Positions 1-64,000 of a stretch of DNA of 64,000 bases are shown here, one piece after another. The notes under the pieces are model-generated. The model worked only from the letters and a program-made list of their open reading frames with translations, did no database searches and was not told the DNA's origin. The position numbers and the translations under genes were made by a program. The stretch is from Mycobacterium sp. DL440 (GTDB lineage: Bacteria > Actinomycetota > Actinomycetes > Mycobacteriales > Mycobacteriaceae): the NCBI RefSeq assembly GCF_011745145.1, contig NZ_CP050191.1:5906473-5970472 (forward strand), read 5' to 3'. Each line of letters starts with the position of its first letter. Position 1 is the stretch's first letter.

Positions 1-320
1 CGAATCCGCTGCCGGTCAACCGGGCCCGGCTGGTGCTGTGGGCCGACGCGGTGACCAACCCGTCCGAGGAGATCCGGCCCGCGATGGTGGCCACGGACCG
101 GGAATTCCGTGAGGAGATCGAGAAGCGACTGCACTTGGCCGTGGCATCCGGTCAGGTCGCCCCATCGGTCGACGCCCACGGATTGGCCACCGTCATCATC
201 GCCATGCTTCGTGGTGTCGCCCTGCAGGCACTCGTCGATGAACACGTCGACCTGGCCGCAGCCCGGTCGGAAATCGAACAGTTACTGACCATCCGACTGA
301 CCCGGGAGGACCCGTCATGA
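1..320 (+). CDS. TetR-family regulator, C-terminal part (cut by window start)
   Basis: The reading frame is open from base 3 and ends at 320, giving about 105 residues with no start codon in the window. The sequence is helical and contains a stretch typical of TetR ligand-binding domains (LATVIIAMLRGVALQALVDE, then a final helix EIEQLLTIRLTRE). The DNA-binding helix-turn-helix would lie before base 1. Its stop codon overlaps the start of the next gene (ATGA), so it is translationally coupled to the VOC and AhpD-like genes that follow and probably regulates them. TetR assignment is inferred from the C-terminal half only; it agrees with recalled gene order near Rv0273c. Confidence 0.6.
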   Translation, partial: NPLPVNRARLVLWADAVTNPSEEIRPAMVATDREFREEIEKRLHLAVASGQVAPSVDAHGLATVIIAMLRGVALQALVDEHVDLAAARSEIEQLLTIRLTREDPS

Positions 321-841
321 GCCGAATCTTCGGAAATATCAACCAGATCGGATACGTGGTGCCCGATATCCACGCCTCGATGGACCACTGGGCCCGGTGC
401 GGTGTCGGACCGTGGTTCTACATCGAGAACGTCGTCACCGACTACTTCCGCTACCGCGGAGAGGATTCGGCGATGACGATGAGTGTCGCGCTGGCCAACT
501 CCGGAGATGTCCAGCTCGAACTGATCCAACCCACCAACGACGCCCCGTCGATGTACCGCGACTTCCTGAACTCCGGACGCGAAGGCGCTCAGCACCTCGC
601 CTACTGGAGCACTGACTACCAGGCGCTCTATGACCGTGCGCTGGCCGCCGGCTACACCGTCGGCCAGGAAGGCAGCATCGGCGGAGACCAAGGCCGGTTC
701 GCCTATCTCGAAACCGAATTCGGCCAAGGTACGGTCATCGAGATCAGCGACATCAGCGGACCCAAGGGGCAGATGTTCGCCTACGTCCGCGAGGTTGCCG
801 CCAACTGGGACGGTACCGAGCCGATCCGGGTACTCGGATGA
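317..841 (+). CDS. VOC/glyoxalase-fold protein
   Basis: This 174-residue protein begins with a typical vicinal-oxygen-chelate opening (NQIGYVVPDIHASMDHWA) and repeats the fold in its second half (EGAQHLAYWSTDYQALYDRA ... YLETEFGQGTVIEI). Likely metal ligands are the His in QHLAYW and the Glu in TVIEI, as in glyoxalase and bleomycin-resistance relatives; the substrate cannot be read from sequence. It overlaps both neighbours by 4 bp (ATGA at each end), so TetR, VOC and the CMD-like gene form one tight operon. It is probably the equivalent of Rv0274 by position. Confidence 0.75.
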   Translation: MSRIFGNINQIGYVVPDIHASMDHWARCGVGPWFYIENVVTDYFRYRGEDSAMTMSVALANSGDVQLELIQPTNDAPSMYRDFLNSGREGAQHLAYWSTDYQALYDRALAAGYTVGQEGSIGGDQGRFAYLETEFGQGTVIEISDISGPKGQMFAYVREVAANWDGTEPIRVLG

Positions 842-1356
842 CCACTGAATTCACCTACCCGGACCTCGACGCGCTCACTCCGGAACTGCGCGAGGCTGTC
901 ACCAGCCGGGCATCGCTGAACATCTTCCGCATGATCACTCACACTCCGAACCTGGCGCCGGGCTTCCTGTCCATGGCAGCTGATGTGCTGCAACACAACT
1001 CGTTGCCGGCAACGTGGCGGGAGCTGGTGATCCTGCGGGTCGGGTACCGCTACGACGCTGGTTACGAGACCTATCAGCACGTCAACATCGGGCGCGCGAT
1101 CGGGATGAGCGAGGATGCGATCGCGGCCGCCGAGTCGGGATCGGCGGACAGGGTCGATGAGCAGGAGGCCCTGCTGCTGCGGTTGACCGATGTGCTGCTC
1201 GACAACCACACCCTCACCGATGCCGAACGTGATGAAGCGCTGACATTCCTGACGGTCAACCAGCTGGCGGATCTCACGCTGACCGTCGGCTTCTACCAAC
1301 TGGTGTGCAACTTCCTCAACACCTTCGGTGTCCGGCCCGAGGATGCGGACCGCTGA
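838..1356 (+). CDS. Carboxymuconolactone decarboxylase (AhpD-like) family protein
   Basis: This 172-residue all-helical protein carries the CMD-family core (TWRELVILRVGYRYDAGYE then YQHVNIGRAIG). The peroxidase CxxC pair of true AhpD is absent: the only cysteine is near the C-terminus (YQLVCNFLNTFG). It is therefore more likely a decarboxylase or lyase-like relative acting on a small ring or acyl substrate than an antioxidant protein. The start ATG overlaps the VOC stop codon by 4 bp. Pairing with a VOC protein and a TetR regulator suggests a small catabolic or detoxification operon; the substrate is unknown. Confidence 0.75.
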   Translation: MTTEFTYPDLDALTPELREAVTSRASLNIFRMITHTPNLAPGFLSMAADVLQHNSLPATWRELVILRVGYRYDAGYETYQHVNIGRAIGMSEDAIAAAESGSADRVDEQEALLLRLTDVLLDNHTLTDAERDEALTFLTVNQLADLTLTVGFYQLVCNFLNTFGVRPEDADR

Positions 1357-1364
1357 GACCCTCG

Positions 1365-1979
1365 TCAGTTTCCGGGTTGCTGCGTGCCGGCCAGTGCGTC
1401 GAGCATCGAGCGCAACTGGCCGATGAGCTGCTCCGGGGAGAGGGTGACCTCGCCGGACAGCCACGCACTGATCGTCTGTGTCACCCCGCCGACGGCGAAA
1501 TGCGATGTGGCCCTGAGATAGTCGTTCGTGCGCAGCTGTAACGCATCGCCGGCGTGCTGACCGAGCAGCGCCGCGAAGAGCGCGGTGGATTCGACGCGCT
1601 TGCGGGTCAGTACGTCGTTGGACAGTTTGACGCTGAACAGCAGCCGGCCGATCCGCCGGTCCTGGGCGATCAGATGCACGATGTTGGCCATCCCGGCAGT
1701 GGTCTGGTCGGCCAGCGGAACGGCGGCGACGGCAGCCTGTGTCGAGGTCGCGATATCAGCGATCACCCAGTCGTAGACGGCGGCGATGAAGTCATCTTTG
1801 TCGGCGAAGCTCTCGTAGAAATACCGGGCGGCCAGCCCCGCGCTGCGGCACACGGCGCGCACGGTGACCTCGGCGTCTTCGGCTCCCAGCAGGTCCAGAC
1901 CGGCCTCCAGCAACTGGCTGCGGCGCTGCGCCAGGCGGTCGGCGGCTTCGACGCCGCGGTAGGGGCGGACCTGCTTCAC
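1365..1979 (-). CDS. TetR-family transcriptional regulator
   Basis: This 204-residue protein has an N-terminal TetR helix-turn-helix at about residues 15-65 (RRSQLLEAGLDLLG ... VTVRAVCRSAGLAARYFYESF, then DKDDFIAAVYDWV). The rest is a helical ligand-binding and dimer domain. It converges on the CMD-like gene with only 8 bp between and is divergent from the DUF2236 gene at 2057. A palindrome 11 bp before its start is a likely autoregulatory operator also controlling the divergent gene. It corresponds by position to Rv0275c. Confidence 0.85.
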   Translation of the reverse strand: MKQVRPYRGVEAADRLAQRRSQLLEAGLDLLGAEDAEVTVRAVCRSAGLAARYFYESFADKDDFIAAVYDWVIADIATSTQAAVAAVPLADQTTAGMANIVHLIAQDRRIGRLLFSVKLSNDVLTRKRVESTALFAALLGQHAGDALQLRTNDYLRATSHFAVGGVTQTISAWLSGEVTLSPEQLIGQLRSMLDALAGTQQPGN

Positions 1980-1989
1980 CCAGATATCT

Positions 1990-2001
1990 TGACACCTGTC
2001 A
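1990..2001. promoter_or_regulatory. Candidate TetR operator
   Basis: A perfect inverted repeat, TGACA-CC-TGTCA, sits between the divergent TetR (start 1979) and DUF2236 (start 2057) genes. Position and symmetry suit a TetR operator. This is inferred from position and symmetry only. Confidence 0.45.
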
Positions 2002-2056
2002 GTCCGGCAGGCCAGTATCAGGAAACAGAGGTTCTCAGTTTCTGGAAGGGGTGGCC

Positions 2057-2956
2057 ATGACGGTCAGCGAACCGATCCCGCACGTCGAACGGCCGATGAA
2101 CGAGTCGGCGCGTCCCGGCCCCGTACCCAAGCGCCGGCGGGGCGCCGGCTTCGACGACGGGCTGATGGGTGTGGCGCTGCTGGCCGGCCCGGCCAACGTG
2201 ATCATGCAGCTGGCCAACCCCGGCGTCGGCTACGGCGTCGTCGAGAGCCGCGTCGAGAGCGGCCGCACCGACCTGCACCCGATCAAGAGGGCCAGGACCA
2301 CCTTCACCTACCTGGCCGTGGCCACCCGGGGCAGCGACGCGCAGAAGGCGGCCTACCGGCGTGCGGTCAACAAGGCGCACGCGCAGGTGTACTCCACCGA
2401 GGACAGCCCGGTGAAGTACAACGCGTTCGACAAGAACCTTCAGCTGTGGGTGGCCGCGTGCCTCTACAAGGGCGGGGTCGACGTGTTCCGGATGTTCATC
2501 GGCGAATTGGACGACGAGACCGCCGACCGGCACTACCGTGACAGCGTCACGATGGGCACCACACTGCAGGTGCCCGAGGACATGTGGCCGGCCGACCGGG
2601 CCGCGTTCGACCGGTACTGGGACGAATCCCTGGAACAGCTGCACATCGACGACACCGTGCGCGGCTATCTGTATCCGATCGCCGCGGGCCGGCCCAAGAA
2701 TCCGAAACTGCCCCGCTTCGTGCAGAGCCGACTCGATACCGTCGCCCTGCTGATCACCACGGGATTCCTGCCGCAGCGGTTCCGGGAGGAAATGCGGTTG
2801 CCGTGGGATGCCAAGAGCCAGAAGCGGTTCGACCGGCTGATCTCCGTGCTGCGCACGATCAACGACGCGCTGCCCTCGTTCGTGCGGCAGTTCCCCTTCA
2901 ATCTCTTGCTCAAGGACCTCGACTGGCGAATCCGGACCGGGCGTCCGTTGGTTTGA
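2057..2956 (+). CDS. DUF2236 (MpaB-like oxygenase family) protein
   Basis: This 299-residue protein belongs to the DUF2236 / latex-clearing-protein superfamily of helical, probably haem-binding proteins. Visible family features are LAGPANVIMQLANPGVGYGV near residue 45, RARTTFTYLAVATRG, and the AHAQVYS and DKNLQLWVAACLYKGG segments where the histidine and aromatic core lie. The biochemical role in mycobacteria is unknown. A GTG at 2051 is possible, but the purine-rich GGAAGGGG at 2044-2051 leaves proper spacing only for the ATG at 2057. It is divergent from the TetR gene and is probably controlled by it. It matches Rv0276 in position and length. Confidence 0.75.
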   Translation: MTVSEPIPHVERPMNESARPGPVPKRRRGAGFDDGLMGVALLAGPANVIMQLANPGVGYGVVESRVESGRTDLHPIKRARTTFTYLAVATRGSDAQKAAYRRAVNKAHAQVYSTEDSPVKYNAFDKNLQLWVAACLYKGGVDVFRMFIGELDDETADRHYRDSVTMGTTLQVPEDMWPADRAAFDRYWDESLEQLHIDDTVRGYLYPIAAGRPKNPKLPRFVQSRLDTVALLITTGFLPQRFREEMRLPWDAKSQKRFDRLISVLRTINDALPSFVRQFPFNLLLKDLDWRIRTGRPLV

Positions 2957-2962
2957 TGCCGG

Positions 2963-3394
2963 TCAGTCCAGATCCGGCCTGATATGGCGGATAGAGGTGA
3001 ACCGGGCAAAGTCCCGGTCGAGGCTGACCACGGAGCAGTGGTGTTCGGTCGCAATGGCGGCCAACACGGCGTCGGGGATCAGGTCGCCCACGGCGTCGGC
3101 TTCTTCGCACAGCTCCTGCAGCAGTGTGAGATGGCGCGGTCCCGGCCCGATCTGCAGATGGTTGGGTTGCGCATCCACAGCCGTGATGAACGAGAACACA
3201 TCGCTGCGGGGCGTGGGGACGTCGAAGATTCGCCTGTTGGTGGCCAATCGTAGAAACGATGCCCAGACCAAGGTCGGGACGGCGAAGGGCTCGTCCCTGT
3301 CGAGGAGGTGGTCGAACCAGCCTTTGACCGATTGGTGATCCGGATGGTCGGCGCGGTGCGCGGCGAGCATGACGTTGACATCGAGCAGGAACAT
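2963..3394 (-). CDS. vapC25: PIN-domain toxin, VapC25-like
   Basis: This 143-residue PIN-domain ribonuclease opens with [12 protein letters not shown], whose Asp5 is the first metal-binding acid. Further acidic residues appear in [13 protein letters not shown] and VSLDRDF, as in the VapC active site. VapC toxins are Mg2+-dependent RNases neutralised by the cognate VapB. The gene follows vapB25 by 6 bp on the same strand, and the pair lies directly beside the DUF2236 gene, as I recall for Rv0277c. The family assignment is firm; the target RNA is not visible. Confidence 0.85.
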
Positions 3395-3400
3395 AGGTGG

Positions 3401-3658
3401 CTACCGGAGCGAGTTGAGTTCGATGGTCTCGTCGAGAGTTTCGTGTAATGCCCGGTTCGACCGCAGGTCGATGCCCGGGCGGGGGCCACTGCCACCGGTG
3501 AACACCGGAATGTCGGGCCGCGGCGCGCGGATTTGCTCGGCTGCCAGTTCACGGCGCAGCGCGTCCTCGACAAGCGAGCCGAGTGACTGCCCCCGCTGTC
3601 GAGCGCGACGCTTGGCCGCGGCCAGCAGCTCATCGGCGATTGCGATGGTAGTGCGCAT
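3401..3658 (-). CDS. vapB25: Antitoxin, VapB25-like (ribbon-helix-helix)
   Basis: This 85-residue antitoxin starts [20 protein letters not shown], a ribbon-helix-helix DNA-binding strand and first helix, followed by [17 protein letters not shown]. The C-terminal half, which is Pro/Gly-rich and then acidic, would wrap around the VapC toxin. It is the first gene of the vapBC pair. A palindrome overlaps its start codon, which fits autoregulation by the VapBC complex. Confidence 0.85.
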
Positions 3659-3668
3659 GATGTCATGC
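3655..3668. promoter_or_regulatory. Candidate VapBC25 operator
   Basis: The inverted repeat GCATGA-TG-TCATGC overlaps the vapB25 start codon. Just beyond it lies a direct repeat, GCATCACGC/GCATCAC. VapBC complexes usually repress their own promoter through such sites. No experiment is implied; the call rests on symmetry and position. Confidence 0.4.
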
Positions 3669-3728
3669 TACGTGCATCACGCGCATCACCCGGTGGAGCT
3701 GCCAGAATCGGGGCGTATCCTCGCGCCG

Positions 3729-4631
3729 GTGAGCACCGGACGCACAGACACAGACAACTGGGATATCACCACGAGCGTAGGTTCGACAGCGTTATTCGTC
3801 GCTGCCTCAAGGGCATTGGAGGCGCGAAAGCCTGATCCCCTCGCCATCGATCGGTATGCCGAGGCGTTCTGCCGCGCGGTTGGCGGCGAGTGGACGACCG
3901 CGGTCGAGGGCACCGACCCCGACCATCCGTTGCAGACCGAATTCGGCGAGAGCTTCGTCAACTTCCAGGGCGCCCGGACCAAGTATTTCGACGAGTACTT
4001 CACCCGGGCCATCGACGCCGGGGTCAAACAGGTTGTCCTCTTGGCGGCCGGTCTGGACTCGCGGGCCTACCGCCTGCCGTGGTCCGACGGCACCGTGATC
4101 TACGAGTTGGATCAGCCCCGCGTGCTCGAGTTCAAGCGCGAGACCATCGACCGGCTCGGCGAGGCGCCGACGGCGGAGCGGCGCGAGGTGGCGATCGACC
4201 TCCGCGAGGACTGGCCCGCGGCGCTGCGCGCGAGCGGCTTCGATCCGTCGCGGCCCTCGGCGTGGATCGCCGAGGGGCTGTTGATCTATCTGCCTGCCAC
4301 AGCACAGGAACAGTTATTTGCTGGAATCGATGCGCTGGCCGCGCCGGGAAGCTTCGTCGGCATCGAGGAAGCGACGCCGATGCCGGACGAGGCATTCGAG
4401 GCCAAGCGCGCCGAAGCGGTGTCCTCCGGCGAGGAGAACGCGTTCTTCACGCTGGTGTACAACCAGCAGCACGCGCCCGCGGCGCAGTGGTTCGGCGAGC
4501 AGGGCTGGGATGCCGCTGCGACACCGCTGCATGACTGCCTGCGCCGGGCGGGACGACCCGTGCCCGCTCCAGACTCCGAAGCAGGCCTGATGACGGGAAC
4601 TATCACCCTCGTGTCTGCGACCAAAAGGTGA
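3729..4631 (+). CDS. SAM-dependent methyltransferase, LCMT/TIGR00027 family
   Basis: This 300-residue protein starts at GTG 3729 ([20 protein letters not shown]); the open frame upstream is antisense to vapB25 and unlikely to be coding. Family hallmarks are [16 protein letters not shown], the SAM-binding loop [15 protein letters not shown] at about residues 100-115, the acidic [14 protein letters not shown] that contacts the ribose, and AEGLLIYLP. Mycobacteria carry many such putative methyltransferases of unknown substrate. It ends just before the ESX-3 leader, matching Rv0281 in place and size. Confidence 0.85.
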
Positions 4632-4685
4632 GGCAGTTCACGACCTAGCTCGAGTACGTGCCTCTCGACACTTAAGTTATGCAAT

Positions 4686-4716
4686 GCTAACTTCAGCAAA
4701 AGTTAGCTTAGCCATA
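4686..4716. promoter_or_regulatory. ESX-3 leader: inverted repeat and IdeR-like box
   Basis: An AT-rich stretch in otherwise GC-rich DNA lies 45-75 bp before eccA3. It holds a perfect inverted repeat, GCTAACTT (4686-4693) and AAGTTAGC (4700-4707). Overlapping it at 4698-4716 is a sequence matching the 19-bp mycobacterial IdeR iron-box consensus at 11 positions exactly and at about 14 if degenerate positions are allowed. Known ESX-3 loci are induced by iron limitation through IdeR, so this is the expected control site. It is an eye-made alignment. Confidence 0.55.
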
Positions 4717-4760
4717 CATAAGGGAGAGATTCGGGGGCTTAGTCGCTCCCGTGCACGCAT

Positions 4761-6587
4761 ATGGGTAGTGACACGCTTGCGGCTCCGCCTCAGGGAGCGC
4801 CCCGGCTCGATCGCGATGTGATCAGCCGCTTCGCCACATGTTGTCGTGCGCTGGGCTTGACGGTGAACGACCGGCAGCGGCCGGCCGACCTCACCGCAGC
4901 CCGGTCCGGCTTTGCCGGATTGGCACACATCGCGCACGACCACTGTGACGCCTGGACCGGCCTGGCCGCCGCGGGCGACGTGTCCGGTGCGGTCATCGAC
5001 GCGGTCTGGCGGACCCGGGCCAGTGCCGGTCTGCTGCAGCGCCAGATCGATCTGGCTGCCGGCGACCTGGGTTTCACCTATGACAGTGGGCTGTACCTGC
5101 AGTTCCGCGCCAGCGAGGTGGACGACTTTCAGCTGGCCTACGCCGCGCGCCGGGCTGCCGAGGGTCAGCTCGCCGAGGCCGACGCGCTGGTGGGCGAGCT
5201 GCTCGCCCGCCGGCCGGGGTGGCTGAACGCCACCTGGCTGCGGGTGGCGGTCAACCACCGCGCCCAGCGCTGGAACGACGTGGTGCGGCTGCTCACCCCG
5301 GTCGTCACCGACCCGTCGCTCGACGAGATCACCGGGCACGCCGCGCGGATCACCCTCGGCATCGCGCTGGCCCGGCTCGGCATGTTGGCACCCGCCCTGT
5401 CGTACCTGGAGGACCCGTCCGGCCCGATCGCGGTGGCCGCGCTCGACGGCGCACTGGCCAAGGCGCTGACCTTGCGTGGGCAGGGCGAGGACGAAGACGC
5501 CGGCGAGGTGCTGCAGGACCTCTTCGCCGCGCACCCGGAAAACAAGCAGGTCGAAGAGGCGCTGTCAGATCCGACCTTCGGGCTGCTCATCACCACGGCC
5601 GCCCGTATCGACGCCCGCACCGACCCGTGGGACTCGGAGACCGAACCGTCGGAGTCCGACTTCGTCGACCCGGGGGCCAAGGAGCGCAAGGCGCACCTGC
5701 TGGTCGAGGCCGAAGCCGAGCTCGCCGAGTTCATCGGCCTGGAAGAAGTGAAGTTCCAGGTGGCGCGGCTGAAGAGCTCGGTCGCCATGTCGATCCGGCG
5801 CCAGGAGCGTGGGCTGGCCGTGGCGCAACGCACCAACCACCTCGTGTTCGCCGGTCCGCCTGGAACGGGTAAGACCACCATCGCCCGCGTGGTCGCCAAG
5901 ATCTATTGCGGCTTGGGGCTTCTCAAGAAGGAGACGGTCCGCGAGGTTCACCGCGCCGACCTGATCGGTCAGCACATCGGTGAGACCGAAGCCAAGACCA
6001 ACGCCATCATCGACAGCGCGCTGGACGGCGTGCTGTTCCTCGACGAGGCCTACGCGCTGGTGTCCACCGGCGCCAAGAACGACTTCGGTCTGGTCGCCAT
6101 CGACACCCTGCTGGCCCGCATGGAGAACGACCGTGACCGGCTCGTGGTGATCGTCGCGGGGTACCGCAAGGACCTCGACATGTTCCTGGACACCAACGAG
6201 GGTCTGCGTTCGCGCTTCACCCGCAGCATCGACTTCCCGTCGTACTCCTCGTCCGAACTCGTCGAGATCGCCGAGCGGATGGCCGAGAAGCGCGACAGCA
6301 CGTTCGAGAAGGCCGCGCACGACGACATGGAGAAGCTGTTCGGTTACCTGGCCGAGGCCACCATGCCCGACGCCCAAGGTGTGCCGCGGCGCTGCCTCGA
6401 CATCGCCGGTAACGGCCGCTTCGTCCGCAACCTGGTCGAGCGTTCCGAGGAGGAGCGCGAGTACCGCCTCGATCATTCCGACAACGACGACTTCACCGAC
6501 GAGGAAATGATGACGATCACCGCCGGTGACGTGAACAATTCGGCCGGCCCGCTGCTGCGCGGCCTGGGTCTGACGGTGCCCGCATGA
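4761..6587 (+). CDS. eccA3: ESX-3 AAA+ ATPase EccA3
   Basis: This 608-residue cytosolic AAA+ ATPase of the ESX-3 system has a TPR-like helical N-terminal half (about 1-285) and a C-terminal CbxX/CfqX-type AAA domain. Walker A is GPPGTGKT at residues 365-372 and Walker B is VLFLDEAY with D428-E429, followed by sensor and arginine-finger regions (GYRKDLDMFL, EGLRSRFTRSIDFP). EccA proteins are thought to help release PE/PPE or EspG-bound substrates. It is the first gene of the ESX-3 cluster and overlaps eccB3 by 4 bp. An AT-rich IdeR-like leader precedes it. No strong ribosome-binding site is visible before ATG 4761. Confidence 0.95.
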   Translation: MGSDTLAAPPQGAPRLDRDVISRFATCCRALGLTVNDRQRPADLTAARSGFAGLAHIAHDHCDAWTGLAAAGDVSGAVIDAVWRTRASAGLLQRQIDLAAGDLGFTYDSGLYLQFRASEVDDFQLAYAARRAAEGQLAEADALVGELLARRPGWLNATWLRVAVNHRAQRWNDVVRLLTPVVTDPSLDEITGHAARITLGIALARLGMLAPALSYLEDPSGPIAVAALDGALAKALTLRGQGEDEDAGEVLQDLFAAHPENKQVEEALSDPTFGLLITTAARIDARTDPWDSETEPSESDFVDPGAKERKAHLLVEAEAELAEFIGLEEVKFQVARLKSSVAMSIRRQERGLAVAQRTNHLVFAGPPGTGKTTIARVVAKIYCGLGLLKKETVREVHRADLIGQHIGETEAKTNAIIDSALDGVLFLDEAYALVSTGAKNDFGLVAIDTLLARMENDRDRLVVIVAGYRKDLDMFLDTNEGLRSRFTRSIDFPSYSSSELVEIAERMAEKRDSTFEKAAHDDMEKLFGYLAEATMPDAQGVPRRCLDIAGNGRFVRNLVERSEEEREYRLDHSDNDDFTDEEMMTITAGDVNNSAGPLLRGLGLTVPA

Positions 6588-8134
6588 CCGCGCCCGATCC
6601 GGACCGGCGCTCGTTCGCGTCCCGCACACCGAACAACGAAAACCCCGATCAGGTGTCGTACCGGCGTGGCTTTGTCACCAAGAACCAGGTGACGGGCTGG
6701 CGATTCGTCATGCGCCGCATTGCTTCTGGCGTGGCGCTGCACGACACCCGCATGTTGGTCGACCCGCTGCGTACGCAGAGCCGAGCGGTGATGACCGGTG
6801 CCCTGATCCTGGTCACGGGTCTGATCGGTTGCTTCCTGTTCTCGTTGTTCCGGCCGGGTGGGACTGCAGGTAACGATGCAGTGCTCGCCGACCGGTCGAC
6901 GGCTGCCTTGTATGTCCGGGTTGGCGAGCAGCTGCACCCCGTGCTCAACCTGACCTCGGCGCGGTTGATCGCCGGCAAGGCGGACAACCCCGTCACCGTC
7001 AAGACCAGCGAGATCGACAAGTTCCCGCGCGGCAACCTGCTGGGCATCCCCGGCGCGCCGGAGCGGATGGTGCAGAGCGCCGGCACCGACGCGGATTGGA
7101 CTGTGTGCGATGCGGTTTCCGGCACCAACGCCGGTGTGACGGTCATTGCAGGCACACTCGCATCGGGTGGTGAGCGTGCCCTGACGCTACCGTCGGATGC
7201 GGCCGTCCTGGTGCACAACAGCGAAGGCCCGACCCCGGGTGACTGGCTGCTGTGGGACGGAAAACGCAGCCCGATCGATCTGGCCAACCGTGCCGTCACC
7301 GATGCACTCGGCCTCGGCGGGCAGATCCCGACGCCGCGGCCCATCGCGGCCGGCCTGTTCAACGCCATCCCCGAAGCTCCGGCACTTGCGGCGCCGCACG
7401 TCGCCGACGCGGGTGCGCCGACGAACTACGAGCTGTCGACTCCTGTGCCCGTCGGTGGTGTGGTGGCGGCCTACGACGCCGACAACACCGCCCGCTACTA
7501 CGCGGTGCTGAATGACGGTCTGCAGCCGGTCTCGCCGGTCCTGGCCTCAATCCTGCGGAACACCAACTCCTATGACCTGGACCAGGCTCCGCGGATCGGG
7601 CCCGACGAGGTGTCGCGGATGCCTGTCTCACGTGCCATCGACACCACCGGCTATCCGGGCGCACCGGTCAAGCTGGTCGCGTCGTCGACCGCCCCGGTGA
7701 CCTGTGCCCAGTGGATCAAGCCGACGGGTGCCACCGAGAGCAAGTTGTCGGTCCTCTCGGGTGCGGCATTGCCGGTGCCGGACGGCCTGCACACCGTCGA
7801 TCTGGTCGGAGCGGGCAGCAACGGCGCCGCCAACCGGGTCGCGTTGACCCCGGGCAGTGGCTACTTCGTCCAGACCGTCGGGGCCGAACCCGGCTCGCCG
7901 ACCGCAGGCTCGTTGTTCTGGGTGAGTGACACCGGCGTCCGGTACGGCATCGACACCGCGGGTGACGGCAAAGTGGTTGAGGCGCTTGGCCTCACCTCGC
8001 CGGCCCTGCCCATTCCGTGGTCGATCCTGACGCAGTTCGCTGCCGGCCCGACCCTGTCCCGTGGCGACGCCCTGACCGCACATGATGCGCTGTCGTCCAA
8101 CGCAAATGCTGCACGCCTGGAGGCGACCCGATGA
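6584..8134 (+). CDS. eccB3: ESX-3 membrane component EccB3
   Basis: This 516-residue protein has a short cytosolic N-terminus ([20 protein letters not shown], the EccB family signature), one membrane helix at about residues 68-90 ([20 protein letters not shown]) and a large periplasmic domain. Two cysteines (TVCDAVSG and PVTCAQW) probably form the conserved disulfide. EccB is one of four core subunits (EccB-C-D-E) of the inner-membrane type VII complex. Coupled by 4-bp overlaps to eccA3 and eccC3. Confidence 0.95.
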
Positions 8135-11100
8135 GCCGGCTGATCTTCGAGCACCAGCGCAGGCTGGCCCCGCCGTCCACCCGCAAGGGCACCATCACGA
8201 TCGAGCCGCCGCCCCAGCTGGAGCGGATGGTCCCGCCGTCGCTGCTGCGCCGGGTGCTGCCTTACCTGATCGTCATCCTGATCGTGGGCATGATCGTGGC
8301 GCTGTTCGCCACCGGCATGCGGATGATCTCGCCGACCATGCTGTTCTTCCCGTTCGTACTGCTGCTGGCCGCCACCGCGCTCTACCGCGGCGGCAACAAG
8401 ATGCGCACCGAGGAGGTCGACGCCGAGCGCGCCGACTACCTGCGTTACCTGTCGGTGGTCCGCGACAACGTCCGGGCCCACGCCGCCGAGCAGCGTGCGG
8501 CGCTGGAGTGGTCGCACCCGGAGCCCGAGGCTCTGGCCACCGTTCCGGGCACCCGCCGGCAGTGGGAGCGTGACCCCCGGGACCGCGACTTCCTGGTGCT
8601 GCGCGCCGGGCTGCACGACGTGCCGCTGGATGCCGCCGTCAAGGTCAAGGACACGGCCGACGAGATCGATCTGGAACCGGTGTCGTACAGCACTCTTCGC
8701 GGTCTGCTCGACGTACAGCGGACCGTGCGCGATGCCCCGACCGGCATCGACGTCACCAAGCTCGCCCGGATCACCGTGATCGGTGAGGCCGAGGAAGTCC
8801 GCGACGCGCTGCGGGCCTGGATCGCGCAGGCCGTCGCCTGGCACGACCCGACAATGCTCGGAGTTGCCCTGGCCTCTGCCGACGTCGACTCCGATGCGTG
8901 GTCGTGGCTGAAATGGCTTCCGCACGTGGATATTCCGTCCCAGGCCGACGGTGTCGGCCCGGCTCGGTACCTGACCACCGGCGTCACCGAGCTGCGCGGA
9001 CAACTCGATTCCGCCCTGGCCGGCCGGCCCGCCTTCCCCACGGAAGCGGACCAGGTCCTCAAGCATCTGCTGGTCGTCCTCGACGATCCGGAAGCCGATC
9101 CCGATGACATCGCGCGGCGGCCCGGCCTGACCGGCGTGACCGTGATCCACCGAAGCGACAAGCTGCCCAACCGCGAGCAGTACCCGGATCCCGAGCGGCC
9201 CATCCTGCGGGTCACCGAAGGCCGGATCGAGCGGTGGCAGAGCAGCGGATGGCAGCCCTACGTCGACAAGGCCGACGCGATGTCGGCCGCCGAGGCGGCT
9301 CACATCGCGCGGCGGCTGTCTCGCTGGGACTCCAATCCCGGTTACGTGCGGTCCACCGCCACCGGCGGTGCCACCTTCGGCACGCTGCTCGACATCCCGG
9401 ATGCCTCGTCCCTGGACGTGGCGAGCCTGTGGGCCCCGCGCAACCGCGATGACGAGCTGCGGGTGCCGATCGGCGTCACCGCCACCGGCGAGCCGCTGTA
9501 CTTCGACCTCAAGGACGAGGCCGAGGGCGGCATGGGCCCGCACGGCCTGATGATCGGTATGACGGGCTCGGGCAAGTCCCAGACCCTGATGTCGATCCTG
9601 TTGTCGCTGTTGACCACTCACTCCGCTGAGCGGCTCATCGTGATCTATGCCGACTTCAAGGGTGAGGCCGGAGCCGACATCTTCCGCAACTTCCCGCAGG
9701 TCGTCGCGGTCATCTCGAACATGGCGGAGAAGCGGTCGCTGGCCGACCGGTTCGCCGACACCCTGCGCGGTGAGGTGGCCCGCCGTGAGCAGTTGCTCAA
9801 AGAGGCCGGCCGCCGGGTTCAGGGCAGCGCCTTCAACTCGGTCACCGAGTACGAGGCCGCGATTGCCGCGGGCCATGACCTGCCGCCGATGCCGACGCTG
9901 TTCGTGGTTGCCGACGAGTTCACGCTGATGCTCGCCGAGCATCCCGAGTACGCGGACCTGTTCGATTACGTTGCGCGCAAGGGTCGCTCGTTCCGGATCC
10001 ACATCCTGTTCGCGTCGCAGACTCTCGACGTCGGCCGGATCAAGGACATCGACAAGAACACGTCGTACCGGATCGGCCTGAAGGTGTCCAGCCCCAGCAT
10101 CTCTCGTCAGATCATCGGGGTCGAGGACGCCTATCACATCGAATCGGGTCGCGAGCACAAAGGCGAGGGCTTCCTGGTGCCCGCGCCGGGTGCGGTGCCG
10201 GTCAAGTTCCGCAGCACCTATGTCGACGGCATCTACGACCCGCCGCGGGCCGAGAAGTCGATCGTGGTGCGGGCACTGCCACAGCCGCAGGTGTTCACGG
10301 CTTCCCGGGTCGAGCCCGAGCCTGACACTGTCATCGTCAGCAACGAGCCAGAGTTCGACGCCGCACCGCCGCGCAAGCTGATCGCCACCATCGGTGACCA
10401 GTTGGCCACCTACGGTCCGCAGGCACCGAAGTTGTGGCTGCCGCCGCTGGACGGCGCGATAGCCCTGGACGACGTGTTGGCCCGCACCGAGATCGAGCCC
10501 GGTCAACTGCGTTGGCCGCTGGGCGAGATCGACAAGCCGTTCGAGATGCGCCGCGACGCATTGGTGTTCGACGCCAACTCGTCGGCAGCCAACGTGCTGA
10601 TCCACGGTGGCCCGCGCTCGGGCAAGTCGACCGCACTGCAGACCTTCGTTCTGTCGGCTGCGGCGCTGCACTCGCCGAGCGAGGTGAGCTTCTACTGCCT
10701 GGATTACGGCGGCGGGCAGCTGGCCGGCCTGGCGGATCTGGCGCACGTCGGCAGTGTGGCCACGCCGCTGGAGCCCGAGCGCATCCGCCGTACCTTCGGT
10801 GAGCTCGAGCAGCTGCTGCGGGCGCGCCAACAGCAGGGCGCGGTGAGCCGTCAGCGCGGTGGTTATTCCGATGGCTACGGCAACGTATTTTTGGTCGTCG
10901 ACAACCTGTACGCGTTCAGCCGCGACAACACCGACACGTTCAACACACGTAATCCGTTGCTGGCCAAGGTGACCGAGCTGGCCAACACCGGGTTGGCCTA
11001 CGGCATCCACGTCGTGATCACCACCCCGAACTGGCTCGAAGTGCCGCTGGCGATGCGTGACGGCCTGGGCCTGCGCCTGGAGCTCAAGCTGCACGACAGC

Positions 11101-12099
11101 CACGACAGCATCGTGCGGGTGGTGGGTGCGCTGCGCCGTCCGGCCGAGTCGGTGCCGGCCGATCAGCCGGGCCGCGGCCTGACCATGGCCGCCGAGCACT
11201 TCCTGTTCGCCGAGCCGGAACTGAGCGACATCGCCGTCATCAACTCCCGCTACCCGGGTCAGAGCGCACCGCCGGTGCGGTTGCTGCCCACCGCGTTGGC
11301 CCCCGCCGCGCTGGCGCCGCTATACCCGGCCCCGGAGCGGGTGGTCATCGGGCAGCGCGAAGAGGACCTGGCGTCGGTGGTGCTCGACTTCAAGGACAAC
11401 CCGCTGCTGGCGGTGTTCGGCGATACGAAGTCGGGGAAGACCACGCTGCTGCGTCACATCATCCGGACAATCCGGGAGAACTCCCGGCCGGACGAGGTGG
11501 CCTTCACCGTCGTCGACCGACGGCTGCATCTGGTGGAGGAGCCGTTGTTCCCGGACAACGAGTACACCGCCAACATCGACCGCGTGCTGCCCGCGATGCT
11601 GGGTCTGTCGGCACTCATCGAGAAGCGCCGTCCGCCGGCCGGTTTGAGCCCGCAGGAACTCAGCGCGTGGAATCAGCGGACGGGACCCGACGGCCACATC
11701 CACTACCTGATCATCGACGACGTCGACCAGATCCCCGACGGCCCCGCGGTCAGCGGTCCGTTCGCCGGGCAACGCCCGTGGACGAACATCGTCGGATTGT
11801 TGGCCGAGGCGACCGATCTGGGTCTGCGCGTCATCGTGACGGCCCGGGCGACTGGATCGGCGCACGCCGTGATGACGGCACCGCTGCTCCGTCGCCTCAA
11901 TGATCTGCAGGCGACCACGCTGATGCTGTCGGGCAATCCGGCCGACAGCGGCAAGCTCCGCGGTCATCGGTTCGCCCGGTTCCCCGCGGGACGCGGCATG
12001 TTGCTCGGCGGCGGCGACGCGCCCGAGTTCGTCCAGCTCGTCAACCCACTCATCGATGACACGGCACTTTCCGTGAACAACGGGAGAAAGGAATTCTGA
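8131..12099 (+). CDS. eccC3: ESX-3 FtsK/SpoIIIE ATPase EccC3
   Basis: This 1322-residue motor of the ESX-3 channel is one unsplit polypeptide. Two membrane helices lie near residues 43-85, then a linker domain and three FtsK-like ATPase domains. P-loops are MTGSGKSQ (about 477), GGPRSGKST (826-834) and GDTKSGKTT (1097-1105). Walker B is canonical in domain 1 (VVADEF, D595-E596), reads VVDNL in domain 2, and is IIDDVD in domain 3. This agrees with the known pattern in which only the first domain needs to hydrolyse ATP while the others bind substrate signals. The stop codon overlaps the PE start by one base (TGATG). Confidence 0.95.
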
Positions 12100-12410
12100 T
12101 GACATTGCGAGTAGTCCCAGAAGGATTGACCGCGGCCAGCGCGGCCGTGGAGGCGCTCACCGCGCGCCTGGCCGCGGCTCACGCTGCGGCCGCCCCCCTC
12201 GTCTCGGCGGTGATCCCGCCGGCGGCCGACGCGGTGTCGCTGCAGACTGCGACGGGGTTCAGCGTCCACGGTGCCCAGCACTCGGCGCTGGCGGCTCAGG
12301 GTGTGGAGGAGCTCGGACGCTCGGGCGTCGGCGTCGGCGAGTCCGGTGCCAGCTACATCACCGGTGACGCGATGGCGGCTTCGTCCTACCTGACTGCGCG
12401 CGGCATCTGA
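12099..12410 (+). CDS. PE-family protein, PE5-like
   Basis: This 103-residue single-domain PE protein starts [20 protein letters not shown], with the Pro-Glu signature at residues 7-8. It carries a YxxxD secretion motif near its end (SYITGD). PE proteins pair with a PPE partner as a helical heterodimer and are exported by ESX systems. The next gene, 1 bp away, encodes that PPE partner. Position in ESX-3 corresponds to Rv0285/PE5. Confidence 0.92.
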
Positions 12411-12411
12411 G

Positions 12412-13989
12412 ATGACTGCCCCCATTTGGATGGCCCTACCACCCGAGGTGCACTCGACGCTGCTTGCCAGTGGTCCAGGCGCCGGGTCGTTGCTGGCCGC
12501 CGCGGGGGCCTGGCAGTCGCTGAGCACCGAATATGCCTCGGCGGCAGCAGAACTCACCAGCGTGCTCGGTGCAGTGCAGGCCGGGTCCTGGGAGGGGCCG
12601 AGCTCGGAGCAGTACATCGCCGCGCACGGGCCCTACCTGACCTGGCTGGCGCAGCAGAGCGCGAACAGCGCTGCGGTGGCCGTGCAGCACGAGACCGCGG
12701 CCGCGGCGTACACCACGGCGGTGGCGGCCATGCCAACCATGCCCGAGCTGGCCGTCAACCATGTGGTGCACGGTGTCTTGTTGGCGACGAACTTCTTCGG
12801 CATCAACATGATTCCAATCGCGGTCAACGAGGCCGATTACGTCCGGATGTGGATCCAGGCGGCCACCACCATGGCCACCTACCAGGCCGTCTCCGGGGCT
12901 GCGGTGATGGCGGCTCCGAGCAGCATGCCTTCGCCGATGCTGCTCAAGCCGGGGGCGGGGGAGGCCGGCGCCGCCTCGGCCAACGCGCAGCAGATGATGG
13001 CGCAGGGCACTGCGACGGATTCGGGTTCGGCGCTGACCAACGCCGACGCGACCGCCACCAACGAGTACCCGAACCTGCCGCAGTGGCTGGTGGACTACCT
13101 CGGCAATGACTCGATGATCGGCGGCAAAGAGCTGCTGACGTTCCTCAACGATCCGCTCGGAACGATCCAGCAGATGCTTACGGACCTGATGACCAACCCG
13201 GCGGGCTTTCTGACCACCTGGGGTCCATTCTTGGCCGGTGTGCTCTATCAGTTGATCCTTCAGCCGGTGGGTTGGGGAACGTGGATCGGCGTTGCGCTGA
13301 CGCCGTTCCTGGCCCCGCTGCTCGGCATGGGCCTTGCCGCACTGGGATTCCTCGGTCTGCTGCCCACCGACGACGTTGCGCCGGGCGATGTTCCGGCCGA
13401 CGGGGATGCTCCGGTGGCACCGGCGCGGGGCGATCAGGGGCTGCCCATGGCAGGCCTGTCCCCGGCCGGTATCGGTGGTGGCGCCGCGGCCGCTCCTGCT
13501 CCGGGCGCTGCGCCCGCCTCGGCGGGGGTTGCCGCGCCGGCCCCAGTCGCCGCCGCGGCGTTCGCGCCCTATGCGGTGATGGGCAGCGACCCCGACGAGG
13601 GTTTCAGCCCGACGGTGGGCGGCAAGTCCAGTGCACACGCACCGGCCGCCGGCATTCCTGCGGCGGCCTCGGGGGTTGCCGCGTCGCTCGCGGCACGGCG
13701 CAAGCGTCGTCGGAAGCGTGGTGCGGCACTGGAAGACCACGCCTATGCCGACGCCTACATGGATTACGAGCAGCCCGACCCAGACCCCGCGCCGCCGTCT
13801 GAGCCACGGGTGCGGGCATCCGAAAGTGGTGCCGACGCCATGGGATTCACCGGAACCGGGACCAAATCCGATTCCACCGCGGCCGGGCTGACCACGCTGG
13901 CCGGCGAGAGCTACGACGAAAGTCCCGCCTCGCCGATGCTGCCCGGTTCCTGGGAACCCGGCGATTCGCAAGGGGGTACCCCCAGCTGA
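12412..13989 (+). CDS. PPE-family protein, PPE4-like
   Basis: This 525-residue protein opens [18 protein letters not shown], the PPE signature. [21 protein letters not shown] follows in the helical hairpin tip region that EspG3 recognises. The PPE domain ends near residue 175. Beyond it come hydrophobic segments (around 265-320), an Ala/Pro/Gly-rich linker, a basic patch ([10 protein letters not shown]) and an acidic C-terminus. The partner PE is encoded just upstream. PPE4 with PE5 is linked to siderophore-mediated iron uptake in M. tuberculosis. The long Ala/Pro-rich part is typical of the mycobacterial orthologues. Confidence 0.92.
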
Positions 13990-14050
13990 CCAGATCATCT
14001 TCACGACGTTCGACGCACCGCCAAATGTCTACGATCCGAAAGGAAAATCC

Positions 14051-14344
14051 ATGAGTCTGTTGGATGCTCACATCCCCCAGCTGATCGCTTCCGAGGCCGC
14101 CTTCGGCGCCAAGGCCGCACTGATGCGCAGCACCATCGCGCAGGCCGAGCAGGCCGCCATGTCGTCCCAGGCCTTCCACATGGGCGAGGCCTCGGCCGCG
14201 TTCCAGGCCGCACACGCCCGATTCGTCGAGGTGTCGGCAAAGGTCAACGGGCTGCTGGACATCGCGCAGCTCAACCTCGGTGACGCCGCGGGCACCTACG
14301 TCGCCCAGGACGCCGCCGCTGCCAGCACCTACACCTCGGTCTAA
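14051..14344 (+). CDS. esxG: ESX-3 secreted protein EsxG (WXG100-like)
   Basis: This 97-residue helix-turn-helix hairpin protein is the partner of EsxH. The turn has a SxG-type variant (around SSQAFHMGE) in place of WxG, as in other EsxG proteins. The YxxxD export signal is present as [11 protein letters not shown] near the C-terminus. A purine-rich AAAGGAAAA precedes the ATG. EsxG-EsxH forms a 1:1 heterodimer secreted by ESX-3 and needed for iron and zinc homeostasis. Confidence 0.95.
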
Positions 14345-14373
14345 CCGAATCACCCCCGGATACAGGAGTTTTC

Positions 14374-14661
14374 ATGTCTCAGATCATGTACAACTACCCG
14401 GCCATGCTGGCTCACGCCGGTGAGATGAACACTTACTCGGCTGCCCTGCACGCCGTCGGTGCCGACATCGCCAGTGAGCAGGCCGCGCTGAGCAGTGCCT
14501 GGCAAGGTGACACCGGTATGACCTACCAGGCCTGGCAGGCCCAGTGGAACCAGGCCATGGAAGAGCTGACCCGGGCCTACCGTGCCATGGCGTCCACTCA
14601 CGAGATGAACACCATGTCGATGAGCGCGCGCGACGCCGCTGAAGGCGCCAAGTGGGGCTGA
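14374..14661 (+). CDS. esxH: ESX-3 secreted protein EsxH (WXG100)
   Basis: This 95-residue WXG100 protein has W43-Q44-G45 in the turn and near-identity to M. tuberculosis EsxH over the core ([21 protein letters not shown]). The reported zinc site of the M. tuberculosis protein uses H14, H70, H76 and E77. Here H14, H76 and E77 are present but residue 70 is Arg, so zinc binding may be weaker or different. It follows esxG by 29 bp and is coupled to espG3. Secreted as a heterodimer with EsxG. Confidence 0.95.
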
Positions 14662-14694
14662 TGCCGGTGGCTTTCTGGAGCCGGAGGCTCCGCA

Positions 14695-15609
14695 TTGAAC
14701 ACCGGAGCTAACGCCGTCGAGCTCACCACCGATCAGGCCTGGTACCTCGCCGAGGTACTCGGCGCCGGGGCGTACCCGTGGGTGCTGGCCATCACGCCTC
14801 CCTACAGCGAACCGGCACAGCAGCCCGGCTTTGCCGCCGAACAGGCCGCTGAACTGACCCGGATGGGCGTGCTCGACGCCGGTGGTGGAGTCAATCCGCG
14901 GGTGGCGCAATGGGTTCGGCTGGCCTGCCGACCGACCCAATGGCTGGACCTGCGGTTTGTCTCCGGGCCGGGGGATCTCCTGCGCGGCATTGTGGCCCGT
15001 AGAGACGGTCGCACGGTTGTGGTCTTGCGAAACGCGCAGTTGGTGACGTTCACCGAAATGGACATCACCCACCCGCACGGCCTGGGTCCGGTGCTCACGG
15101 CTGGGCTGTCGCAGCGCAGGCCGGCGCGGTTCGACGAGTTCGCGTTGCCGGCCGCGGCCGGCGCCCGTGCCGACGAGCAGATCCGCAACGGCAGCCCGCT
15201 GACCGAAGTGCTGGGATTCCTCGGAGTCCCGGCCTCGGCCCGCCCGATCGTGGAGGCGGTGTTCGACGGACGGCGGACGTACGTCGAGATCGTGGCCGGC
15301 GAGCACCGCGACGGCCACCGGGTCACCACCCAGGTGGGGGTCAGCATCATCGACACCCCCGGGGGCCGGATTCTGGTCTCCCCGTCGAAAGCCTTCGACG
15401 GGGAGTGGATTTCGACCTTCACGGCGGGAACTGCCGACGCGATCGCGATGGCGATCGAACGGCTCACCGCCTCCCTGCCGAGCGGCTCGTGGTTCCCCGA
15501 CCAACCGCTCATCCGCGACTTCGACAGCGAAGTCGTCAACAACGATTTATCCAATCGCGATGTATCCCATCGAGATTCGCGCTCCATGAGAAGAACCCAG
15601 AAAGCATAG
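14695..15609 (+). CDS. espG3: ESX-3 PE/PPE chaperone EspG3
   Basis: This 304-residue cytosolic chaperone binds the tip of ESX-3 PPE proteins. The N-terminal region ([20 protein letters not shown], then [12 protein letters not shown]) is a strong EspG3 match. The start is a TTG at 14695, chosen because GGAGG lies 7 bp upstream and the preceding ATG at 14661 is out of frame. The last about 30 residues (from [11 protein letters not shown]) form a polar, Asn/Asp/Ser/Arg-rich tail coded by locally AT-richer DNA and seem to be an extension beyond the conserved fold. It lies just upstream of eccD3 in the same operon. Confidence 0.92.
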
Positions 15610-15611
15610 GA

Positions 15612-17045
15612 ATGTCCGACAACACTGTGATGCCGATCGTCCGGGTGGCCGTGCTGGCCGCTGGAGACGACGGTGGCCGGCTGACCGAGATGGCCCTGCC
15701 GTCCGAGCTGCCGCTGCGCGAGATTCTGCCCGCGGTCCAGCGCATCGTGCTGCCCCCCAACGCCGGGGGCGACCGTGCCGGTAGCGGCGACAACGGCGCC
15801 GACGACCCGGTGCGGCTCAGCCTGGCCCCGGTGGGCGGTGCGCCCTACAGCCTGGACGCCACGCTCGACACCGTCGGTGTGGTGGACGGGGATCTGCTTG
15901 CGCTGCAGGCCGTTCCTGCCGGCCCGGCTGCCCCGCGCATCGTCGAGGACATCGCCGACGCGGCCGTGATCTTCTCGGCTTCCCGCCGCCGCCCTTGGGG
16001 CGCCGCGCACATCGCGCGGGGCGCGGCACTGGCCCTGATCGGGCTGATCCTGGTGGGCACCGGCCTGGCCGTCGCCCACCGCGTGCTGACTGGTGAGCTG
16101 CTCGGGCTGTTCGTGGTCGGCGGTATCGCCATCGCCACCGTGCTCGCCGCGCTGTCGACCCGGGGCCGGTCGGGGGCTCTGGCCACCGCGTTGGCTGTCA
16201 CCGCACTCGTCCCCGTCGCCGCGGCATTCGCACTCGGTGTGCCAGGCGATTTCGGTGCGGCCAGCATCCTGCTCGCCGCGGCCGGAGTGGCCGCATGGTC
16301 GTTGATCAGCATGGCCAGCTCGCCCGACGATCGGGGCATCGCGGTGTTCACCGCGACCACGGTGGCCGGAGTCGGGGTGTTGTTGGTGGCCGGTGCGGCC
16401 TCGCTGTGGGAGATCAACTCGACCGTGATCGGGTGTGCCCTGATCCTGATCGCCCTGGTGGTCACCGTGCAGGCCGCGCAACTGTCCGCGATGTGGGCCC
16501 GCTTCCCGCTGCCGGTCATTCCGGCGCCGGGTGATCCGTCTCCGTCGGCACATCCGCTTTCGGTGCTGGCCGACCTGCCGCGCCGGGTCCGGGTGAGCCA
16601 GTCGCATCAGACCGGCGTGATCGCCGCGGGTGTGCTGCTCGGTGTCGCCGGATCGGTGGCCCTGGTCGCTTCGCCGACCGCCTCGCCGTGGGCTTGGTAT
16701 GTCGTGGTCGCTGCCGCGCTCGGCGCCGTCCTGCGGGCTCGCGTGTGGGACTCGGCTTCCTGCAAGGCCTGGCTGTTGGGGCATCCGTACCTGCTGTCCG
16801 TTGTCCTGTTGGCAGCCTTCGCGATTGACGGCCGGTACCAGGCCGCCTGGTTGGCGCTGGCGGTGCTCGCGGTGCTCGTCGTGGTGTGGGTTTTCGCCGC
16901 ACTGAATCCGCGGGCGGCGTCGCCGGACACCTACTCGCTGCCGATGCGGCGCCTGGTGGGCTTCCTGGCGACCGGGCTCGACGCTTCGCTGATTCCGGTG
17001 ATGGCCTTCCTCATCGGGCTGTTCAGCCTCGTTCTCGACAGGTGA
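15612..17045 (+). CDS. eccD3: ESX-3 membrane channel component EccD3
   Basis: This 477-residue protein has an N-terminal ubiquitin-like domain (about 5-100, PIVRVAVLAAG ... LSLAPVGGAPYSLDATLDTVG) followed by 11 predicted hydrophobic segments from about residue 135 to the C-terminus. EccD forms dimers that line the type VII membrane complex. ATG 15612 starts 2 bp after the espG3 stop codon. Length is close to the 472 residues I recall for the M. tuberculosis protein. Confidence 0.94.
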   Translation: MSDNTVMPIVRVAVLAAGDDGGRLTEMALPSELPLREILPAVQRIVLPPNAGGDRAGSGDNGADDPVRLSLAPVGGAPYSLDATLDTVGVVDGDLLALQAVPAGPAAPRIVEDIADAAVIFSASRRRPWGAAHIARGAALALIGLILVGTGLAVAHRVLTGELLGLFVVGGIAIATVLAALSTRGRSGALATALAVTALVPVAAAFALGVPGDFGAASILLAAAGVAAWSLISMASSPDDRGIAVFTATTVAGVGVLLVAGAASLWEINSTVIGCALILIALVVTVQAAQLSAMWARFPLPVIPAPGDPSPSAHPLSVLADLPRRVRVSQSHQTGVIAAGVLLGVAGSVALVASPTASPWAWYVVVAAALGAVLRARVWDSASCKAWLLGHPYLLSVVLLAAFAIDGRYQAAWLALAVLAVLVVVWVFAALNPRAASPDTYSLPMRRLVGFLATGLDASLIPVMAFLIGLFSLVLDR

Positions 17046-17052
17046 TGAATCG

Positions 17053-18429
17053 GTGATCCACAAAACCCTGGGTGTTCTGGCCACAGCCGGTCTGGTGCTG
17101 TTGGTCGGCTCCCCGTCGGCGGGTGCGGTCAGCCCGCCCGAGGTCGACCCGCAGATCGCCCCACCGGCCGGCAGCGCCGGCCCGGTGGAAGCGATGGCGC
17201 AGCGTTCGGCATGCGTCACCACCGAGGCGAGGCCGGGTACCGATCCCGGAGCAGTCAACCCGAATCAGCTCGCGCTCAACCTGTCCGGTGCGTGGAAGCA
17301 GAGCCGCGGACAGGGCCAGACCGTCGCCGTCATCGACACCGGGGTACAGCCAGGACCACGGTTGCCCCCCGTCGAGGGCGGTGGAGACTTCATCGAATCC
17401 ACTGACGGCCTGACCGACTGTGACGGCCATGGCACCGCGGTCGCCGGGCTCATCGCCGGCCAACCCGGAGCCGACGGATTTTCTGGGGTGGCGCCGGAAG
17501 CCCGGTTGATCTCGATCCGGCAGAACTCACCGCGATTCGCCCCGCGCACTCCGAGCGCCGATGCCGCTCAGACCCGCGCCGCAGCGGATGTGGCCAGTCT
17601 GGCCCGGGCCGTGGTGCGCGCCGCCGACATGGGTGCGCGCGTCATCAACATCTCGGTGGTGACGTGCCTGCCCGCCGACAAACAGATCGACCAGACCGAA
17701 CTCGGTGCGGCACTGCGTTATGCGGCGCTCGAGAAGGACGCGGTCATCATCGCGGCCGCGGGCAACACCCAGGGCGGGGTCACCACCGGGTCCGCGTGCG
17801 GGTCCAATCCGCTGTCCGGAACTCCGAACGATCCGCGCAACTGGGCCGGCGTTTCCTCGGTGTCGATCCCGTCGTGGTGGCAGCCCTACGTGTTGTCGGT
17901 CGGCGCACTCAACGCCACCGGCCAGCCGTCGGGATTCACCATGGCCGGACCCTGGGTGGGGATCTCGGCGCCGGGCGAGAACATCTCCTCGGTGAGCAAC
18001 GCACCCGGCGGAGGGTTGGCCAATGCGCTGCCCACCGACCAGGGCAAGCTGATTCCGCTCAGCGGCACCAGCTACGCCACGGCCTACGTGTCCGGCGTTG
18101 CGGCCTTGGTGCGCAGCAAGTTTCCCGATCTGAACGCACGCCAGGTGATGCACCGGTTGACCACGACGGCCCAGGGCGCCGCCCGCTCGCCGTCGAACGT
18201 CATCGGCGCCGGCGGTGTCGATCCGGTGGCCGCACTCACCTGGGATGTCGCCGACATGCCGCTGGACGGACCGGTGGCTCCCGCAGGCAAACCCATTGCC
18301 GCACCACCAGAACCAGCTCCGCGTGACAACACCGGCCGAATCGTCGCCTTCGCCGGCACCGGAGCACTTGCGCTGGCGGCCATCGCCGTCGCCTTCGCCG
18401 CATACCGACGGAAGGACCCCACCACATGA
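17053..18429 (+). CDS. mycP3: ESX-3 mycosin protease MycP3
   Basis: This 458-residue membrane-anchored subtilisin has a signal sequence (about 1-25), a propeptide-like segment, and a peptidase domain with catalytic Asp95 (VAVIDTGV), His126 (DGHGTAVAG) and Ser340 (SGTSYATAYVSG). A Pro-rich linker and a C-terminal membrane helix follow (about 428-450). Mycosins cap and stabilise the ESX complex on the periplasmic side. It starts at GTG 17053, 7 bp after eccD3, and overlaps eccE3 by 4 bp. Confidence 0.95.
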   Translation: MIHKTLGVLATAGLVLLVGSPSAGAVSPPEVDPQIAPPAGSAGPVEAMAQRSACVTTEARPGTDPGAVNPNQLALNLSGAWKQSRGQGQTVAVIDTGVQPGPRLPPVEGGGDFIESTDGLTDCDGHGTAVAGLIAGQPGADGFSGVAPEARLISIRQNSPRFAPRTPSADAAQTRAAADVASLARAVVRAADMGARVINISVVTCLPADKQIDQTELGAALRYAALEKDAVIIAAAGNTQGGVTTGSACGSNPLSGTPNDPRNWAGVSSVSIPSWWQPYVLSVGALNATGQPSGFTMAGPWVGISAPGENISSVSNAPGGGLANALPTDQGKLIPLSGTSYATAYVSGVAALVRSKFPDLNARQVMHRLTTTAQGAARSPSNVIGAGGVDPVAALTWDVADMPLDGPVAPAGKPIAAPPEPAPRDNTGRIVAFAGTGALALAAIAVAFAAYRRKDPTT

Positions 18430-19346
18430 CCGCCCGACTCGCGCTGGCGTCGCTGTTCATCGTCGCAGCCGTCCTGGCCCGGCCATGGCAGACCAACACC
18501 GAACGGTGGGTGCTCGGAGTCTCCGTGGCGGCAGTGGTGCTGTTGCTGGCCTGGTGGGGCGGGTTGTTCCTGACCACCAGGCTCGCCCGGCACCTGGGGA
18601 TGTGGCGTCGCAACCACTCCAAGAACGACGCGGCCGAGCAGTCGGACGCGGAGACCGTCACGCTGCGCGTCGATCCCGCGGACCCGGCCCAGTTGCCGGT
18701 GGTGGTCAGCTACCTGGACCGCTACGGCATCCGCTGCGACAAGGTCAGGATCACCCACCGCGACGCCGGCGGCGCCCGCCGCAGCTGGATCAGCCTGACC
18801 GTGGCAGCTGTGGACAATCTCGATGCGCTCCGCGCTCGTTCGTCGCGAATCCCGTTGCGGGACACCACCGAGATCGTCGGGCGCCGGCTCGCCGATCACC
18901 TGCGTGAGCAGGGCTGGACGGTCACGCTCGTCGGCGGGGTGGATTCCCCGCTGCCCGACCCGGGCAAGGAAACCTGGCGCGGGGTGAAGGACGATTCGGG
19001 ATTCGTTGCGGCCTACCGCGTCAGCGTCGGCGACAAGCTGGACGCCGTGCTGGCCGGGATCGGCGCGCTGCCGGCCCAGGAGACCTGGACGGCCCTGGAG
19101 TTCACCGGATCTCCCACCCAACCGCAGCTGACTGTGGGGGCGGCGATCCGCACCGAGGACCGGCCCGCACGCAAGGCGCCCCTGGCAGGCCTGAAACCGG
19201 CAGGCGGCCGGCACCGTCCGGCGTTGGCGGCGCTCAACCCGTTGTCCGCTGACCGTCTGGACGGCACTCCCGCCGAGCCGCCGCAGGCGCTGCTGCACCG
19301 GTCAGTCGAACATGAAATCCCGCAGGAAGCGGGTCATCCGGCGTAG
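18426..19346 (+). CDS. eccE3: ESX-3 membrane component EccE3
   Basis: This 306-residue protein has two N-terminal membrane helices (about 4-20 and 27-50) and a soluble domain (EccE core: LDRYGIRCDKVRITHRD ... RRLADHLREQGWTVTL). EccE sits at the periphery of the ESX membrane complex. The ATG overlaps the mycP3 stop codon by 4 bp, and it closes the ESX-3 cluster. Its last 45 bp overlap the 3' end of the convergent hydrolase gene. Confidence 0.93.
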   Translation: MTARLALASLFIVAAVLARPWQTNTERWVLGVSVAAVVLLLAWWGGLFLTTRLARHLGMWRRNHSKNDAAEQSDAETVTLRVDPADPAQLPVVVSYLDRYGIRCDKVRITHRDAGGARRSWISLTVAAVDNLDALRARSSRIPLRDTTEIVGRRLADHLREQGWTVTLVGGVDSPLPDPGKETWRGVKDDSGFVAAYRVSVGDKLDAVLAGIGALPAQETWTALEFTGSPTQPQLTVGAAIRTEDRPARKAPLAGLKPAGGRHRPALAALNPLSADRLDGTPAEPPQALLHRSVEHEIPQEAGHPA

Positions 19347-20501
19347 GTAGTCCGGCTGGCTCACATGCATCAGGTGGTTGCCGGGGAACCAGTGGAACGC
19401 ACAGCGATCCCAGTGTTCCCACAGCGTTTCGGCCTGCTGCGGTGGAGCCAGCCGGTCGCCGAGGCCGGCGATGATCATTCGTCGCTCCTTCGGCACCAGC
19501 GGTCGGTAGTTCAGCGGTGAGGCATACCGCGCTGCCGCTGCGGTCAACGCAGGATCGGTTCTGGCCACCCGGCGCTGCAGGGCCACCAGCTTGTTGGCCG
19601 GGAACCACTCGTCGACCGTGCGATCCGGCGTCACCACAGGAACATTCGGGACCACGGCCTGAATCCGGTCGTCCACACTGGCCAGCAGGGCCGAGGTGAA
19701 CCCACCCAGCGAGATACCGGTCAGGGCGATCCGGTCGACACCGGTGTACTCCAGATAGTCGATCACCGAACGGAAGTCGTGCACGGCCTGGGCCATGGCC
19801 TCAGAGAAGCCGGCGAACCCGTGGGAGAAGTATCCGTAGCCGCTGAACGGTGAGAACCGTTCAGCGCGTTGACCGTGAAACGGCAGGGTGTACAACAGCA
19901 CGTCGTAGCCGGAGCGGTAGAACCACGGCAACGACAGGAACAGGCCGTTGGCCAGATACGGCGATCCCATGAAACCGTGGATCACACACAGAGTGGGGTG
20001 CGGTCCGTCGTCGTGGCGCCAGTGTTGGGCCCGCACCACGTTGTTGCGGGTGAACCCGTCACACATTTCGCGCAGTGCCGGATTGATCGCGGTGAAGCTG
20101 CTGTCGAACCGGACGTTCTCCACCCGGCCGTGGGCGATCATCTCGGCCACCGGATTCGCCTGGCGGGTGGATACCCGGGGCGGCCGGGTGGGCGCCGGAA
20201 ATGACACCGCGGGATCCTGTGCGGCCGCCAGATCCGCGTAGAACCGCATGTGGTCGTGCTCGGCCCGCGACGCGGAAGGGTGCAACATCGACGCCAGCGT
20301 GGTCGGCACCATCGACGTGGCCACGATCGAGGCGACGCCCGTGCGCAACGCGATGTCGGCGATCGCGGAGGTGTCGACGATGGCCCGCTGCTTCAGCGTC
20401 AGGTCGGAGCGGCGTGGCAGGCCGCACGCACCGGCTTCACCGCCGGGAACGTCGGGAACAGGGATCGGGGGTTCGACCGGATCTGCGCTGGACGGCTCCA
20501 C
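19302..20501 (-). CDS. Alpha/beta-hydrolase family protein (Rv0293c-like)
   Basis: This 399-residue protein has an alpha/beta-hydrolase core in its C-terminal two-thirds. The oxyanion/HG loop is CVIHGFMGS, the nucleophile elbow is GISLGGFTSA (Ser), a late Asp lies in IIAGLGDRLAPP, and the His is in FPGNHLMHVSQ. The first about 150 residues are a mycobacterial extension without a recognisable domain. The substrate is unknown. It is tail-to-tail with eccE3, with 45 bp of coding overlap, a layout I recall also for Rv0292/Rv0293c. Confidence 0.85.
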   Translation of the reverse strand: MEPSSADPVEPPIPVPDVPGGEAGACGLPRRSDLTLKQRAIVDTSAIADIALRTGVASIVATSMVPTTLASMLHPSASRAEHDHMRFYADLAAAQDPAVSFPAPTRPPRVSTRQANPVAEMIAHGRVENVRFDSSFTAINPALREMCDGFTRNNVVRAQHWRHDDGPHPTLCVIHGFMGSPYLANGLFLSLPWFYRSGYDVLLYTLPFHGQRAERFSPFSGYGYFSHGFAGFSEAMAQAVHDFRSVIDYLEYTGVDRIALTGISLGGFTSALLASVDDRIQAVVPNVPVVTPDRTVDEWFPANKLVALQRRVARTDPALTAAAARYASPLNYRPLVPKERRMIIAGLGDRLAPPQQAETLWEHWDRCAFHWFPGNHLMHVSQPDYLRRMTRFLRDFMFD

Positions 20502-20524
20502 GCTTCCCGATGCTAGCCAACTGC

Positions 20525-21403
20525 TCAGCTCAGTCCGAACAACTTCGCGGCGTTGTCGTGTAGGACATTGCGGCGCCAGGCGTCGTCGACGCCCGGCAGG
20601 TCGATCAGGTGGTGGATGGCCTCGGCGTAGCCGTAGGGGATGTTCGGGAAGTCGCTGCCGAACAGGATGTGCTCACCGAGTCCTATCAGCCGGTCTGTCT
20701 CCGAGGTGGGAAACGGCATCGTCTCCTCGACGAACGGGGTGAACGCCATCGTCGTGTCCAGCCTCACCTGCTCGAACTGCTCGGCGAGATCCAGGAAGGC
20801 GGAGTACTCGGGCATCCCCATATGCGCGACGATCAGCACCAGTCGCGGATAGCGGCCCAACAGCTTGGCAATCGGGTCCGGGCCGGTGAACTGGCCGGGA
20901 AGCGGGCCGGAACCGCAGTGGATGATCACCGGGACGCCGGCGTCCTCGATCAGCCCCCAGACCTCGTCGAGCAGGGGATCGTTCGGGTCGTAGTTGCCCA
21001 CCTGGATGTGCGCCTTGAACACCTGGGTACCTGCGGTGATGGCATCCGCGACGTACTTGGGGGCCTCGGGTTCCGGGAAGAACGTGGCGGTGTGCAGGCA
21101 GTCCGGGGTGTCCTCGGCGAAGCCGACCGCCCACTGGTTGAGCCAGACGGCCATCTCTGGCTTGTGCGCGTAGATCAGTGAGGAGAACCTCCGGACGCCG
21201 AACTCCCGCAGCGTGGCGACCCGCTCGGCCTCGCCCGCACGGTAGGTGATGGGCCAAGCCCGGCCGATCATCGGGCCCTGGCTGTCGAAGTACTGCCACA
21301 CCTTGTCCATGACGTTCTTGGGCATGAAGTGCGTGTGCACGTCGACGATGCCGGGAAGACCCAGCTCCGTCCAGATCTTCCGCACCTTCTCCGATTCATC
21401 CAT
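20525..21403 (-). CDS. Amidohydrolase family protein
   Basis: This 292-residue protein is a metal-dependent hydrolase of the amidohydrolase_2 / ACMSD type. It has the N-terminal HxH metal motif ([11 protein letters not shown]), a central His ([11 protein letters not shown]), [11 protein letters not shown], and the late Asp in [11 protein letters not shown]. Such enzymes decarboxylate or hydrolyse ring or amide substrates; which one is not visible. Start chosen at ATG 21403 because the longer frame to 21463 overlaps the divergent methyltransferase start. Confidence 0.82.
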
Positions 21404-21446
21404 CGCGTCCGACGATATCGACCTTGGTTCCGGGCATGATCGGGGC

Positions 21447-22214
21447 ATGTGGAATCCGGACACCTACCTCGCCTTCGCCGACCATCGGGGCCGGCCGTTC
21501 TACGACCTGCTCACGCGAGTCGCTGCGGAGGCGCCACGTCGGGTGGTCGACCTGGGTTGCGGGCCGGGCAACCTCACCGAGACGCTCGCGCAGCCCTGGC
21601 CGGGAGCGACGCTGGAGGCCTGGGACAGCTCCCCGGAAATGGTCGCGGCAGCGCAGGCCCGCGGGCTCGAAGCACACGTTGGGGCGATCGAGGAGTGGAC
21701 GCCGCAACCCGACACCGATGTGGTGATCACCAACGCAGCACTGCAGTGGGTGCCCACCCATCGCGAACTCGTGGTGCGCTGGTCCGGGCAGTTGGCGCCG
21801 GGATCCTGGATCGCCTTCCAGGTACCGGGCAATTTCGATGCCCCGTCCCATCATGCGGTGCGGGAACTGGCCCGTCGTGAACCGTTCATCGAGCCGCTGC
21901 GCGACATGCCGTGGCGCGATGTCGGCCAGGTGGACACGCCCGTCGAATACGCCGGGCTGCTGACTGATGCGGGGTGTGCGGTGGACGCCTGGGAGACCAC
22001 TTACGTGCACCAATTGACCGGTGAGACACCGGTTCTGGACTGGATCACCGGGACGGCTCTGACACAGGTCAAGGGTCGGCTGAGCGAAGAGATGTGGGAG
22101 CAATACCGCCAGGCCATCATCCCGATGCTGGCCGAGGCCTACCCTCGGCGCGCCGACGGCATCACGTTTTTCCCGTTCCGTCGGGTGTTCGTGGTGGCGC
22201 AAGTCGCGCGGTAG
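21447..22214 (+). CDS. tam: Trans-aconitate 2-methyltransferase-like
   Basis: This 255-residue class I SAM methyltransferase has motif [17 protein letters not shown] (about 31-46), an acidic ribose contact ([11 protein letters not shown]) and motif [13 protein letters not shown], the last being typical of Tam. Tam methylates trans-aconitate formed spontaneously from cis-aconitate and so relieves aconitase inhibition. Position and length fit Rv0294. It is divergent from the amidohydrolase, with 43 bp between start codons. Confidence 0.85.
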
Positions 22215-22267
22215 GCATTACCTACGACGTAATCGATTTCCCCACCGCACTCCGTGACGATGAGGGC

Positions 22268-23110
22268 ATGCCTACGTTAGAGACCGCCGACCGCACCGAC
22301 ATCCATTACACCGATACGGGGTTCGGGCCGGTCCTGGTGTTCACCCACTCGTGGGGGCTCAACTCGGGCCAGTGGAGGCTGATCACAAACACCCTGGTGG
22401 ACAAGGGTTTTCGCTGTGTCGCCTATGACCGGCGCGGGCACGGAGGCTCGGGTGCCTACGAAGGTGAGTGGACCGTGGATCTGCTGGCCGACGACCTGGC
22501 CCGAGTGCTCGAACACCTGGATCTCGACGATGTGACGTTGGTGGGGCATTCCCTGGGATGCGGTGAGATCGGGCGCTACCTCAGCCGTCACGGAACGGCT
22601 CGGGTGAACCGCGCGGTGCTGGTGGCGGGGCAACTCCCGCTGGTGGTCAAGACGGCGGACAACCCCGACGGTGTTCCCGAGGCGATGCTCGACGCCATGC
22701 TGGTCGAGCTGGAACGTGATGTGCGGCAATGGTGTATCGACAACATCCCGCCGTTCCTCGGGCCCCACACCGTGGCACCCGAGATCGTCGAGTGGACCGT
22801 GGACCAGATCGCTGCCGTGCCTGTTGAGACCCTGCTCGCCACCCAGCGGATGGGCGCCCATACCGATTACCGGGCCGAGCTCGCCGAACTCGACCTGCCC
22901 GTACTGCTGGTCCACGGCGACGTCGACGCATCGACACCCATCGAACTCACCGGACGGCGTACTGCCGCGCTGCTGCCACACGCACAACTCATCGAGATCC
23001 CCGGTGCGGCCCACGGGATCTACCTCACCCACGCCGACCGCGTCATCGACGCGATTTGTGTGCAATCAGCGGCGCGCACCGCCGCTAACCGCACCCAAAT
23101 CACCGGTTAG
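22268..23110 (+). CDS. Alpha/beta-hydrolase (haloperoxidase/esterase type)
   Basis: This 280-residue hydrolase has a complete triad: nucleophile elbow VGHSLGCGEIG (Ser about 97), Asp in LLVHGDVDAST and His in GAAHGIYLTH. VFTHSWGLNSGQW holds the oxyanion hole and RRGHGGSG follows, as in non-haem chloroperoxidase and epoxide-hydrolase relatives. No lid domain specific enough to name the substrate is apparent. The 3' end overlaps cysNC by 4 bp, tail to tail. Confidence 0.82.
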   Translation: MPTLETADRTDIHYTDTGFGPVLVFTHSWGLNSGQWRLITNTLVDKGFRCVAYDRRGHGGSGAYEGEWTVDLLADDLARVLEHLDLDDVTLVGHSLGCGEIGRYLSRHGTARVNRAVLVAGQLPLVVKTADNPDGVPEAMLDAMLVELERDVRQWCIDNIPPFLGPHTVAPEIVEWTVDQIAAVPVETLLATQRMGAHTDYRAELAELDLPVLLVHGDVDASTPIELTGRRTAALLPHAQLIEIPGAAHGIYLTHADRVIDAICVQSAARTAANRTQITG

Positions 23111-24966
23111 CGACGGGTGTTGAGCAGGTCGACGACCTGCTGCACCAGGTCGTCGATGACGGCGCCAGTGGTGTCGAGCACCAGATCAGGGTTCTCGGGC
23201 GCCTCATAGGGGGCGTCGATGCCGGTGAGCCCCTTGAGTTCGCCGGCGCGGGCCCGGGCATAGAGCCCCTTGGGGTCCCGGCGTGCGCATTCCTCGACGG
23301 GTGTCGCCACATGCACCTCGATGAACGGCAGCTTGGCGGCATCGTTGAGTGCCCGCGCGGTATCCCGGTCCGACTTCAGCGGTGAGACCAGCGAGGCCAG
23401 CGCCACGACACCCGCATCGGCCAGCAGCCGGGTCAAATGTCCGACGCGGCGGATGTTCTCGGTCCGATCGCCGGCGGAGAAGCCGAGATCATCGGACAGG
23501 CCGTGGCGCAGGTTGTCCCCGTCGAGCAGATAGGCCACCTGACCCGATTCGACCAGGGCCCGCTCGACGGCGACCGCCAGCGTGGACTTGCCCGACGCGG
23601 GCAGGCCGGTGAACCAGATCGTGGCGCCGCGTTGCCCGGTGCTGTTCCACCGGTAGTCGCGATCCAGCGACGAGGGATGCCACTTGATGTCGGAGCGGTT
23701 GTGCCCACTCGGCTTGAGCTCGCGGGCCTGCAGGATGATCCCGGCACCGACGGTGTCGTTGGACACCTCGTCGATCAGGATGAACGCTCCGTTGTCGCGG
23801 TTGTCGGCATAGCTGTCAGCGATCAGTACCGAGCTGGTACGCAACGTCACCGAGCCGATGTCGTTGAGTGCCAGCTCAACCGGGGCCTCGACCTCGTCAA
23901 GAGTCTCCGGGTCCAGCTTGGTGTGCAACTCCTGGACTGTGGCCCGCACCGTGCGGGTGCCCTGCTTGAGGGCCAGCCGGTCGCCCGCGCGCAGTGGATC
24001 GTCGAAGAACCAGCACACCGTCGCGTCGATTTCGCGGGCCAGCACCGGAGGAGCGGCATCCGAGGAGTCGCTGACGAAGACATCGCCGCGACCCACGTCG
24101 ATGTCGTCGGCCAGCTCGACCGAAACCGACAGCGGTGCAACGGCTACCGCACGTTCATCGTCCAGGGTGTCCACGGCCGTCACGATGGAGCGGGTACCGG
24201 CCGGCAGGCTCACCACGGGGTCGCCGACCTGCAGCGTGCCCGCGGACAGCCGGCCGGTGTAGCGGCGACGCTGTTCCGCCGTCGGCCGGGACACCCATTG
24301 CACCGCCAGGCGCAGGCTGGCCGGATCGGCATGCGGCGCAGCCAGTTCGACGCCCTCGAGGTATTCGAGCAGCGTCGGCCCGTCGTACCAGGGGGTGTGC
24401 TCGGAGCGGTGCACCACGTTGTCGCCCAGCTTGGCGGCGATCGGGATGACGGTGAGATCGAGCCCGCCGAGCCGGTCGGCGACCTGCTGCAGCTCACGCT
24501 CGACCTCGGCGAACCGGCCCTTGTCGAAGTCGACCAGGTCGATCTTGTTGACCGTGGCGACGAAGTGCTTGATACCCAGCAGCTTCGCGATGCGGGCGTG
24601 GCGGCGGGTCTGGCGCAGCACCCCGGCCCGGGCATCGACCAGCAGGATCGCCACATGCGCATTCGAGGCGCCGGTGAACATGTTGCGGGTGTAGCGCTCA
24701 TGCCCTGGCGTGTCGGCCAGGATGTAGCTGCGGGTGTCGGTGGAGAAGAAGCGGTAGGCGACATCGATGGTGATGCCCTGCTCGCGTTCGGCCCGCAGCC
24801 CGTCGGACAGCGCGGCCAGATCAGCAACGCCTTCCGAATCGGTAACGGCCTCAAGATGATCCAGCGGCAGGCTGTCGGTGTCGTGCATCAGGCGGCCGAT
24901 CAGGGTGCTCTTGCCGTCGTCCACCGAACCCGCGGTGGTGATGCGCAGAAGTTGACGTCCAGTCAT
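23107..24966 (-). CDS. cysNC: Bifunctional sulfate adenylyltransferase GTPase / APS kinase CysNC
   Basis: This 619-residue fusion has an N-terminal elongation-factor-like GTPase with G1 GSVDDGKST (13-21), G3 DTPGHERYTRNM and G4 NKIDLVDF, then two beta-barrel domains. From about residue 440 comes an APS kinase with P-loop GLPASGKST. With CysD it makes APS from sulfate and ATP, and its kinase domain converts APS to PAPS. It follows cysD with a one-base TGATG overlap. Direct linkage to the Stf0 sulfotransferase suggests PAPS is channelled to sulfation as well as to cysteine synthesis. Confidence 0.95.
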   Translation of the reverse strand: MTGRQLLRITTAGSVDDGKSTLIGRLMHDTDSLPLDHLEAVTDSEGVADLAALSDGLRAEREQGITIDVAYRFFSTDTRSYILADTPGHERYTRNMFTGASNAHVAILLVDARAGVLRQTRRHARIAKLLGIKHFVATVNKIDLVDFDKGRFAEVERELQQVADRLGGLDLTVIPIAAKLGDNVVHRSEHTPWYDGPTLLEYLEGVELAAPHADPASLRLAVQWVSRPTAEQRRRYTGRLSAGTLQVGDPVVSLPAGTRSIVTAVDTLDDERAVAVAPLSVSVELADDIDVGRGDVFVSDSSDAAPPVLAREIDATVCWFFDDPLRAGDRLALKQGTRTVRATVQELHTKLDPETLDEVEAPVELALNDIGSVTLRTSSVLIADSYADNRDNGAFILIDEVSNDTVGAGIILQARELKPSGHNRSDIKWHPSSLDRDYRWNSTGQRGATIWFTGLPASGKSTLAVAVERALVESGQVAYLLDGDNLRHGLSDDLGFSAGDRTENIRRVGHLTRLLADAGVVALASLVSPLKSDRDTARALNDAAKLPFIEVHVATPVEECARRDPKGLYARARAGELKGLTGIDAPYEAPENPDLVLDTTGAVIDDLVQQVVDLLNTRR

Positions 24967-25883
24967 CAGAAGTACCCCTCGCGTTTCCGGTCTTCCATCG
25001 CCGCGACGGACGTTCGGTCATCGGCCCGGGTCTCGCCGCGTTCGGAGACGGTGGCCGCCGAGATCTCGGTGATCACCCGGTCGATGGTGGTGGCCTGCGA
25101 CCGGACGGCTCCGGTGATGGTGAGATCGCCGACCGTGCGGTAGCGCACCCACTCCACGGCCATCCGTTCAGAGCCGGCCGGCTGGGCATACTCCGAGACC
25201 GCGAGCAGGATGCCGTCCCGTTCGAACACCTCGCGCTCGTGGGCGAAGTAGATCGACGGCAGCTCAAGGTTTTCCAGCTCGATGTAGCGCCAGATGTCGA
25301 GCTCGGTCCAGTTCGACAGCGGGAACACCCGGACCTGCTCACCCTTGCGGATCCGGCCGTTGTACAGCGACCACGGCTCGGGGCGCTGGGCGCGCGGATC
25401 CCACTGGCCGAACTCGTCGCGGAAACTCAGGATGCGTTCCTTCGCCCGGGCCCGTTCTTCGTCGCGGCGCGCACCGCCGAACGCCGCATCGAATCCGCCG
25501 GCCTCCAGCGCATCCAGCAGGGTCCGGGTCTGCTGCCGGTTGCGGGACGCGCCCGGACCGGGATCGGCGACACGGCCGCTGTCGATGGTCTCCTGCACCG
25601 AGGCCACCACCAGCCTGTGACCAAGCCCGGTGGTGCGACGGTCGCGGAACTCGATGACCTCGTCGAAGTTGTGCCCGGTGTCCACGTGCAGGACTGGGAA
25701 CGGCAACGCCGAAGGGCGGAAGGCCTTCTCGGCCAACCTCAACAGGACGATGGAGTCCTTGCCCGCCGAGAACAGCAGCACCGGACGCTGCAGTTCGGCG
25801 ACCACCTCGCGGATGATGTGCACGGCTTCGGCTTCCAGCAGCCGCAATTCGTCGACGTGCAGTAGATCGGTCGTGGCCGTCAT
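24966..25883 (-). CDS. cysD: Sulfate adenylyltransferase small subunit CysD
   Basis: This 305-residue PP-loop ATP pyrophosphatase has the PP motif [10 protein letters not shown] (39-48), [32 protein letters not shown] and the C-terminal family end [14 protein letters not shown]. It adenylates sulfate to APS using the GTPase energy of CysN. Start ATG 25883 overlaps the stf0 stop codon by 4 bp; the longer open frame upstream is antisense-like run-through. Second-to-last gene of the leftward sulfation operon. Confidence 0.95.
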
Positions 25884-26683
25884 ACCGGCAACCCCTCCTT
25901 CTCGGCATCGCGGCGGTAGCGATCCACCCATTCGTCGGATCGCTGATCGGCCTGACGTTCCAGGACCGGCTGCGGCGCCAGGCGCGGGTCCAGGCCCAGC
26001 GCCTCCAGCACCGCGGCCACCACGGTCGTCAGGTTGCGCCACAGGTACGGGTAGGACACGTCGATGGGGGAGATGTTCTCCTCGGCAAACCAGGAGCGCC
26101 AGCCCTCCTCCTGGGCCCGCAGCAGCGTGATCACGTGGGCGATGGCGCCCGCGTGATACTCGGCCCGCGCATCGCGCGTCGGATCGGCCCGGCCGCGCCA
26201 CACCCTGGTCTGCACCGCCCGCCAGAACGAGACCGCCTGTGACACAACGTCGGGCCGGTAAACGTGGATCAGCACCGGGTCGCCGCCGGTGACGTCGCGG
26301 ATCGCGGCGAGCAGGCCAGGCCCGGATCGCTCGGGCAGGCCCTCGGCACGTTCCAGCAGCAACGGTGTCTGGTTCCACATCAGCTTCCCGCCCCACACGC
26401 CGTTGGGGGTACGGCCGACGGTGCGGATGTAGTCGCGCCAGATCTCGGCCGGAGCCAGGTCTGGCTTGCCTTCGACCAGTGGGTCGAGCAGGCGCAGGAT
26501 CGACTCGTCCTCGACGCCGGCGAACCATTCCCGCGGTTGCGGCGACATGCTGGTGGTCGGCAGGTACTGGAAGAACTCCTGGGGCTCGCCGGCCATGCCG
26601 GTGGCGCGCAGGGATTCCACCAGCAAGGTGCTGCCGCTGCGCTGGGATGCGAGCACCAGGTAGGCCGTCGGATGATCTGGCAT
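25880..26683 (-). CDS. stf0: Stf0-family trehalose 2-sulfotransferase
   Basis: This 267-residue PAPS-dependent sulfotransferase has the 5'-phosphosulfate loop [15 protein letters not shown] (about 12-26), then GEPQEFFQY. The substrate-binding region is [11 protein letters not shown], and the 3'-phosphate binding segment is [18 protein letters not shown]. Stf0 makes trehalose-2-sulfate, the core of sulfolipid-1 in M. tuberculosis; the M. smegmatis enzyme is the structural prototype. ATG 26683 gives exactly the family length; an in-frame ATG at 26701 would add six residues. It overlaps cysD by 4 bp, so donor synthesis and transfer are co-expressed. Two palindromes lie just upstream. Confidence 0.9.
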
Positions 26684-26714
26684 GGGCGAGACTCTAACCA
26701 TGATTGGTTTGCGG

Positions 26715-26732
26715 CGCCTATTTAAGTAGGCG
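26715..26732. promoter_or_regulatory. Near-palindrome upstream of stf0-cysD-cysNC
   Basis: CGCCTA (26715-26720) and TAGGCG (26727-26732) flank an AT core (TTTAAG). The 18-bp site is symmetric except at one central pair of positions. It lies 32 bp before the stf0 start in a short AT-rich gap, so it could be an operator or overlap the promoter. Confidence 0.4.
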
Positions 26733-26737
26733 TCAAG

Positions 26738-26763
26738 AGTTTTCATTCACCGTGATGAAAACT
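26738..26763. promoter_or_regulatory. Perfect 9-bp inverted repeat between sulfatase and stf0
   Basis: AGTTTTCAT (26738-26746) and ATGAAAACT (26755-26763) are separated by 8 bp. The repeat overlaps the sulfatase stop codon and lies upstream of stf0. It could be a regulator-binding site for the sulfation operon or a hairpin that attenuates read-through from the sulfatase gene. Half-site order is opposite to the mycobacterial Zur box. Confidence 0.45.
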
Positions 26764-28132
26764 ATTGGTGGGTATCGGTGATGCCACGGTCGGCAGCGAT
26801 GGCCGATCTGCTGCTGGCCGGATGGCCGTGGATATGTAGATACGTCTCGGTGTAACGCTCCGATATGCGGGTGCCGGCGAATTCGGAGGGAATGACATCG
26901 AGCGTCTTCTCGCGCCAGTCGTTCAGGAGCAGTGCCAAGTCGTTCGCGATCGCCTCAGCCTTGTCGGTGGCGTCCGGTCCCAGCAGGTTGTTGCGCTCGG
27001 TCGGGTCCGCGACGAGGTCGTACAGTTCACGGCCGGGCCGGGGGGCCTTCACCCGCTCGTCGAGTGCCCGTCCGGAGGGGCTGTCGGCGATATCCCATGG
27101 CAGATCCAACAATGGTCGCGCCGCGTAATTCTCGATGTAGCTGTATTCCTTTGTGCGAATGGCGCGAATGGGGTCGAAAGAATCGTGGTACGTCTTTGTG
27201 GTGTACACCTCGGAACGGACCTCAGCCGTTTCCGTGGGAGTTGCTGTGAGGTTGCTGGCGTGTGACAGACCTTCGACCGCGTCGGGGATCTCGACGCCGA
27301 GGAGTTCCAGCAGGGTGGGCAGCAGATCAACCCCGCTGAACAGTTCGTCGTAGCGGCGCGGCGCGATGCCGGAGCCACGCGGCGGGCGCACGATCAGCGC
27401 GATGCCCGTGCCCGCGTCGTACAGCGTCGACTTGGCCCGGGGCAACGCCGGTCCGTGATCGGTGATGAACACTACCCAGGTGCTCTCGTCGAGACCGGTC
27501 GCGGCCAAAGTGCCGAGCAGTTCGCCGACCTTCGCGTCAGCTACCGCAATCGATCCGTAGAACTCGGCGAGGTCGTCACGCACCCCAGCGGTGTCGGGCA
27601 GGTAGTCGGGGACCGCGACGTCGTCGGCCTCGGCCGGTTCGTATCGGTCGCGCGGATACGGCCGGTGCGTCTCGAAGAACCCGGCGGTCAGCAGGAACGG
27701 TTCTTGCGGTGGCGCGGCCAACCATTCGGACGCCTGCTCGACGACGTACTCGCAGAACGAGTTCGATACGTCGAACTCGTCGTACCCCAGATTGGCCGGC
27801 TGCGAGGTTTCGTGTTGCATGCCGAACAGGGCTGTGTGCCAACCTGATTCGGCGAGGAAGTGGGGGAGCGTGCGCACTCCGGCGCGGTACTCCCAGCCGT
27901 GGTGGGCCAGGCCCACCAGTCCGTTGCTCTGCGGGTAGCGGCCGGTGAACAGCGAGCCCCGCGACGGTGAGCACAATGGTGCGGTGGCGTGGGCGCGGGT
28001 GAACAGGACCCCCTCGGCGGCGAGGCGGTCGAGGTGTGGGGAGACCACATCCGGGTGGCCGTACACGCCGAGATAGCGGCCGAGATCATGCCAGTGCACG
28101 ATCAACAGGTTCTGCCGTTGCGGCTCGGTCAC
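26762..28132 (-). CDS. Type I sulfatase (Rv0296c-like)
   Basis: This 456-residue alkaline-phosphatase-superfamily sulfatase has the formylglycine signature C54-S-P-S-R within APLCSPSRGSLFTGR. Cys54 would be oxidised by a formylglycine-generating enzyme encoded elsewhere. Metal and substrate motifs follow: GYDEFDVSN, TAGFFETHRPY and VFITDHGPALPRAKSTLYDAG. There is no signal peptide, so it probably acts in the cytosol. GTG 28132 has AAAGGA 8 bp upstream. It reads in the same direction as stf0-cysD-cysNC, 78 bp ahead, and may turn over sulfated products of that operon. Confidence 0.88.
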   Translation of the reverse strand: MTEPQRQNLLIVHWHDLGRYLGVYGHPDVVSPHLDRLAAEGVLFTRAHATAPLCSPSRGSLFTGRYPQSNGLVGLAHHGWEYRAGVRTLPHFLAESGWHTALFGMQHETSQPANLGYDEFDVSNSFCEYVVEQASEWLAAPPQEPFLLTAGFFETHRPYPRDRYEPAEADDVAVPDYLPDTAGVRDDLAEFYGSIAVADAKVGELLGTLAATGLDESTWVVFITDHGPALPRAKSTLYDAGTGIALIVRPPRGSGIAPRRYDELFSGVDLLPTLLELLGVEIPDAVEGLSHASNLTATPTETAEVRSEVYTTKTYHDSFDPIRAIRTKEYSYIENYAARPLLDLPWDIADSPSGRALDERVKAPRPGRELYDLVADPTERNNLLGPDATDKAEAIANDLALLLNDWREKTLDVIPSEFAGTRISERYTETYLHIHGHPASSRSAIAADRGITDTHQ

Positions 28133-28217
28133 GTCACATCCTTTCCGTCCACCCTACGACCGAACAGCCTGAATGCGCGGCCCGCAACCGTTTGGCTCAG
28201 CCCGAGCACGTTATTTG

Positions 28218-28700
28218 CTACGGGTGATACGGCACGCCGACCGCGCGGAACACGTACTCCGGGCCCACGTCGAAAGCCAGGGACCGGCGGGGCAGCCGCG
28301 CCAGCACTTCGGCCGGAATCTCCGTCTTGTAGTGCAGCGAGAGCTTCCCGTGACCGCGCCGGTCGATCTGGGCCACGTCGGCCTGCAGGGTGAGCCCGGT
28401 CTCGCTGATCTCGGCGTGCACAGTACCGACCTGCGGGGCTGCCCACGGCTGGTCGATGCTGCGGCCGGCGAGTTTGGGCAGGGTGGACATGGTGGCCAGT
28501 GCCCGATAGTTCGTCAGAACCAGTGAACCGGCATAACTGGCGACACTGCCTGCCGAGCGCGTTCCCGGGATCGATCCGGTGAAACGCCTCGTCACCGGGA
28601 TGTATTCGGCCAGGAAAAGGATGCCTTCGGCTTCGGCCTCCGCGCGCAGGCCATCCGGCAGTGCGCCGATGTGCATCAGCTTCCGCAGGATCAGTGCCAT
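28218..28700 (-). CDS. Conserved mycobacterial protein (Rv0307c-like), unknown function
   Basis: This 160-residue protein is read from ATG 28700 (MALILRKLMHIGALPDGLRAEAEAEGILFLAEYIPVTRRF is the N-terminal region), giving the length I recall for Rv0307c. It has alternating beta-strand patterns (GSLVLTNYRALATMS, GLTLQADVAQIDRRGHGKLSLHYKTEI) resembling a PH- or GRAM-like small domain, but no catalytic motif is visible. It is divergent from the PAP2 gene, with 58 bp between starts. Function unknown. Confidence 0.75.
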   Translation of the reverse strand: MALILRKLMHIGALPDGLRAEAEAEGILFLAEYIPVTRRFTGSIPGTRSAGSVASYAGSLVLTNYRALATMSTLPKLAGRSIDQPWAAPQVGTVHAEISETGLTLQADVAQIDRRGHGKLSLHYKTEIPAEVLARLPRRSLAFDVGPEYVFRAVGVPYHP

Positions 28701-28758
28701 GTCTTCGACGGTAGCGCGCAAACATGGCAAATCGGTTGGAGCTGGTAGAGATGATCTG

Positions 28759-29433
28759 GTGAAAACCCGGGACAGGTGGCTGATCGTGAGCGTGGTGGCG
28801 GCCGTCGCGGTGTATGCGGCGCTGTGGATCGGCTACGCGAGGCAGTGGACCTGGCTCGCCGACGTCGACGCCGCGGGCTTGGCAGGTCCGTACCGGTTCG
28901 GCTCGGCGCACCCGGGCTGGGTGACGGCCTGGGACGTGTTCTGCACCGTGCTCGGGCCCTTTGCCTTCCGGTTGCTGGCATTGGTGATGATCGTCGTCGC
29001 GCTGGTGCGTCGCCGGCGGCGCATCGCCTGGTACCTGGTGCTGACCGTCGAGCTCAGCGCGGTGATCACCGAGCTGGCCAAGTCCCTGGTCGATCGTCCG
29101 CGCCCGTCCACGGCACTGGTCCACGCCCTGTCCACGTCGTTCCCGTCCGGGCATGCGATGGGCGTCATGGTGGCGGTGCCGGCGCTGCTGACGCTTGCCT
29201 GGCCCGTGCTCCGGCCCGCGCTGCGGGGTTGGTGGGCGGCTGCCGGGGCGGTGGTTGTCATCGCGATCGGCGTGGGCCGGGTGGTGCTCAACGTCCACCA
29301 TCCCTCGGATGTGGTGGCCGGGTGGGCGCTGGGCTACGTCTGGTTCGCGGCGGTGTTCCTGCTGTACCCGCCGTACTCACCGACGGTCACGGCAGTGGAC
29401 GGAACACCCGCAGCGCCCGGTAGCGCACGCTGA
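28759..29433 (+). CDS. PAP2-family membrane phosphatase
   Basis: This 224-residue integral membrane protein has the three type 2 phosphatidic acid phosphatase motifs: KSLVDRPRP, SFPSGHA and VVLNVHHPSDVVAGW. Six hydrophobic segments are visible (about 8-24, 48-63, 70-84, 95-110, 135-150, 155-190). It would dephosphorylate a lipid phosphate on the outer leaflet; the substrate is not known. Start GTG 28759 is chosen because upstream sequence is antisense to the previous gene. Its last 47 bp overlap the convergent PAP2-lipid kinase gene. Position fits Rv0308. Confidence 0.85.
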   Translation: MKTRDRWLIVSVVAAVAVYAALWIGYARQWTWLADVDAAGLAGPYRFGSAHPGWVTAWDVFCTVLGPFAFRLLALVMIVVALVRRRRRIAWYLVLTVELSAVITELAKSLVDRPRPSTALVHALSTSFPSGHAMGVMVAVPALLTLAWPVLRPALRGWWAAAGAVVVIAIGVGRVVLNVHHPSDVVAGWALGYVWFAAVFLLYPPYSPTVTAVDGTPAAPGSAR

Positions 29434-30850
29434 AACTGGCCTCGGTGATCGCCTCGCCCACCTCGCCGTCGTAGGCGACGGCGGTGGGTCCGTCGACGGC
29501 GACGAACCGGAACTCCGGCACCCGAAGTTCGTGATAGAGCGGACTGCGTTCGAGCCGGCCCAACGCCACGGATACCGCGATGCGCAGCCGGCTGAAACGC
29601 CGCCCGGTTTCCAGGATCCGCACGTCGATCAGACCGTCATCAAGACGCGGTCGCAGCGACGGGGCGAACCCAGACGGGAAGTACGTCGAATTGCCCAGGA
29701 AGAACAACTCGGTCTCAAGTGTCTTGTCGTCGTAGCTGATCCGCACCGGGGCCTCCCGGCGCAGCGTCAGATACAGCGCGTACATCCCGGCCAGGCGCTT
29801 ACCCATCCGGTGTTCGAGCTTCTCACGCATCCGCACGTAGTTCGGGTACGCGCCGATGCTGGCGGTGTTGATCACCATGCGTTCCTCGTTGAGGCACACC
29901 AGGTCGACGTAGGCCGCGGTGCCTTCGGTGATGGCCTTGACGGTCCGGGCCACCGAATCGCAGCCGATGTCCTTGGCGAAGTGGTTGAACGTCCCGCCGG
30001 GGAACACCGCGAGCGGGACACCTGCCTCGACGGCGATGCCCGCCGCGCAGGCCACCGTGCCGTCGCCGCCGCCCACCGCGAGCACGTCGACGCGGGCAGC
30101 AGTCTCGCGTAACACCGTCTCGATGTCATCGTCGTCGCCGAGTTCGACGATCTCGGTGCGCGGCAGGGCTTTTCGCACATCGTCGACGATCCGCGCGCCC
30201 GTCCCGTCACCGGAAGCCGGGTTGATCACCAGTGCCACACCGGCACCGTCCAGTCGGGGCTCGGTGTGGAACCGCAACGGATCCGAAGCCGGCAGGGTGG
30301 CAGCCGGGATGGTCGGGACGATGCGTGCGCCGAGGACCGCGATCGCGGCGCCGATGCCGAACCCGGCGAACACATCGCCGGGGTAGTGCGCACCGGTGGC
30401 CACCCGGGACAGGCCGACCAGGCCGGCGAGCAGCGCCAGCGGCAGACCGGCGGGTGCGGACTCCAGGCCGACGCCCACCGCGAACGCCGCGGCGCTCGCG
30501 GAGTGGCCCGACGGCAGGGAATGCGAGGTGGGGATGCGCCGGGCCCGCCGGGCCAGCGGGATCAGGCTGCGGTCCGGCCGTGGCCGCCGCCAGATCCGTT
30601 TGGCGACCTGGTTGGTCACCAGGCTGGTCACGGCCAAGCTGACGACGCCGCGCCCGGCACCACGCCGCAACGACGTGCTGCCCAGCGCACCCATGGCGGC
30701 CGCGATGGCAAACCACAGCTTGGAATGGTCTGCGGCCCTGGTCAGCCCGGGCATCACGGTATCCAGCAGTGGGCTCGGTGACTCGGCGACCGCCTCGAAG
30801 ACCTCACGGTCCAACGTGCCCAGGCCCTTGCCGATCGCATGCACGTCCAT
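29387..30850 (-). CDS. PAP2 phosphatase-diacylglycerol kinase fusion
   Basis: This 487-residue fusion has an N-terminal PAP2 domain (about 1-195: KRIWRRPRP, SLPSGHSASAAAFA, VATGAHYPGDVFAGF) and a C-terminal diacylglycerol/sphingosine-kinase domain (about 205-487). Kinase motifs are INPASGDGTG, VGGGDGTVACAAG and FPGGTFNHFAKDIG. A protein that can remove and add lipid phosphates suggests remodelling of phosphatidate or polyprenol lipids in the membrane. The ATG at 30850 is preferred; the open frame continues far upstream but there it is antisense to the L,D-transpeptidase. Neighbouring PAP2 gene is convergent. Confidence 0.85.
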   Translation of the reverse strand: MDVHAIGKGLGTLDREVFEAVAESPSPLLDTVMPGLTRAADHSKLWFAIAAAMGALGSTSLRRGAGRGVVSLAVTSLVTNQVAKRIWRRPRPDRSLIPLARRARRIPTSHSLPSGHSASAAAFAVGVGLESAPAGLPLALLAGLVGLSRVATGAHYPGDVFAGFGIGAAIAVLGARIVPTIPAATLPASDPLRFHTEPRLDGAGVALVINPASGDGTGARIVDDVRKALPRTEIVELGDDDDIETVLRETAARVDVLAVGGGDGTVACAAGIAVEAGVPLAVFPGGTFNHFAKDIGCDSVARTVKAITEGTAAYVDLVCLNEERMVINTASIGAYPNYVRMREKLEHRMGKRLAGMYALYLTLRREAPVRISYDDKTLETELFFLGNSTYFPSGFAPSLRPRLDDGLIDVRILETGRRFSRLRIAVSVALGRLERSPLYHELRVPEFRFVAVDGPTAVAYDGEVGEAITEASFSVRYRALRVFRPLP

Positions 30851-30928
30851 GTCGCCAAGGTAGCCGTCGGGACCGGATCGTGCCCCAAGCTTTACCGGGC
30901 CGAGAGGGACACCGACGACGATGGACGG

Positions 30929-31582
30929 ATGCGCCGACTGCTCGCCATGCTGTGCGCCGGGGTGTTGGCTCTGGCATGCGCGCCCACGGCCGGTGCCGTC
31001 GACCCGCCCTGGTTCGCCCCCTCGGTGGGCAATGCCACCCAGGTGATTTCCGTTGTCGGAGTGGGTGGTTCGAAGGCGAAGATGGATGTCTGGCAACGCG
31101 GGCCGGCGGGCTGGCAGCCGGTCGGCGCGGGGATCGACGCCAACATCGGCTCCAACGGCATGGCCCCGCAGACCCACGACGGGGAAATGAAGACGCCCAT
31201 GGGCATTTTCACCCTCGACTTCGCGTTCGGCACCGCCCCCAACCCCGGTGGCGGGCTGCAGTACGTCCAGGTGACGCCCGACCACTGGTGGGACGGGGAC
31301 ATGAAGAGCCCGACCTACAACACCATGCAGGTGTGCAAGAAGGCGCAGTGCCCGTTCAACACCGATCCGGCCAGCGGCACCGAGAACCTCGACATCACGG
31401 CTTATAAGCACGCGGTGGTCATGGGCGTCAACAAGGCGCGGGTGCCCGGCAACGGTGGCGCGTTCTTCGTGCACACCACTGATGGCGGGCCAACCGCCGG
31501 CTGCGTGGCGATCGACGACGCCACGCTTGTCAAGATCATGCAGTGGCTACGGCCTGGCGCCGTGATCGCCGTCGCGAAATAG
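30929..31582 (+). CDS. Exported L,D-transpeptidase/YkuD-domain protein (Rv0309-like)
   Basis: This 217-residue protein has an N-terminal signal peptide (MRRLLAMLCAGVLALACAPTAGA) and a YkuD catalytic domain, with active-site Cys192 in VHTTDGGPTAGCVAI. QTHDGEMKTPMGIFTLDFAFG matches the conserved region before the active site. Two further cysteines (QVCKKAQCPF) may form a disulfide. YkuD enzymes form 3-3 cross-links in peptidoglycan or attach proteins to it. The classical SHGC is replaced by TAGC, as in Rv0309-type proteins. Converges on the SnoaL gene with 1 bp between. Confidence 0.88.
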   Translation: MRRLLAMLCAGVLALACAPTAGAVDPPWFAPSVGNATQVISVVGVGGSKAKMDVWQRGPAGWQPVGAGIDANIGSNGMAPQTHDGEMKTPMGIFTLDFAFGTAPNPGGGLQYVQVTPDHWWDGDMKSPTYNTMQVCKKAQCPFNTDPASGTENLDITAYKHAVVMGVNKARVPGNGGAFFVHTTDGGPTAGCVAIDDATLVKIMQWLRPGAVIAVAK

Positions 31583-31583
31583 C

Positions 31584-32051
31584 TCAAAGATTGAGGGCGG
31601 CACCGGGTTCCAGCTTGAAGTTGAGCCCGTCGAGCGAGAGGGTGGCGTCGTAGGTGCGGTCGTAACCGGTGGCGCTGATCTTCCAGCCGTCGGCGGTGCG
31701 GCGGTAGCGGTCGTGGTAGAACGCCGAACCGAACAACATGAAGTTCATGCTCGCGACGATCACGCGGTCCTGCAGGTACCAGGTGGCGGTGGCCTCGTCG
31801 CCGTTCACCTCGATCTCGGGGTGCGCGACGCGATGCTCGGTGACGACCTCGGGGCCCAATGAGGCCTTCATGTACTCCACCAGCGCGTCGCGGTCGGTGA
31901 AGTGCAGGGTCTTACCCATGGACTGTCCGTAGTCGCCTGCCACGTCCTCGGTGAGGGTGTCGGCGAACTCGTCCCAGTGCTTGGTGTCCAGTGCACGCAG
32001 GTACCGGTATTTGACTTGCTTGATGTCGTCGATGTCGCCCATGCCCGACAT
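31584..32051 (-). CDS. SnoaL-like/NTF2-fold protein (Rv0310c-like)
   Basis: This 155-residue protein has a SnoaL/NTF2 cone fold: DIDDIKQVKYRYLRALDTKHWDEFADTLTEDV at the start, EHRVAHPEIEVNGDEATATWYLQD in the middle and FYHDRYRRTADGWKISATGYDRTY near the end. The tyrosine, aspartate and histidine positions typical of hydratases and isomerases of this fold are present, but the substrate is unknown. A second in-frame ATG at 32042 is equally plausible. It is divergent from the Hsp70-like gene across 293 bp in which I see no other gene. Confidence 0.8.
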   Translation of the reverse strand: MSGMGDIDDIKQVKYRYLRALDTKHWDEFADTLTEDVAGDYGQSMGKTLHFTDRDALVEYMKASLGPEVVTEHRVAHPEIEVNGDEATATWYLQDRVIVASMNFMLFGSAFYHDRYRRTADGWKISATGYDRTYDATLSLDGLNFKLEPGAALNL

Positions 32052-32344
32052 TTGAGCACAACTCCGGCGGGCGCAATACCCGTTGTGCCCACTGTGGCGA
32101 ACGTGCAGGCTTTCGCGGCAGGGATGCGGCGTTCGGCTGTGGAGGCGGCACGCTCGTCACAGGGGCTGAAACGGTTTGCCGGTCCATTGATCTGACCTTC
32201 GTCCGGGGTGACCATGCCCGTTCCTGTGCGCCACATTAACGTTGCTGACGTGGTCAAAGGCGCACCGCCGGAACGTGCTTGGCCTGGCCGCTGCGGAGTG
32301 TCGGAAGGCCTTGGGGCTGCGCTGCGGCTATCGTGGCGTGCGTT

Positions 32345-33829
32345 ATGAGCGGCCCGTTGGGGTTGTCGATCGGGACCACCAACTTGGTTGCGGCGCGTGT
32401 CGGCAATCAACCTGTCAGCCGGCGTTCGGTGTTGACCTTGTCGACCGACCGGACGCCGCAGGTCGGCGTACCCGAATCCGGTCCCGGTGTCACCTTGAGC
32501 GGGTTCGTCGAGCGGGTCGGCGATCCGGTGCCGTTGGTGGCGCCCGACGGGGCGTCCTACCCCGCCGACACCCTGTTGGTCGAGGCCCTCGATGCGATGG
32601 TCGAGCTGGTCGGCGGACCCTCCGAGCAGCTGGCGATCGCGGTGCCCGCGCACTGGGGTGCACCCACCTTGCGGGCCCTGCGTAACGCGCTGCGGCACAA
32701 CCCGAGCCTGTCGCGCGACGGGCGGCCGCCCCGGCTCGTCCCCGATGCCGTTGCCTCGCTCGCGGCGCTGCGCGCCAACCCGGGTCTGCCGTCCAACGGC
32801 GTGGTAGCACTCCTGGATTTCGGCGGCGGCGGTACCAGCATCACGCTGGCCGACGCCACGTCGGCCTTCGAGCCGATCGACGAGACCACCCGTTATCCCG
32901 ATTTCTCCGGCGATCAGATCGACCAGGCGCTGCTGACCCATGTGCTCGACGGTGTCGCTCAGGCCGGCGGCATCGATCCGGCCGGTACCGTGGCAGTCGG
33001 CTCCCTGGCCCGGCTGCGCGAGGAATGCCGTCAGGCCAAGGAACGGCTGTCGGCAGAGACTGCGACCGACCTGGTGGTCGAGCTGCCCGGATATTCGGCC
33101 ACGGTGCGGGTGACCCGTTCCGAACTCGAGGGGCTGATGCAGGCGCCGCTCACCGGTGTATTGGATGCGCTGGAAAAGGCCTTGGAGCGCAACGGGATCA
33201 GCTGGCCAGCGGTCTCAGCGGTGGTGACCATCGGTGGCGGGGCCAGTATTCCGCTTGTCACCCAACAGCTTTCGGAACATTCGCAGGCGCAGGTGGTGAC
33301 TACACCGCAACCGGCGCTGGATGCCGCGATCGGTGCCGCGTTGTCCGCCGCCTACGCCGCGGATGCCGATGCGCAGACCGGCATGGCCCCCACCCTGGGC
33401 CGGGCGGCGGTGGCGCCGACGGCCGGGATCCCTTCCGGCCCAGCAGGTTCTGAGGGCTCGTCCACCTTCCGCGCGCTGGCCTGGTCGGAAGACGACGCGG
33501 GCGACGACGTGGTGCCCTACACGGGCCCTGATTTGGTGGAGTCCTACGGCAGCGAGACCGCGGCACGTCCGGCCGTGCAGTACGTTCCGCCGACGGGGCC
33601 CATTGAACAACCCCGCGGCGGGTGGGAGCGGTTGCCGTTGACGGTTTTCGCGGTGGCCGCAGCCCTGGTCCTGGTCGCCATCGGTGGTGTGACGTACGCG
33701 TTGACCGGCCACCTCCTGTCACGACGACCACAACCACCACGACCCCGCCGACCACCACGACGACAACCACGCCGCCGACCACGACCACGACCACGCCGAC
33801 CACGACCACCACGACGACGAACCCGATGA
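32345..33829 (+). CDS. Hsp70/actin-like membrane protein (Rv0312-like), frame broken after membrane helix
   Basis: The N-terminal part (about 1-370) is an Hsp70-like actin-fold ATPase: phosphate-1 loop LGLSIGTTNLVAARVG, phosphate-2 VALLDFGGGGTSITLAD and adenosine motif VVTIGGGASIPLV. There is no substrate-binding domain. An acidic linker and one membrane helix (about 430-453) follow. The frame then runs into an Arg/Pro-rich sequence unlike any exported tail and stops at 33829. In the +1-shifted frame the same DNA encodes a Thr/Pro then Gln/Tyr/Pro-rich tail ending at 33987, as expected for Rv0312, which is described as Pro- and Thr-rich. One missing base near 33700-33718 explains this. Start ATG 32345 is the first that gives the actin-like opening. 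Confidence 0.8.
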   Translation: MSGPLGLSIGTTNLVAARVGNQPVSRRSVLTLSTDRTPQVGVPESGPGVTLSGFVERVGDPVPLVAPDGASYPADTLLVEALDAMVELVGGPSEQLAIAVPAHWGAPTLRALRNALRHNPSLSRDGRPPRLVPDAVASLAALRANPGLPSNGVVALLDFGGGGTSITLADATSAFEPIDETTRYPDFSGDQIDQALLTHVLDGVAQAGGIDPAGTVAVGSLARLREECRQAKERLSAETATDLVVELPGYSATVRVTRSELEGLMQAPLTGVLDALEKALERNGISWPAVSAVVTIGGGASIPLVTQQLSEHSQAQVVTTPQPALDAAIGAALSAAYAADADAQTGMAPTLGRAAVAPTAGIPSGPAGSEGSSTFRALAWSEDDAGDDVVPYTGPDLVESYGSETAARPAVQYVPPTGPIEQPRGGWERLPLTVFAVAAALVLVAIGGVTYALTGHLLSRRPQPPRPRRPPRRQPRRRPRPRPRRPRPPRRRTR

Positions 33830-33987
33830 CGACGACGTACGTCACCGTGCCGTTCGTTCCGGTGCCCATTCCGATCCAGGTGCCGAACCGCGGTGAAACG
33901 CAGCAACCCCAGTACCCCTACCCGCAACAACCGCAGTACCCGTACCAGCAGCAGCAGCCGCAGAATCCGTTCCAGCCCTATCCCTGA
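33712..33987 (+). other. Thr/Pro- and Gln/Tyr-rich exported tail of the Hsp70-like gene, in shifted frame
   Basis: Read in the frame of base 33712, the DNA gives PPV, then long Thr runs broken by Pro pairs, then YVTVPFVPVPIPIQVPN and a Q/P/Y-rich end (QQPQYPYPQQPQYPYQQ). It has no start codon or ribosome-binding site of its own at the junction and follows the membrane helix of the upstream frame directly, so it is almost certainly the C-terminal part of the same protein. Exported Thr/Pro-rich segments are often O-mannosylated in mycobacteria. Confidence 0.75.
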
Positions 33988-34077
33988 CGACCTGTGGTGT
34001 TGCTGGACCGTCGCTGAACGGTACTTGGCAAAGGTTGAGCCGGCGGACCATGAGCAAGCGCCCTTCGCTCGCTCTGC

Positions 34078-34089
34078 CTTGACGTCAAG
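34078..34089. promoter_or_regulatory. Perfect 12-bp palindrome upstream of cupin gene
   Basis: CTTGACGTCAAG is fully symmetric and contains a possible -35 element (TTGACG). It lies 125 bp before the cupin start in the 226-bp gap after the Hsp70-like gene. It could be an operator; the binding protein is unknown. Confidence 0.35.
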
Positions 34090-34119
34090 AGGCTCGCTGT
34101 ACACGAAAAGTGTTGTGCG

Positions 34120-34135
34120 CATTGTCAATACAATG
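34120..34135. promoter_or_regulatory. Inverted repeat CATTGT-CAAT-ACAATG
   Basis: Perfect 6-bp arms with a 4-bp centre lie 79 bp upstream of the cupin gene in an AT-rich patch. Size and symmetry suit a TetR- or MarR-type operator; no matching regulator gene is adjacent. Confidence 0.35.
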
Positions 34136-34213
34136 AACTGACAGCGGGGTTCGGCAATACGCTGCCGGGTACGTCGTTCGGCGGTACCTTCTCGGTCAAA
34201 ACCGGGAGGAAAG

Positions 34214-34663
34214 ATGAAGCGCATCCATGCCGTCGTCGTGGGCGCCATGGCGACCGTCGCCGCAGGCTCGTTCGCTGGACCGGCTGCAGCAACTCCCGCC
34301 GAGGGAGACGTCGTGCGCACCGATCTCGGCAAAGGCACCACCACCGCGCCGATCTGGGTCGTGACGGCGGGCCAGCCGACCACGTTGCATGTCCAGAGCC
34401 TGCTGCTCAAACCGGGGGCCCGCAGTGGCTGGCACACCCATCCCGGACCGGAGCAGTCGGTGATCAACGACGGTGCGGTGGTCGTGCGGAGTGCGGGTGA
34501 CTGTGCGCCTGCGGTGTACACGGCGGGCCAGCTGGTCGTCATCCCGGCCGGGGTGGCCCACCAGGTCACCAACGAGGGCGCCGACGACGCCGATGTCGTC
34601 GTGACCTACACGCTGCCCGCCGACGCTCCGGTGCGGGACGACTCGCCTGACCAGTGTCCCTAG
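34214..34663 (+). CDS. Exported cupin-domain protein
   Basis: This 149-residue protein has a signal peptide (MKRIHAVVVGAMATVAAGSFAGPAAA) followed by one cupin barrel. Cupin motif 1 is GWHTHPGPEQSVINDG, with two His and a Glu as metal ligands, and motif 2 is QLVVIPAGVAHQVTNEG, with a His. Two cysteines (GDCAPA and DQCP) could form a disulfide. The substrate is unknown; small exported cupins are often binding proteins or simple dioxygenases. GGGAGGA 6-7 bp before the ATG is a good ribosome-binding site. Confidence 0.8.
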   Translation: MKRIHAVVVGAMATVAAGSFAGPAAATPAEGDVVRTDLGKGTTTAPIWVVTAGQPTTLHVQSLLLKPGARSGWHTHPGPEQSVINDGAVVVRSAGDCAPAVYTAGQLVVIPAGVAHQVTNEGADDADVVVTYTLPADAPVRDDSPDQCP

Positions 34664-34741
34664 CTGGGGAAACGAGCTTGCAACCACGAAACTTTGGGCA
34701 GGGGTCGAATATCTGGGTAAGAGTTCGGTTAAGGTTCTGCT

Positions 34742-35620
34742 GTGCCTGAGATGGATCGTCGCAGTGTGATGTTCATGATGGGTCTGGGGGTGGCAGCGGC
34801 AGCGCTGCCCACCGGGACGGCCAACGCCGACCCGGCTGCACCTGGTCCCGGAGCGCCCGGAGCGCCCACCCCGCCGGCTGCTACCGCGGCGTCACCGACG
34901 TACCTGTTCCAGGATGAGTTCAACGGCCCGGCCGGGACCCCTCCCGATCCCGCGTGGTGGCATCTGGTGCCCGAGCGCGAGATGATCAAGAACCCGGTCG
35001 AGTGGGACAAGCCGTTCAACATGGGCCGCTACGTCACCGACACCGACCACGCATTCCAGGACGGCAAGGGCAACCTGGTGATCCGCGCGACCCGCGGCCC
35101 CGGCACCACGGTGCAGGAGAAGTACGCGGGCGCCAAGGTCGTCGGAAACTGGCGCGGTGGCATCGGCACCACGTGGGAGGCGCGGGTCAAGCTCAATTGC
35201 CTGACCGACGGTGCGTGGCCCGCGTTCTGGCTCCTCAACGACGATCCCGTCCGCGGTGGCGAGGTCGACCTGGTCGAGTGGTATGGCAACCGTGACTGGC
35301 CGTCAGGCTCCACGGTGCACGCCCGCCTGGACGGCGAGTCCTTCGCCACCAACCCGCATCCCATCGACAGCGGGTGGCACACCTGGCGGATGTCGTGGAC
35401 GCCGCAGGGCATGTACTTCTGGAAGGACTACGCCCCGGGCATGGAACCCTTCTTCGAGGTTCCGGCCAACTCGTTGCAGGACTGGCCGTTCAACGATCCG
35501 GGCTACACCCTGGTGCCGGTGTTCAACATCGCCGTCGGCGGCTCCGGTGGCCGCGATCCGAGCGGTGGCAACTACCCGGCCGAGATGCTGGTCGACTGGA
35601 TTCGCGTCTTCCAGGGCTGA
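34742..35620 (+). CDS. Exported GH16 beta-1,3-glucanase (Rv0315-like)
   Basis: This 292-residue protein closely resembles Rv0315. The N-terminus MDRRSVMFMMGLGVAAAALP looks like a twin-arginine signal, followed by a Pro/Ala linker and a GH16 lectin-like jelly roll. The catalytic ExDxxE is GEVDLVEWYG at about residues 174-179. YLFQDEFNG, GGIGTTWEARVKL and YTLVPVFNIAVGGSGG are further family blocks. It would hydrolyse beta-1,3-glucan outside the cell. GTG 34742 is the called start; ATG 34751 in the same frame is also plausible and gives a more typical Tat leader. Confidence 0.88.
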   Translation: MPEMDRRSVMFMMGLGVAAAALPTGTANADPAAPGPGAPGAPTPPAATAASPTYLFQDEFNGPAGTPPDPAWWHLVPEREMIKNPVEWDKPFNMGRYVTDTDHAFQDGKGNLVIRATRGPGTTVQEKYAGAKVVGNWRGGIGTTWEARVKLNCLTDGAWPAFWLLNDDPVRGGEVDLVEWYGNRDWPSGSTVHARLDGESFATNPHPIDSGWHTWRMSWTPQGMYFWKDYAPGMEPFFEVPANSLQDWPFNDPGYTLVPVFNIAVGGSGGRDPSGGNYPAEMLVDWIRVFQG

Positions 35621-35642
35621 TTATTTTCCGGGCTTTCCGCGG

Positions 35643-35693
35643 AACTACGGGTTGTGACGTCTTTCCGACGATGTCACGTCAAAACCCGTAGTT
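35643..35693. terminator. Long hairpin between convergent genes
   Basis: AACTACGGGTT (35643-35653) pairs with AACCCGTAGTT (35683-35693). Inside it TGACGT (35655-35660) pairs with ACGTCA (35676-35681), with one mismatch between the two stem parts and a 15-nt loop. The 18-bp stem lies between the ends of the GH16 gene and the alcohol dehydrogenase gene, where a bidirectional terminator would be useful. There is no clear U-run, which is common for mycobacterial terminators. It may instead be a dispersed intergenic repeat. Confidence 0.6.
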
Positions 35694-35700
35694 TCGGCGT

Positions 35701-36714
35701 TTAAGGGCAGACCGCTGTCCGCAGCTTGCCGGGCGGCGGCGGGTTGAGCGCCGACGCGATCTGCTTGAGGGGCACCGGTGCGACGACGAGCGCGTCCCAT
35801 GGAAAGCGTTCGCGGGTGCGGTCGAGGAAATCCACGGCCCGATGCAGGTGCCGGGGCTCGTAGTTGTGCACACCGGTGATGGTCAGCCATTGCCGCACAA
35901 CGGTTTCCGGATCCACCGCCAACGGCGGCCCAGGGGTGACCGAGCCGGCGAGTACCAGCGTGCTGCCGATGTCGAGACGGCCCAAGGCATCGGTGACGGC
36001 CGCGGAAGACCCGGTGTAGTCGATCGCCACATCGACCGGGTCTCCGTCGGACGCGTGGCCGCCGAAGCGCGGGACCAACGCCATGCGGTCGGCGTTGCGG
36101 TCGACCACCTGCACAGCGGCTCCCGCTGCGGCACATGCCGCGACGGCGGTGAGGCCAAGCATGCCCGCTCCGTTGATGAGAACCCGTCGCCCGGCAAGCT
36201 CACCGGCGGCTTCCAGGGTGGCCATCACCGTCGCCGTCGCGCATGCGGCCGGCGCGGCGACCGGATCGGAAAGTGTCTCGGGGACCACGGCGATCGTGGT
36301 GCCCCGCGGCAGAACCACATGTGCGGCATAGGAACCCGACAACGGCCAGTCCCCGTCGAACGGCTCGTGGCCCACCTTGCGCACCGACAGACATTTGGCG
36401 CTCAGCCCAGCCCGACACCGACGGCACGAACCGCAGGCCACCGTCACCGACCAGATAACCCGTTGCCCGACTCGCACATCCGCGCCCGGACCGGTCGCGA
36501 CGATCTCGCCGACGGCCTCGTGTCCCAGCACCGACGGGCAGGCCGCGGAACGGCGGCCCATGACGGTGTGCAGATCGCTGCCGCACACCGTGGCCAGCCG
36601 CACTCGGACCAGCACCTCTCCGGTGCCGAGTTCGGGAACCGGGACGGTCCGCACGTCGACACCGGAGCCGGTCCAGACGGCGGCCACCGTCACACGAGGC
36701 GGGATCGGATCCAT
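35701..36714 (-). CDS. Zinc alcohol dehydrogenase linked to phosphonate transport
   Basis: This 337-residue medium-chain dehydrogenase has a catalytic zinc site in VCGSDLHTVMGRR and VLGHEAVGEIV, structural zinc cysteines in CGSCRRCRAGLSAKC, and the nucleotide-binding loop INGAGMLGLTAVA. Its position as last gene of a phn operon matches the family annotated as phosphonate-associated alcohol dehydrogenase, which might oxidise an alcohol or phosphono-alcohol intermediate. That link is by context only. Start ATG 36714 overlaps the end of phnE by 25 bp, so it is translated with the transporter. Confidence 0.8.
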   Translation of the reverse strand: MDPIPPRVTVAAVWTGSGVDVRTVPVPELGTGEVLVRVRLATVCGSDLHTVMGRRSAACPSVLGHEAVGEIVATGPGADVRVGQRVIWSVTVACGSCRRCRAGLSAKCLSVRKVGHEPFDGDWPLSGSYAAHVVLPRGTTIAVVPETLSDPVAAPAACATATVMATLEAAGELAGRRVLINGAGMLGLTAVAACAAAGAAVQVVDRNADRMALVPRFGGHASDGDPVDVAIDYTGSSAAVTDALGRLDIGSTLVLAGSVTPGPPLAVDPETVVRQWLTITGVHNYEPRHLHRAVDFLDRTRERFPWDALVVAPVPLKQIASALNPPPPGKLRTAVCP

Positions 36715-38282
36715 CCGGACAACCTTTCGATGGCGTAGACGATGACAAAGATGACGATGACGATCGCGCCGGCCACATCGAAGTTCAGGGTGCGGATCGA
36801 CTCGAACAGCAGAAAGCCGACACCGCCGGCTCCGACGATGCCCAGGATGGTCGAGGTCCGCACATTCACGTCGAACAGGTACAGGCTGGATCCGACCATT
36901 GCCGGCATGGCTTGCGGAATCACCGCGGCGAACAACGTCTTCCACCAGCCGCCGCCCACAGATCGAACAGCCTCCAGCGGTCCCGGATCGATCTCCTCGA
37001 CGGCATCGGCGACCAGTTTGCCGAGGAATCCGATCGATCCGATGGCCAGCGCGCAGGTGCCGGCGACCGGGCCGAGCCCCAACGCCGCGACGAACACCAC
37101 GGCCAGGATCAGCTCGGGCACGGCCCGCACCAACAGGATCCAGCCGCGGGCCAGCCAGTAGACCGCTGGGTGCGGTGTGACGTTACGGGCGGCCAGGATG
37201 CCGACCGGGATCGACAGCATGACACCGATGGCTGTGGACACCACGCCGATTGCGACGGTTTGTCCTGCGGCGATGAACAATTGGCTGCCGAGGGCCGAGA
37301 AGTTGGGCGGGATCATCCGAGTGAACACCTCGATGGCCGGCCCCACCCAGGTCACCAGGGACACCGGATTGATCTTCAACACCACCAACGCCGCCAGACA
37401 CACACCGGCCAGCGCGCCGCCGAAGGCAAACCGGGCGGCGCGCTCACGTGCCGGGTGTGAGTGGGTCGAATCCAGCAGCATCCGCCGAATCACGATCGAC
37501 AGTAGTTCCATGGCCGCGATGATCGCCAAGATGACGCAGGCGATGCCCAGGGCTCGCGGATAGATCAAGCCGCGCAAGGCATCCTGCAACGCGAAGCCGA
37601 TGCCGCCGGCACCGACGAAGCCGAGCACCACCGACATCCGCAGGTTGATGTCGATGCGGTAGATGAAGGTGGCGATCCAGGACGGGACCACCTGTGGAAC
37701 GACCGCGTTGAGCATCTCGCGGAAGTAGCCGACGCCGGTGCTGCGCACCGCTTCTCGGGGTCCCGGGTCGGTTTGCTCGATGGCATCGGCGAACAACTTG
37801 CCGAGCATGCCGATGGAATGAATGGCCAGCGCGAGAATGCCGGGCAGTACCCCGATTCCGAGGGCCCGGACGAGCAGGACGGCGAACAGGAGATCGGGCA
37901 TGGCCCGGCAGAACGTGATGATGGCCCGTGCCACCGCCTGTACGGCCGGGTGTGGGGTGGTGTTTCGGGCGGCCAGAAAGGCCAGTGGCACTGAGGCGAT
38001 CGCGGCGAGCACCGTCCCCAGAACGGCCATCAACAGGGTCTCGACCGCCAGGCCGCCGATGCGGCCGGGATCATCCAGGCGCGGCGGGATCATCCGCTCC
38101 AACAGTGCGGCAACCTCGTCGAGCCCGTTCAGCAGTGTCGCGGGGGCGAAGTCGATCGACCACGCCGCGATGATCGTGGTCAGCACCGCGGCGACGGTGA
38201 CCAGGTGCAGCAGGCCGGGCAGTGGCCTGCGCTCAGGCGCCGGGGCGGAGGGGGTCGGCCGTTCGGTGAGGTCGGTACTCAC
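36690..38282 (-). CDS. phnE: Phosphate/phosphonate ABC permease PhnE, two domains fused
   Basis: This 530-residue permease consists of two PhnE domains in tandem (about 30-275 and 280-530), each with several membrane helices. Each half has its own EAA-type coupling loop (GMLGKLFADAIEQTDPGPREA with VVLGFVGAGGIGF; GFLGKLVADAVEEIDPGPLEA with TILGIVGAGGVGF). PhnE normally acts as a dimer of single-domain chains, so here the dimer is probably made in one polypeptide. Start GTG 38282 overlaps the phnC stop codon by 4 bp. Substrate is supplied by PhnD and energy by PhnC. Confidence 0.9.
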   Translation of the reverse strand: MSTDLTERPTPSAPAPERRPLPGLLHLVTVAAVLTTIIAAWSIDFAPATLLNGLDEVAALLERMIPPRLDDPGRIGGLAVETLLMAVLGTVLAAIASVPLAFLAARNTTPHPAVQAVARAIITFCRAMPDLLFAVLLVRALGIGVLPGILALAIHSIGMLGKLFADAIEQTDPGPREAVRSTGVGYFREMLNAVVPQVVPSWIATFIYRIDINLRMSVVLGFVGAGGIGFALQDALRGLIYPRALGIACVILAIIAAMELLSIVIRRMLLDSTHSHPARERAARFAFGGALAGVCLAALVVLKINPVSLVTWVGPAIEVFTRMIPPNFSALGSQLFIAAGQTVAIGVVSTAIGVMLSIPVGILAARNVTPHPAVYWLARGWILLVRAVPELILAVVFVAALGLGPVAGTCALAIGSIGFLGKLVADAVEEIDPGPLEAVRSVGGGWWKTLFAAVIPQAMPAMVGSSLYLFDVNVRTSTILGIVGAGGVGFLLFESIRTLNFDVAGAIVIVIFVIVYAIERLSGWIRSRLV

Positions 38283-39091
38283 GACGGCCGGGCCGCTGAA
38301 TGTGCTGTGGGATCGACCCGTTGGTAGATCTCCATGACGTCGTCGCGGGTCATGCCGACCGCGGGCCGGTCCAGGATCTTCTGGCCGTTGCGCAGGCCGA
38401 CGAGCCGGTGGGCCCAGCCCAGTGCGAGGTCCACCTGGTGCAGCGTGCACACCACGGTCAGCTTCTCCTCGATGCACACCCGGAACAGCAGATCCATGAC
38501 GACACCGGCGTTTTCGGGATCCAACGAGGCCACTGGTTCGTCGGCCAGCAGCAGGCCGGGCTTCTGCATCAGGGTGCGGGCGATCGCGACCCGCTGCTGT
38601 TGGCCACCGGAGAGGGTGTCGGCGCGGCGGTCGGCGTAATCGGCCAGACCGACGCGGTCCAGGAATGCCAGGGCTTCGGCACGCATGGCCCTCGGATAGG
38701 TCAGTGCGCCGTACCGGGGGAGTCGCAGCTGGCCGAGCCCGCCGATCAGGACGTTCTCCAGGCAGCTCAGCCGCCCGACCAGATTGAAGTGCTGGAAGAC
38801 GAACCCCACATTGCGGCGCAGTGCGCGCAACTGTTTGGCCGAGGCGGTGTCGACGTGGGTGCCGCCGACCTCGACGCTGCCGGAGGTGACCGGTTGCAAA
38901 CCGTTGAGGCAGCGCAACAACGTCGACTTGCCCGATCCGGACAGGCCGAGCAGCACCAGCATCTCGCTGCGCCGGACGTCGAGGGACACGTGGTCCAGGG
39001 CCAGGGTGTCACCGAAGCGTTTGGTGACGTCGCGGGCGATGACGACGAGATCGTCGCCCGCGACGGAAGGGTGGGGTCCGTCTGCGCTCAT
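38279..39091 (-). CDS. phnC: Phosphate/phosphonate ABC ATPase PhnC
   Basis: This 270-residue ABC ATPase has Walker A GLSGSGKSTLL, Q-loop FVFQHFNLVGRLS, signature LSGGQQQRVAIARTL, Walker B LLLADEPVASLDP and H-loop TLHQVD. Closest to the PhnC subfamily by these blocks and by its neighbours. ATG 39091 starts 5 bp after phnD, with the ribosome-binding purines inside the phnD end. In M. smegmatis the PhnDCE system works as a second high-affinity phosphate importer. Confidence 0.92.
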   Translation of the reverse strand: MSADGPHPSVAGDDLVVIARDVTKRFGDTLALDHVSLDVRRSEMLVLLGLSGSGKSTLLRCLNGLQPVTSGSVEVGGTHVDTASAKQLRALRRNVGFVFQHFNLVGRLSCLENVLIGGLGQLRLPRYGALTYPRAMRAEALAFLDRVGLADYADRRADTLSGGQQQRVAIARTLMQKPGLLLADEPVASLDPENAGVVMDLLFRVCIEEKLTVVCTLHQVDLALGWAHRLVGLRNGQKILDRPAVGMTRDDVMEIYQRVDPTAHSAARPS

Positions 39092-39096
39092 GGGTG

Positions 39097-40074
39097 TCAG
39101 CCCTTGCACTTCTCGGAGCCGGTGACATCGCAGACGTGGCGCACACCGCTGTAGTCCGAGTCCTCGACCGGGACGAATCCCCAGGCCCGCTCGTCGGTGG
39201 TCCGGCAGGCGTCACCTTGGCAGAAGCCCTCGGCCTCAAGGTTGGGCACGTTGACCTTGTCGGCGAAGAGGGTCTTGAGCTTGCCGATGGCTTCGCCGCC
39301 CAGCGAGTCGTTGGCGGCGAACACCGAGCCGGCGATCATCTCCGACTTCCACACCGTCTTGAGCTGACCGGGTTTGAGGTCGCCCTTGGCGATCATGGTC
39401 TTGTCGACCATGGTGTCGAATGCGAAACCGGCGTCGCAGTCACCGTTGGCGATCGCCAGGGCCGAGGAATCGTGCCCGCCGGCGTAGATCGGTGACATCG
39501 CCGCGGAGATGTCGCCTTCAGAACCGGATTTGACCACCCCGGCCTCGATCAATCCGGCGGTGGGATAGAGAAATCCCGAGGTCGAGCTCGGGTCTACGAA
39601 GCAGACCTTCTTGCCGGCAAAGTCCTTGAGGCCGTTGACGTTCGCCTCGTTCGCGCGGGCCAGGCCGTACGACTGGTAGCCGGGCTTGGCGCCCTGCTCC
39701 TGGATGACTGCGCCGACCGGTGTGACCTTGGCGCCGTTGACTCCGGCGACGACGTAGGCGAACGGCCCGAAGAAGGCGAGGTCGACGTTGTCGGCGATGA
39801 TGCCCTCGACCACCCCGGCATAGTCGGAGGCCTGCACGAACTCGACTTTGGCGCCGGTCTCCTTCTCCAGCAGCTTGATCAGCGGCTGGTAGCTGGCCTT
39901 GAGGTCGGTGGAGTTCTCGGCCGGGATGGCGGCCAGGGTGAGGGTCTCGGGGAAGCCCTGGGCGGTCTTGGCGTCGGAGTTGTCAGAACTCGAACAGCCG
40001 GACAGGACGAGGGCGGCGCTGGCGGCGGCCACGGTTGCGATCTGGGCTGAGGTGCGAGCGGTACGGAACTTCAT
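39097..40074 (-). CDS. phnD: Phosphate/phosphonate-binding lipoprotein PhnD
   Basis: This 325-residue solute-binding lipoprotein starts at ATG 40074. A signal peptide ends in lipobox LVLSGC, so the mature protein is acylated at that Cys. The PhnD fold follows: LTLAAIPAENSTDLKASYQPLI, GAKVEFVQASDYAGVVEGI, DLAFFGPFAYVVA, CFVDPSSTSGFLYP and AGGHDSSALAIANGDCDAGF. First gene of the leftward phnDCE operon, preceded by two PhnF operators, so it is expected to be derepressed at low phosphate. Confidence 0.93.
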   Translation of the reverse strand: MKFRTARTSAQIATVAAASAALVLSGCSSSDNSDAKTAQGFPETLTLAAIPAENSTDLKASYQPLIKLLEKETGAKVEFVQASDYAGVVEGIIADNVDLAFFGPFAYVVAGVNGAKVTPVGAVIQEQGAKPGYQSYGLARANEANVNGLKDFAGKKVCFVDPSSTSGFLYPTAGLIEAGVVKSGSEGDISAAMSPIYAGGHDSSALAIANGDCDAGFAFDTMVDKTMIAKGDLKPGQLKTVWKSEMIAGSVFAANDSLGGEAIGKLKTLFADKVNVPNLEAEGFCQGDACRTTDERAWGFVPVEDSDYSGVRHVCDVTGSEKCKG

Positions 40075-40161
40075 GGCGCGCGGGACCTTTCGGGGCGGGT
40101 GCGTTTGACGGGCAGAGCGCGAGCGGGGGTGCGCCGCTGCCCTGCCCCACACCCTGTGTGT

Positions 40162-40173
40162 TGGTCTATACCA
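40162..40173. promoter_or_regulatory. PhnF operator 1
   Basis: TGGTCTATACCA, the reverse complement of TGGTATAGACCA, is the inverted-repeat site I recall for M. smegmatis PhnF. It lies 88 bp before phnD in the intergenic region with phnF. Confidence 0.85.
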
Positions 40174-40219
40174 GCGGGTGCATCGAAGTTGGCGAGGAGG
40201 TTAACAACACGGCAAGTCT

Positions 40220-40231
40220 TGGTCTATACCA
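40220..40231. promoter_or_regulatory. PhnF operator 2
   Basis: This is a second exact copy of TGGTCTATACCA, 58 bp from the first and 20 bp before the phnF start. It is placed to autoregulate phnF while the first copy controls phnDCE. Confidence 0.85.
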
Positions 40232-40251
40232 AAACTTGCTACGGTGAGCGG

Positions 40252-40968
40252 GTGGTCGCCAGCGTAGAACCCCGGGTTCTCAAGCACCAGGTTGTCCGTG
40301 CGCAACTGGAGCGATTGCTCGACGACCTCGAGGTCGGAGACCCGTTCCCGGCCGAGCGCGAGATCGCGGAACGATTCGATGTCGCCCGCGAGACGGTCCG
40401 TCAAGCGCTGCGAGAGCTGTTGTTGGCCGGGCGGATTGAACGCCGCGGTCGCTCCACCATCGTCGCGCGGCCCAAGATCCTGCAGCCCCTTTCCATGGGT
40501 TCCTACACCGAGGCGGTCAAGGAGCAGGGCCGTACCGGTGGGCGCATCCTGGTCGGCTGGAGTGACCTCGTCGCCGACGACGTCCTGGCCGGCCAACTGG
40601 CCATCGACGTGGGCGCACCCATCCTTCAGCTTGAGCGCGTCCTGACCACCGACGGCATCCGGGTCGGCCTGGAGACCACCAAGCTGCCGGCCGCGCGGTA
40701 CCCGGGGCTCAGGGAGGCGTTCGACTACCGCGACTCGCTCTACGCCGAGATCCGCAGCCGCGGGATTCACTTCGCGCGGACCGTCGACACGATCGATACC
40801 GCGCTGCCGGACTCGCGGGAGTCGGCGCTTCTCACCGTGGACAGCCGCACTCCGATGTTTCTGCTCAATCGAGTGTCCTACGACCAGAACGGGATTCCGA
40901 TCGAACAGCGGCGCTCCCTGTACCGGGGCGACCGGATGACATTCACCGCGGTGATGACTGCTTCGTAG
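40252..40968 (+). CDS. phnF: GntR/HutC-family repressor PhnF
   Basis: This 238-residue regulator has a winged helix-turn-helix at about 10-75 (FPAEREIAERFDVARETVRQALRELLLAG) and a UTRA/HutC ligand domain (about 90-238: DDVLAGQLAIDVGAPILQLERV, ALPDSRESALLTVDSRTPMFLL). It is divergent from phnDCE, and the two exact PhnF-type operators between them identify it as PhnF, the repressor of phnDCE in M. smegmatis. Start GTG 40252 follows the second operator by 20 bp; no strong ribosome-binding site is visible. Confidence 0.88.
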   Translation: MVASVEPRVLKHQVVRAQLERLLDDLEVGDPFPAEREIAERFDVARETVRQALRELLLAGRIERRGRSTIVARPKILQPLSMGSYTEAVKEQGRTGGRILVGWSDLVADDVLAGQLAIDVGAPILQLERVLTTDGIRVGLETTKLPAARYPGLREAFDYRDSLYAEIRSRGIHFARTVDTIDTALPDSRESALLTVDSRTPMFLLNRVSYDQNGIPIEQRRSLYRGDRMTFTAVMTAS

Positions 40969-41555
40969 AAGCCCGTACGGCAAAGGCTTTGGTTCTTCTG
41001 TCGAGCCGGGTGACATTTCAGGTCCACCGTTTGGAGCGTCGAGAACTTGTGCGCAGGTTTCGTAGCCGCGAAGACGGGCGAGCGGTCGTCGTCGGGATCA
41101 GGCACCGCCGGACCGGGACGCCCATATGTGCCGCTCGAGGTAGCCGCCGTGCCGCCACATCTGTCCCGGCAAAGTAGTTAGCTGAAGTGGCGGTGCCTTC
41201 TCGTTCCGACGCGGCCCAGGACTGTTTCGAGGCGTAAGTCACGACGGGTCGTAATATTCAAAATATTGACGTTCGGCAAATGTTGAAACGGTGGCAAACG
41301 GCGATGGCTGAGCGGCAAATATACCTCTGACGAGGTGTTTGAGCGCGAACCCCCTGGCGGCCGTTGTCATGATTGGGCTATTCGGTGAAATGGAATGTGT
41401 AAGTGGGCATTTTCCACACTGAAACGTGTTTCAGAAAAGTGCTCGCATCAGCGTGAAGGCCGGGCTACATTTCGCCGCGTCGGCGTGAGCGCCGGCGTCC
41501 GGTTCAGAAACTTCACCACTGTCCAATGTCACCTGTGCCTCGAAGGGAAGCCCAA
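40969..41555. other. Long intergenic region before the PGRS-like gene
   Basis: I see no convincing gene in these 587 bp. The first third is GC-rich and the part from about 41235 to 41440 is markedly AT-rich, with AATATT-CAA-AATATT at 41253-41267 followed at once by TTGACG. A perfect palindrome lies at 41419-41434. This looks like a long promoter or leader for the PGRS-like gene. Confidence 0.5.
41419..41434. promoter_or_regulatory. Palindrome CTGAAAC-GT-GTTTCAG
   Basis: Perfect 7-bp arms with a 2-bp centre lie in the AT-rich leader 122 bp before the PGRS-like start. A regulator-binding site is likely, but I cannot name the protein. Confidence 0.4.
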
Positions 41556-43892
41556 GTGGAAGTATCCGTTCGTTCATGTCTCACCGCCACCACCGCGTTT
41601 GTTGGTGCCGGTGCGATGGCTTTGAGTCCGCTCAGTCCTGTTGCTCCGAATGTGGGTGACTTGCGGGTTCCTGCGCTGACTTCTGATGTGGGGTTGATGG
41701 CGGCGCCGTTCCCGTTGCAGACGTTGTTGAACACCGCCATGACCACCGCGAACAATGTGACCGCGGTGGGGCAGGCAGTGTGGACGTTGCCGGCGCCTCT
41801 GCTGCGGCAGGCGGCGGCCAATCTGATCGAATACGCCTCGATTGAGATCGGCGCGTTTCAGAGCGCCTCCGCTGGTGCGGTGGGGTACTTCGGGACTACG
41901 TTCCCGGTACAAATGCAGGCCGCGATCGATGCGTTGGACTCCGGTGATCTCCAGGGGTTCATGGGCGGTGTGAACAGCGCGATCTTCAACACGTTTTTTC
42001 AGGTGCTGATGCCGATGCAGTCAGCGCTGGCGATCCCGCAGCACATCGCGGCCAGCCTCGCGGCCGCGTCCATTTACCTCACGGGCGCATTCATTACAGC
42101 TGCGGGGGCCGTGGTGGTGCAGGGGACGCTTCCCGCGATTACGGGTGCGATCGGTGCCGACCTTCAGGCCAGCTACGACGCGGCCACCAGCGGTAATTGG
42201 GTGGGCACCATCGCTGCCCTGGCTGACCTGCCGGTCGCGGTGAGCAACGCGGTCCTCAACGGGGTGGGTGGAGTCGGGGGCCTGACCGGGCCCGCCGCTT
42301 CGATCATCACCGGCGGTGGTTTCTTGGGTCTGCTTATGCAGACCCTGCCACAACAACTGGCCAAGGCGATTGCGGACCCGGACGGACAGAACATCATGGC
42401 CGGGGGCACTGTCGAGGCGGCGTGGCAGGACTTTGCCACCCAGATGACCACCGGGTGGCCCACGCCCGGCGAGTTGGCGACCATCCCGGCGGGTATTGCG
42501 GCAGGGCTGCAGGGTCTGCCGGAAGCGGCCCTGAATGCGACCGGAAAAGCGTTGGGGGGGTTGATCGGTGGCGGCGGCAGCCCTGCGATCGCCCCGGGAG
42601 CGCAAACCGAGGCGTTGAGTGTTCTTGGTGCCGGCGGCGCACCTTCGGTTGCGGCAGTCGGTGGCGGTGTGGCCGCCACGCCGGCTGGGGTGAATCTTGG
42701 TGGCTTCGACGCCGGCGGCGGCGGACTGATCGGGATGTTCGTCGGTAACGGAACGGCTGAGCATCCCAACGCCGGGATCCTGATCGGGAAGGGCTACAGC
42801 TACGGCACGGTGGACGGGGACTGCGCATCCAGCTGTAACGGTGGTAGCGGCGGGATGCTGTTCGGCCAGGGCGGCAACGGCTTCGGCGGTGGGACCGGCG
42901 GCAGCGTCGGTCTGATCGGTAACGGTGGCGCCGGCGGTGCGGGCACGGTCGACAATCTCAATGGGGGTAACGGCGGTCAGGGCGGCATCTTCGGCAACGG
43001 CGGCGCCGGAGGTGCCGGGTTCGGCACCGGCAACGGCGGTAACGGTGGGAACGCCGGCGTGTTCATGAACGGCGGCACCGGCGGGGCAGCTGGTGCGGAC
43101 GGTGGGACCGGCGGCACCGGCGGTCTGGGTGGGCTGCTCACCGGCAACGGAGGCACCGGTGGGACCGGTGGCGGCGCTGGTGGTGATGCGCGCGCCATCG
43201 GCAACGGTGGCACCGGCGGTGCCGGCAACGCCAACAACCCCAACGGTGGTGACGGAGGTACCGGTGGCGCAGTTTTCGGCAGCGGCGGCGACGGCGGTGC
43301 CGGCACGAACGGCAGCGCGGCCACCGGCGGGGAAGCCGGCGACGGTGGTCAGGGCGGTGACGCGGTCGCCATGGTCGGCAACGGTGGTGCCGGCGGGAAG
43401 GGCGGCACCGGTCAAGGAGGTGCGGGCAAGGACGGCGGCAGCGGCGGCGCGGGTGGCACCGGTGGAAAGGTGTTCGGCCAGGGTGGTACCGGCGGTGCCG
43501 GCGGCAACGGCAGCGTTTTCGGAGAAACCCAGGGCAACGGCGGCAGCGGCGGGAATGGCGGTAGCAGCACCGGAGTCCTGGGCACCGGCGGCACCGGAGG
43601 TACCGGCGGCAACGGCGGTGGCGGCACCGGCAGCGCCACCAGCAACGCCGGCAACGGCGGGACGGGAGGCAATGGCGGGGCCGGCGGAATCAACGGCGGT
43701 GCAGGCGGCAGGGGCGGCTTAGGCGGCACCAACACCTCCGGCGTCCACTCCCCCGGCTCCGGCGGTACCGGAGGCGCCGGCGGCAAGGGATTCGGCGGCA
43801 GCCGCCCCGGCGGCAGCGGAAAACCCGGAACCGCACCCAGCGGCACCACCCGTGGAGAGGGTGGAGCAGGCGGCGCCGGTGGTGGCCTGTGA
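41556..43892 (+). CDS. PGRS-like Gly-rich exported protein without PE domain
   Basis: This 778-residue protein starts at GTG 41556, chosen because GAAGGGAAG lies 6 bp upstream; the ATG at 41526 in the same frame has no such site. The N-terminus has a signal-like hydrophobic run (TATTAFVGAGAMALSPL), not the PE helix pair. Residues about 45-330 are helical and Ala-rich (LPAPLLRQAAANLIEYASIEIGAFQSA), a domain I cannot name. A short loop with DGDCASSC follows, then about 350 residues of GGxGGxG/GNGG repeats as in PE_PGRS proteins. The location corresponds roughly to PE_PGRS5 (Rv0297). Such PE-less PGRS proteins may use Sec export. Confidence 0.75.
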   Translation: MEVSVRSCLTATTAFVGAGAMALSPLSPVAPNVGDLRVPALTSDVGLMAAPFPLQTLLNTAMTTANNVTAVGQAVWTLPAPLLRQAAANLIEYASIEIGAFQSASAGAVGYFGTTFPVQMQAAIDALDSGDLQGFMGGVNSAIFNTFFQVLMPMQSALAIPQHIAASLAAASIYLTGAFITAAGAVVVQGTLPAITGAIGADLQASYDAATSGNWVGTIAALADLPVAVSNAVLNGVGGVGGLTGPAASIITGGGFLGLLMQTLPQQLAKAIADPDGQNIMAGGTVEAAWQDFATQMTTGWPTPGELATIPAGIAAGLQGLPEAALNATGKALGGLIGGGGSPAIAPGAQTEALSVLGAGGAPSVAAVGGGVAATPAGVNLGGFDAGGGGLIGMFVGNGTAEHPNAGILIGKGYSYGTVDGDCASSCNGGSGGMLFGQGGNGFGGGTGGSVGLIGNGGAGGAGTVDNLNGGNGGQGGIFGNGGAGGAGFGTGNGGNGGNAGVFMNGGTGGAAGADGGTGGTGGLGGLLTGNGGTGGTGGGAGGDARAIGNGGTGGAGNANNPNGGDGGTGGAVFGSGGDGGAGTNGSAATGGEAGDGGQGGDAVAMVGNGGAGGKGGTGQGGAGKDGGSGGAGGTGGKVFGQGGTGGAGGNGSVFGETQGNGGSGGNGGSSTGVLGTGGTGGTGGNGGGGTGSATSNAGNGGTGGNGGAGGINGGAGGRGGLGGTNTSGVHSPGSGGTGGAGGKGFGGSRPGGSGKPGTAPSGTTRGEGGAGGAGGGL
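42838..43889 (+). repeat. PGRS-type GC-rich repeat region
   Basis: About 1.05 kb of degenerate GGC-GGN-based coding repeats encode GNGG, GGTGG and GGAGG units with interspersed longer loops. Repeats are imperfect and keep one reading frame. On the opposite strand the same DNA gives artificial Pro/Ala-rich open frames. Confidence 0.9.
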
Positions 43893-44005
43893 ACCGCATC
43901 GGCCCCCACGGGTGCGGTCAAAACGCTGATGGTCCAGCGTAACCCGTCACAGCCACTCGCAGCTTCGGTAGAGGAATGCCGAGCCTTCTAGTAGTGGTGA
44001 CAATG

Positions 44006-44041
44006 ATCCACCCCTTCCGGTCCCCAACGGAGGGGGTGGAT
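44006..44041. terminator. Strong hairpin after the PGRS-like gene
   Basis: ATCCACCCCTTCCG (44006-44019) pairs with CGGAGGGGGTGGAT (44028-44041) at 13 of 14 positions around an 8-nt loop. It lies 114 bp downstream of the PGRS-like stop codon and upstream of the next start. A terminator role fits; the U-run is absent. Confidence 0.65.
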
Positions 44042-44140
44042 TACGTTGTGGGTCAGTTTGTTTGGCCGAATGTGCAGACATTACCGAAATGCTCTGCAAA
44101 CAACCAAGATTCATCCGACAACTCTGTTAACATCGCGGCT

Positions 44141-44632
44141 ATGTCAGAGACCAGCCGCACCCCTTTCATGATGGCGATCGCCGCGTTGGTGGCGGCGGTG
44201 GCTGCGTTGGCTGTGGCCGGGTCCGCGTTCTGGACGCTGCGGGACAAGCCCGAAGTGTCGACGGGCGCCGCGCCGTCGCCTACCTCCGAGCAGGTGAGCG
44301 CCGCCCGCACACGTACGTGCGACAACGTCAAGAAGGTCACGTCGGGGGTTGCCATTCAGACGCATACCCAGCCCGACGACAACCCCGCCTCGGGGCAGGC
44401 CGTCGCGGCGAATGCCCGACTGTCGATGCTCGGCGGGGGCACCTATCTGCTGGAAAATATCGATCCGGCCGCACCCAGTGATCTCAACGATGTGGTCAAG
44501 GAATTCGCCGGCACTCTGCAGACGGTTGCGGTGAACGCGCTGGCCGGCATCGGCAACGATGCGCCCGACCAGGCGGCCTTGCTGCAGAAGGCGCAGGCCG
44601 AGACCGAGCGGATCGAAGCGCTCTGCACGTAG
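44141..44632 (+). CDS. Membrane-anchored exported protein, unknown function
   Basis: This 163-residue protein has an N-terminal membrane helix (about 10-32: MAIAALVAAVAALAVAGSAFW), a short linker and a helical exocytoplasmic domain. That domain has one Cys near residue 60 (TRTCDNVKKV) and one at the C-terminus (EALCT), probably a disulfide. Many mycobacterial exported hypotheticals share this plan (TCDNVKKV ... LNDVVKEFAGTLQ). I do not recognise a function. An AT-rich region with the PGRS terminator lies upstream. Confidence 0.7.
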   Translation: MSETSRTPFMMAIAALVAAVAALAVAGSAFWTLRDKPEVSTGAAPSPTSEQVSAARTRTCDNVKKVTSGVAIQTHTQPDDNPASGQAVAANARLSMLGGGTYLLENIDPAAPSDLNDVVKEFAGTLQTVAVNALAGIGNDAPDQAALLQKAQAETERIEALCT

Positions 44633-44732
44633 TCGGTGCCGTGCTTCTGGAGACATCGGACGGTGCCGCCGAAATCGCTGTAGCAGTTGGATTTTCGATA
44701 TCAAGTCACTCCGCCACTGGTGACGGAGATTG

Positions 44733-45149
44733 TCAGGTGGTGAGCCGGAGCCGTTCGATTCGCTGACCGGTGATCTCCGCTATCAGCTCAAAGTCTTTGT
44801 CCAACGCCAATACGGTGAGGCCCGATACTTCGGCGAGGGCAGCAACCAGAAGATCAGGGATCGACGGTGCGCGATGCTGACCCCGGTCGGCTAGGAGCAA
44901 CTGCACCTCGACCGCGCGATCTTCGACTGCAGGCGTGAAGTATTCCACCGGCATCAAGGCAAGCGGTGGTGACACGGATTCGGTACGCGCCTGTGCGGCT
45001 GTGCGGAACGAGTAGCCAACTTCCAGTCGGGTCACGCAGCTGATCCGCACCATGCCGCGTTCAATGCGGTCCACCCACGTCTGTGCATCCGGAGAGTCCG
45101 CCAACCGGGTATACGCCGACTTGTCGATGAGCCACGTGGTTACCGCCAC
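44733..45149 (-). CDS. vapC2: PIN-domain toxin, VapC2-like
   Basis: This 138-residue PIN ribonuclease has first acid in [11 protein letters not shown], Glu in TRLEVGYSF, and the C-terminal acids in [12 protein letters not shown] and [16 protein letters not shown]. From memory it closely parallels Rv0301 (VapC2), including MPVEYFTP and [20 protein letters not shown]. It overlaps vapB2 by 10 bp on the same strand. The cognate RNA target is not inferable. Confidence 0.88.
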
Positions 45150-45367
45150 GCATCCCCCATCACTTCCGGATTGTCGAGATCCTTGGCAGCTTCAGCTGCG
45201 CGGCGCAGGTCTTCGATGCTGAGTTGGCCTTGTACCGCTGAGGATGCGCGCTCAGCCTCGAATCTACGACGTAGGTACTCGTTGCGTGACAGTCCGTGGG
45301 CTGCGGCGTCTGCATCGATGTTGGCAATTGCCGCTTCTGACAGGCCTCGGATGAGTACATCTGGCAT
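45140..45367 (-). CDS. vapB2: Antitoxin, VapB2-like
   Basis: This 75-residue antitoxin has a ribbon-helix-helix N-terminal domain ([36 protein letters not shown] is the region) and an acidic toxin-binding C-terminus. AGGAGG sits well placed before the ATG. A 6-bp inverted repeat 14 bp upstream is a likely operator. First gene of the vapBC2 pair; position between the PGRS gene and later Rv031x genes agrees with Rv0300. Confidence 0.87.
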
Positions 45368-45380
45368 ACGCTCGCACCTC

Positions 45381-45399
45381 CTGATATCAATGCTATCAG
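45381..45399. promoter_or_regulatory. Candidate VapBC2 operator
   Basis: The inverted repeat CTGATA-TCAATGC-TATCAG lies directly upstream of the vapB2 ribosome-binding site. Position suits autoregulation by the VapBC complex. Confidence 0.4.
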
Positions 45400-45463
45400 C
45401 AGGTAGGGTGCGTGCGCAGCGGTCATTCCTGGGCCTCCGGCATCCAACTGGACTTCTTGGCGC

Positions 45464-46324
45464 TCAGTGGCGGTTGCGGTAGGCGCGGGGTGATACCCCG
45501 ACCCGGCGCCTGAAGGCGGTGGAGAAGTGGCTCGGCCTCGAAAACCCCACCATCGCACCGATTTCGGTGACGGTGCGTGTTGTGTGCCGCAACAGCGATT
45601 TGGCGCGCTCGATCCGTCGATCCAGCAGGTATTGATACGGCGTGGTGTGAAACGCTGCGCGGAATGCCGTGATGAATACAGCCACTGACATGTTCGCTTG
45701 CCGGGCAAGCGTTTCGAGAGTGATCCCCGCATCCAGACTGTCCTCGAGGAATTCGATGATCTTCGACCGGGTCGCCGCATCCAGGGTGTCGGTCCTGCGC
45801 TCGACCTGGGGTGGCGGGTTCACCGTGCAGGTATTGGTGATCGCCAGTCGAAGGGTTTCGCCGATCGAGTCGGTGAGTAGCCGCGCCAGGGTGTCATCGC
45901 GATCGGTGACGGCGTAGATGCGCTCCACCATCTGGTGGATCAGCGGGTCGCGGTGTCTGATGCGCGGAATCAACGTCGTCGCACCGATCAGTTGGCCCGG
46001 GATGGCGATCTCGCAGAACTCCGCGGTGTCGCCTTCGACCAGCGACGCGCACTTGTCGCCGGCAGGCACCACCCACATATCGCCCACGCGCGGCACGCCC
46101 CGGCCAGACGGACCCCAGTCCAGGTCGGTTTCCATCGAGCGCAGACGGCCTGCGCGGTGCACATAGACAAGGTGGCGGGTGTCGTCGAAACAACACCAAT
46201 CGGTCGTGGTGTTGATCCGCTCGGTCGCGAACCGGACGGACATTCCGCCCGTGGCGACCTTTGTCTCGCCCAGTACGACGCGTCGGGTTTGGGGCCGGTC
46301 GTCGTTCCAGGGCTTCATTGCCAC
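45464..46324 (-). CDS. AraC-family transcriptional regulator
   Basis: This 286-residue regulator has a cupin-like N-terminal sensing domain (about 1-130, WCCFDDTRHLVYVHRAG, VVPAGDKCASLVEGD) and two C-terminal helix-turn-helix motifs (about 185-286). The second is RTVTEIGAMVGFSRPSHFSTAFRRRVGVSPRAYR, an AraC/XylS signature region. The GTG start at 46324 is supported by AGGAGG 7 bp upstream. It is divergent from the exported M15-like gene across a 274-bp AT-rich region and may regulate it. Confidence 0.88.
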   Translation of the reverse strand: MAMKPWNDDRPQTRRVVLGETKVATGGMSVRFATERINTTTDWCCFDDTRHLVYVHRAGRLRSMETDLDWGPSGRGVPRVGDMWVVPAGDKCASLVEGDTAEFCEIAIPGQLIGATTLIPRIRHRDPLIHQMVERIYAVTDRDDTLARLLTDSIGETLRLAITNTCTVNPPPQVERRTDTLDAATRSKIIEFLEDSLDAGITLETLARQANMSVAVFITAFRAAFHTTPYQYLLDRRIERAKSLLRHTTRTVTEIGAMVGFSRPSHFSTAFRRRVGVSPRAYRNRH

Positions 46325-46470
46325 AAGCGGACCTCCTGTGCGATCTACGGCTGCGTCGATCTGGGCAGCAGAGTATCGAGGCGGGGCGCGCGGAGAACCG
46401 CTTTTTTGAATCTAAATTGCGGTGAAGTTCTCATTTCCGGGGCGGATGCAGCCTTAGGCATTTCTTATTT

Positions 46471-46487
46471 TTGTGATCAATTTGTGA
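46471..46487. promoter_or_regulatory. Direct repeat TTGTGA, 11-bp spacing
   Basis: Two TTGTGA hexamers start exactly 11 bp apart (46471 and 46482) in the AT-rich gap between the AraC and M15-like genes. Helical-turn spacing suggests binding by a response regulator such as MtrA or by a CRP-like protein; I cannot decide which. Confidence 0.35.
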
Positions 46488-46598
46488 CCAATGACCTGCG
46501 GAAACACGCCGATGGGATGTTTGACGCGTTTCTGAGGAAACTCGTAGATCGGGGGAGCGGTTGCTGCGTTGTCACAGAAGTGCCCGTATGGTGCCCGT

Positions 46599-47270
46599 GT
46601 GGGCCGACATGGATTAGCCAGCCCCCGCCAGCGCAAACTACCGGCGGTAGCGGCTGCGATCGTCGCGCCGGTGGCTGCGTTCTTCGCCGCCGGCGGCGAT
46701 GCCCACCCCTATCCCGTCAAGGAAGCCGCCCAGTCCGTCGCGGCCGAAGCCGCGCCGTGCTGCATGGAGATCGTGGCCGCGCCGGCCGTGTCCGCGTCGG
46801 CTCCGTCCGTTCAGGCCCTCGCCATGGGGACTGCGCAGGCTCAGCCGGCCACTGCCTCCCGCTGGCGCGTCATCAACATCCCGCAGCTGCTGCCCGTCGG
46901 CATCGCATCGGAGCGGGGTCTGCAAGTCAAGACCATCCTGGCCGCCCGCAGCGTCCACGCAGACTTCCCCCAGATCCATGAGATCGGCGGCGTCCGCCCG
47001 GACGCGCTGCGCTGGCACCCCAACGGCCTGGCCCTGGACGTGATGATCCCCAGCCCGAGCAGTTCTGAAGGCATCGCGCTCGGCAACCGGATCGTGGCCT
47101 ACGCGCTGAAGAACGCCGATCGGTTTTCTCTGCAGGACGCCATCTGGCGCGGCACCTATTACACGCCGGACGGCGGCGCGAAAGCCGGCGGCTACGGCCA
47201 CTACGACCACGTCCACCTGACCACCAAGGGTGGCGGCTACCCGAGTGGCGGCGAGCTCTACCTGCGCTGA
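46599..47270 (+). CDS. Exported M15/VanY-like peptidase-fold protein (Rv0320-like)
   Basis: This 223-residue protein has an N-terminal hydrophobic signal (about 14-33), an Ala/Pro-rich spacer and a C-terminal domain. That domain has HPNGLALD (pattern HxxGxAxD) and YGHYDHVHLTT (HxH), the zinc-binding pattern of D-Ala-D-Ala carboxypeptidases and phage L-Ala-D-Glu peptidases. It is therefore a probable peptidoglycan hydrolase. GTG 46599 is chosen over TTG 46569 because the signal peptide then starts cleanly. By size and motifs it resembles Rv0320, although here it sits several genes before dcd. Divergent AraC gene upstream. Confidence 0.75.
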   Translation: MGRHGLASPRQRKLPAVAAAIVAPVAAFFAAGGDAHPYPVKEAAQSVAAEAAPCCMEIVAAPAVSASAPSVQALAMGTAQAQPATASRWRVINIPQLLPVGIASERGLQVKTILAARSVHADFPQIHEIGGVRPDALRWHPNGLALDVMIPSPSSSEGIALGNRIVAYALKNADRFSLQDAIWRGTYYTPDGGAKAGGYGHYDHVHLTTKGGGYPSGGELYLR

Positions 47271-47320
47271 GCGTGGCGTGTCCCATGCCCAGGGAGCATT
47301 GCGCCGTTTAGATTCGCGTC

Positions 47321-48220
47321 GTGGCGCGCAGAATGTCGTTCCGCCGGGCGCGATCGGTGATGAGCGCCGAGATCGGCGCGATCCGCCGCACCGATCCCGA
47401 CCTCGATCCTGGCGACATCGCCGGCTTCACCTTGCCGATCCTGGTGCGCGCCCTGGGTGTGGTGGCCATCGGCCTCGTGCCGCTGCTGGTGGTCCGCAAC
47501 GGGGAAACCGCGAACGAGCAACTCGTCCCGGTCATCGGATCACTCGCGCTGGTGATCATCTGCGCGGCTGTGGTGGCCTGGCTGATCTCGATCGTCATCT
47601 CCGGGCTGGTGGTGATGATCCTGTACCGGACCCGACCGTCGTCCTCGTCGCGCCTGGTCATGCGCACCCTGACCGACTCCTTCATGCGCATCGACGACTC
47701 CACCTCGGCGCTGATGCTGCTGGCCCTGCTGGCCGGCCTGCTCTCCTTGGCGTTCGGTCTGCCGACGCGCAGCGGTGACGAGCTGGCGAACTCGGTGCTC
47801 GACGATCTGCTGGCGGCGCAGATCGGGGTGTTGTTGGTGGCGTTGGGTTTCTTGTTCATCGCCGAATCGATCCGCTCGGCTGCCGACATCGTCGACGACC
47901 AGTCGCTGCTGCTGGCCTGGCCGTGGGCGCTGATCATCGCGTGCCTGAGCTGGGTGCTGTCCACGGTGGCCGGCCCGTTCGAAGCGACGCGGATGCTGAC
48001 CATTCTGTTGCACGAATGGCTGCCGGCTGTCGTCGACGATCAACCCAGCGCCCAGGTGATCGCCGAACTTGTACCGCCCTCGGCGCGGTGGTGGGTGGCG
48101 TTCGGCCCCTTGCCGATCATCGCCGCGATCTGGTCCTACGAGGCGTACCGACGCGGCGGGTTCCTCGCGATCCGGCGGTTCTTCGATGACGACGCGTCCG
48201 CGGATGCTGCGGCTGGTTAA
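47321..48220 (+). CDS. Multi-pass membrane protein, unknown function
   Basis: This 299-residue protein has a basic N-terminus (MARRMSFRRARS) and about six hydrophobic segments (roughly 38-58, 70-98, 125-145, 160-182, 195-215, 255-275). It has Asp/Glu-rich loops but no recognisable catalytic or transport motif. It starts at GTG 47321, 50 bp after the M15-like gene and possibly in the same transcript. I do not recognise the family. An operator-like half site of the HipBA system begins right at its stop codon. Confidence 0.7.
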   Translation: MARRMSFRRARSVMSAEIGAIRRTDPDLDPGDIAGFTLPILVRALGVVAIGLVPLLVVRNGETANEQLVPVIGSLALVIICAAVVAWLISIVISGLVVMILYRTRPSSSSRLVMRTLTDSFMRIDDSTSALMLLALLAGLLSLAFGLPTRSGDELANSVLDDLLAAQIGVLLVALGFLFIAESIRSAADIVDDQSLLLAWPWALIIACLSWVLSTVAGPFEATRMLTILLHEWLPAVVDDQPSAQVIAELVPPSARWWVAFGPLPIIAAIWSYEAYRRGGFLAIRRFFDDDASADAAAG

Positions 48221-48239
48221 GCATCGAATTTCAGGCATA
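48221..48239. promoter_or_regulatory. HipB-type repeat, copy 1 (degenerate)
   Basis: The right arm TTCAGGCATA (48230-48239) is exact, while the left arm (GCATCGAA) is eroded. Same motif as the two downstream copies. Confidence 0.4.
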
Positions 48240-48277
48240 ACGGGTTGACTGTTCTTCCATCGCGGTGTCAGCATGGT

Positions 48278-48299
48278 TATGCGTGAATTTTCAGGCATA
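48278..48299. promoter_or_regulatory. HipB-type operator, copy 2
   Basis: This is a 22-bp imperfect palindrome: arms TATGCGTGAA and TTCAGGCATA (9 of 10 symmetric) around a 2-bp centre. It lies 8 bp before the hipB start and overlaps the ribosome-binding site region. Confidence 0.6.
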
Positions 48300-48307
48300 G
48301 GAGTGGC

Positions 48308-48559
48308 ATGGCAGTCCCCCGACGCACAAAACCTTCGATCGACAGCACTATGCCTGAAATTGCACGCATAGGGCGACTCTTCGCCGAGCGCCGCCTTGCG
48401 CTGCGGCTCACTCAACAAGCCGTCGCCGACTTGGCCGGTGTGTCCCGCTCCAGCGTTCAGTCGATCGAGCGGGGGAGCGGTTCGATCAAGTTCGGTTCGC
48501 TACTCGAGATCGCGGACGTGTTGGGTCTGCGCATCGAAGTCAGTGAGGCAGCCGAATGA
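48308..48559 (+). CDS. HipB-like antitoxin (XRE helix-turn-helix)
   Basis: This 83-residue protein has one XRE/lambda-repressor domain: RLFAERRLALRLTQQAVADLAGVSRSSVQSIERGSG, then SLLEIADVLGLRIEV. ATG 48308 has AGGAG 4-5 bp upstream; ATG 48350 (MPEIARIGRLF) is an alternative. Three operator-like repeats flank and overlap the start. It is directly upstream of hipA, with a 4-bp ATGA overlap, the classical order in hipBA modules. Confidence 0.85.
   Translation: MAVPRRTKPSIDSTMPEIARIGRLFAERRLALRLTQQAVADLAGVSRSSVQSIERGSGSIKFGSLLEIADVLGLRIEVSEAAE
48349..48370. promoter_or_regulatory. HipB-type operator, copy 3 inside hipB
   Basis: TATGCCTGAA and TGCACGCATA are separated by 2 bp, with 8 of 10 symmetric positions. 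It lies within the first codons of hipB and covers an alternative ATG at 48350. Together with the upstream copies it suggests cooperative autorepression. Confidence 0.55.
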
Positions 48560-49785
48560 CGGTTCCGGGAAGTCCCGACCTACGCGCGGTTGTCGAGGCC
48601 GATGTTTACCTCGGCGATGAGCGCGTCGCGCATCTTGTTCGGCAGGGCGGTGACCAGATCAGTTTCGACTACGTCGCTGACGGGACCGTTGGCAGCCGCA
48701 GGATCCGGGAGCGGTCGGTCTCGTGGTCACTTTTACGTTCGCGCGATTACCCCGTCATCACCACAGGTGGTGCTGTTCCTGCGTTCTTCGCAGGGCTGCT
48801 GCCGGAAGGGGTGCGACTGGGTGTCGTGACGACATCGACGAAGACTTCCGCTGACGATCACCTGACATTGCTGCTGGCGATCGGAGCAGACACCATAGGT
48901 GATGTCCGAGTGTTCCCGGCCGGGGTTGATCCGGCTCGGCCGGCAGCGATGTTCGACCCCGAGCGCGACACGGACTTCCGTTTGGTCTTCGACAAGCTGA
49001 CCGGTTCGGTGTCTGCCGATCCCGTGGGTTTGGCGGGAGTTCAGCCGAAGGTCAGTGCCGACATGATCTCGGCTCCCGCGCAAACCCGTTCGGGGCCAGC
49101 GATACTCAAGCTGAATCCGGCGGAGTACCCGTTGCTCGTCGAGAACGAGCACTTTTTCATGACGATGGCCGGGGCATGCGGATTGCGCGTCGCCCCGACC
49201 GCACTGCTGCGCGACGCCGCCGGCCGCAGTGCACTGCTGGTCACCAGATTCGACCGCGTGGGTGCGACGCGCATTGCGCAGGAGGACGCCTGTCAGGTGG
49301 CCGGCATCTACCCCGCGTCGAAGTACCGCATTACCACCGAGGCGGCCATCATGAGTCTCGCCGAGGCATGCGGACGAGGCGGCGGCTCCAAGGTAGCTGC
49401 GACCGCTGAGCTACTCAAAACTGTTGTCTTTTCCTGGCTGGTGGGAAATGGCGATCTGCACGGCAAGAACTTGTCGATCTACGATCTTGACGGAATATGG
49501 CAACCAACCCCCGCCTACGACCTGCTCTGCACTCAGCCCTACGCCGGCTGGCGAGACCCTATGGCACTCAATTTATTCGGCCGCGCGAACCGGCTCTCTC
49601 GGACTGACTTCATCGATGCCGGCGAACGCCTAGGCATCAGGCAGCGTGCGACGACGAGAATGATCGACCAACTCGTTGACGCGGCCCACGACTGGCCGGA
49701 TAGATGCGGTGAGATCGGTTACGGCGAACGGCAGACAGAGCTACTTGCGGACATGCTGCATACCAGGATCGGCAGTCTGAAATGA
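48556..49785 (+). CDS. HipA-like serine/threonine kinase toxin
   Basis: This 409-residue HipA-family kinase has an N-terminal HipA_N subdomain (about 10-110, ISFDYVADG ... SWSLL), the glycine-rich GVQPKVSADM loop and ILKLNPAEYP for nucleotide binding. The catalytic motif is VGNGDLHGKNLSI and PAYDLLCT carries the metal Asp. Known HipA toxins phosphorylate aminoacyl-tRNA synthetases and cause dormancy; the target here is unknown. Catalytic residues look intact, so the module is probably active. Coupled to hipB. Confidence 0.88.
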   Translation: MTVPGSPDLRAVVEADVYLGDERVAHLVRQGGDQISFDYVADGTVGSRRIRERSVSWSLLRSRDYPVITTGGAVPAFFAGLLPEGVRLGVVTTSTKTSADDHLTLLLAIGADTIGDVRVFPAGVDPARPAAMFDPERDTDFRLVFDKLTGSVSADPVGLAGVQPKVSADMISAPAQTRSGPAILKLNPAEYPLLVENEHFFMTMAGACGLRVAPTALLRDAAGRSALLVTRFDRVGATRIAQEDACQVAGIYPASKYRITTEAAIMSLAEACGRGGGSKVAATAELLKTVVFSWLVGNGDLHGKNLSIYDLDGIWQPTPAYDLLCTQPYAGWRDPMALNLFGRANRLSRTDFIDAGERLGIRQRATTRMIDQLVDAAHDWPDRCGEIGYGERQTELLADMLHTRIGSLK

Positions 49786-49786
49786 G

Positions 49787-50392
49787 TTAATCGGATTCGG
49801 GTTCCGCGTCGGGCACGTCGCGTCTACGCGAGAGCATCAGCACGATGTCGCGGATCGGCGCCTCGCGCCGCCCACCCCACTCCGGGCCGACTGCGTAGTC
49901 GGCATCGGTGGCGACGAACCGGTAGCCCGGCAGGTCTCGTTGCGGTGCGAATGGAAATTTCATGTGCCACAAGCGGTCTGCGACGGCGACGGCGGCGTCT
50001 GGAGGCATCGGCCGGTCGATGCCGAGTGGGATGCAGATGTCCTGCGTGTGAATCAGGATATCCAGCAACGGATCGACCTCCTTCGTCATCGGCGGGCGTT
50101 TGCGCGATCCCGCCATGGCGCGCAACCGCGCCGTGACAGCAGCAGGGTCGGACGGGTCCTCCAGCGCCGCCCGGCGGACCATCGCGTCGAACCGGAAGCC
50201 CGACTTGAGTGCCGCCGGCAACATCTCGCCGATGCTCGCGTGGGACTGCGTGATGTGAATGGCGACCTCGCGCACCGTCCAGCCCGCGCACAGTGACGGC
50301 GTGGCCCACTGTTGGGGTTCGAGGGTGTCGAGGAGATCAGCGAGCTGTCCGCGCTGTTCATCGACATTGCGCCAGATGGTGTCGGAGTCCAC
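49787..50392 (-). CDS. Maleylpyruvate isomerase/DinB-like (TIGR03083-type) protein
   Basis: This 201-residue protein has the DinB-like four-helix domain seen in mycothiol-dependent maleylpyruvate isomerases (WRNVDEQRGQLADLLDTLEPQQWATPSLCAGWTVREVAIHI region). Metal-ligand His are in VAIHITQSH and ILIHTQDICIPL. Actinobacteria have many such proteins of unknown substrate that use mycothiol or act as metal-dependent transferases. It converges on hipA with 1 bp between stops. Confidence 0.78.
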   Translation of the reverse strand: MDSDTIWRNVDEQRGQLADLLDTLEPQQWATPSLCAGWTVREVAIHITQSHASIGEMLPAALKSGFRFDAMVRRAALEDPSDPAAVTARLRAMAGSRKRPPMTKEVDPLLDILIHTQDICIPLGIDRPMPPDAAVAVADRLWHMKFPFAPQRDLPGYRFVATDADYAVGPEWGGRREAPIRDIVLMLSRRRDVPDAEPESD

Positions 50393-50591
50393 GGCTGCTC
50401 CTATCGTCAGGTCTCTCTGATCAAACTAGTCGCGCGGGACGCTGTGACGAACGTTCAGGCTTTGGCGCCGGATCCGCAGTTTTACCTTTACCGCAACAGG
50501 CTGCACGCTCGCCACAGCGTCTGCAGACAGCACTCTGGCCCAGCACCGGGCGAATGCCGACTGTGTGCATCGCCTGACGTGGGTGATCTCC

Positions 50592-51077
50592 CTACAACGG
50601 GATTGGACGGTTCAGATCGTCGGCGCCATCGTCGGTGAGTAGGTCATGGAAGCTGCGCAATACCGTCGCACATGCCGCCCGCTCGGCCGGGTCGAGCCGG
50701 TCGAGCACCTTGCTCAATTCCCGGCGGCGCCGTGTGTTCACCTGGCGCACCAGTTTGCGCCCGCGGTCGGTCAGCGCGAGGGTGACGACACTGCGGTTAC
50801 TCGGGTCGGAGCCACGCGTCAGATGGCCGGAGGCGTCCAACCGGTCGGCCAGTCGGGTCACCGTCGACCCGACCACCCCGAGGGCCTGGGCGCATTCCGT
50901 CGACGCCGACTTCCCGCGCTCCTGCAGCACGAGCAGCAGCCGGAACTGTGGCAATGAGATCTCCAGTTGGTCGACGCTGCGCAGCGCCACGCCCACCAGA
51001 TCTCGGGTTGCGACTTCGAATGCCGACAGTTCGTCGACCGGAGTTCGGGTCATCTCGTGCTGCTGCGCGCTGCCCAT
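50592..51077 (-). CDS. MarR-family transcriptional regulator
   Basis: This 161-residue protein has a winged helix-turn-helix: LPQFRLLLVLQERGKSASTECAQALGVVGSTVTRLADRLDASG, then the wing LTRGSDPSNRSVVTLALTDRGR. ATG 51077 gives the usual MarR length. A GTG at 51158 in frame would add 27 residues that look non-conserved. It is divergent from the rhomboid-like gene, and a symmetric 15-bp site lies between them. Confidence 0.85.
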   Translation of the reverse strand: MGSAQQHEMTRTPVDELSAFEVATRDLVGVALRSVDQLEISLPQFRLLLVLQERGKSASTECAQALGVVGSTVTRLADRLDASGHLTRGSDPSNRSVVTLALTDRGRKLVRQVNTRRRRELSKVLDRLDPAERAACATVLRSFHDLLTDDGADDLNRPIPL

Positions 51078-51175
51078 CCAGCGAGTATCCCATGCGGAGG
51101 GTTGCGGTGCCTGTAAGTCTGCTGTGCTGCGCGGAGGCGACGAGGTTTGGATTGACACGCAACTGATTTCGAATT

Positions 51176-51190
51176 CATTCGCACCGAATG
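51176..51190. promoter_or_regulatory. Candidate MarR operator
   Basis: The perfect inverted repeat CATTCG-CAC-CGAATG lies in the MarR/rhomboid-like intergenic region, just downstream of a TTGACA hexamer at 51152-51157 on the + strand. Size and position suit a MarR operator controlling the divergent membrane protein gene. Confidence 0.5.
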
Positions 51191-51236
51191 GCGCAATCTC
51201 GGCGGACGCTCAGCCGTCGAGCACATACTGAATGCT

Positions 51237-51887
51237 GTGCACCCGAGGTCATGGCCGGCGGCGGTGCGGAGATATGTGCGCAGCGCCCCGCTGACCTATG
51301 CCTGGCTGGCGGCGCTGCTGGTCACCACGATCATTCAGCACCAGATGCACGGGCGGGAACTGCATGCCCTGTTGGTCGAGAGGTCGACCAACATCCACCA
51401 CCTGGGGACGGACCCGCTCTACGTGCTGGTCACCAGCCTGTTCTGGATCGATGGCCGGTTCTGGACGCCGTACCTGGTGTTGTTCAGTCTCATTCTTGCG
51501 CCGGCCGAGCGTTGGCTCGGTCAAATCCGTTGGCTGACTGTCGGTTTGATCGCCCATGTACTGGCCACCTACATCAGCGAAGGCCTGCTGTACCTGGCGA
51601 TCCACGATCACGTCGCACCCGAACGGCTCGTCCACGTCCGTGACGTGGGGGTGAGTTACTTCCTGCTCGGGGTCGGCGCCGTACTGGCCTACCGCATTGT
51701 GCGGCCGTGGCGCTGGGTATATCTGGCAGCGCTGTTTCTCTACTTCGGTGCCGCGCTGGTCGCCAACATCAACTTCACCGCGATTGGCCATGTTGCGGCG
51801 CTGTTGATCGGGCTGTGCTGTTATCCGCTCACGCGGAGGCGGGGTCGGCGGGCCGCGGCGTCGTCCCTTTCTGCCGCAAGGTCGTGA
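51237..51887 (+). CDS. Rhomboid-like integral membrane protein
   Basis: This 216-residue protein has about six membrane segments. The active-site pattern of rhomboid proteases is present in outline: DVGVSYFLLGVGA (GxS) in one helix and TAIGHVAALLIG (His) in a later helix, with an Asn-containing loop between (ANINFTA). Conserved mycobacterial rhomboid-like proteins of this shape are annotated as putative proteases, but activity is unproved. Start GTG 51237. Divergent from MarR. Confidence 0.72.
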   Translation: MHPRSWPAAVRRYVRSAPLTYAWLAALLVTTIIQHQMHGRELHALLVERSTNIHHLGTDPLYVLVTSLFWIDGRFWTPYLVLFSLILAPAERWLGQIRWLTVGLIAHVLATYISEGLLYLAIHDHVAPERLVHVRDVGVSYFLLGVGAVLAYRIVRPWRWVYLAALFLYFGAALVANINFTAIGHVAALLIGLCCYPLTRRRGRRAAASSLSAARS

Positions 51888-51928
51888 CGACGGCCGGTCA
51901 GCAGCCCGGGAGCGGAAACCGGTGTGGT

Positions 51929-52597
51929 TCAGGCCCCGACCGGCCCACCCGCCGGCGGCCGGGACAACAAGGCCACCACCGCATCGGCCAGCGTCGCGCG
52001 GGCGATCTCGAGATCCGAGGTGAAGCCGATCTGACGTTCGTTGCTCAGGCCCCGGATCGCGGCGGGCAGCAGACACCGCACCCGGTAGAGCTGGTCCGGG
52101 TCGAGGTCGAGTCCGTCCATCAGATAGTCGAATCCTTGAGTCCAGTCGAGTTCGCGCGCCGCGAAAGCCTCTGCCGTACGCGGATACTCGGCGGTGATAT
52201 CGGAACGGCGGGGTGGCAGTGAGGTGCGCAGCGCCGTGAGGGCCCGACCCTCAGTGGTGTCCTGGTAGATCCAGGCGGAGTCGATGACCGCGGCCACCCG
52301 CTCCTTCAGAGTGCCGCTACGCGACGGCCAGTCTTCGGTATTGGATACCCAACTGCGGGAATGGATCTCGGTGATCACTGCCACCCACAGCCCGTCCAGG
52401 TCGCCGAACTGGTGCTGCACCGTACCCCAGGTGACGCCCGCGTCTTTGGCGATGCGATTGGCCGACACCGGCTCGCCACCGCTGTCTGCCAGGCAGCGGA
52501 TGGCGACGTCGAGCAGGCGCGCACGGGTCTCCAGGCCGCGCTTGTTCAGCCGGGTGCCCGCGGCCGACGTAATGACTGCAGACGGGATCGCGGCCAC
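51929..52597 (-). CDS. TetR-family transcriptional regulator
   Basis: This 222-residue protein has an N-terminal TetR DNA-binding domain (TRARLLDVAIRCLADSGGEPVSANRIAKDAGVTWGTVQHQFGDLDGLWVAVI region, about 25-75) and a helical C-terminal domain. It lies 44 bp downstream of the LLM flavin enzyme on the same strand, so the two are probably co-transcribed and the regulator likely controls that enzyme. Starts at GTG 52597. Confidence 0.85.
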   Translation of the reverse strand: MAAIPSAVITSAAGTRLNKRGLETRARLLDVAIRCLADSGGEPVSANRIAKDAGVTWGTVQHQFGDLDGLWVAVITEIHSRSWVSNTEDWPSRSGTLKERVAAVIDSAWIYQDTTEGRALTALRTSLPPRRSDITAEYPRTAEAFAARELDWTQGFDYLMDGLDLDPDQLYRVRCLLPAAIRGLSNERQIGFTSDLEIARATLADAVVALLSRPPAGGPVGA

Positions 52598-52641
52598 CCA
52601 CTGCTCCCGTGCGCGGGCGGCCTGCGGGGATTCGCGGATGT

Positions 52642-53742
52642 TCAGGCGAACCGCCCAGGGTTCGCCGCGACAGCCCGGCGCAGCGTCGGCCGGTTGCCCC
52701 GGTATGCCTGCACGACGGGAGCGAGCTCGTGCGGACTCGCACCGTGCATGATCACGGAGTGGGCGCCCAGGTCATACTGCCGGGCAATGGTTTTCGCGCA
52801 GTCCTGCGGTGATCCCTTGGCCACCGAGTCCAACCATTCGGCGGGGATCAGCTCGGCGATGCGCTCCAGCGTCTCGAAGGAGGCGCTGGCATCGATCGGC
52901 CCTGCGGTGGCCGCGTCGGTGAACAGGTCGCTCTGCCTGATCCGATCCCACACCGCGCGATCCCAGCCGTTGGCCGTAACCAGCACGTCGGGGTAGGCCT
53001 GCAGATAGGTCGCCAACCGGCCGACCCCGCGGCGCATCTGGTCCTCCGGCGACAACGCGTCGGGAACCGTCGCCAGACATGCCCAGATCCGGACGCTGTC
53101 CGGATCCCTACCCGCGCGTTCAGCGCCCCGCCGTACCGCCGCGACCGACTTCTCCGTCGCCTCATCAGAGAAAAAGGTATGCAGCACAACGAAATCACAG
53201 ATTTCGCCGGCGAGTTCCATAGACTTCGGGCCGACGGCCACCATGCCGATAGGTGGTCCTTCGGGCAGGCCGCTCACGTGGCGCAGCATCGGCCACTTCC
53301 CGGCCGGTCCGTCGTGGTCCAGGATCATCTCGCCGGCCCAGAGCCGACGCAGGATGCCGAAGAAATCGCGCAGCCGGGCCTCGGTCACCACCGGGAGGCC
53401 GATCGCCGGCCAGTACCCCGCCATCCCACGACCGAACGCCATCGCGAAGCGGCCCTCGGTGAGCGCATGCATCGTCGATCCGACCGTCGCGGTGACGGTG
53501 GGGTGGCGCGTGTGGTGGTTGGTCGACGGGGCGATACCCAGGCTGGTGCTGCAGCCCGCCAGCGCGCCGGAGAGAACGGCCGCATCCTTCACGGTGAAGC
53601 GCTCGCCGATGTGGCACGAGCCCAGGCCGAGCTCCTCGGCCGTGCGGGCCTCAGGCAGGACCACTCGGACATCCGCGGGGTGCCTGGTGACGGCGTAATA
53701 GCCGAGCTCGCTGAGCTGGCCGTCGGGGTGATTCGTGCTCAA
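52642..53742 (-). CDS. LLM-class (probably F420-dependent) oxidoreductase
   Basis: This 366-residue TIM-barrel enzyme is of the luciferase-like family: ELGYYAVTRHPADVRVVLPEARTAEELGLGSCHIGERF, FAMAFGRGMAGYWPAIGLP and GPPIGMVAVGPKSMELAGEICDFVVLH are family blocks. In mycobacteria most members with this TIGR03857-type pattern use F420. The substrate is unknown. It starts at TTG 53742, supported by GAGAGG 7 bp upstream. A TTGACA hexamer on the minus strand (53798-53803) and a TCAATGA direct repeat (53800 and 53813) lie just upstream. Confidence 0.82.
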   Translation of the reverse strand: MSTNHPDGQLSELGYYAVTRHPADVRVVLPEARTAEELGLGSCHIGERFTVKDAAVLSGALAGCSTSLGIAPSTNHHTRHPTVTATVGSTMHALTEGRFAMAFGRGMAGYWPAIGLPVVTEARLRDFFGILRRLWAGEMILDHDGPAGKWPMLRHVSGLPEGPPIGMVAVGPKSMELAGEICDFVVLHTFFSDEATEKSVAAVRRGAERAGRDPDSVRIWACLATVPDALSPEDQMRRGVGRLATYLQAYPDVLVTANGWDRAVWDRIRQSDLFTDAATAGPIDASASFETLERIAELIPAEWLDSVAKGSPQDCAKTIARQYDLGAHSVIMHGASPHELAPVVQAYRGNRPTLRRAVAANPGRFA

Positions 53743-53893
53743 TTACGTGCCTCTCGTTCCGCGGACGCCTAGCACTGTCATCCACGGCGACGGCAATTGT
53801 CAATGAGGGTTCTCAATGAATGGGCGGATGTGCCGGTGCGAGCGCGGCGTTCTGACCCTGACGTGACCCCGAGCTCATTGAGCAGCTGTCGAA

Positions 53894-54142
53894 CTACCAC
53901 CGAGTGCCGTCGAGCCCCGGAATCACGCACCGGCCGTCAGCGGCCACCCGGCCAATCACCATGCCGTCATACCCCGTGCACGACGAGTTGAGCGGCTCGC
54001 AGGTGTTGACGGACGTGATCACCTTGTCGGGGCCGCAGGCTGAGCCGGGTGCTGGCGGGTCGGCATTGGCGAAGGGAGTGCTGAAGCCCAGCATCAATGT
54101 TGCTGTGGCAGCAACGACGAGTGAGCGGGTCGCGTCAAACAT
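53894..54142 (-). CDS. Small exported Cys-rich protein
   Basis: This 82-residue protein has a signal peptide (MFDATRSLVVAATATLMLGF ... NADPPAPG, with cleavage after ANA) and a mature part of about 55 residues with four cysteines (SACGPD, NTCEPL, SSCTGY, RCVIPG), suggesting two disulfides. It resembles the many short secreted mycobacterial proteins of unknown role. The start ATG 54142 has a good purine-rich site (GGAGG) upstream on the minus strand. Confidence 0.72.
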   Translation of the reverse strand: MFDATRSLVVAATATLMLGFSTPFANADPPAPGSACGPDKVITSVNTCEPLNSSCTGYDGMVIGRVAADGRCVIPGLDGTRW

Positions 54143-54303
54143 GGTCGACACCTCCGGCCGATGATGGCCCCCGACAAGCAACAACGCTACCCCGTTTGGG
54201 CCATCTGTCGGCAAGGCTGGCTGACCGAATTTACGGGGAAAGTACGGGATTTCGCCGATTCAAGTTTGCCGGCAAAGCGCGATACGTCGCTGACCTGAAT
54301 GCT

Positions 54304-54377
54304 TGGAGCCGATGACGGGAATCGAACCCGCGTATTCAGCTTGGGAAGCTGATGTTCTGCCATTGAACTACATCGGC
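54304..54377 (-). tRNA. tRNA-Gly (anticodon TCC)
   Basis: Read on the minus strand the gene starts GCCGATGTAGTTC and ends with CATCGGC-T-CCA. The 7-bp acceptor stem is perfect (GCCGATG/CATCGGC) and CCA is encoded. The anticodon arm is CAGCT-TCCCAAG-CTG with TCC anticodon, and the T arm is CGGGTTCGATTCCCG. Length is 74 nt including CCA. A tRNA-Gly in the region before dcd agrees with the gene order I recall in M. tuberculosis. Confidence 0.95.
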
Positions 54378-54738
54378 ATGATGCTGACGAAGGATAGCAA
54401 CCCGGCCCGGGTTGTGGGTAAGGCGGGCGGGCATCGTCTCGGTGAGTCTAAGAAATTGACGCCGGTTTATCGCAGCGATGATGGCCGGCGACTGGCGAAG
54501 GTCGCCGACGCGGCCGACGCGGGCTGCCCAGCGCGGACCCGGAACCTCGGGCGGTGTGGCGAAACATCTGACTCCAGAACATGATTGCTGTTCACGCCCG
54601 ACCCTGAGAGTCACGTAAAACCTCGGCCTGTCGTTCTCAGGGGCCCTCTCTACCGTCGGTAGTCGTGGGCTCCATCCGGCGCTGAATGGAGCGAACAGGC
54701 CCGCACGACGGGCCGAACCAATCGAGGGGTTCTTACCC
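54378..54738. other. Intergenic region between tRNA-Gly and DUF7159 gene
   Basis: No convincing gene. The left part must hold the tRNA promoter (minus strand). The right part is the leader of the DUF7159 gene, with a perfect palindrome CTACCG-T-CGGTAG at 54650-54662 and a GAGGGG ribosome-binding site at 54724-54729. Confidence 0.6.
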
Positions 54739-55725
54739 ATGGATGTTGTTATCGGTATTGCCATGACCTCGCGTGACGCCCGGCTTCTCCTGGTCGAGGG
54801 CACTCACGGCGACGGCGCGGTGATCGACCACGACTCGGTCGACGCGGACACCCGCATCGGCGCCGAGCACCCCGGCTTTCACGAGTACGTCGTCAACGCC
54901 GTGCTCGACACCTGCGCCGATGCGCCCGCGAACGGATACACCGTCACCCGCGTCGCATTGACCTGGACCGACGCGGTGGACGCCCACGCCAAGCTGGTGC
55001 TCGACGTCCTCGCGGAGCAGGGCATCGCCACGGTGACAGTGGTCTCCACGATCGACGCGCTCGAAGCCGCCACCGAATACACCGTCCAGGTCGCTGACTC
55101 CGACTCCATCGCGCTGTGCGTGGTGGAACCCGAGGAGACCATGCTGGCCGTGATCGGCGCCGAGGGCGACGACGGTACGCGCCGGTTGCGTAGTCGCCGT
55201 CTCGACGGAGCTGACGAGGCCACCGCAGTGCTGGCCCTGCGCGGCGTCTGCGAGAGCTTCCCTGAGCCGATCGCCGAAGTCGCCATCGCGGGGTCGGCAC
55301 CCGACGCGGAAAGCCTTGTCGAGGAAGTGAATTCAGTGATGTCGCGGCCGGTTGTGCTCGGCGACGACGCCGCCCTGGTGCTGGCCCGGGGTGCGCTGCT
55401 CTCCAGCGCCGACGTTCGGGACGAGGCCACGTCGGCTCCCAAGCACGACCCGGTGATGCGCACCCTGACGACGATTGTGATGACGGCGGTGCTGATCGTG
55501 GCAGGTTCAGTTTTCCTCGCGCTCACCGTGCACGGGAACGACGGCAGCCCCCCGCAGCAGGCGTCAACCCCGGCCCCGGCCCAACACTCTGCACCGGCCG
55601 AGCCACACGTCCACACCGTCGTGCGCAAGGTAGTGCCACTGGCCGGGCGTGCTGCGGAGAAATCCTTGGAGACGCCCCACGCGGACAACGTTGTGCCGCC
55701 GTCGACAGGGGTGGTCCGTCGGTAA
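54739..55725 (+). CDS. DUF7159-family membrane protein (actin-like fold, TM, exported tail)
   Basis: This 328-residue protein opens [21 protein letters not shown], resembling the first strand pair of Hsp70/actin-like ATPases. [21 protein letters not shown] is in the place of the second phosphate loop, and the segment [19 protein letters not shown] ... [18 protein letters not shown] resembles the C-terminal adenosine-site helix (GG.s..p.. then ARGAAL). Catalytic glycines are missing, so it is probably a non-hydrolysing pseudo-ATPase. One membrane helix at about 242-265 follows, then a Pro/His-rich exported tail. Function unknown. A paralogue lies at 58119. The dcd gene starts 16 bp after its stop codon. 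Confidence 0.75.
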
Positions 55726-55741
55726 CCGATACGCTCGTCGG

Positions 55742-56311
55742 GTGCTGCTCTCCGATAGGGACATCCGGGCCGAGATCGCCGCGAAACGCCTGGCCATCGA
55801 GCCGTTCGACGATGCCCTGGTGCAGCCGTCGAGCGTCGATGTCCGCCTGGACAGCCTGTTCCGGGTGTTCAACAACACCCGGTACACACATATCGACCCG
55901 GCCAAGCAGCAGGACGAGCTGACGACGCTGGTCGAACCCACCGAGGGGGAGCCGTTCGTTCTGCACCCCGGCGAGTTCGTGCTCGGCTCCACGCTGGAGG
56001 TGTGCACGCTGCCCGATGACCTGGCCGGGCGGCTGGAAGGCAAGTCTTCACTGGGCCGTCTCGGATTGTTGACGCACTCGACGGCGGGGTTCATCGACCC
56101 GGGCTTCTCCGGCCACATCACTTTGGAGCTGTCGAACGTCGCCAACCTTCCCATCACGTTGTGGCCCGGCATGAAGATCGGCCAGCTGTGCCTGCTGCGG
56201 CTGACCAGCCCGGCCGAGCACCCATATGGCAGTGACAAGGTCGGCTCGAAATACCAGGGGCAGCGTGGGCCGACGCCGTCACGCTCACATTTGAACTTCA
56301 TCAAGTCCTAG
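55742..56311 (+). CDS. dcd: dCTP deaminase / dUTPase
   Basis: This 189-residue protein starts at GTG 55742 ([21 protein letters not shown]). All Dcd blocks are present: [52 protein letters not shown] (catalytic Glu in ITLELSN) and [20 protein letters not shown]. The mycobacterial enzyme is bifunctional, converting dCTP to dUMP without releasing dUTP. Length agrees with the 190 residues I recall for Rv0321. Follows the DUF7159 gene closely and may be co-transcribed. Confidence 0.95.
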
Positions 56312-56471
56312 ACCGGGCCGGGTGGCCAGTGGGCGCGAAACGGCAGGCGAGCTCGCGATGGGGCCGGCGCCGTTTTCTACCTGTGGGCTGTGGAAATTGC
56401 CTATCAACAGCCCTGGTGTGGAAACGGGCGCTGTAGGGGGCGCCGACCCGCACAAAAGCGGTGAACTTTCA

Positions 56472-56505
56472 GTAACCACACCGCAACACGAAACACGTCG
56501 GAAAC
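56472..56505. promoter_or_regulatory. Candidate GlnR-binding region upstream of amt
   Basis: Two pairs of half-sites with 11-bp period occur here: GTAAC-N6-GCAAC (56472-56487) and GAAAC-N6-GAAAC (56490-56505), 62 bp before the ammonium transporter start. Actinobacterial GlnR boxes have the GTNAC-N6-GNAAC pattern and control amt genes at low nitrogen. The first pair fits that pattern, the second only loosely. Confidence 0.45.
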
Positions 56506-56566
56506 ACGCTCGCCGCGCCCCTGAAACGCGCGCCGGAGATTCTCGTCGGAACCGAAGGAGCCCGAC

Positions 56567-57898
56567 GTGCACGAGATCGATCCGGCCGCCACTGCCTGGC
56601 TGCTGGCCAGCACCGCGCTGGTCCTGTTGATGACCCCCGGCCTCGCCATCTTCTACGGCGGCATGGTCCGCACCACCGGCGTGCTCAACATGATCATGAT
56701 GAGCTTCATCTCGATCCCGCTGGTCACGGTGGCCTGGCTGCTGGTCGGCTACACCCTGGCGTTCTCCGACGACGCCGGCGGCGGCCTGATCGGCGGCCTG
56801 CAGCACTTCGGCATGCTCGGCATCACGCCCAGCACCGCCCACGGCGCGGTACCCGAACTGCTGTTCGCCACGTTCCAGCTGGCCTTCGCCATCATCACTG
56901 CCGCCCTGGTCAGCGGGGCCATCGCGGACCGGGCGAAGTTCGCTGCCTGGATGCTGTTCGTCCCGCTCTGGGCCGTCGCGGTGTACGCCGTCGTCGCGCA
57001 CTGGGTCTGGGGTCCGGGCGGTTGGCTGGCCGGCCTCGGCGTCCTCGACTACGCCGGCGGCCTGGTCGTCGAAATCGTGTCCGGGTCCTCGGCCCTGGCG
57101 CTGGCCCTGGTGCTCGGCCCCCGCATCGGCTTCAAACAGGACGCGATGCGCCCGCACAACCTGCCGTTCGTGCTGCTCGGTGTCGGCTTGCTGTGGTTCG
57201 GCTGGTTCGGCTTCAACGCCGGCTCGGCGCTGGCCGCCAACGGCACCGCCGCCGCGATCTTCCTCAACACCCTGGTGGCCGGCTGCCTCGGCATGCTCGG
57301 CTGGCTGACGGTCGAGCAGGTCCGCGACGGCAAGCCCACCACCTTCGGTGCCGCCTCCGGTGTGGTGGCCGGTCTGGTGGCGATCACCCCGTCCTGCGGC
57401 ACCGTCAACACCCTCGGCGCGGTTGTGGTGGGCCTGGCTGCCGGCGTGGTGTGTTCTTTTGCGATCGGCCTGAAGTTCCGGTTCGGTTATGACGACTCGC
57501 TCGACGTGGTGGGTGTGCACTTCGTCGGCGGTGTCGTCGGTGTGTTGCTGATCGGATTCCTGGCCACCGAGGTGATGACCCAGGGCCCGCAGGGTCTCTT
57601 CTACGGCGGCGGGCTGACCCAGCTCGGCAAGCAGCTGCTCGCCGCGGTCGTCGTGGCCGCCTACGCCTTCGCCATGTCTTACCTGCTCGCCAAGGCCATC
57701 GACCGGTTCATGGGATTCCGGCTCAGCCCCGAGGACGAGACCACCGGCGTCGACTTCACCCAGCACGCCGAGTCCGCGTACGCCGAAGGTGTGCACGGGC
57801 ATCTGCCTCAGCGCCGACCCGGATTGTTCGGGCAGTTGGGCCAGCTCGGAGACCGTGAACAGCGCCCAGATCCGGCCGAGGAAGACAGCGCGGGATGA
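56567..57898 (+). CDS. Ammonium transporter (Amt/Mep family) with altered twin-His site
   Basis: This 443-residue transporter has 11 membrane helices and a polar C-terminal tail. Family blocks are ALVLLMTPGLAIFYGGMVR, FQLAFAIITAALVSGAIADR, NLPFVLLGVGLLWFGWFGFNAGSALA and DDSLDVVGVHFVGGVVG. The second pore histidine is H318, but the first is replaced by Glu169 (DYAGGLVVEIVSGSSA, where most bacterial Amt proteins have VVHI). The same His-to-Glu change is known in some fungal Mep transporters and alters transport properties. Start GTG 56567 has AAGGAG upstream. No glnK or glnD follows, unlike the main mycobacterial amtB locus. Confidence 0.92.
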   Translation: MHEIDPAATAWLLASTALVLLMTPGLAIFYGGMVRTTGVLNMIMMSFISIPLVTVAWLLVGYTLAFSDDAGGGLIGGLQHFGMLGITPSTAHGAVPELLFATFQLAFAIITAALVSGAIADRAKFAAWMLFVPLWAVAVYAVVAHWVWGPGGWLAGLGVLDYAGGLVVEIVSGSSALALALVLGPRIGFKQDAMRPHNLPFVLLGVGLLWFGWFGFNAGSALAANGTAAAIFLNTLVAGCLGMLGWLTVEQVRDGKPTTFGAASGVVAGLVAITPSCGTVNTLGAVVVGLAAGVVCSFAIGLKFRFGYDDSLDVVGVHFVGGVVGVLLIGFLATEVMTQGPQGLFYGGGLTQLGKQLLAAVVVAAYAFAMSYLLAKAIDRFMGFRLSPEDETTGVDFTQHAESAYAEGVHGHLPQRRPGLFGQLGQLGDREQRPDPAEEDSAG

Positions 57899-58118
57899 AC
57901 CGGCCGGTTCCGTTTGTCGTAATGCCGAGTAGGGTCTAACTAACCGGCGCCGGCGTGCACCACACCGTCGCGGTCCGACCAGAATCTAGCGCTGTAGCTA
58001 ATGCGCACGGGTGTAACGATCAAGCTGGTTACACCGAAAAAGGTTCTAGTTGTCGGTTCGTGCGGAATGTGTGCGCAATGGCGACATAGGCAGTGCAGCA
58101 AACACATTGGAGGGCTTG

Positions 58119-59540
58119 GTGGACATCGTATTGGGTGTGGCGATGGCACCTACGACGGTCCGCATGGTGCTGGTCGAGGGGGAGAAGGCGGACGGCGTCA
58201 CCGTCGATCACGACGTCTTCGATGTCACCGCCGGTGATGATTCGGCAAGCATCAGTGCATCCGATCAGGTGGTCGCGGCCATCCTCGGAACTCAGGAGAG
58301 CGCCACCACGGGTGGGCACCATCTGAAGTCGATCGGCGTCACCTGGACGGACCATTCGGACGCGGCCGCGCTGCGCGACACACTGTCCGCGCACGGCATC
58401 GACGACGTCATGCTGGTCTCCGAAAGTCATGCCGCCGCGGCACTGGCCCAGGCGGTCGGCCGCGCGGTCGGTTACGACACCACGGCGCTGCTGTTCATCG
58501 ACCGTGACGCTGCGACGCTGTCGGTGGTGAAGACTGACGACGGTTCGGTGGTCAAGGTGTTGGCGCAGTCTCTGCACACCACTGACGCCATGGCCGTGCT
58601 CACCGACATGGCCGCGGCGGTCGAAGCGTCCGATTCCGCGCCCGACGGCATGTTCGTCCTGGGCGCTGGGGTGGACGTCGCCTCGGTGAAGGCGCATCTG
58701 GAGAACCTGGTGTCGCTGCCGGTCAGCGCCCCCGACGAGCCGGAGATGGCGCTGGCCCGCGGTGCCGCGCTGGCCTCGGCCACCGCGCCCGCGTTCGAGG
58801 CGACCACGGTCGGGCTGGCCTATTCGCAGGACCCTGACGGCACCACCGCGGGCAGCGCCTACGCGCTGGCCGGCCTGGCCACCGAGATGGCCCCGCTGGG
58901 CGACGCGCCGGTCGGCGGCGTCGGGCTCGTCGGCGATGAGATGCCGATGGAAGAGGAGCGCAAACCGTTCCTGCTCGTCGGCTCCGCGCTGACATCCGTG
59001 TTCGTGGTTGGCGTTGTGGCGCTGGTTATTTCGCCTGTCGCTTATACACATCTCCAAGAGGCCCCGGCGCCCGCACCGCAGGCGCCGCCCCGCACGGTCT
59101 ACGTCGAGCAGCCCGCCGCGGCCCCGCCGCCGGCGCCCGAAGCTCCGGCTCCGGTCCCCGAGGCTCCGCCGCCTGCTCCCGAGCCGGCCCCGCCGATCTA
59201 CAACCCGCCGGCGCCGTACATCCCGCCGCTGGTCGTGCTGCCGCCCGCGCCGCGGCTGCCGAACATCTTCCGTCCGCCGTGGGACCCGCCGCAGCGTCAG
59301 CGGCCGTGGGATCCGCCGTCGCGCCATGAACCGGAAACCCCGCAGTGGCCAGGCTCAGGTTCGGGTGACTGGAACCCGGGTCGGGGCTCAGGCGATTGGA
59401 ATCCCGGTCGTTCGGGTGGCTCGGGTGACTGGAACCCGGGTCGCGGCTCAGGCGATTGGAACCCCGGTCGCTCCGGTGGTTCGCGCGGTGGCGGCGACGG
59501 TGGGGGGCTGTGGCCCTTCCCGTCATTTGGTGGGCACTGA
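58119..59540 (+). CDS. DUF7159-family membrane protein with Pro-rich/GSGDWNPGR tail; contains suspected adapter sequence
   Basis: The 473-residue frame starts at GTG 58119 with GGAGG 5 bp upstream (MDIVLGVAMAPTTVRMVLVEG). Residues 1-270 have an actin/Hsp70-like plan: opening strands, LLFIDRDAATLSVVKTDDG, then FVLGAGVDVASVKAHLENL and DEPEMALARGAALASA. A membrane helix follows at about 287-307 (LLVGSALTSVFVVGVVALVI). Then the frame passes through a 19-bp Tn5 mosaic-end-like sequence, encoding PVAYTHLQE, before a Pro/Ala-rich tail and four GSGDWNPGR units ending Gly-rich. Compared with relatives the junction residues are suspect, although the frame stays open. Paralogue of the gene at 54739. Confidence 0.7.
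   Translation: MDIVLGVAMAPTTVRMVLVEGEKADGVTVDHDVFDVTAGDDSASISASDQVVAAILGTQESATTGGHHLKSIGVTWTDHSDAAALRDTLSAHGIDDVMLVSESHAAAALAQAVGRAVGYDTTALLFIDRDAATLSVVKTDDGSVVKVLAQSLHTTDAMAVLTDMAAAVEASDSAPDGMFVLGAGVDVASVKAHLENLVSLPVSAPDEPEMALARGAALASATAPAFEATTVGLAYSQDPDGTTAGSAYALAGLATEMAPLGDAPVGGVGLVGDEMPMEEERKPFLLVGSALTSVFVVGVVALVISPVAYTHLQEAPAPAPQAPPRTVYVEQPAAAPPPAPEAPAPVPEAPPPAPEPAPPIYNPPAPYIPPLVVLPPAPRLPNIFRPPWDPPQRQRPWDPPSRHEPETPQWPGSGSGDWNPGRGSGDWNPGRSGGSGDWNPGRGSGDWNPGRSGGSRGGGDGGGLWPFPSFGGH
59035..59053. other. Tn5 mosaic-end/Nextera-like 19-mer inside CDS
   Basis: The sequence matches the 19-bp Tn5 transposase mosaic end used in tagmentation libraries at 18 of 19 positions (G in place of T at position 6). 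It sits at the junction of membrane helix and Pro-rich tail of the DUF7159 protein. The minus-strand translation gives GDVYKRQ, a peptide string I recall as a frequent sign of adapter carry-over in database proteins. No transposon is nearby. Confidence 0.8.
59361..59480 (+). repeat. 60-bp tandem duplication encoding GSGDWNPGR units
   Basis: Two 60-bp units (59361-59420 and 59421-59480) differ at only a few positions. Each encodes two DWNPGR-containing segments, giving four units at the C-terminus of the DUF7159 protein. Such in-frame repeats can expand or contract by slippage. Confidence 0.85.
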
Positions 59541-59616
59541 AAACCGTTACCTGACGTTGGCCTGCCGCTCAGTGTCACGTAGCGGCTAGCTCATACTCGC
59601 GGCCTATCCAGGCAGT

Positions 59617-60948
59617 ATGCGATGCACCGTATTCGGTACCGGCTATCTGGGCGCGACACACGCCGCGGGGATGGCCGAACTCGGCCACGAGGTGATCGGG
59701 GTCGACATCGACCCGGGCAAGGTGGCCAAACTCGCCGCGGGGGACATCCCGTTCTACGAGCCCGGCCTGCGCAAGGTGTTGAACGACAACCTGTCTGCCG
59801 GGCGGCTGCGGTTCACCACCGACTATGACGAGGCCGCCGACTTCGCCGATGTGCATTTCCTCGGCGTCGGTACCCCGCAGAAGAAGGGCGAATACAGCGC
59901 CGATCTGCGCCACGTGCACGCCGTCATCGACACCCTGGTGCCGCGGCTGCGCCGGTCGGCGGTAATCGTCGGCAAGTCCACCGTCCCCGTCGGCACGGCG
60001 GCTGACCTGGCCGAGCGGGCCCGCGGCCTCGCCCCTGCGGACGTCGACGTCGAGGTGGCCTGGAACCCGGAGTTCCTGCGTGAGGGTTACGCCGTGCACG
60101 ACACCCTGCACCCGGATCGGATTGTGCTTGGGGTGCAGAGCGATTCATTGCGGGCCGAGGCTGCGGTGCGCGAACTCTACGCGCCGGTGATCGAGGACGG
60201 GGTCCCGTTCCTGGTCACGGATCTGCAGACCGCGGAGCTGGTCAAAGTGTCGGCCAATGCCTTTCTGGCCACCAAGATCTCGTTCATCAATGCGATCTCT
60301 GAAGTGTGTGAGGCGGCCGGCGCCGACGTCACCCTGCTGGCTGACGCGCTAGGCTACGACCCCCGTATCGGACGGCGATTCCTCAACGCGGGCTTGGGCT
60401 TCGGCGGTGGCTGCCTGCCCAAGGACATCCGCGCATTCATGGCCCGTGCCGGTGAGCTGGGCGCCAACCACGCGCTGACGTTCCTGCGTGAGGTCGACAG
60501 CATCAACATGCGCCGCCGCACCGCGATGGTGGAACTGACCACGCGGGCCTGCGGCGGATCCCTACTCGGCGCCAACATCGCCGTCCTCGGCGCGGCGTTC
60601 AAACCCGAATCCGACGACGTGCGCGATTCGCCTGCCCTCAATGTCGCGGGCATGCTGCAGCTGAACGGGGCCGCGGTCAACGTGTATGACCCCAAGGCGA
60701 TGGACAACTCACAGCGAGTGTTCCCGACGCTGAACTACTCCACCTCGGTCCTCGAAGCCTGCGACCGGGCCGACGCGGTGCTGGTGCTCACCGAATGGAC
60801 GGAGTTCGTCGACCTGGACCCGGCCGAGCTGGCCGACACGGTGCGGGTGAAAGTCGTTGTGGACGGCCGCAATTGCCTGGACGCGCACCGGTGGCAGGAA
60901 GCCGGATGGCGGGTCTACGCGTTGGGACGTCCCGTCGCCACTGTTTGA
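59617..60948 (+). CDS. udgA: UDP-glucose 6-dehydrogenase
   Basis: This 443-residue NAD-dependent dehydrogenase has Rossmann loop FGTGYLGATHA (5-15), VAWNPEFLREGYAVHDTLHPDRIVLG, the SANAFLATKISFINAISEVCE block, and catalytic Cys266 in GLGFGGGCLPKDIRAF. VLGAAFKPESDDVRDSPALNV follows in the C-terminal domain. It converts UDP-glucose to UDP-glucuronate for glycolipid or polysaccharide synthesis. Length equals the 443 residues I recall for Rv0322, and it follows dcd in the same regional order with two insertions (amt, DUF7159). Confidence 0.95.
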   Translation: MRCTVFGTGYLGATHAAGMAELGHEVIGVDIDPGKVAKLAAGDIPFYEPGLRKVLNDNLSAGRLRFTTDYDEAADFADVHFLGVGTPQKKGEYSADLRHVHAVIDTLVPRLRRSAVIVGKSTVPVGTAADLAERARGLAPADVDVEVAWNPEFLREGYAVHDTLHPDRIVLGVQSDSLRAEAAVRELYAPVIEDGVPFLVTDLQTAELVKVSANAFLATKISFINAISEVCEAAGADVTLLADALGYDPRIGRRFLNAGLGFGGGCLPKDIRAFMARAGELGANHALTFLREVDSINMRRRTAMVELTTRACGGSLLGANIAVLGAAFKPESDDVRDSPALNVAGMLQLNGAAVNVYDPKAMDNSQRVFPTLNYSTSVLEACDRADAVLVLTEWTEFVDLDPAELADTVRVKVVVDGRNCLDAHRWQEAGWRVYALGRPVATV

Positions 60949-60986
60949 CGCTTGTAGAACAAATTCCGCGGTCGTAGGCTCGGGCC

Positions 60987-62300
60987 ATGCGGGAACGAAT
61001 CCGGTGGATGGCCCTGCACGGGGTGGTTCGAGGCATTTCTGCGTACGGGATGCGCCACGGTGATCCACAAGCTCGGCTGGTCGCCGACCCTGCAGTGCGG
61101 GCCGACCCGGCGCCCTTCGCCGACGAAATGCGCCGTCGCGGGCCGATTGTGCGTGGCCGTGCGCTCCTGATGACCTTCGACCACGACGTCGCCAGCGACC
61201 TGCTGCGTTCCGATGACTTCCGGGTCTCGATGCTGGGCGGCAACCTGCCGCGTCCGCTGCGCTGGATCGTCGAAAAGACCGACACCGGGTCGCTGCACCC
61301 GCTGCGTCCGCCGTCACTGCTCGCGACGGAACCGCCTGATCACACCCGCTACCGCAAGCTGGTCTCCTCGGTATTCACTACCCGCGCGGTCGGGCGGCTG
61401 CGGGAACGTGTCCAGGAAACCGCGAACGCTCTGCTGGATTCGATGGACGACGACGGTGTGGTCGACATCGTCGACCGGTACTGCGCGCAACTGCCCGTCG
61501 CGGTGATCAGCGACATCCTGGGTGTTCCCGACGGGGATCGGTCCCAGATCCTGCGGTTCGGCGAACTCGGCGCGCCCAGCCTGGACATCGGGCTGACCTG
61601 GGGGCAGTACCAGGCGGTGAACTCCGGCATCCACGGATTCGAGACCTGGCTGACCGATCACCTGCGCCAACTGCGGCGCAACCCCGGCGACGACCTGCTC
61701 AGCCAGATCATCCGGGCCTCCGACGCCGGAGCGGCCGGAGAACCGCTCAACGAGGCCGAGCTGCGGGCGCTGGCCGGGCTGGTGCTGGCAGCCGGGTTCG
61801 AGACCACGGTCAACCTGCTGGGCAACGGGATTCGGATGCTGCTCGACCATCCCGAACATGTGCAGACCCTGGCGGCGCGTCCGGAGTTGTGGCCGAACGC
61901 GGTCGAGGAGATCCTGCGGCTGGACTCACCGGTGCTGATGAGCGCGCGGGTGGCCTTGCGCGACACCGAGGTGGCCGGCACCGCGGTGCAGGCCGGAGAA
62001 CTCGTCATCGTGCATCTCGCCGGCGCCAACCGCGATCCCGCGGTGTTCACCGACCCCCACCGTTTCGACATCGAACGTGACAACGCCGGTCGGCACTTGT
62101 CGTTCTCCGGCGGTCGGCACTTCTGCCTCGGTGCGGCATTGGCCAGAGCCGAAGGACAGGTGGGCCTGCAGACCTTCTTCGACCGCTTCCCGGACGCGCG
62201 GGCAGCCGGTGAAGGCAGTCGCCGCGACACCCGAATCCTGCGCGGCTGGTCGACTCTGCCGATCACACTCGGAAAGGCACGCACAGCGGTAGGTTCGTGA
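60987..62300 (+). CDS. Cytochrome P450
   Basis: This 437-residue P450 has I-helix AAGFETTVNL (the usual Ala-Gly and the Thr for oxygen activation), K-helix EEILRLDSPV (ExxR), PHRFDIERDNAGRHLSFSGGRHFCLGAALARAE with haem ligand Cys380, and N-terminal LLATEPPDHTRYRKLVSSVF. It is soluble and resembles class I bacterial P450s that need ferredoxin partners encoded elsewhere. The substrate is unknown and I cannot place it in a numbered CYP family. It is 1 bp ahead of the next gene. Confidence 0.92.
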   Translation: MRERIRWMALHGVVRGISAYGMRHGDPQARLVADPAVRADPAPFADEMRRRGPIVRGRALLMTFDHDVASDLLRSDDFRVSMLGGNLPRPLRWIVEKTDTGSLHPLRPPSLLATEPPDHTRYRKLVSSVFTTRAVGRLRERVQETANALLDSMDDDGVVDIVDRYCAQLPVAVISDILGVPDGDRSQILRFGELGAPSLDIGLTWGQYQAVNSGIHGFETWLTDHLRQLRRNPGDDLLSQIIRASDAGAAGEPLNEAELRALAGLVLAAGFETTVNLLGNGIRMLLDHPEHVQTLAARPELWPNAVEEILRLDSPVLMSARVALRDTEVAGTAVQAGELVIVHLAGANRDPAVFTDPHRFDIERDNAGRHLSFSGGRHFCLGAALARAEGQVGLQTFFDRFPDARAAGEGSRRDTRILRGWSTLPITLGKARTAVGS

Positions 62301-62301
62301 C

Positions 62302-63054
62302 GTGGACTTCCGAGCTGCTCTGCTCGACCAGACCCGTAGCTTCGGGGAGCTGATCGCCTCCAGCGATCCCGAGACGCCGGTGCCGACGTGCCCGGACTGG
62401 ACGTTCAAGCAACTGTTCCGCCATGTCGGGCGCGGAAACCGTTGGGCGGCACAGATTATCTCCGAGCGTCGGGTTTCGCCTCTCGACCCGCGTGATGTCC
62501 ACGGGGGCAGGCCGCCCGATGATCTCGACACCGCCATCGAGTGGCTCAACGCGGGCGCGGCCCAGGTCCTCAAGTCAGTGGACCAGATCGGCACCGACGC
62601 CAGGGTGTGGACGTTCCTGGGCCCCAAACCCGCGGGTTGGTGGGTACGGCGCCGCGTCCACGAGGCGGCGGTCCACCACGCCGACGCGGCGTTGGCGGTG
62701 GGAACCGAGTTCGTGCTGCCGGCGGACCTCGCCGCCGATGCGGTCAGTGAATGGCTGGAGATCGCCACCGCCTTGGCCAAGAAGCGGCATGAAGAACCGC
62801 TCGCGATGGGCTCCGGCATCCATCTGCACGCGACCGACGACGGTCTGGGGCCGACGGGGGAGTGGACGGTCGAGCACGACGAGGACGGGCTCGCGTGGTC
62901 CCACAGCCACGGCAAGGGCACCGTCGCGCTGAAAGGCCCGGCTCAGAAGCTGCTGATGGCAGTCACGCGCCGGCGCAAAGCTGCCGACCTCGGGCTGGAA
63001 GTGTTCGGCGACACCGCAACCTGGGATGCGTGGCTCGACCGCACACCGTTCTGA
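62302..63054 (+). CDS. Maleylpyruvate isomerase-family (TIGR03083) protein
   Basis: This 250-residue protein has the mycothiol-dependent maleylpyruvate isomerase N-terminal domain (RAALLDQTRSFGELIASSD, VPTCPDWTFKQLFRHVGRGNRW) with metal-ligand His in FRHVG and in RVHEAAVHHADAALAVG. A C-terminal SCP2-like portion follows (IHLHATDDGLGPTGEWTVEHDEDGLAWSHSHGKGTVALKGPAQKLLMAV). GTG 62302 is one base after the P450 stop codon, so the two are co-translated. Together with the SnoaL gene next door it suggests a small oxidative pathway. Confidence 0.8.
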   Translation: MDFRAALLDQTRSFGELIASSDPETPVPTCPDWTFKQLFRHVGRGNRWAAQIISERRVSPLDPRDVHGGRPPDDLDTAIEWLNAGAAQVLKSVDQIGTDARVWTFLGPKPAGWWVRRRVHEAAVHHADAALAVGTEFVLPADLAADAVSEWLEIATALAKKRHEEPLAMGSGIHLHATDDGLGPTGEWTVEHDEDGLAWSHSHGKGTVALKGPAQKLLMAVTRRRKAADLGLEVFGDTATWDAWLDRTPF

Positions 63055-63072
63055 GAGGCGTACGTTTCGTTC

Positions 63073-63441
63073 ATGACCACATCCGAGATCGCCACGGTTC
63101 TGGCCTGGCATGACGCGCTGGACGAAGACGACATCGACACGCTGATCGCGCTGTCCAGCGATGACATCGAGGTGGGCGATGCCAACGGTGCCGCCCAAGG
63201 GCACGCCGCCCTACGTGAGTGGGCCGCATCCGGCGGGGACACCGTGACGCCGGGACGGATGTTCGTGCACGACGGCGTGGTCGTCGTCGAACAGACCATT
63301 ATGGCGGCCGACGGGACCACCCGCACCGGTGCTGCGGCGTTCCGGGTGGTACACGACCACGTCACGTCGGCGTTCCGTCACGACACCCTGGCCGCCGCAC
63401 TGGCCGCCACCGAGCTCACCGAAAAGGACCTCGTCGGCTGA
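63073..63441 (+). CDS. SnoaL/NTF2-like small protein
   Basis: This 122-residue cone-fold protein (TSEIATVLAWHDALDEDDIDTLIALSSDDIEVG, GHAALREWAAS, EQTIMAADGTTRTGAAAFRVVHDHV) is of the SnoaL_2 type. Members act as isomerases, hydratases or ligand binders. It lies 18 bp after the maleylpyruvate isomerase-like gene and is probably third in the P450 operon. It converges on the YibE/F gene with 8 bp between stops. Confidence 0.8.
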   Translation: MTTSEIATVLAWHDALDEDDIDTLIALSSDDIEVGDANGAAQGHAALREWAASGGDTVTPGRMFVHDGVVVVEQTIMAADGTTRTGAAAFRVVHDHVTSAFRHDTLAAALAATELTEKDLVG

Positions 63442-63449
63442 GCCGCAGG

Positions 63450-64000
63450 CTATTTCGTCCTGGTGGTGGGCGCGGGCGTGGCCAGCACAGCCGCGATCCC
63501 CGTCGTCAACGGGACCGACAGAGCCAGGGCGATGCCGCCCACAGCGGAGCGGGCGATCTCGATCGCCACGCTCTCACCCGTGAGCACGTCACCCAGTGAC
63601 CGGTTGGCCACGCTGAACAACAGCAACAGCGGCAGGGCACTGCCGGCATAGGCCAGCACCAGGGTGTAGACGGTGCTGGCGATGTGGTCACTGCCCACCC
63701 GCATGGCGCCGACGAAGATCGACCGCCGGCTGCTGCCGTGCTCTGCCAGCTCGAACACCGTCGAGGCCTGGGTGATGGTCACGTCGTTGAGTACACCGAG
63801 TGAGCCGATGATGAACCCGGCCAACAACAGCCCGGTGATCGACACGTTGCCCATATACGCGGCGACTTCGTTGTTCTGGTCCTCGGATAACCCCGTCAAG
63901 TGGGCCAATTCGATTGCCGCCCAGGACAGTATCGCTGCCAGCAGCAGTGAGGTGAGAGTGCCCAGCAGGGCCGCGCTGGTGCGCAGGCTGACGCCGTGGG
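63450..64000 (-). CDS. YibE/F-family membrane protein, C-terminal part (cut by window end)
   Basis: The frame is open to the window edge, and about 183 residues are visible. HGVSLRTSAALLGTLTSLLL just inside the edge, LGVLNDVTITQASTVFELAE and MRVGSDHIASTVYTLVLAYAGSALP are YibE/F hallmarks, with four membrane helices in this part. The family consists of multi-pass membrane proteins of unknown function. The N-terminal half lies beyond base 64000, so no start codon is given. Confidence 0.85.
   Translation of the reverse strand, partial: HGVSLRTSAALLGTLTSLLLAAILSWAAIELAHLTGLSEDQNNEVAAYMGNVSITGLLLAGFIIGSLGVLNDVTITQASTVFELAEHGSSRRSIFVGAMRVGSDHIASTVYTLVLAYAGSALPLLLLFSVANRSLGDVLTGESVAIEIARSAVGGIALALSVPLTTGIAAVLATPAPTTRTK

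Follow-up and report, generated by a model that had tools for sequence, protein, structure and literature searches.

A Nextera adapter mosaic end very probably built into a DUF7159 gene in the genome assembly of Mycobacterium sp. DL440

Nineteen bases inside a DUF7159 family gene of Mycobacterium sp. DL440, at positions 59035-59053 of the window (the whole stretch of 64,000 nucleotides that was analysed), are with a probability of roughly 97% the mosaic end of a Nextera (Tn5 tagmentation) adapter, brought in on read ends and built into the assembly. The adapter origin of the 19-mer itself is as good as certain. Judging from the sequences compared here, the site is very probably an assembly artefact of an untrimmed Nextera adapter in which part of the real gene was replaced, and the 19-mer is very probably a laboratory error rather than biology, and not a real feature. 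The same error had been proposed in an earlier note on this DNA, and it is borne out by nine other places with adapter sequence in the assembly, by sharp junctions at the site and by two further assemblies that carry adapter sequence in the same gene. The features concerned, in window coordinates, are the following.

58119..59540, plus strand: gene for a DUF7159 family protein (473 aa from the GTG taken as start), very probably shortened by the artefact
58968..59033, plus strand: probable membrane helix directly before the artefact, read by eye from the translation
59034..59035: left junction, with gene sequence to 59034 and adapter from 59035, where the similarity of relatives stops
59035..59053, minus strand: Nextera / Tn5 mosaic-end sequence (18/19), adapter-derived and very probably not genomic
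59053..59058: right junction, with gene homology back at 59053/59054 and a possible false overlap with the i7 arm
59054..59353, plus strand: proline/alanine-rich tail, 79% GC, a region of frequent breaks in related assemblies

The product of the DUF7159 gene matches PF23717 over residues 2-226 (55.5 bits against a cut-off of 27), and the gene is flanked by genes for an ammonium transporter and a UDP-glucose dehydrogenase. A second DUF7159-like stretch is found a few kb upstream, at 54739-55431 of the window on the plus strand (30% identity to the product of the DUF7159 gene, E 7.2e-18). A search for DUF7159 in the open-licence literature gave no match.

On the minus strand, 59035-59053 reads AGATGTGTATAAGCGACAG, with a single mismatch to the Nextera / Tn5 mosaic end, which confirms the match of 18 bases out of 19 claimed previously. 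This is the sole match in the 64-kb window when up to three mismatches are allowed. That such a match is very unlikely by chance, as also claimed, agrees with the absence of any match at the same threshold in 100 dinucleotide shuffles of the window, and with the 2e-6 matches at no more than one mismatch that are expected per 64 kb from base composition. PMC10499228 describes trimming of the same 19-mer, in the opposite orientation, and names it as Illumina adapter.

The frame of the DUF7159 gene translates through the 19-mer as ...ISPVAYTHLQEAP..., and a minus-strand frame across it as ...GDVYKRQ.... The residues VAYTHLQE had been taken for adapter-derived; this holds for PVAYTHL, the only residues encoded by the adapter (the first and last of these codons contain one gene base each), but not for QE, which is gene sequence, as many relatives have QE at this point and homology resumes at 59053/59054. 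GDVYKRQ is likewise encoded as stated, but its standing as a string familiar from contaminated database proteins found no match in open-licence papers. No i5 or i7 arm is attached to the 19-mer at this site (L018; arm score 8, with shuffles reaching 14). A 24-base match to the i7 adapter does cover the site (92%, E 0.008), but it is made up of the 19 adapter bases plus gene bases; we rejected it as an adapter arm because relatives are near-identical after 59053 and the arm score lies below that of the best shuffle.

Both junctions with true gene sequence are sharp. The 40 bases to the left of 59035 are matched with at most 10 mismatches (lowest 2) by 51 loci of relatives, and in those 51 loci the 19 bases that follow show 12 or more differences to the 19-mer of the window, so that the true sequence on the insert side of the mosaic end (here the left side) stops precisely where it meets the adapter. 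On the right, the 40 bases from 59054 have counterparts in 10 loci of relatives with no more than 8 mismatches (3 in the best), and the six bases 59053..59058 agree with the beginning of the i7 arm at all but one position. In the alignment with orthologues, a check that the earlier note had put forward, homology thus halts at 59034 and returns at 59053/59054, so that just these 19 bases at the site are foreign.

What the adapter stands in place of is seen in the homologues (the best 120 of 3965, drawn from 7993 candidates sharing most words). Immediately behind the membrane helix, 119 of these best 120 have a conserved stretch; the protein of the window is the only one without it, and this protein is also the only one with the string YTHL (0 of the 119 other homologues among the matches listed). 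Between fixed points, the window has seven residues, those encoded by the adapter, against 57 in the best-scoring relative (P0002; 95% identity across 62% of the query), in line with the suggestion that a segment of true gene was lost or replaced. Among the matches listed, the closest homologues with a name come from species of Mycolicibacterium, for example M. fortuitum, M. boenickei, M. porcinum, M. setense and M. peregrinum, and near relatives have intact copies of the gene. Two proteins, P0019 (M. conceptionense) and P0015 (M. boenickei, 471 aa), have a shorter linker or tail without adapter residues and could be natural variants or collapsed repeats.

The adapter at 59035-59053 is not alone in the assembly, which consists of one contig of 6,381,854 bases (6.38 Mb). 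With up to three mismatches, the contig holds 12 mosaic-end matches at 10 places, against 0.16 expected from base composition, and the reversed mosaic-end pattern, used as a control on the same contig, gives no match. The other nine places lie near 730512, 1094316, 2788251, 2929154, 4155178, 4225056, 4460626, 5308640 and 5472339 (L009-L017); seven of them carry adapter arms, one an arm fragment and one a mirrored pair of mosaic ends. When the assembly was searched with full adapters, the i7 adapter was found at two places (E 1.9e-17, an 88% match across the full 66 bases, and E 1.4e-12) and the i5 adapter at four (E 2.4e-16, 3.6e-14, 2.3e-13 and 3.3e-8). The arm score exceeds all 200 shuffles at seven of the 12 mosaic ends (L009, L010, L011, L012, the minus end of L014, L015 and L017), by a somewhat lenient control in which shuffles were compared with two adapters and sites with the best of 44; it does not exceed the shuffles at either L013 end, the plus end of L014, L016 or L018. 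The index is readable at five of the 12 ends, with the same i7 at two sites (24 against 17 for the runner-up, and a narrow 35 against 33) and the same i5 at three (31/23, 28/20 and 35/27), and the tied indices of L011 and L012 are not readable. Flanks were read at all ten places, and nine of the ten stretches are without N. The adapter at L012 is followed directly by 100 N. L013 has a pair of degenerate mosaic ends that face outward with six bases between them. L014 also has an outward-facing pair, separated by about 115 bases, and the left part of this intervening sequence is i5 adapter. At L016 an i5 arm fragment (E 0.0025) on one strand adjoins a mosaic end on the opposite strand. This N run and these outward pairs look like the pattern expected of joined adapter-bearing contig ends.

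Most likely, an adapter-bearing contig end was falsely joined across a gap to give the present gene. The GC-rich linker would have been poorly covered by short reads, so that a contig stopped there with adapter read-through as its end. Scaffolding or gap-closing may then have joined this adapter-bearing end to the next contig, perhaps by way of a few bases at the beginning of the i7 arm that are almost the same in the gene, and the linker, left unsequenced, would have been lost at the false join. The reading frame would have remained open through the adapter by chance, and it is for this reason that the DUF7159 gene looks normal but shorter.

The adapter could also have entered by another route, through polishing or local reassembly of a long-read or reference-guided chromosome with untrimmed Nextera reads. 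Single-contig genomes are rarely obtained from short reads alone, and both the single 6.38 Mb contig and the lack of N in nine of the ten stretches read would fit such a history. We nevertheless regard this route as rather unlikely, as the 100 N that follow the adapter at L012 and the outward-facing pieces at L013, L014 and L016 resemble joined contig ends.

The location of the 19-mer at a GC-rich spot, part of the original interpretation, is borne out: GC content in 59056-59155 reaches 83%, compared with a mean of 67% for 100-base tiles of the window (sd 5.5%). DNA folding was considered as the reason why this spot is difficult and set aside, single-strand folding of the linkers of four relatives being not unusual, with z of only -0.49 to -1.36 (two control stretches from the same genes gave 0.20 and 0.96). 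As this folding signal is weak, GC content is the preferred, though not proven, cause. Published accounts of Nextera at high GC disagree: according to PMC4744016, it misses very GC-rich regions of M. tuberculosis, whereas PMC9330563 reports that the bias of Nextera XT hardly affects high-GC species, which speaks against poor coverage of the linker.

It is also conceivable that the adapter scrap landed in a linker that is truly shorter in this strain, in which case little real sequence would have been lost. Linker length does vary: over the wider linker, measurable in 68 of the best 120 proteins, the window has 34 residues, P0019 has 52 and the other 66 have 78-95, and P0015, at 471 aa, looks shorter as well. 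However, both P0019 and P0015 keep the conserved stretch after the helix, whereas the protein of the window alone is without it and its loss starts at the adapter, and we consider a naturally short linker improbable.

That the gene contains a genuine transposon end, of Tn5/IS50 type or from the laboratory, or the scar of one, is far less probable still, even though engineered Tn5 transposons also end in a mosaic end. The 64-kb window contains one mosaic end only (at up to three mismatches), with no cargo between the junctions. Insertion of Tn5/IS50 gives a 9-base target duplication, and the nine bases flanking the 19-mer on either side are not repeats of each other when compared by eye. The three proteins scanned (that of the DUF7159 gene and those of its two neighbours) are not encoded by transposon genes, and the index-bearing Illumina arms found elsewhere in the genome are not part of a transposon. 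That no transposon surrounds the site, as had been observed, is upheld by the single mosaic end and by the identity of the neighbours. As for a chance resemblance of natural gene sequence to the mosaic end, the open reading frame would permit it, but it is hardly credible given the 2e-6 matches expected in the window, the restriction of YTHL to this protein (0 of 119 other homologues among the matches listed), the coincidence of the 19-mer with an exact break in homology and the adapter arms elsewhere in the assembly.

Assembly breaks in this gene are not peculiar to Mycobacterium sp. DL440. Among 55 named loci (65 were examined, and 10 in which the helix motif was not found by pattern were left out), 12 lie on contigs that break off no more than 400 bases past the helix and one more on a contig that ends 1460 bases past it, and two of the 55 are cut off within 3000 bases before the gene (L112, L113). 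In M. peregrinum 852002-51209_SCH5440388 the gene is split across contig_18 and contig_49 (L095, L155), one of which starts with i7 adapter followed by the linker, and contig_44 of Mycobacterium sp. NS-7484 (L096) ends in i5 adapter inside the same DUF7159 gene; the breaks in these two genomes belong to the 12 contigs or their partners. M. septicum DSM 44393 (L102) shows 26 N in a row some 150 bases past the helix, and another genome (L089) has 100 N inside the DUF7159 linker. The M. peregrinum case is like that of the window in that the same linker of the same gene is broken with a Nextera adapter, with which one contig begins, and unlike it in that the two contigs were left unjoined and an i7 arm is present, with another index. 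NS-7484 likewise has the end of a contig, made of Nextera i5 adapter, in the same gene; it differs from the window in that the break lies further along the tail, the index is another one and the contig was not joined.

Mosaic ends are found more widely in the genus. At up to two mismatches, 21 of 148 genomes (that of the window included) contain one, and the reversed mosaic-end control is found in none of the 148. A single locus was read in 19 of the 20 other positive genomes. Of these 19 loci, 15 are no more than about 160 bases away from a contig end, the insert side pointing into the contig in all 15, and of the four internal loci one adjoins a 100-N run. A location near contig ends with the insert side facing inward is the pattern of adapter read-through. 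The site in the window resembles Nextera / Illumina DNA Prep read-through in having a mosaic end whose insert side faces a sharply ending true sequence, and in the further arms present in the assembly. It differs from the typical case, that of the 15 loci near contig ends, in being internal and gapless, joined to sequence on either side and leaving the reading frame open, and from Nextera read-through also in the one mismatch of its 19-mer and in having no arm at the site. Titles and abstract openings in the open-licence literature yielded no description of such a case.

The adapter problem is not limited to the Mycobacterium sp. DL440 record, since 21 of the 148 genomes of the genus are positive. 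It is also one that ordinary quality measures miss, as the genome is listed as a single contig, 100% complete and with a contamination of 0.14; a genome rated 100% complete thus contains a hidden flaw. It seems somewhat likely that the proline/alanine linker is a recurrent break point of short-read assembly across Mycolicibacterium, that database copies of DUF7159 have repeatedly been cut, gapped or spliced to adapter, and that part of the length variation in the family is artificial. The DUF7159 gene in the window encodes residues from a commercial oligonucleotide, and anyone using its protein to define domain boundaries or to study length variation would be misled.
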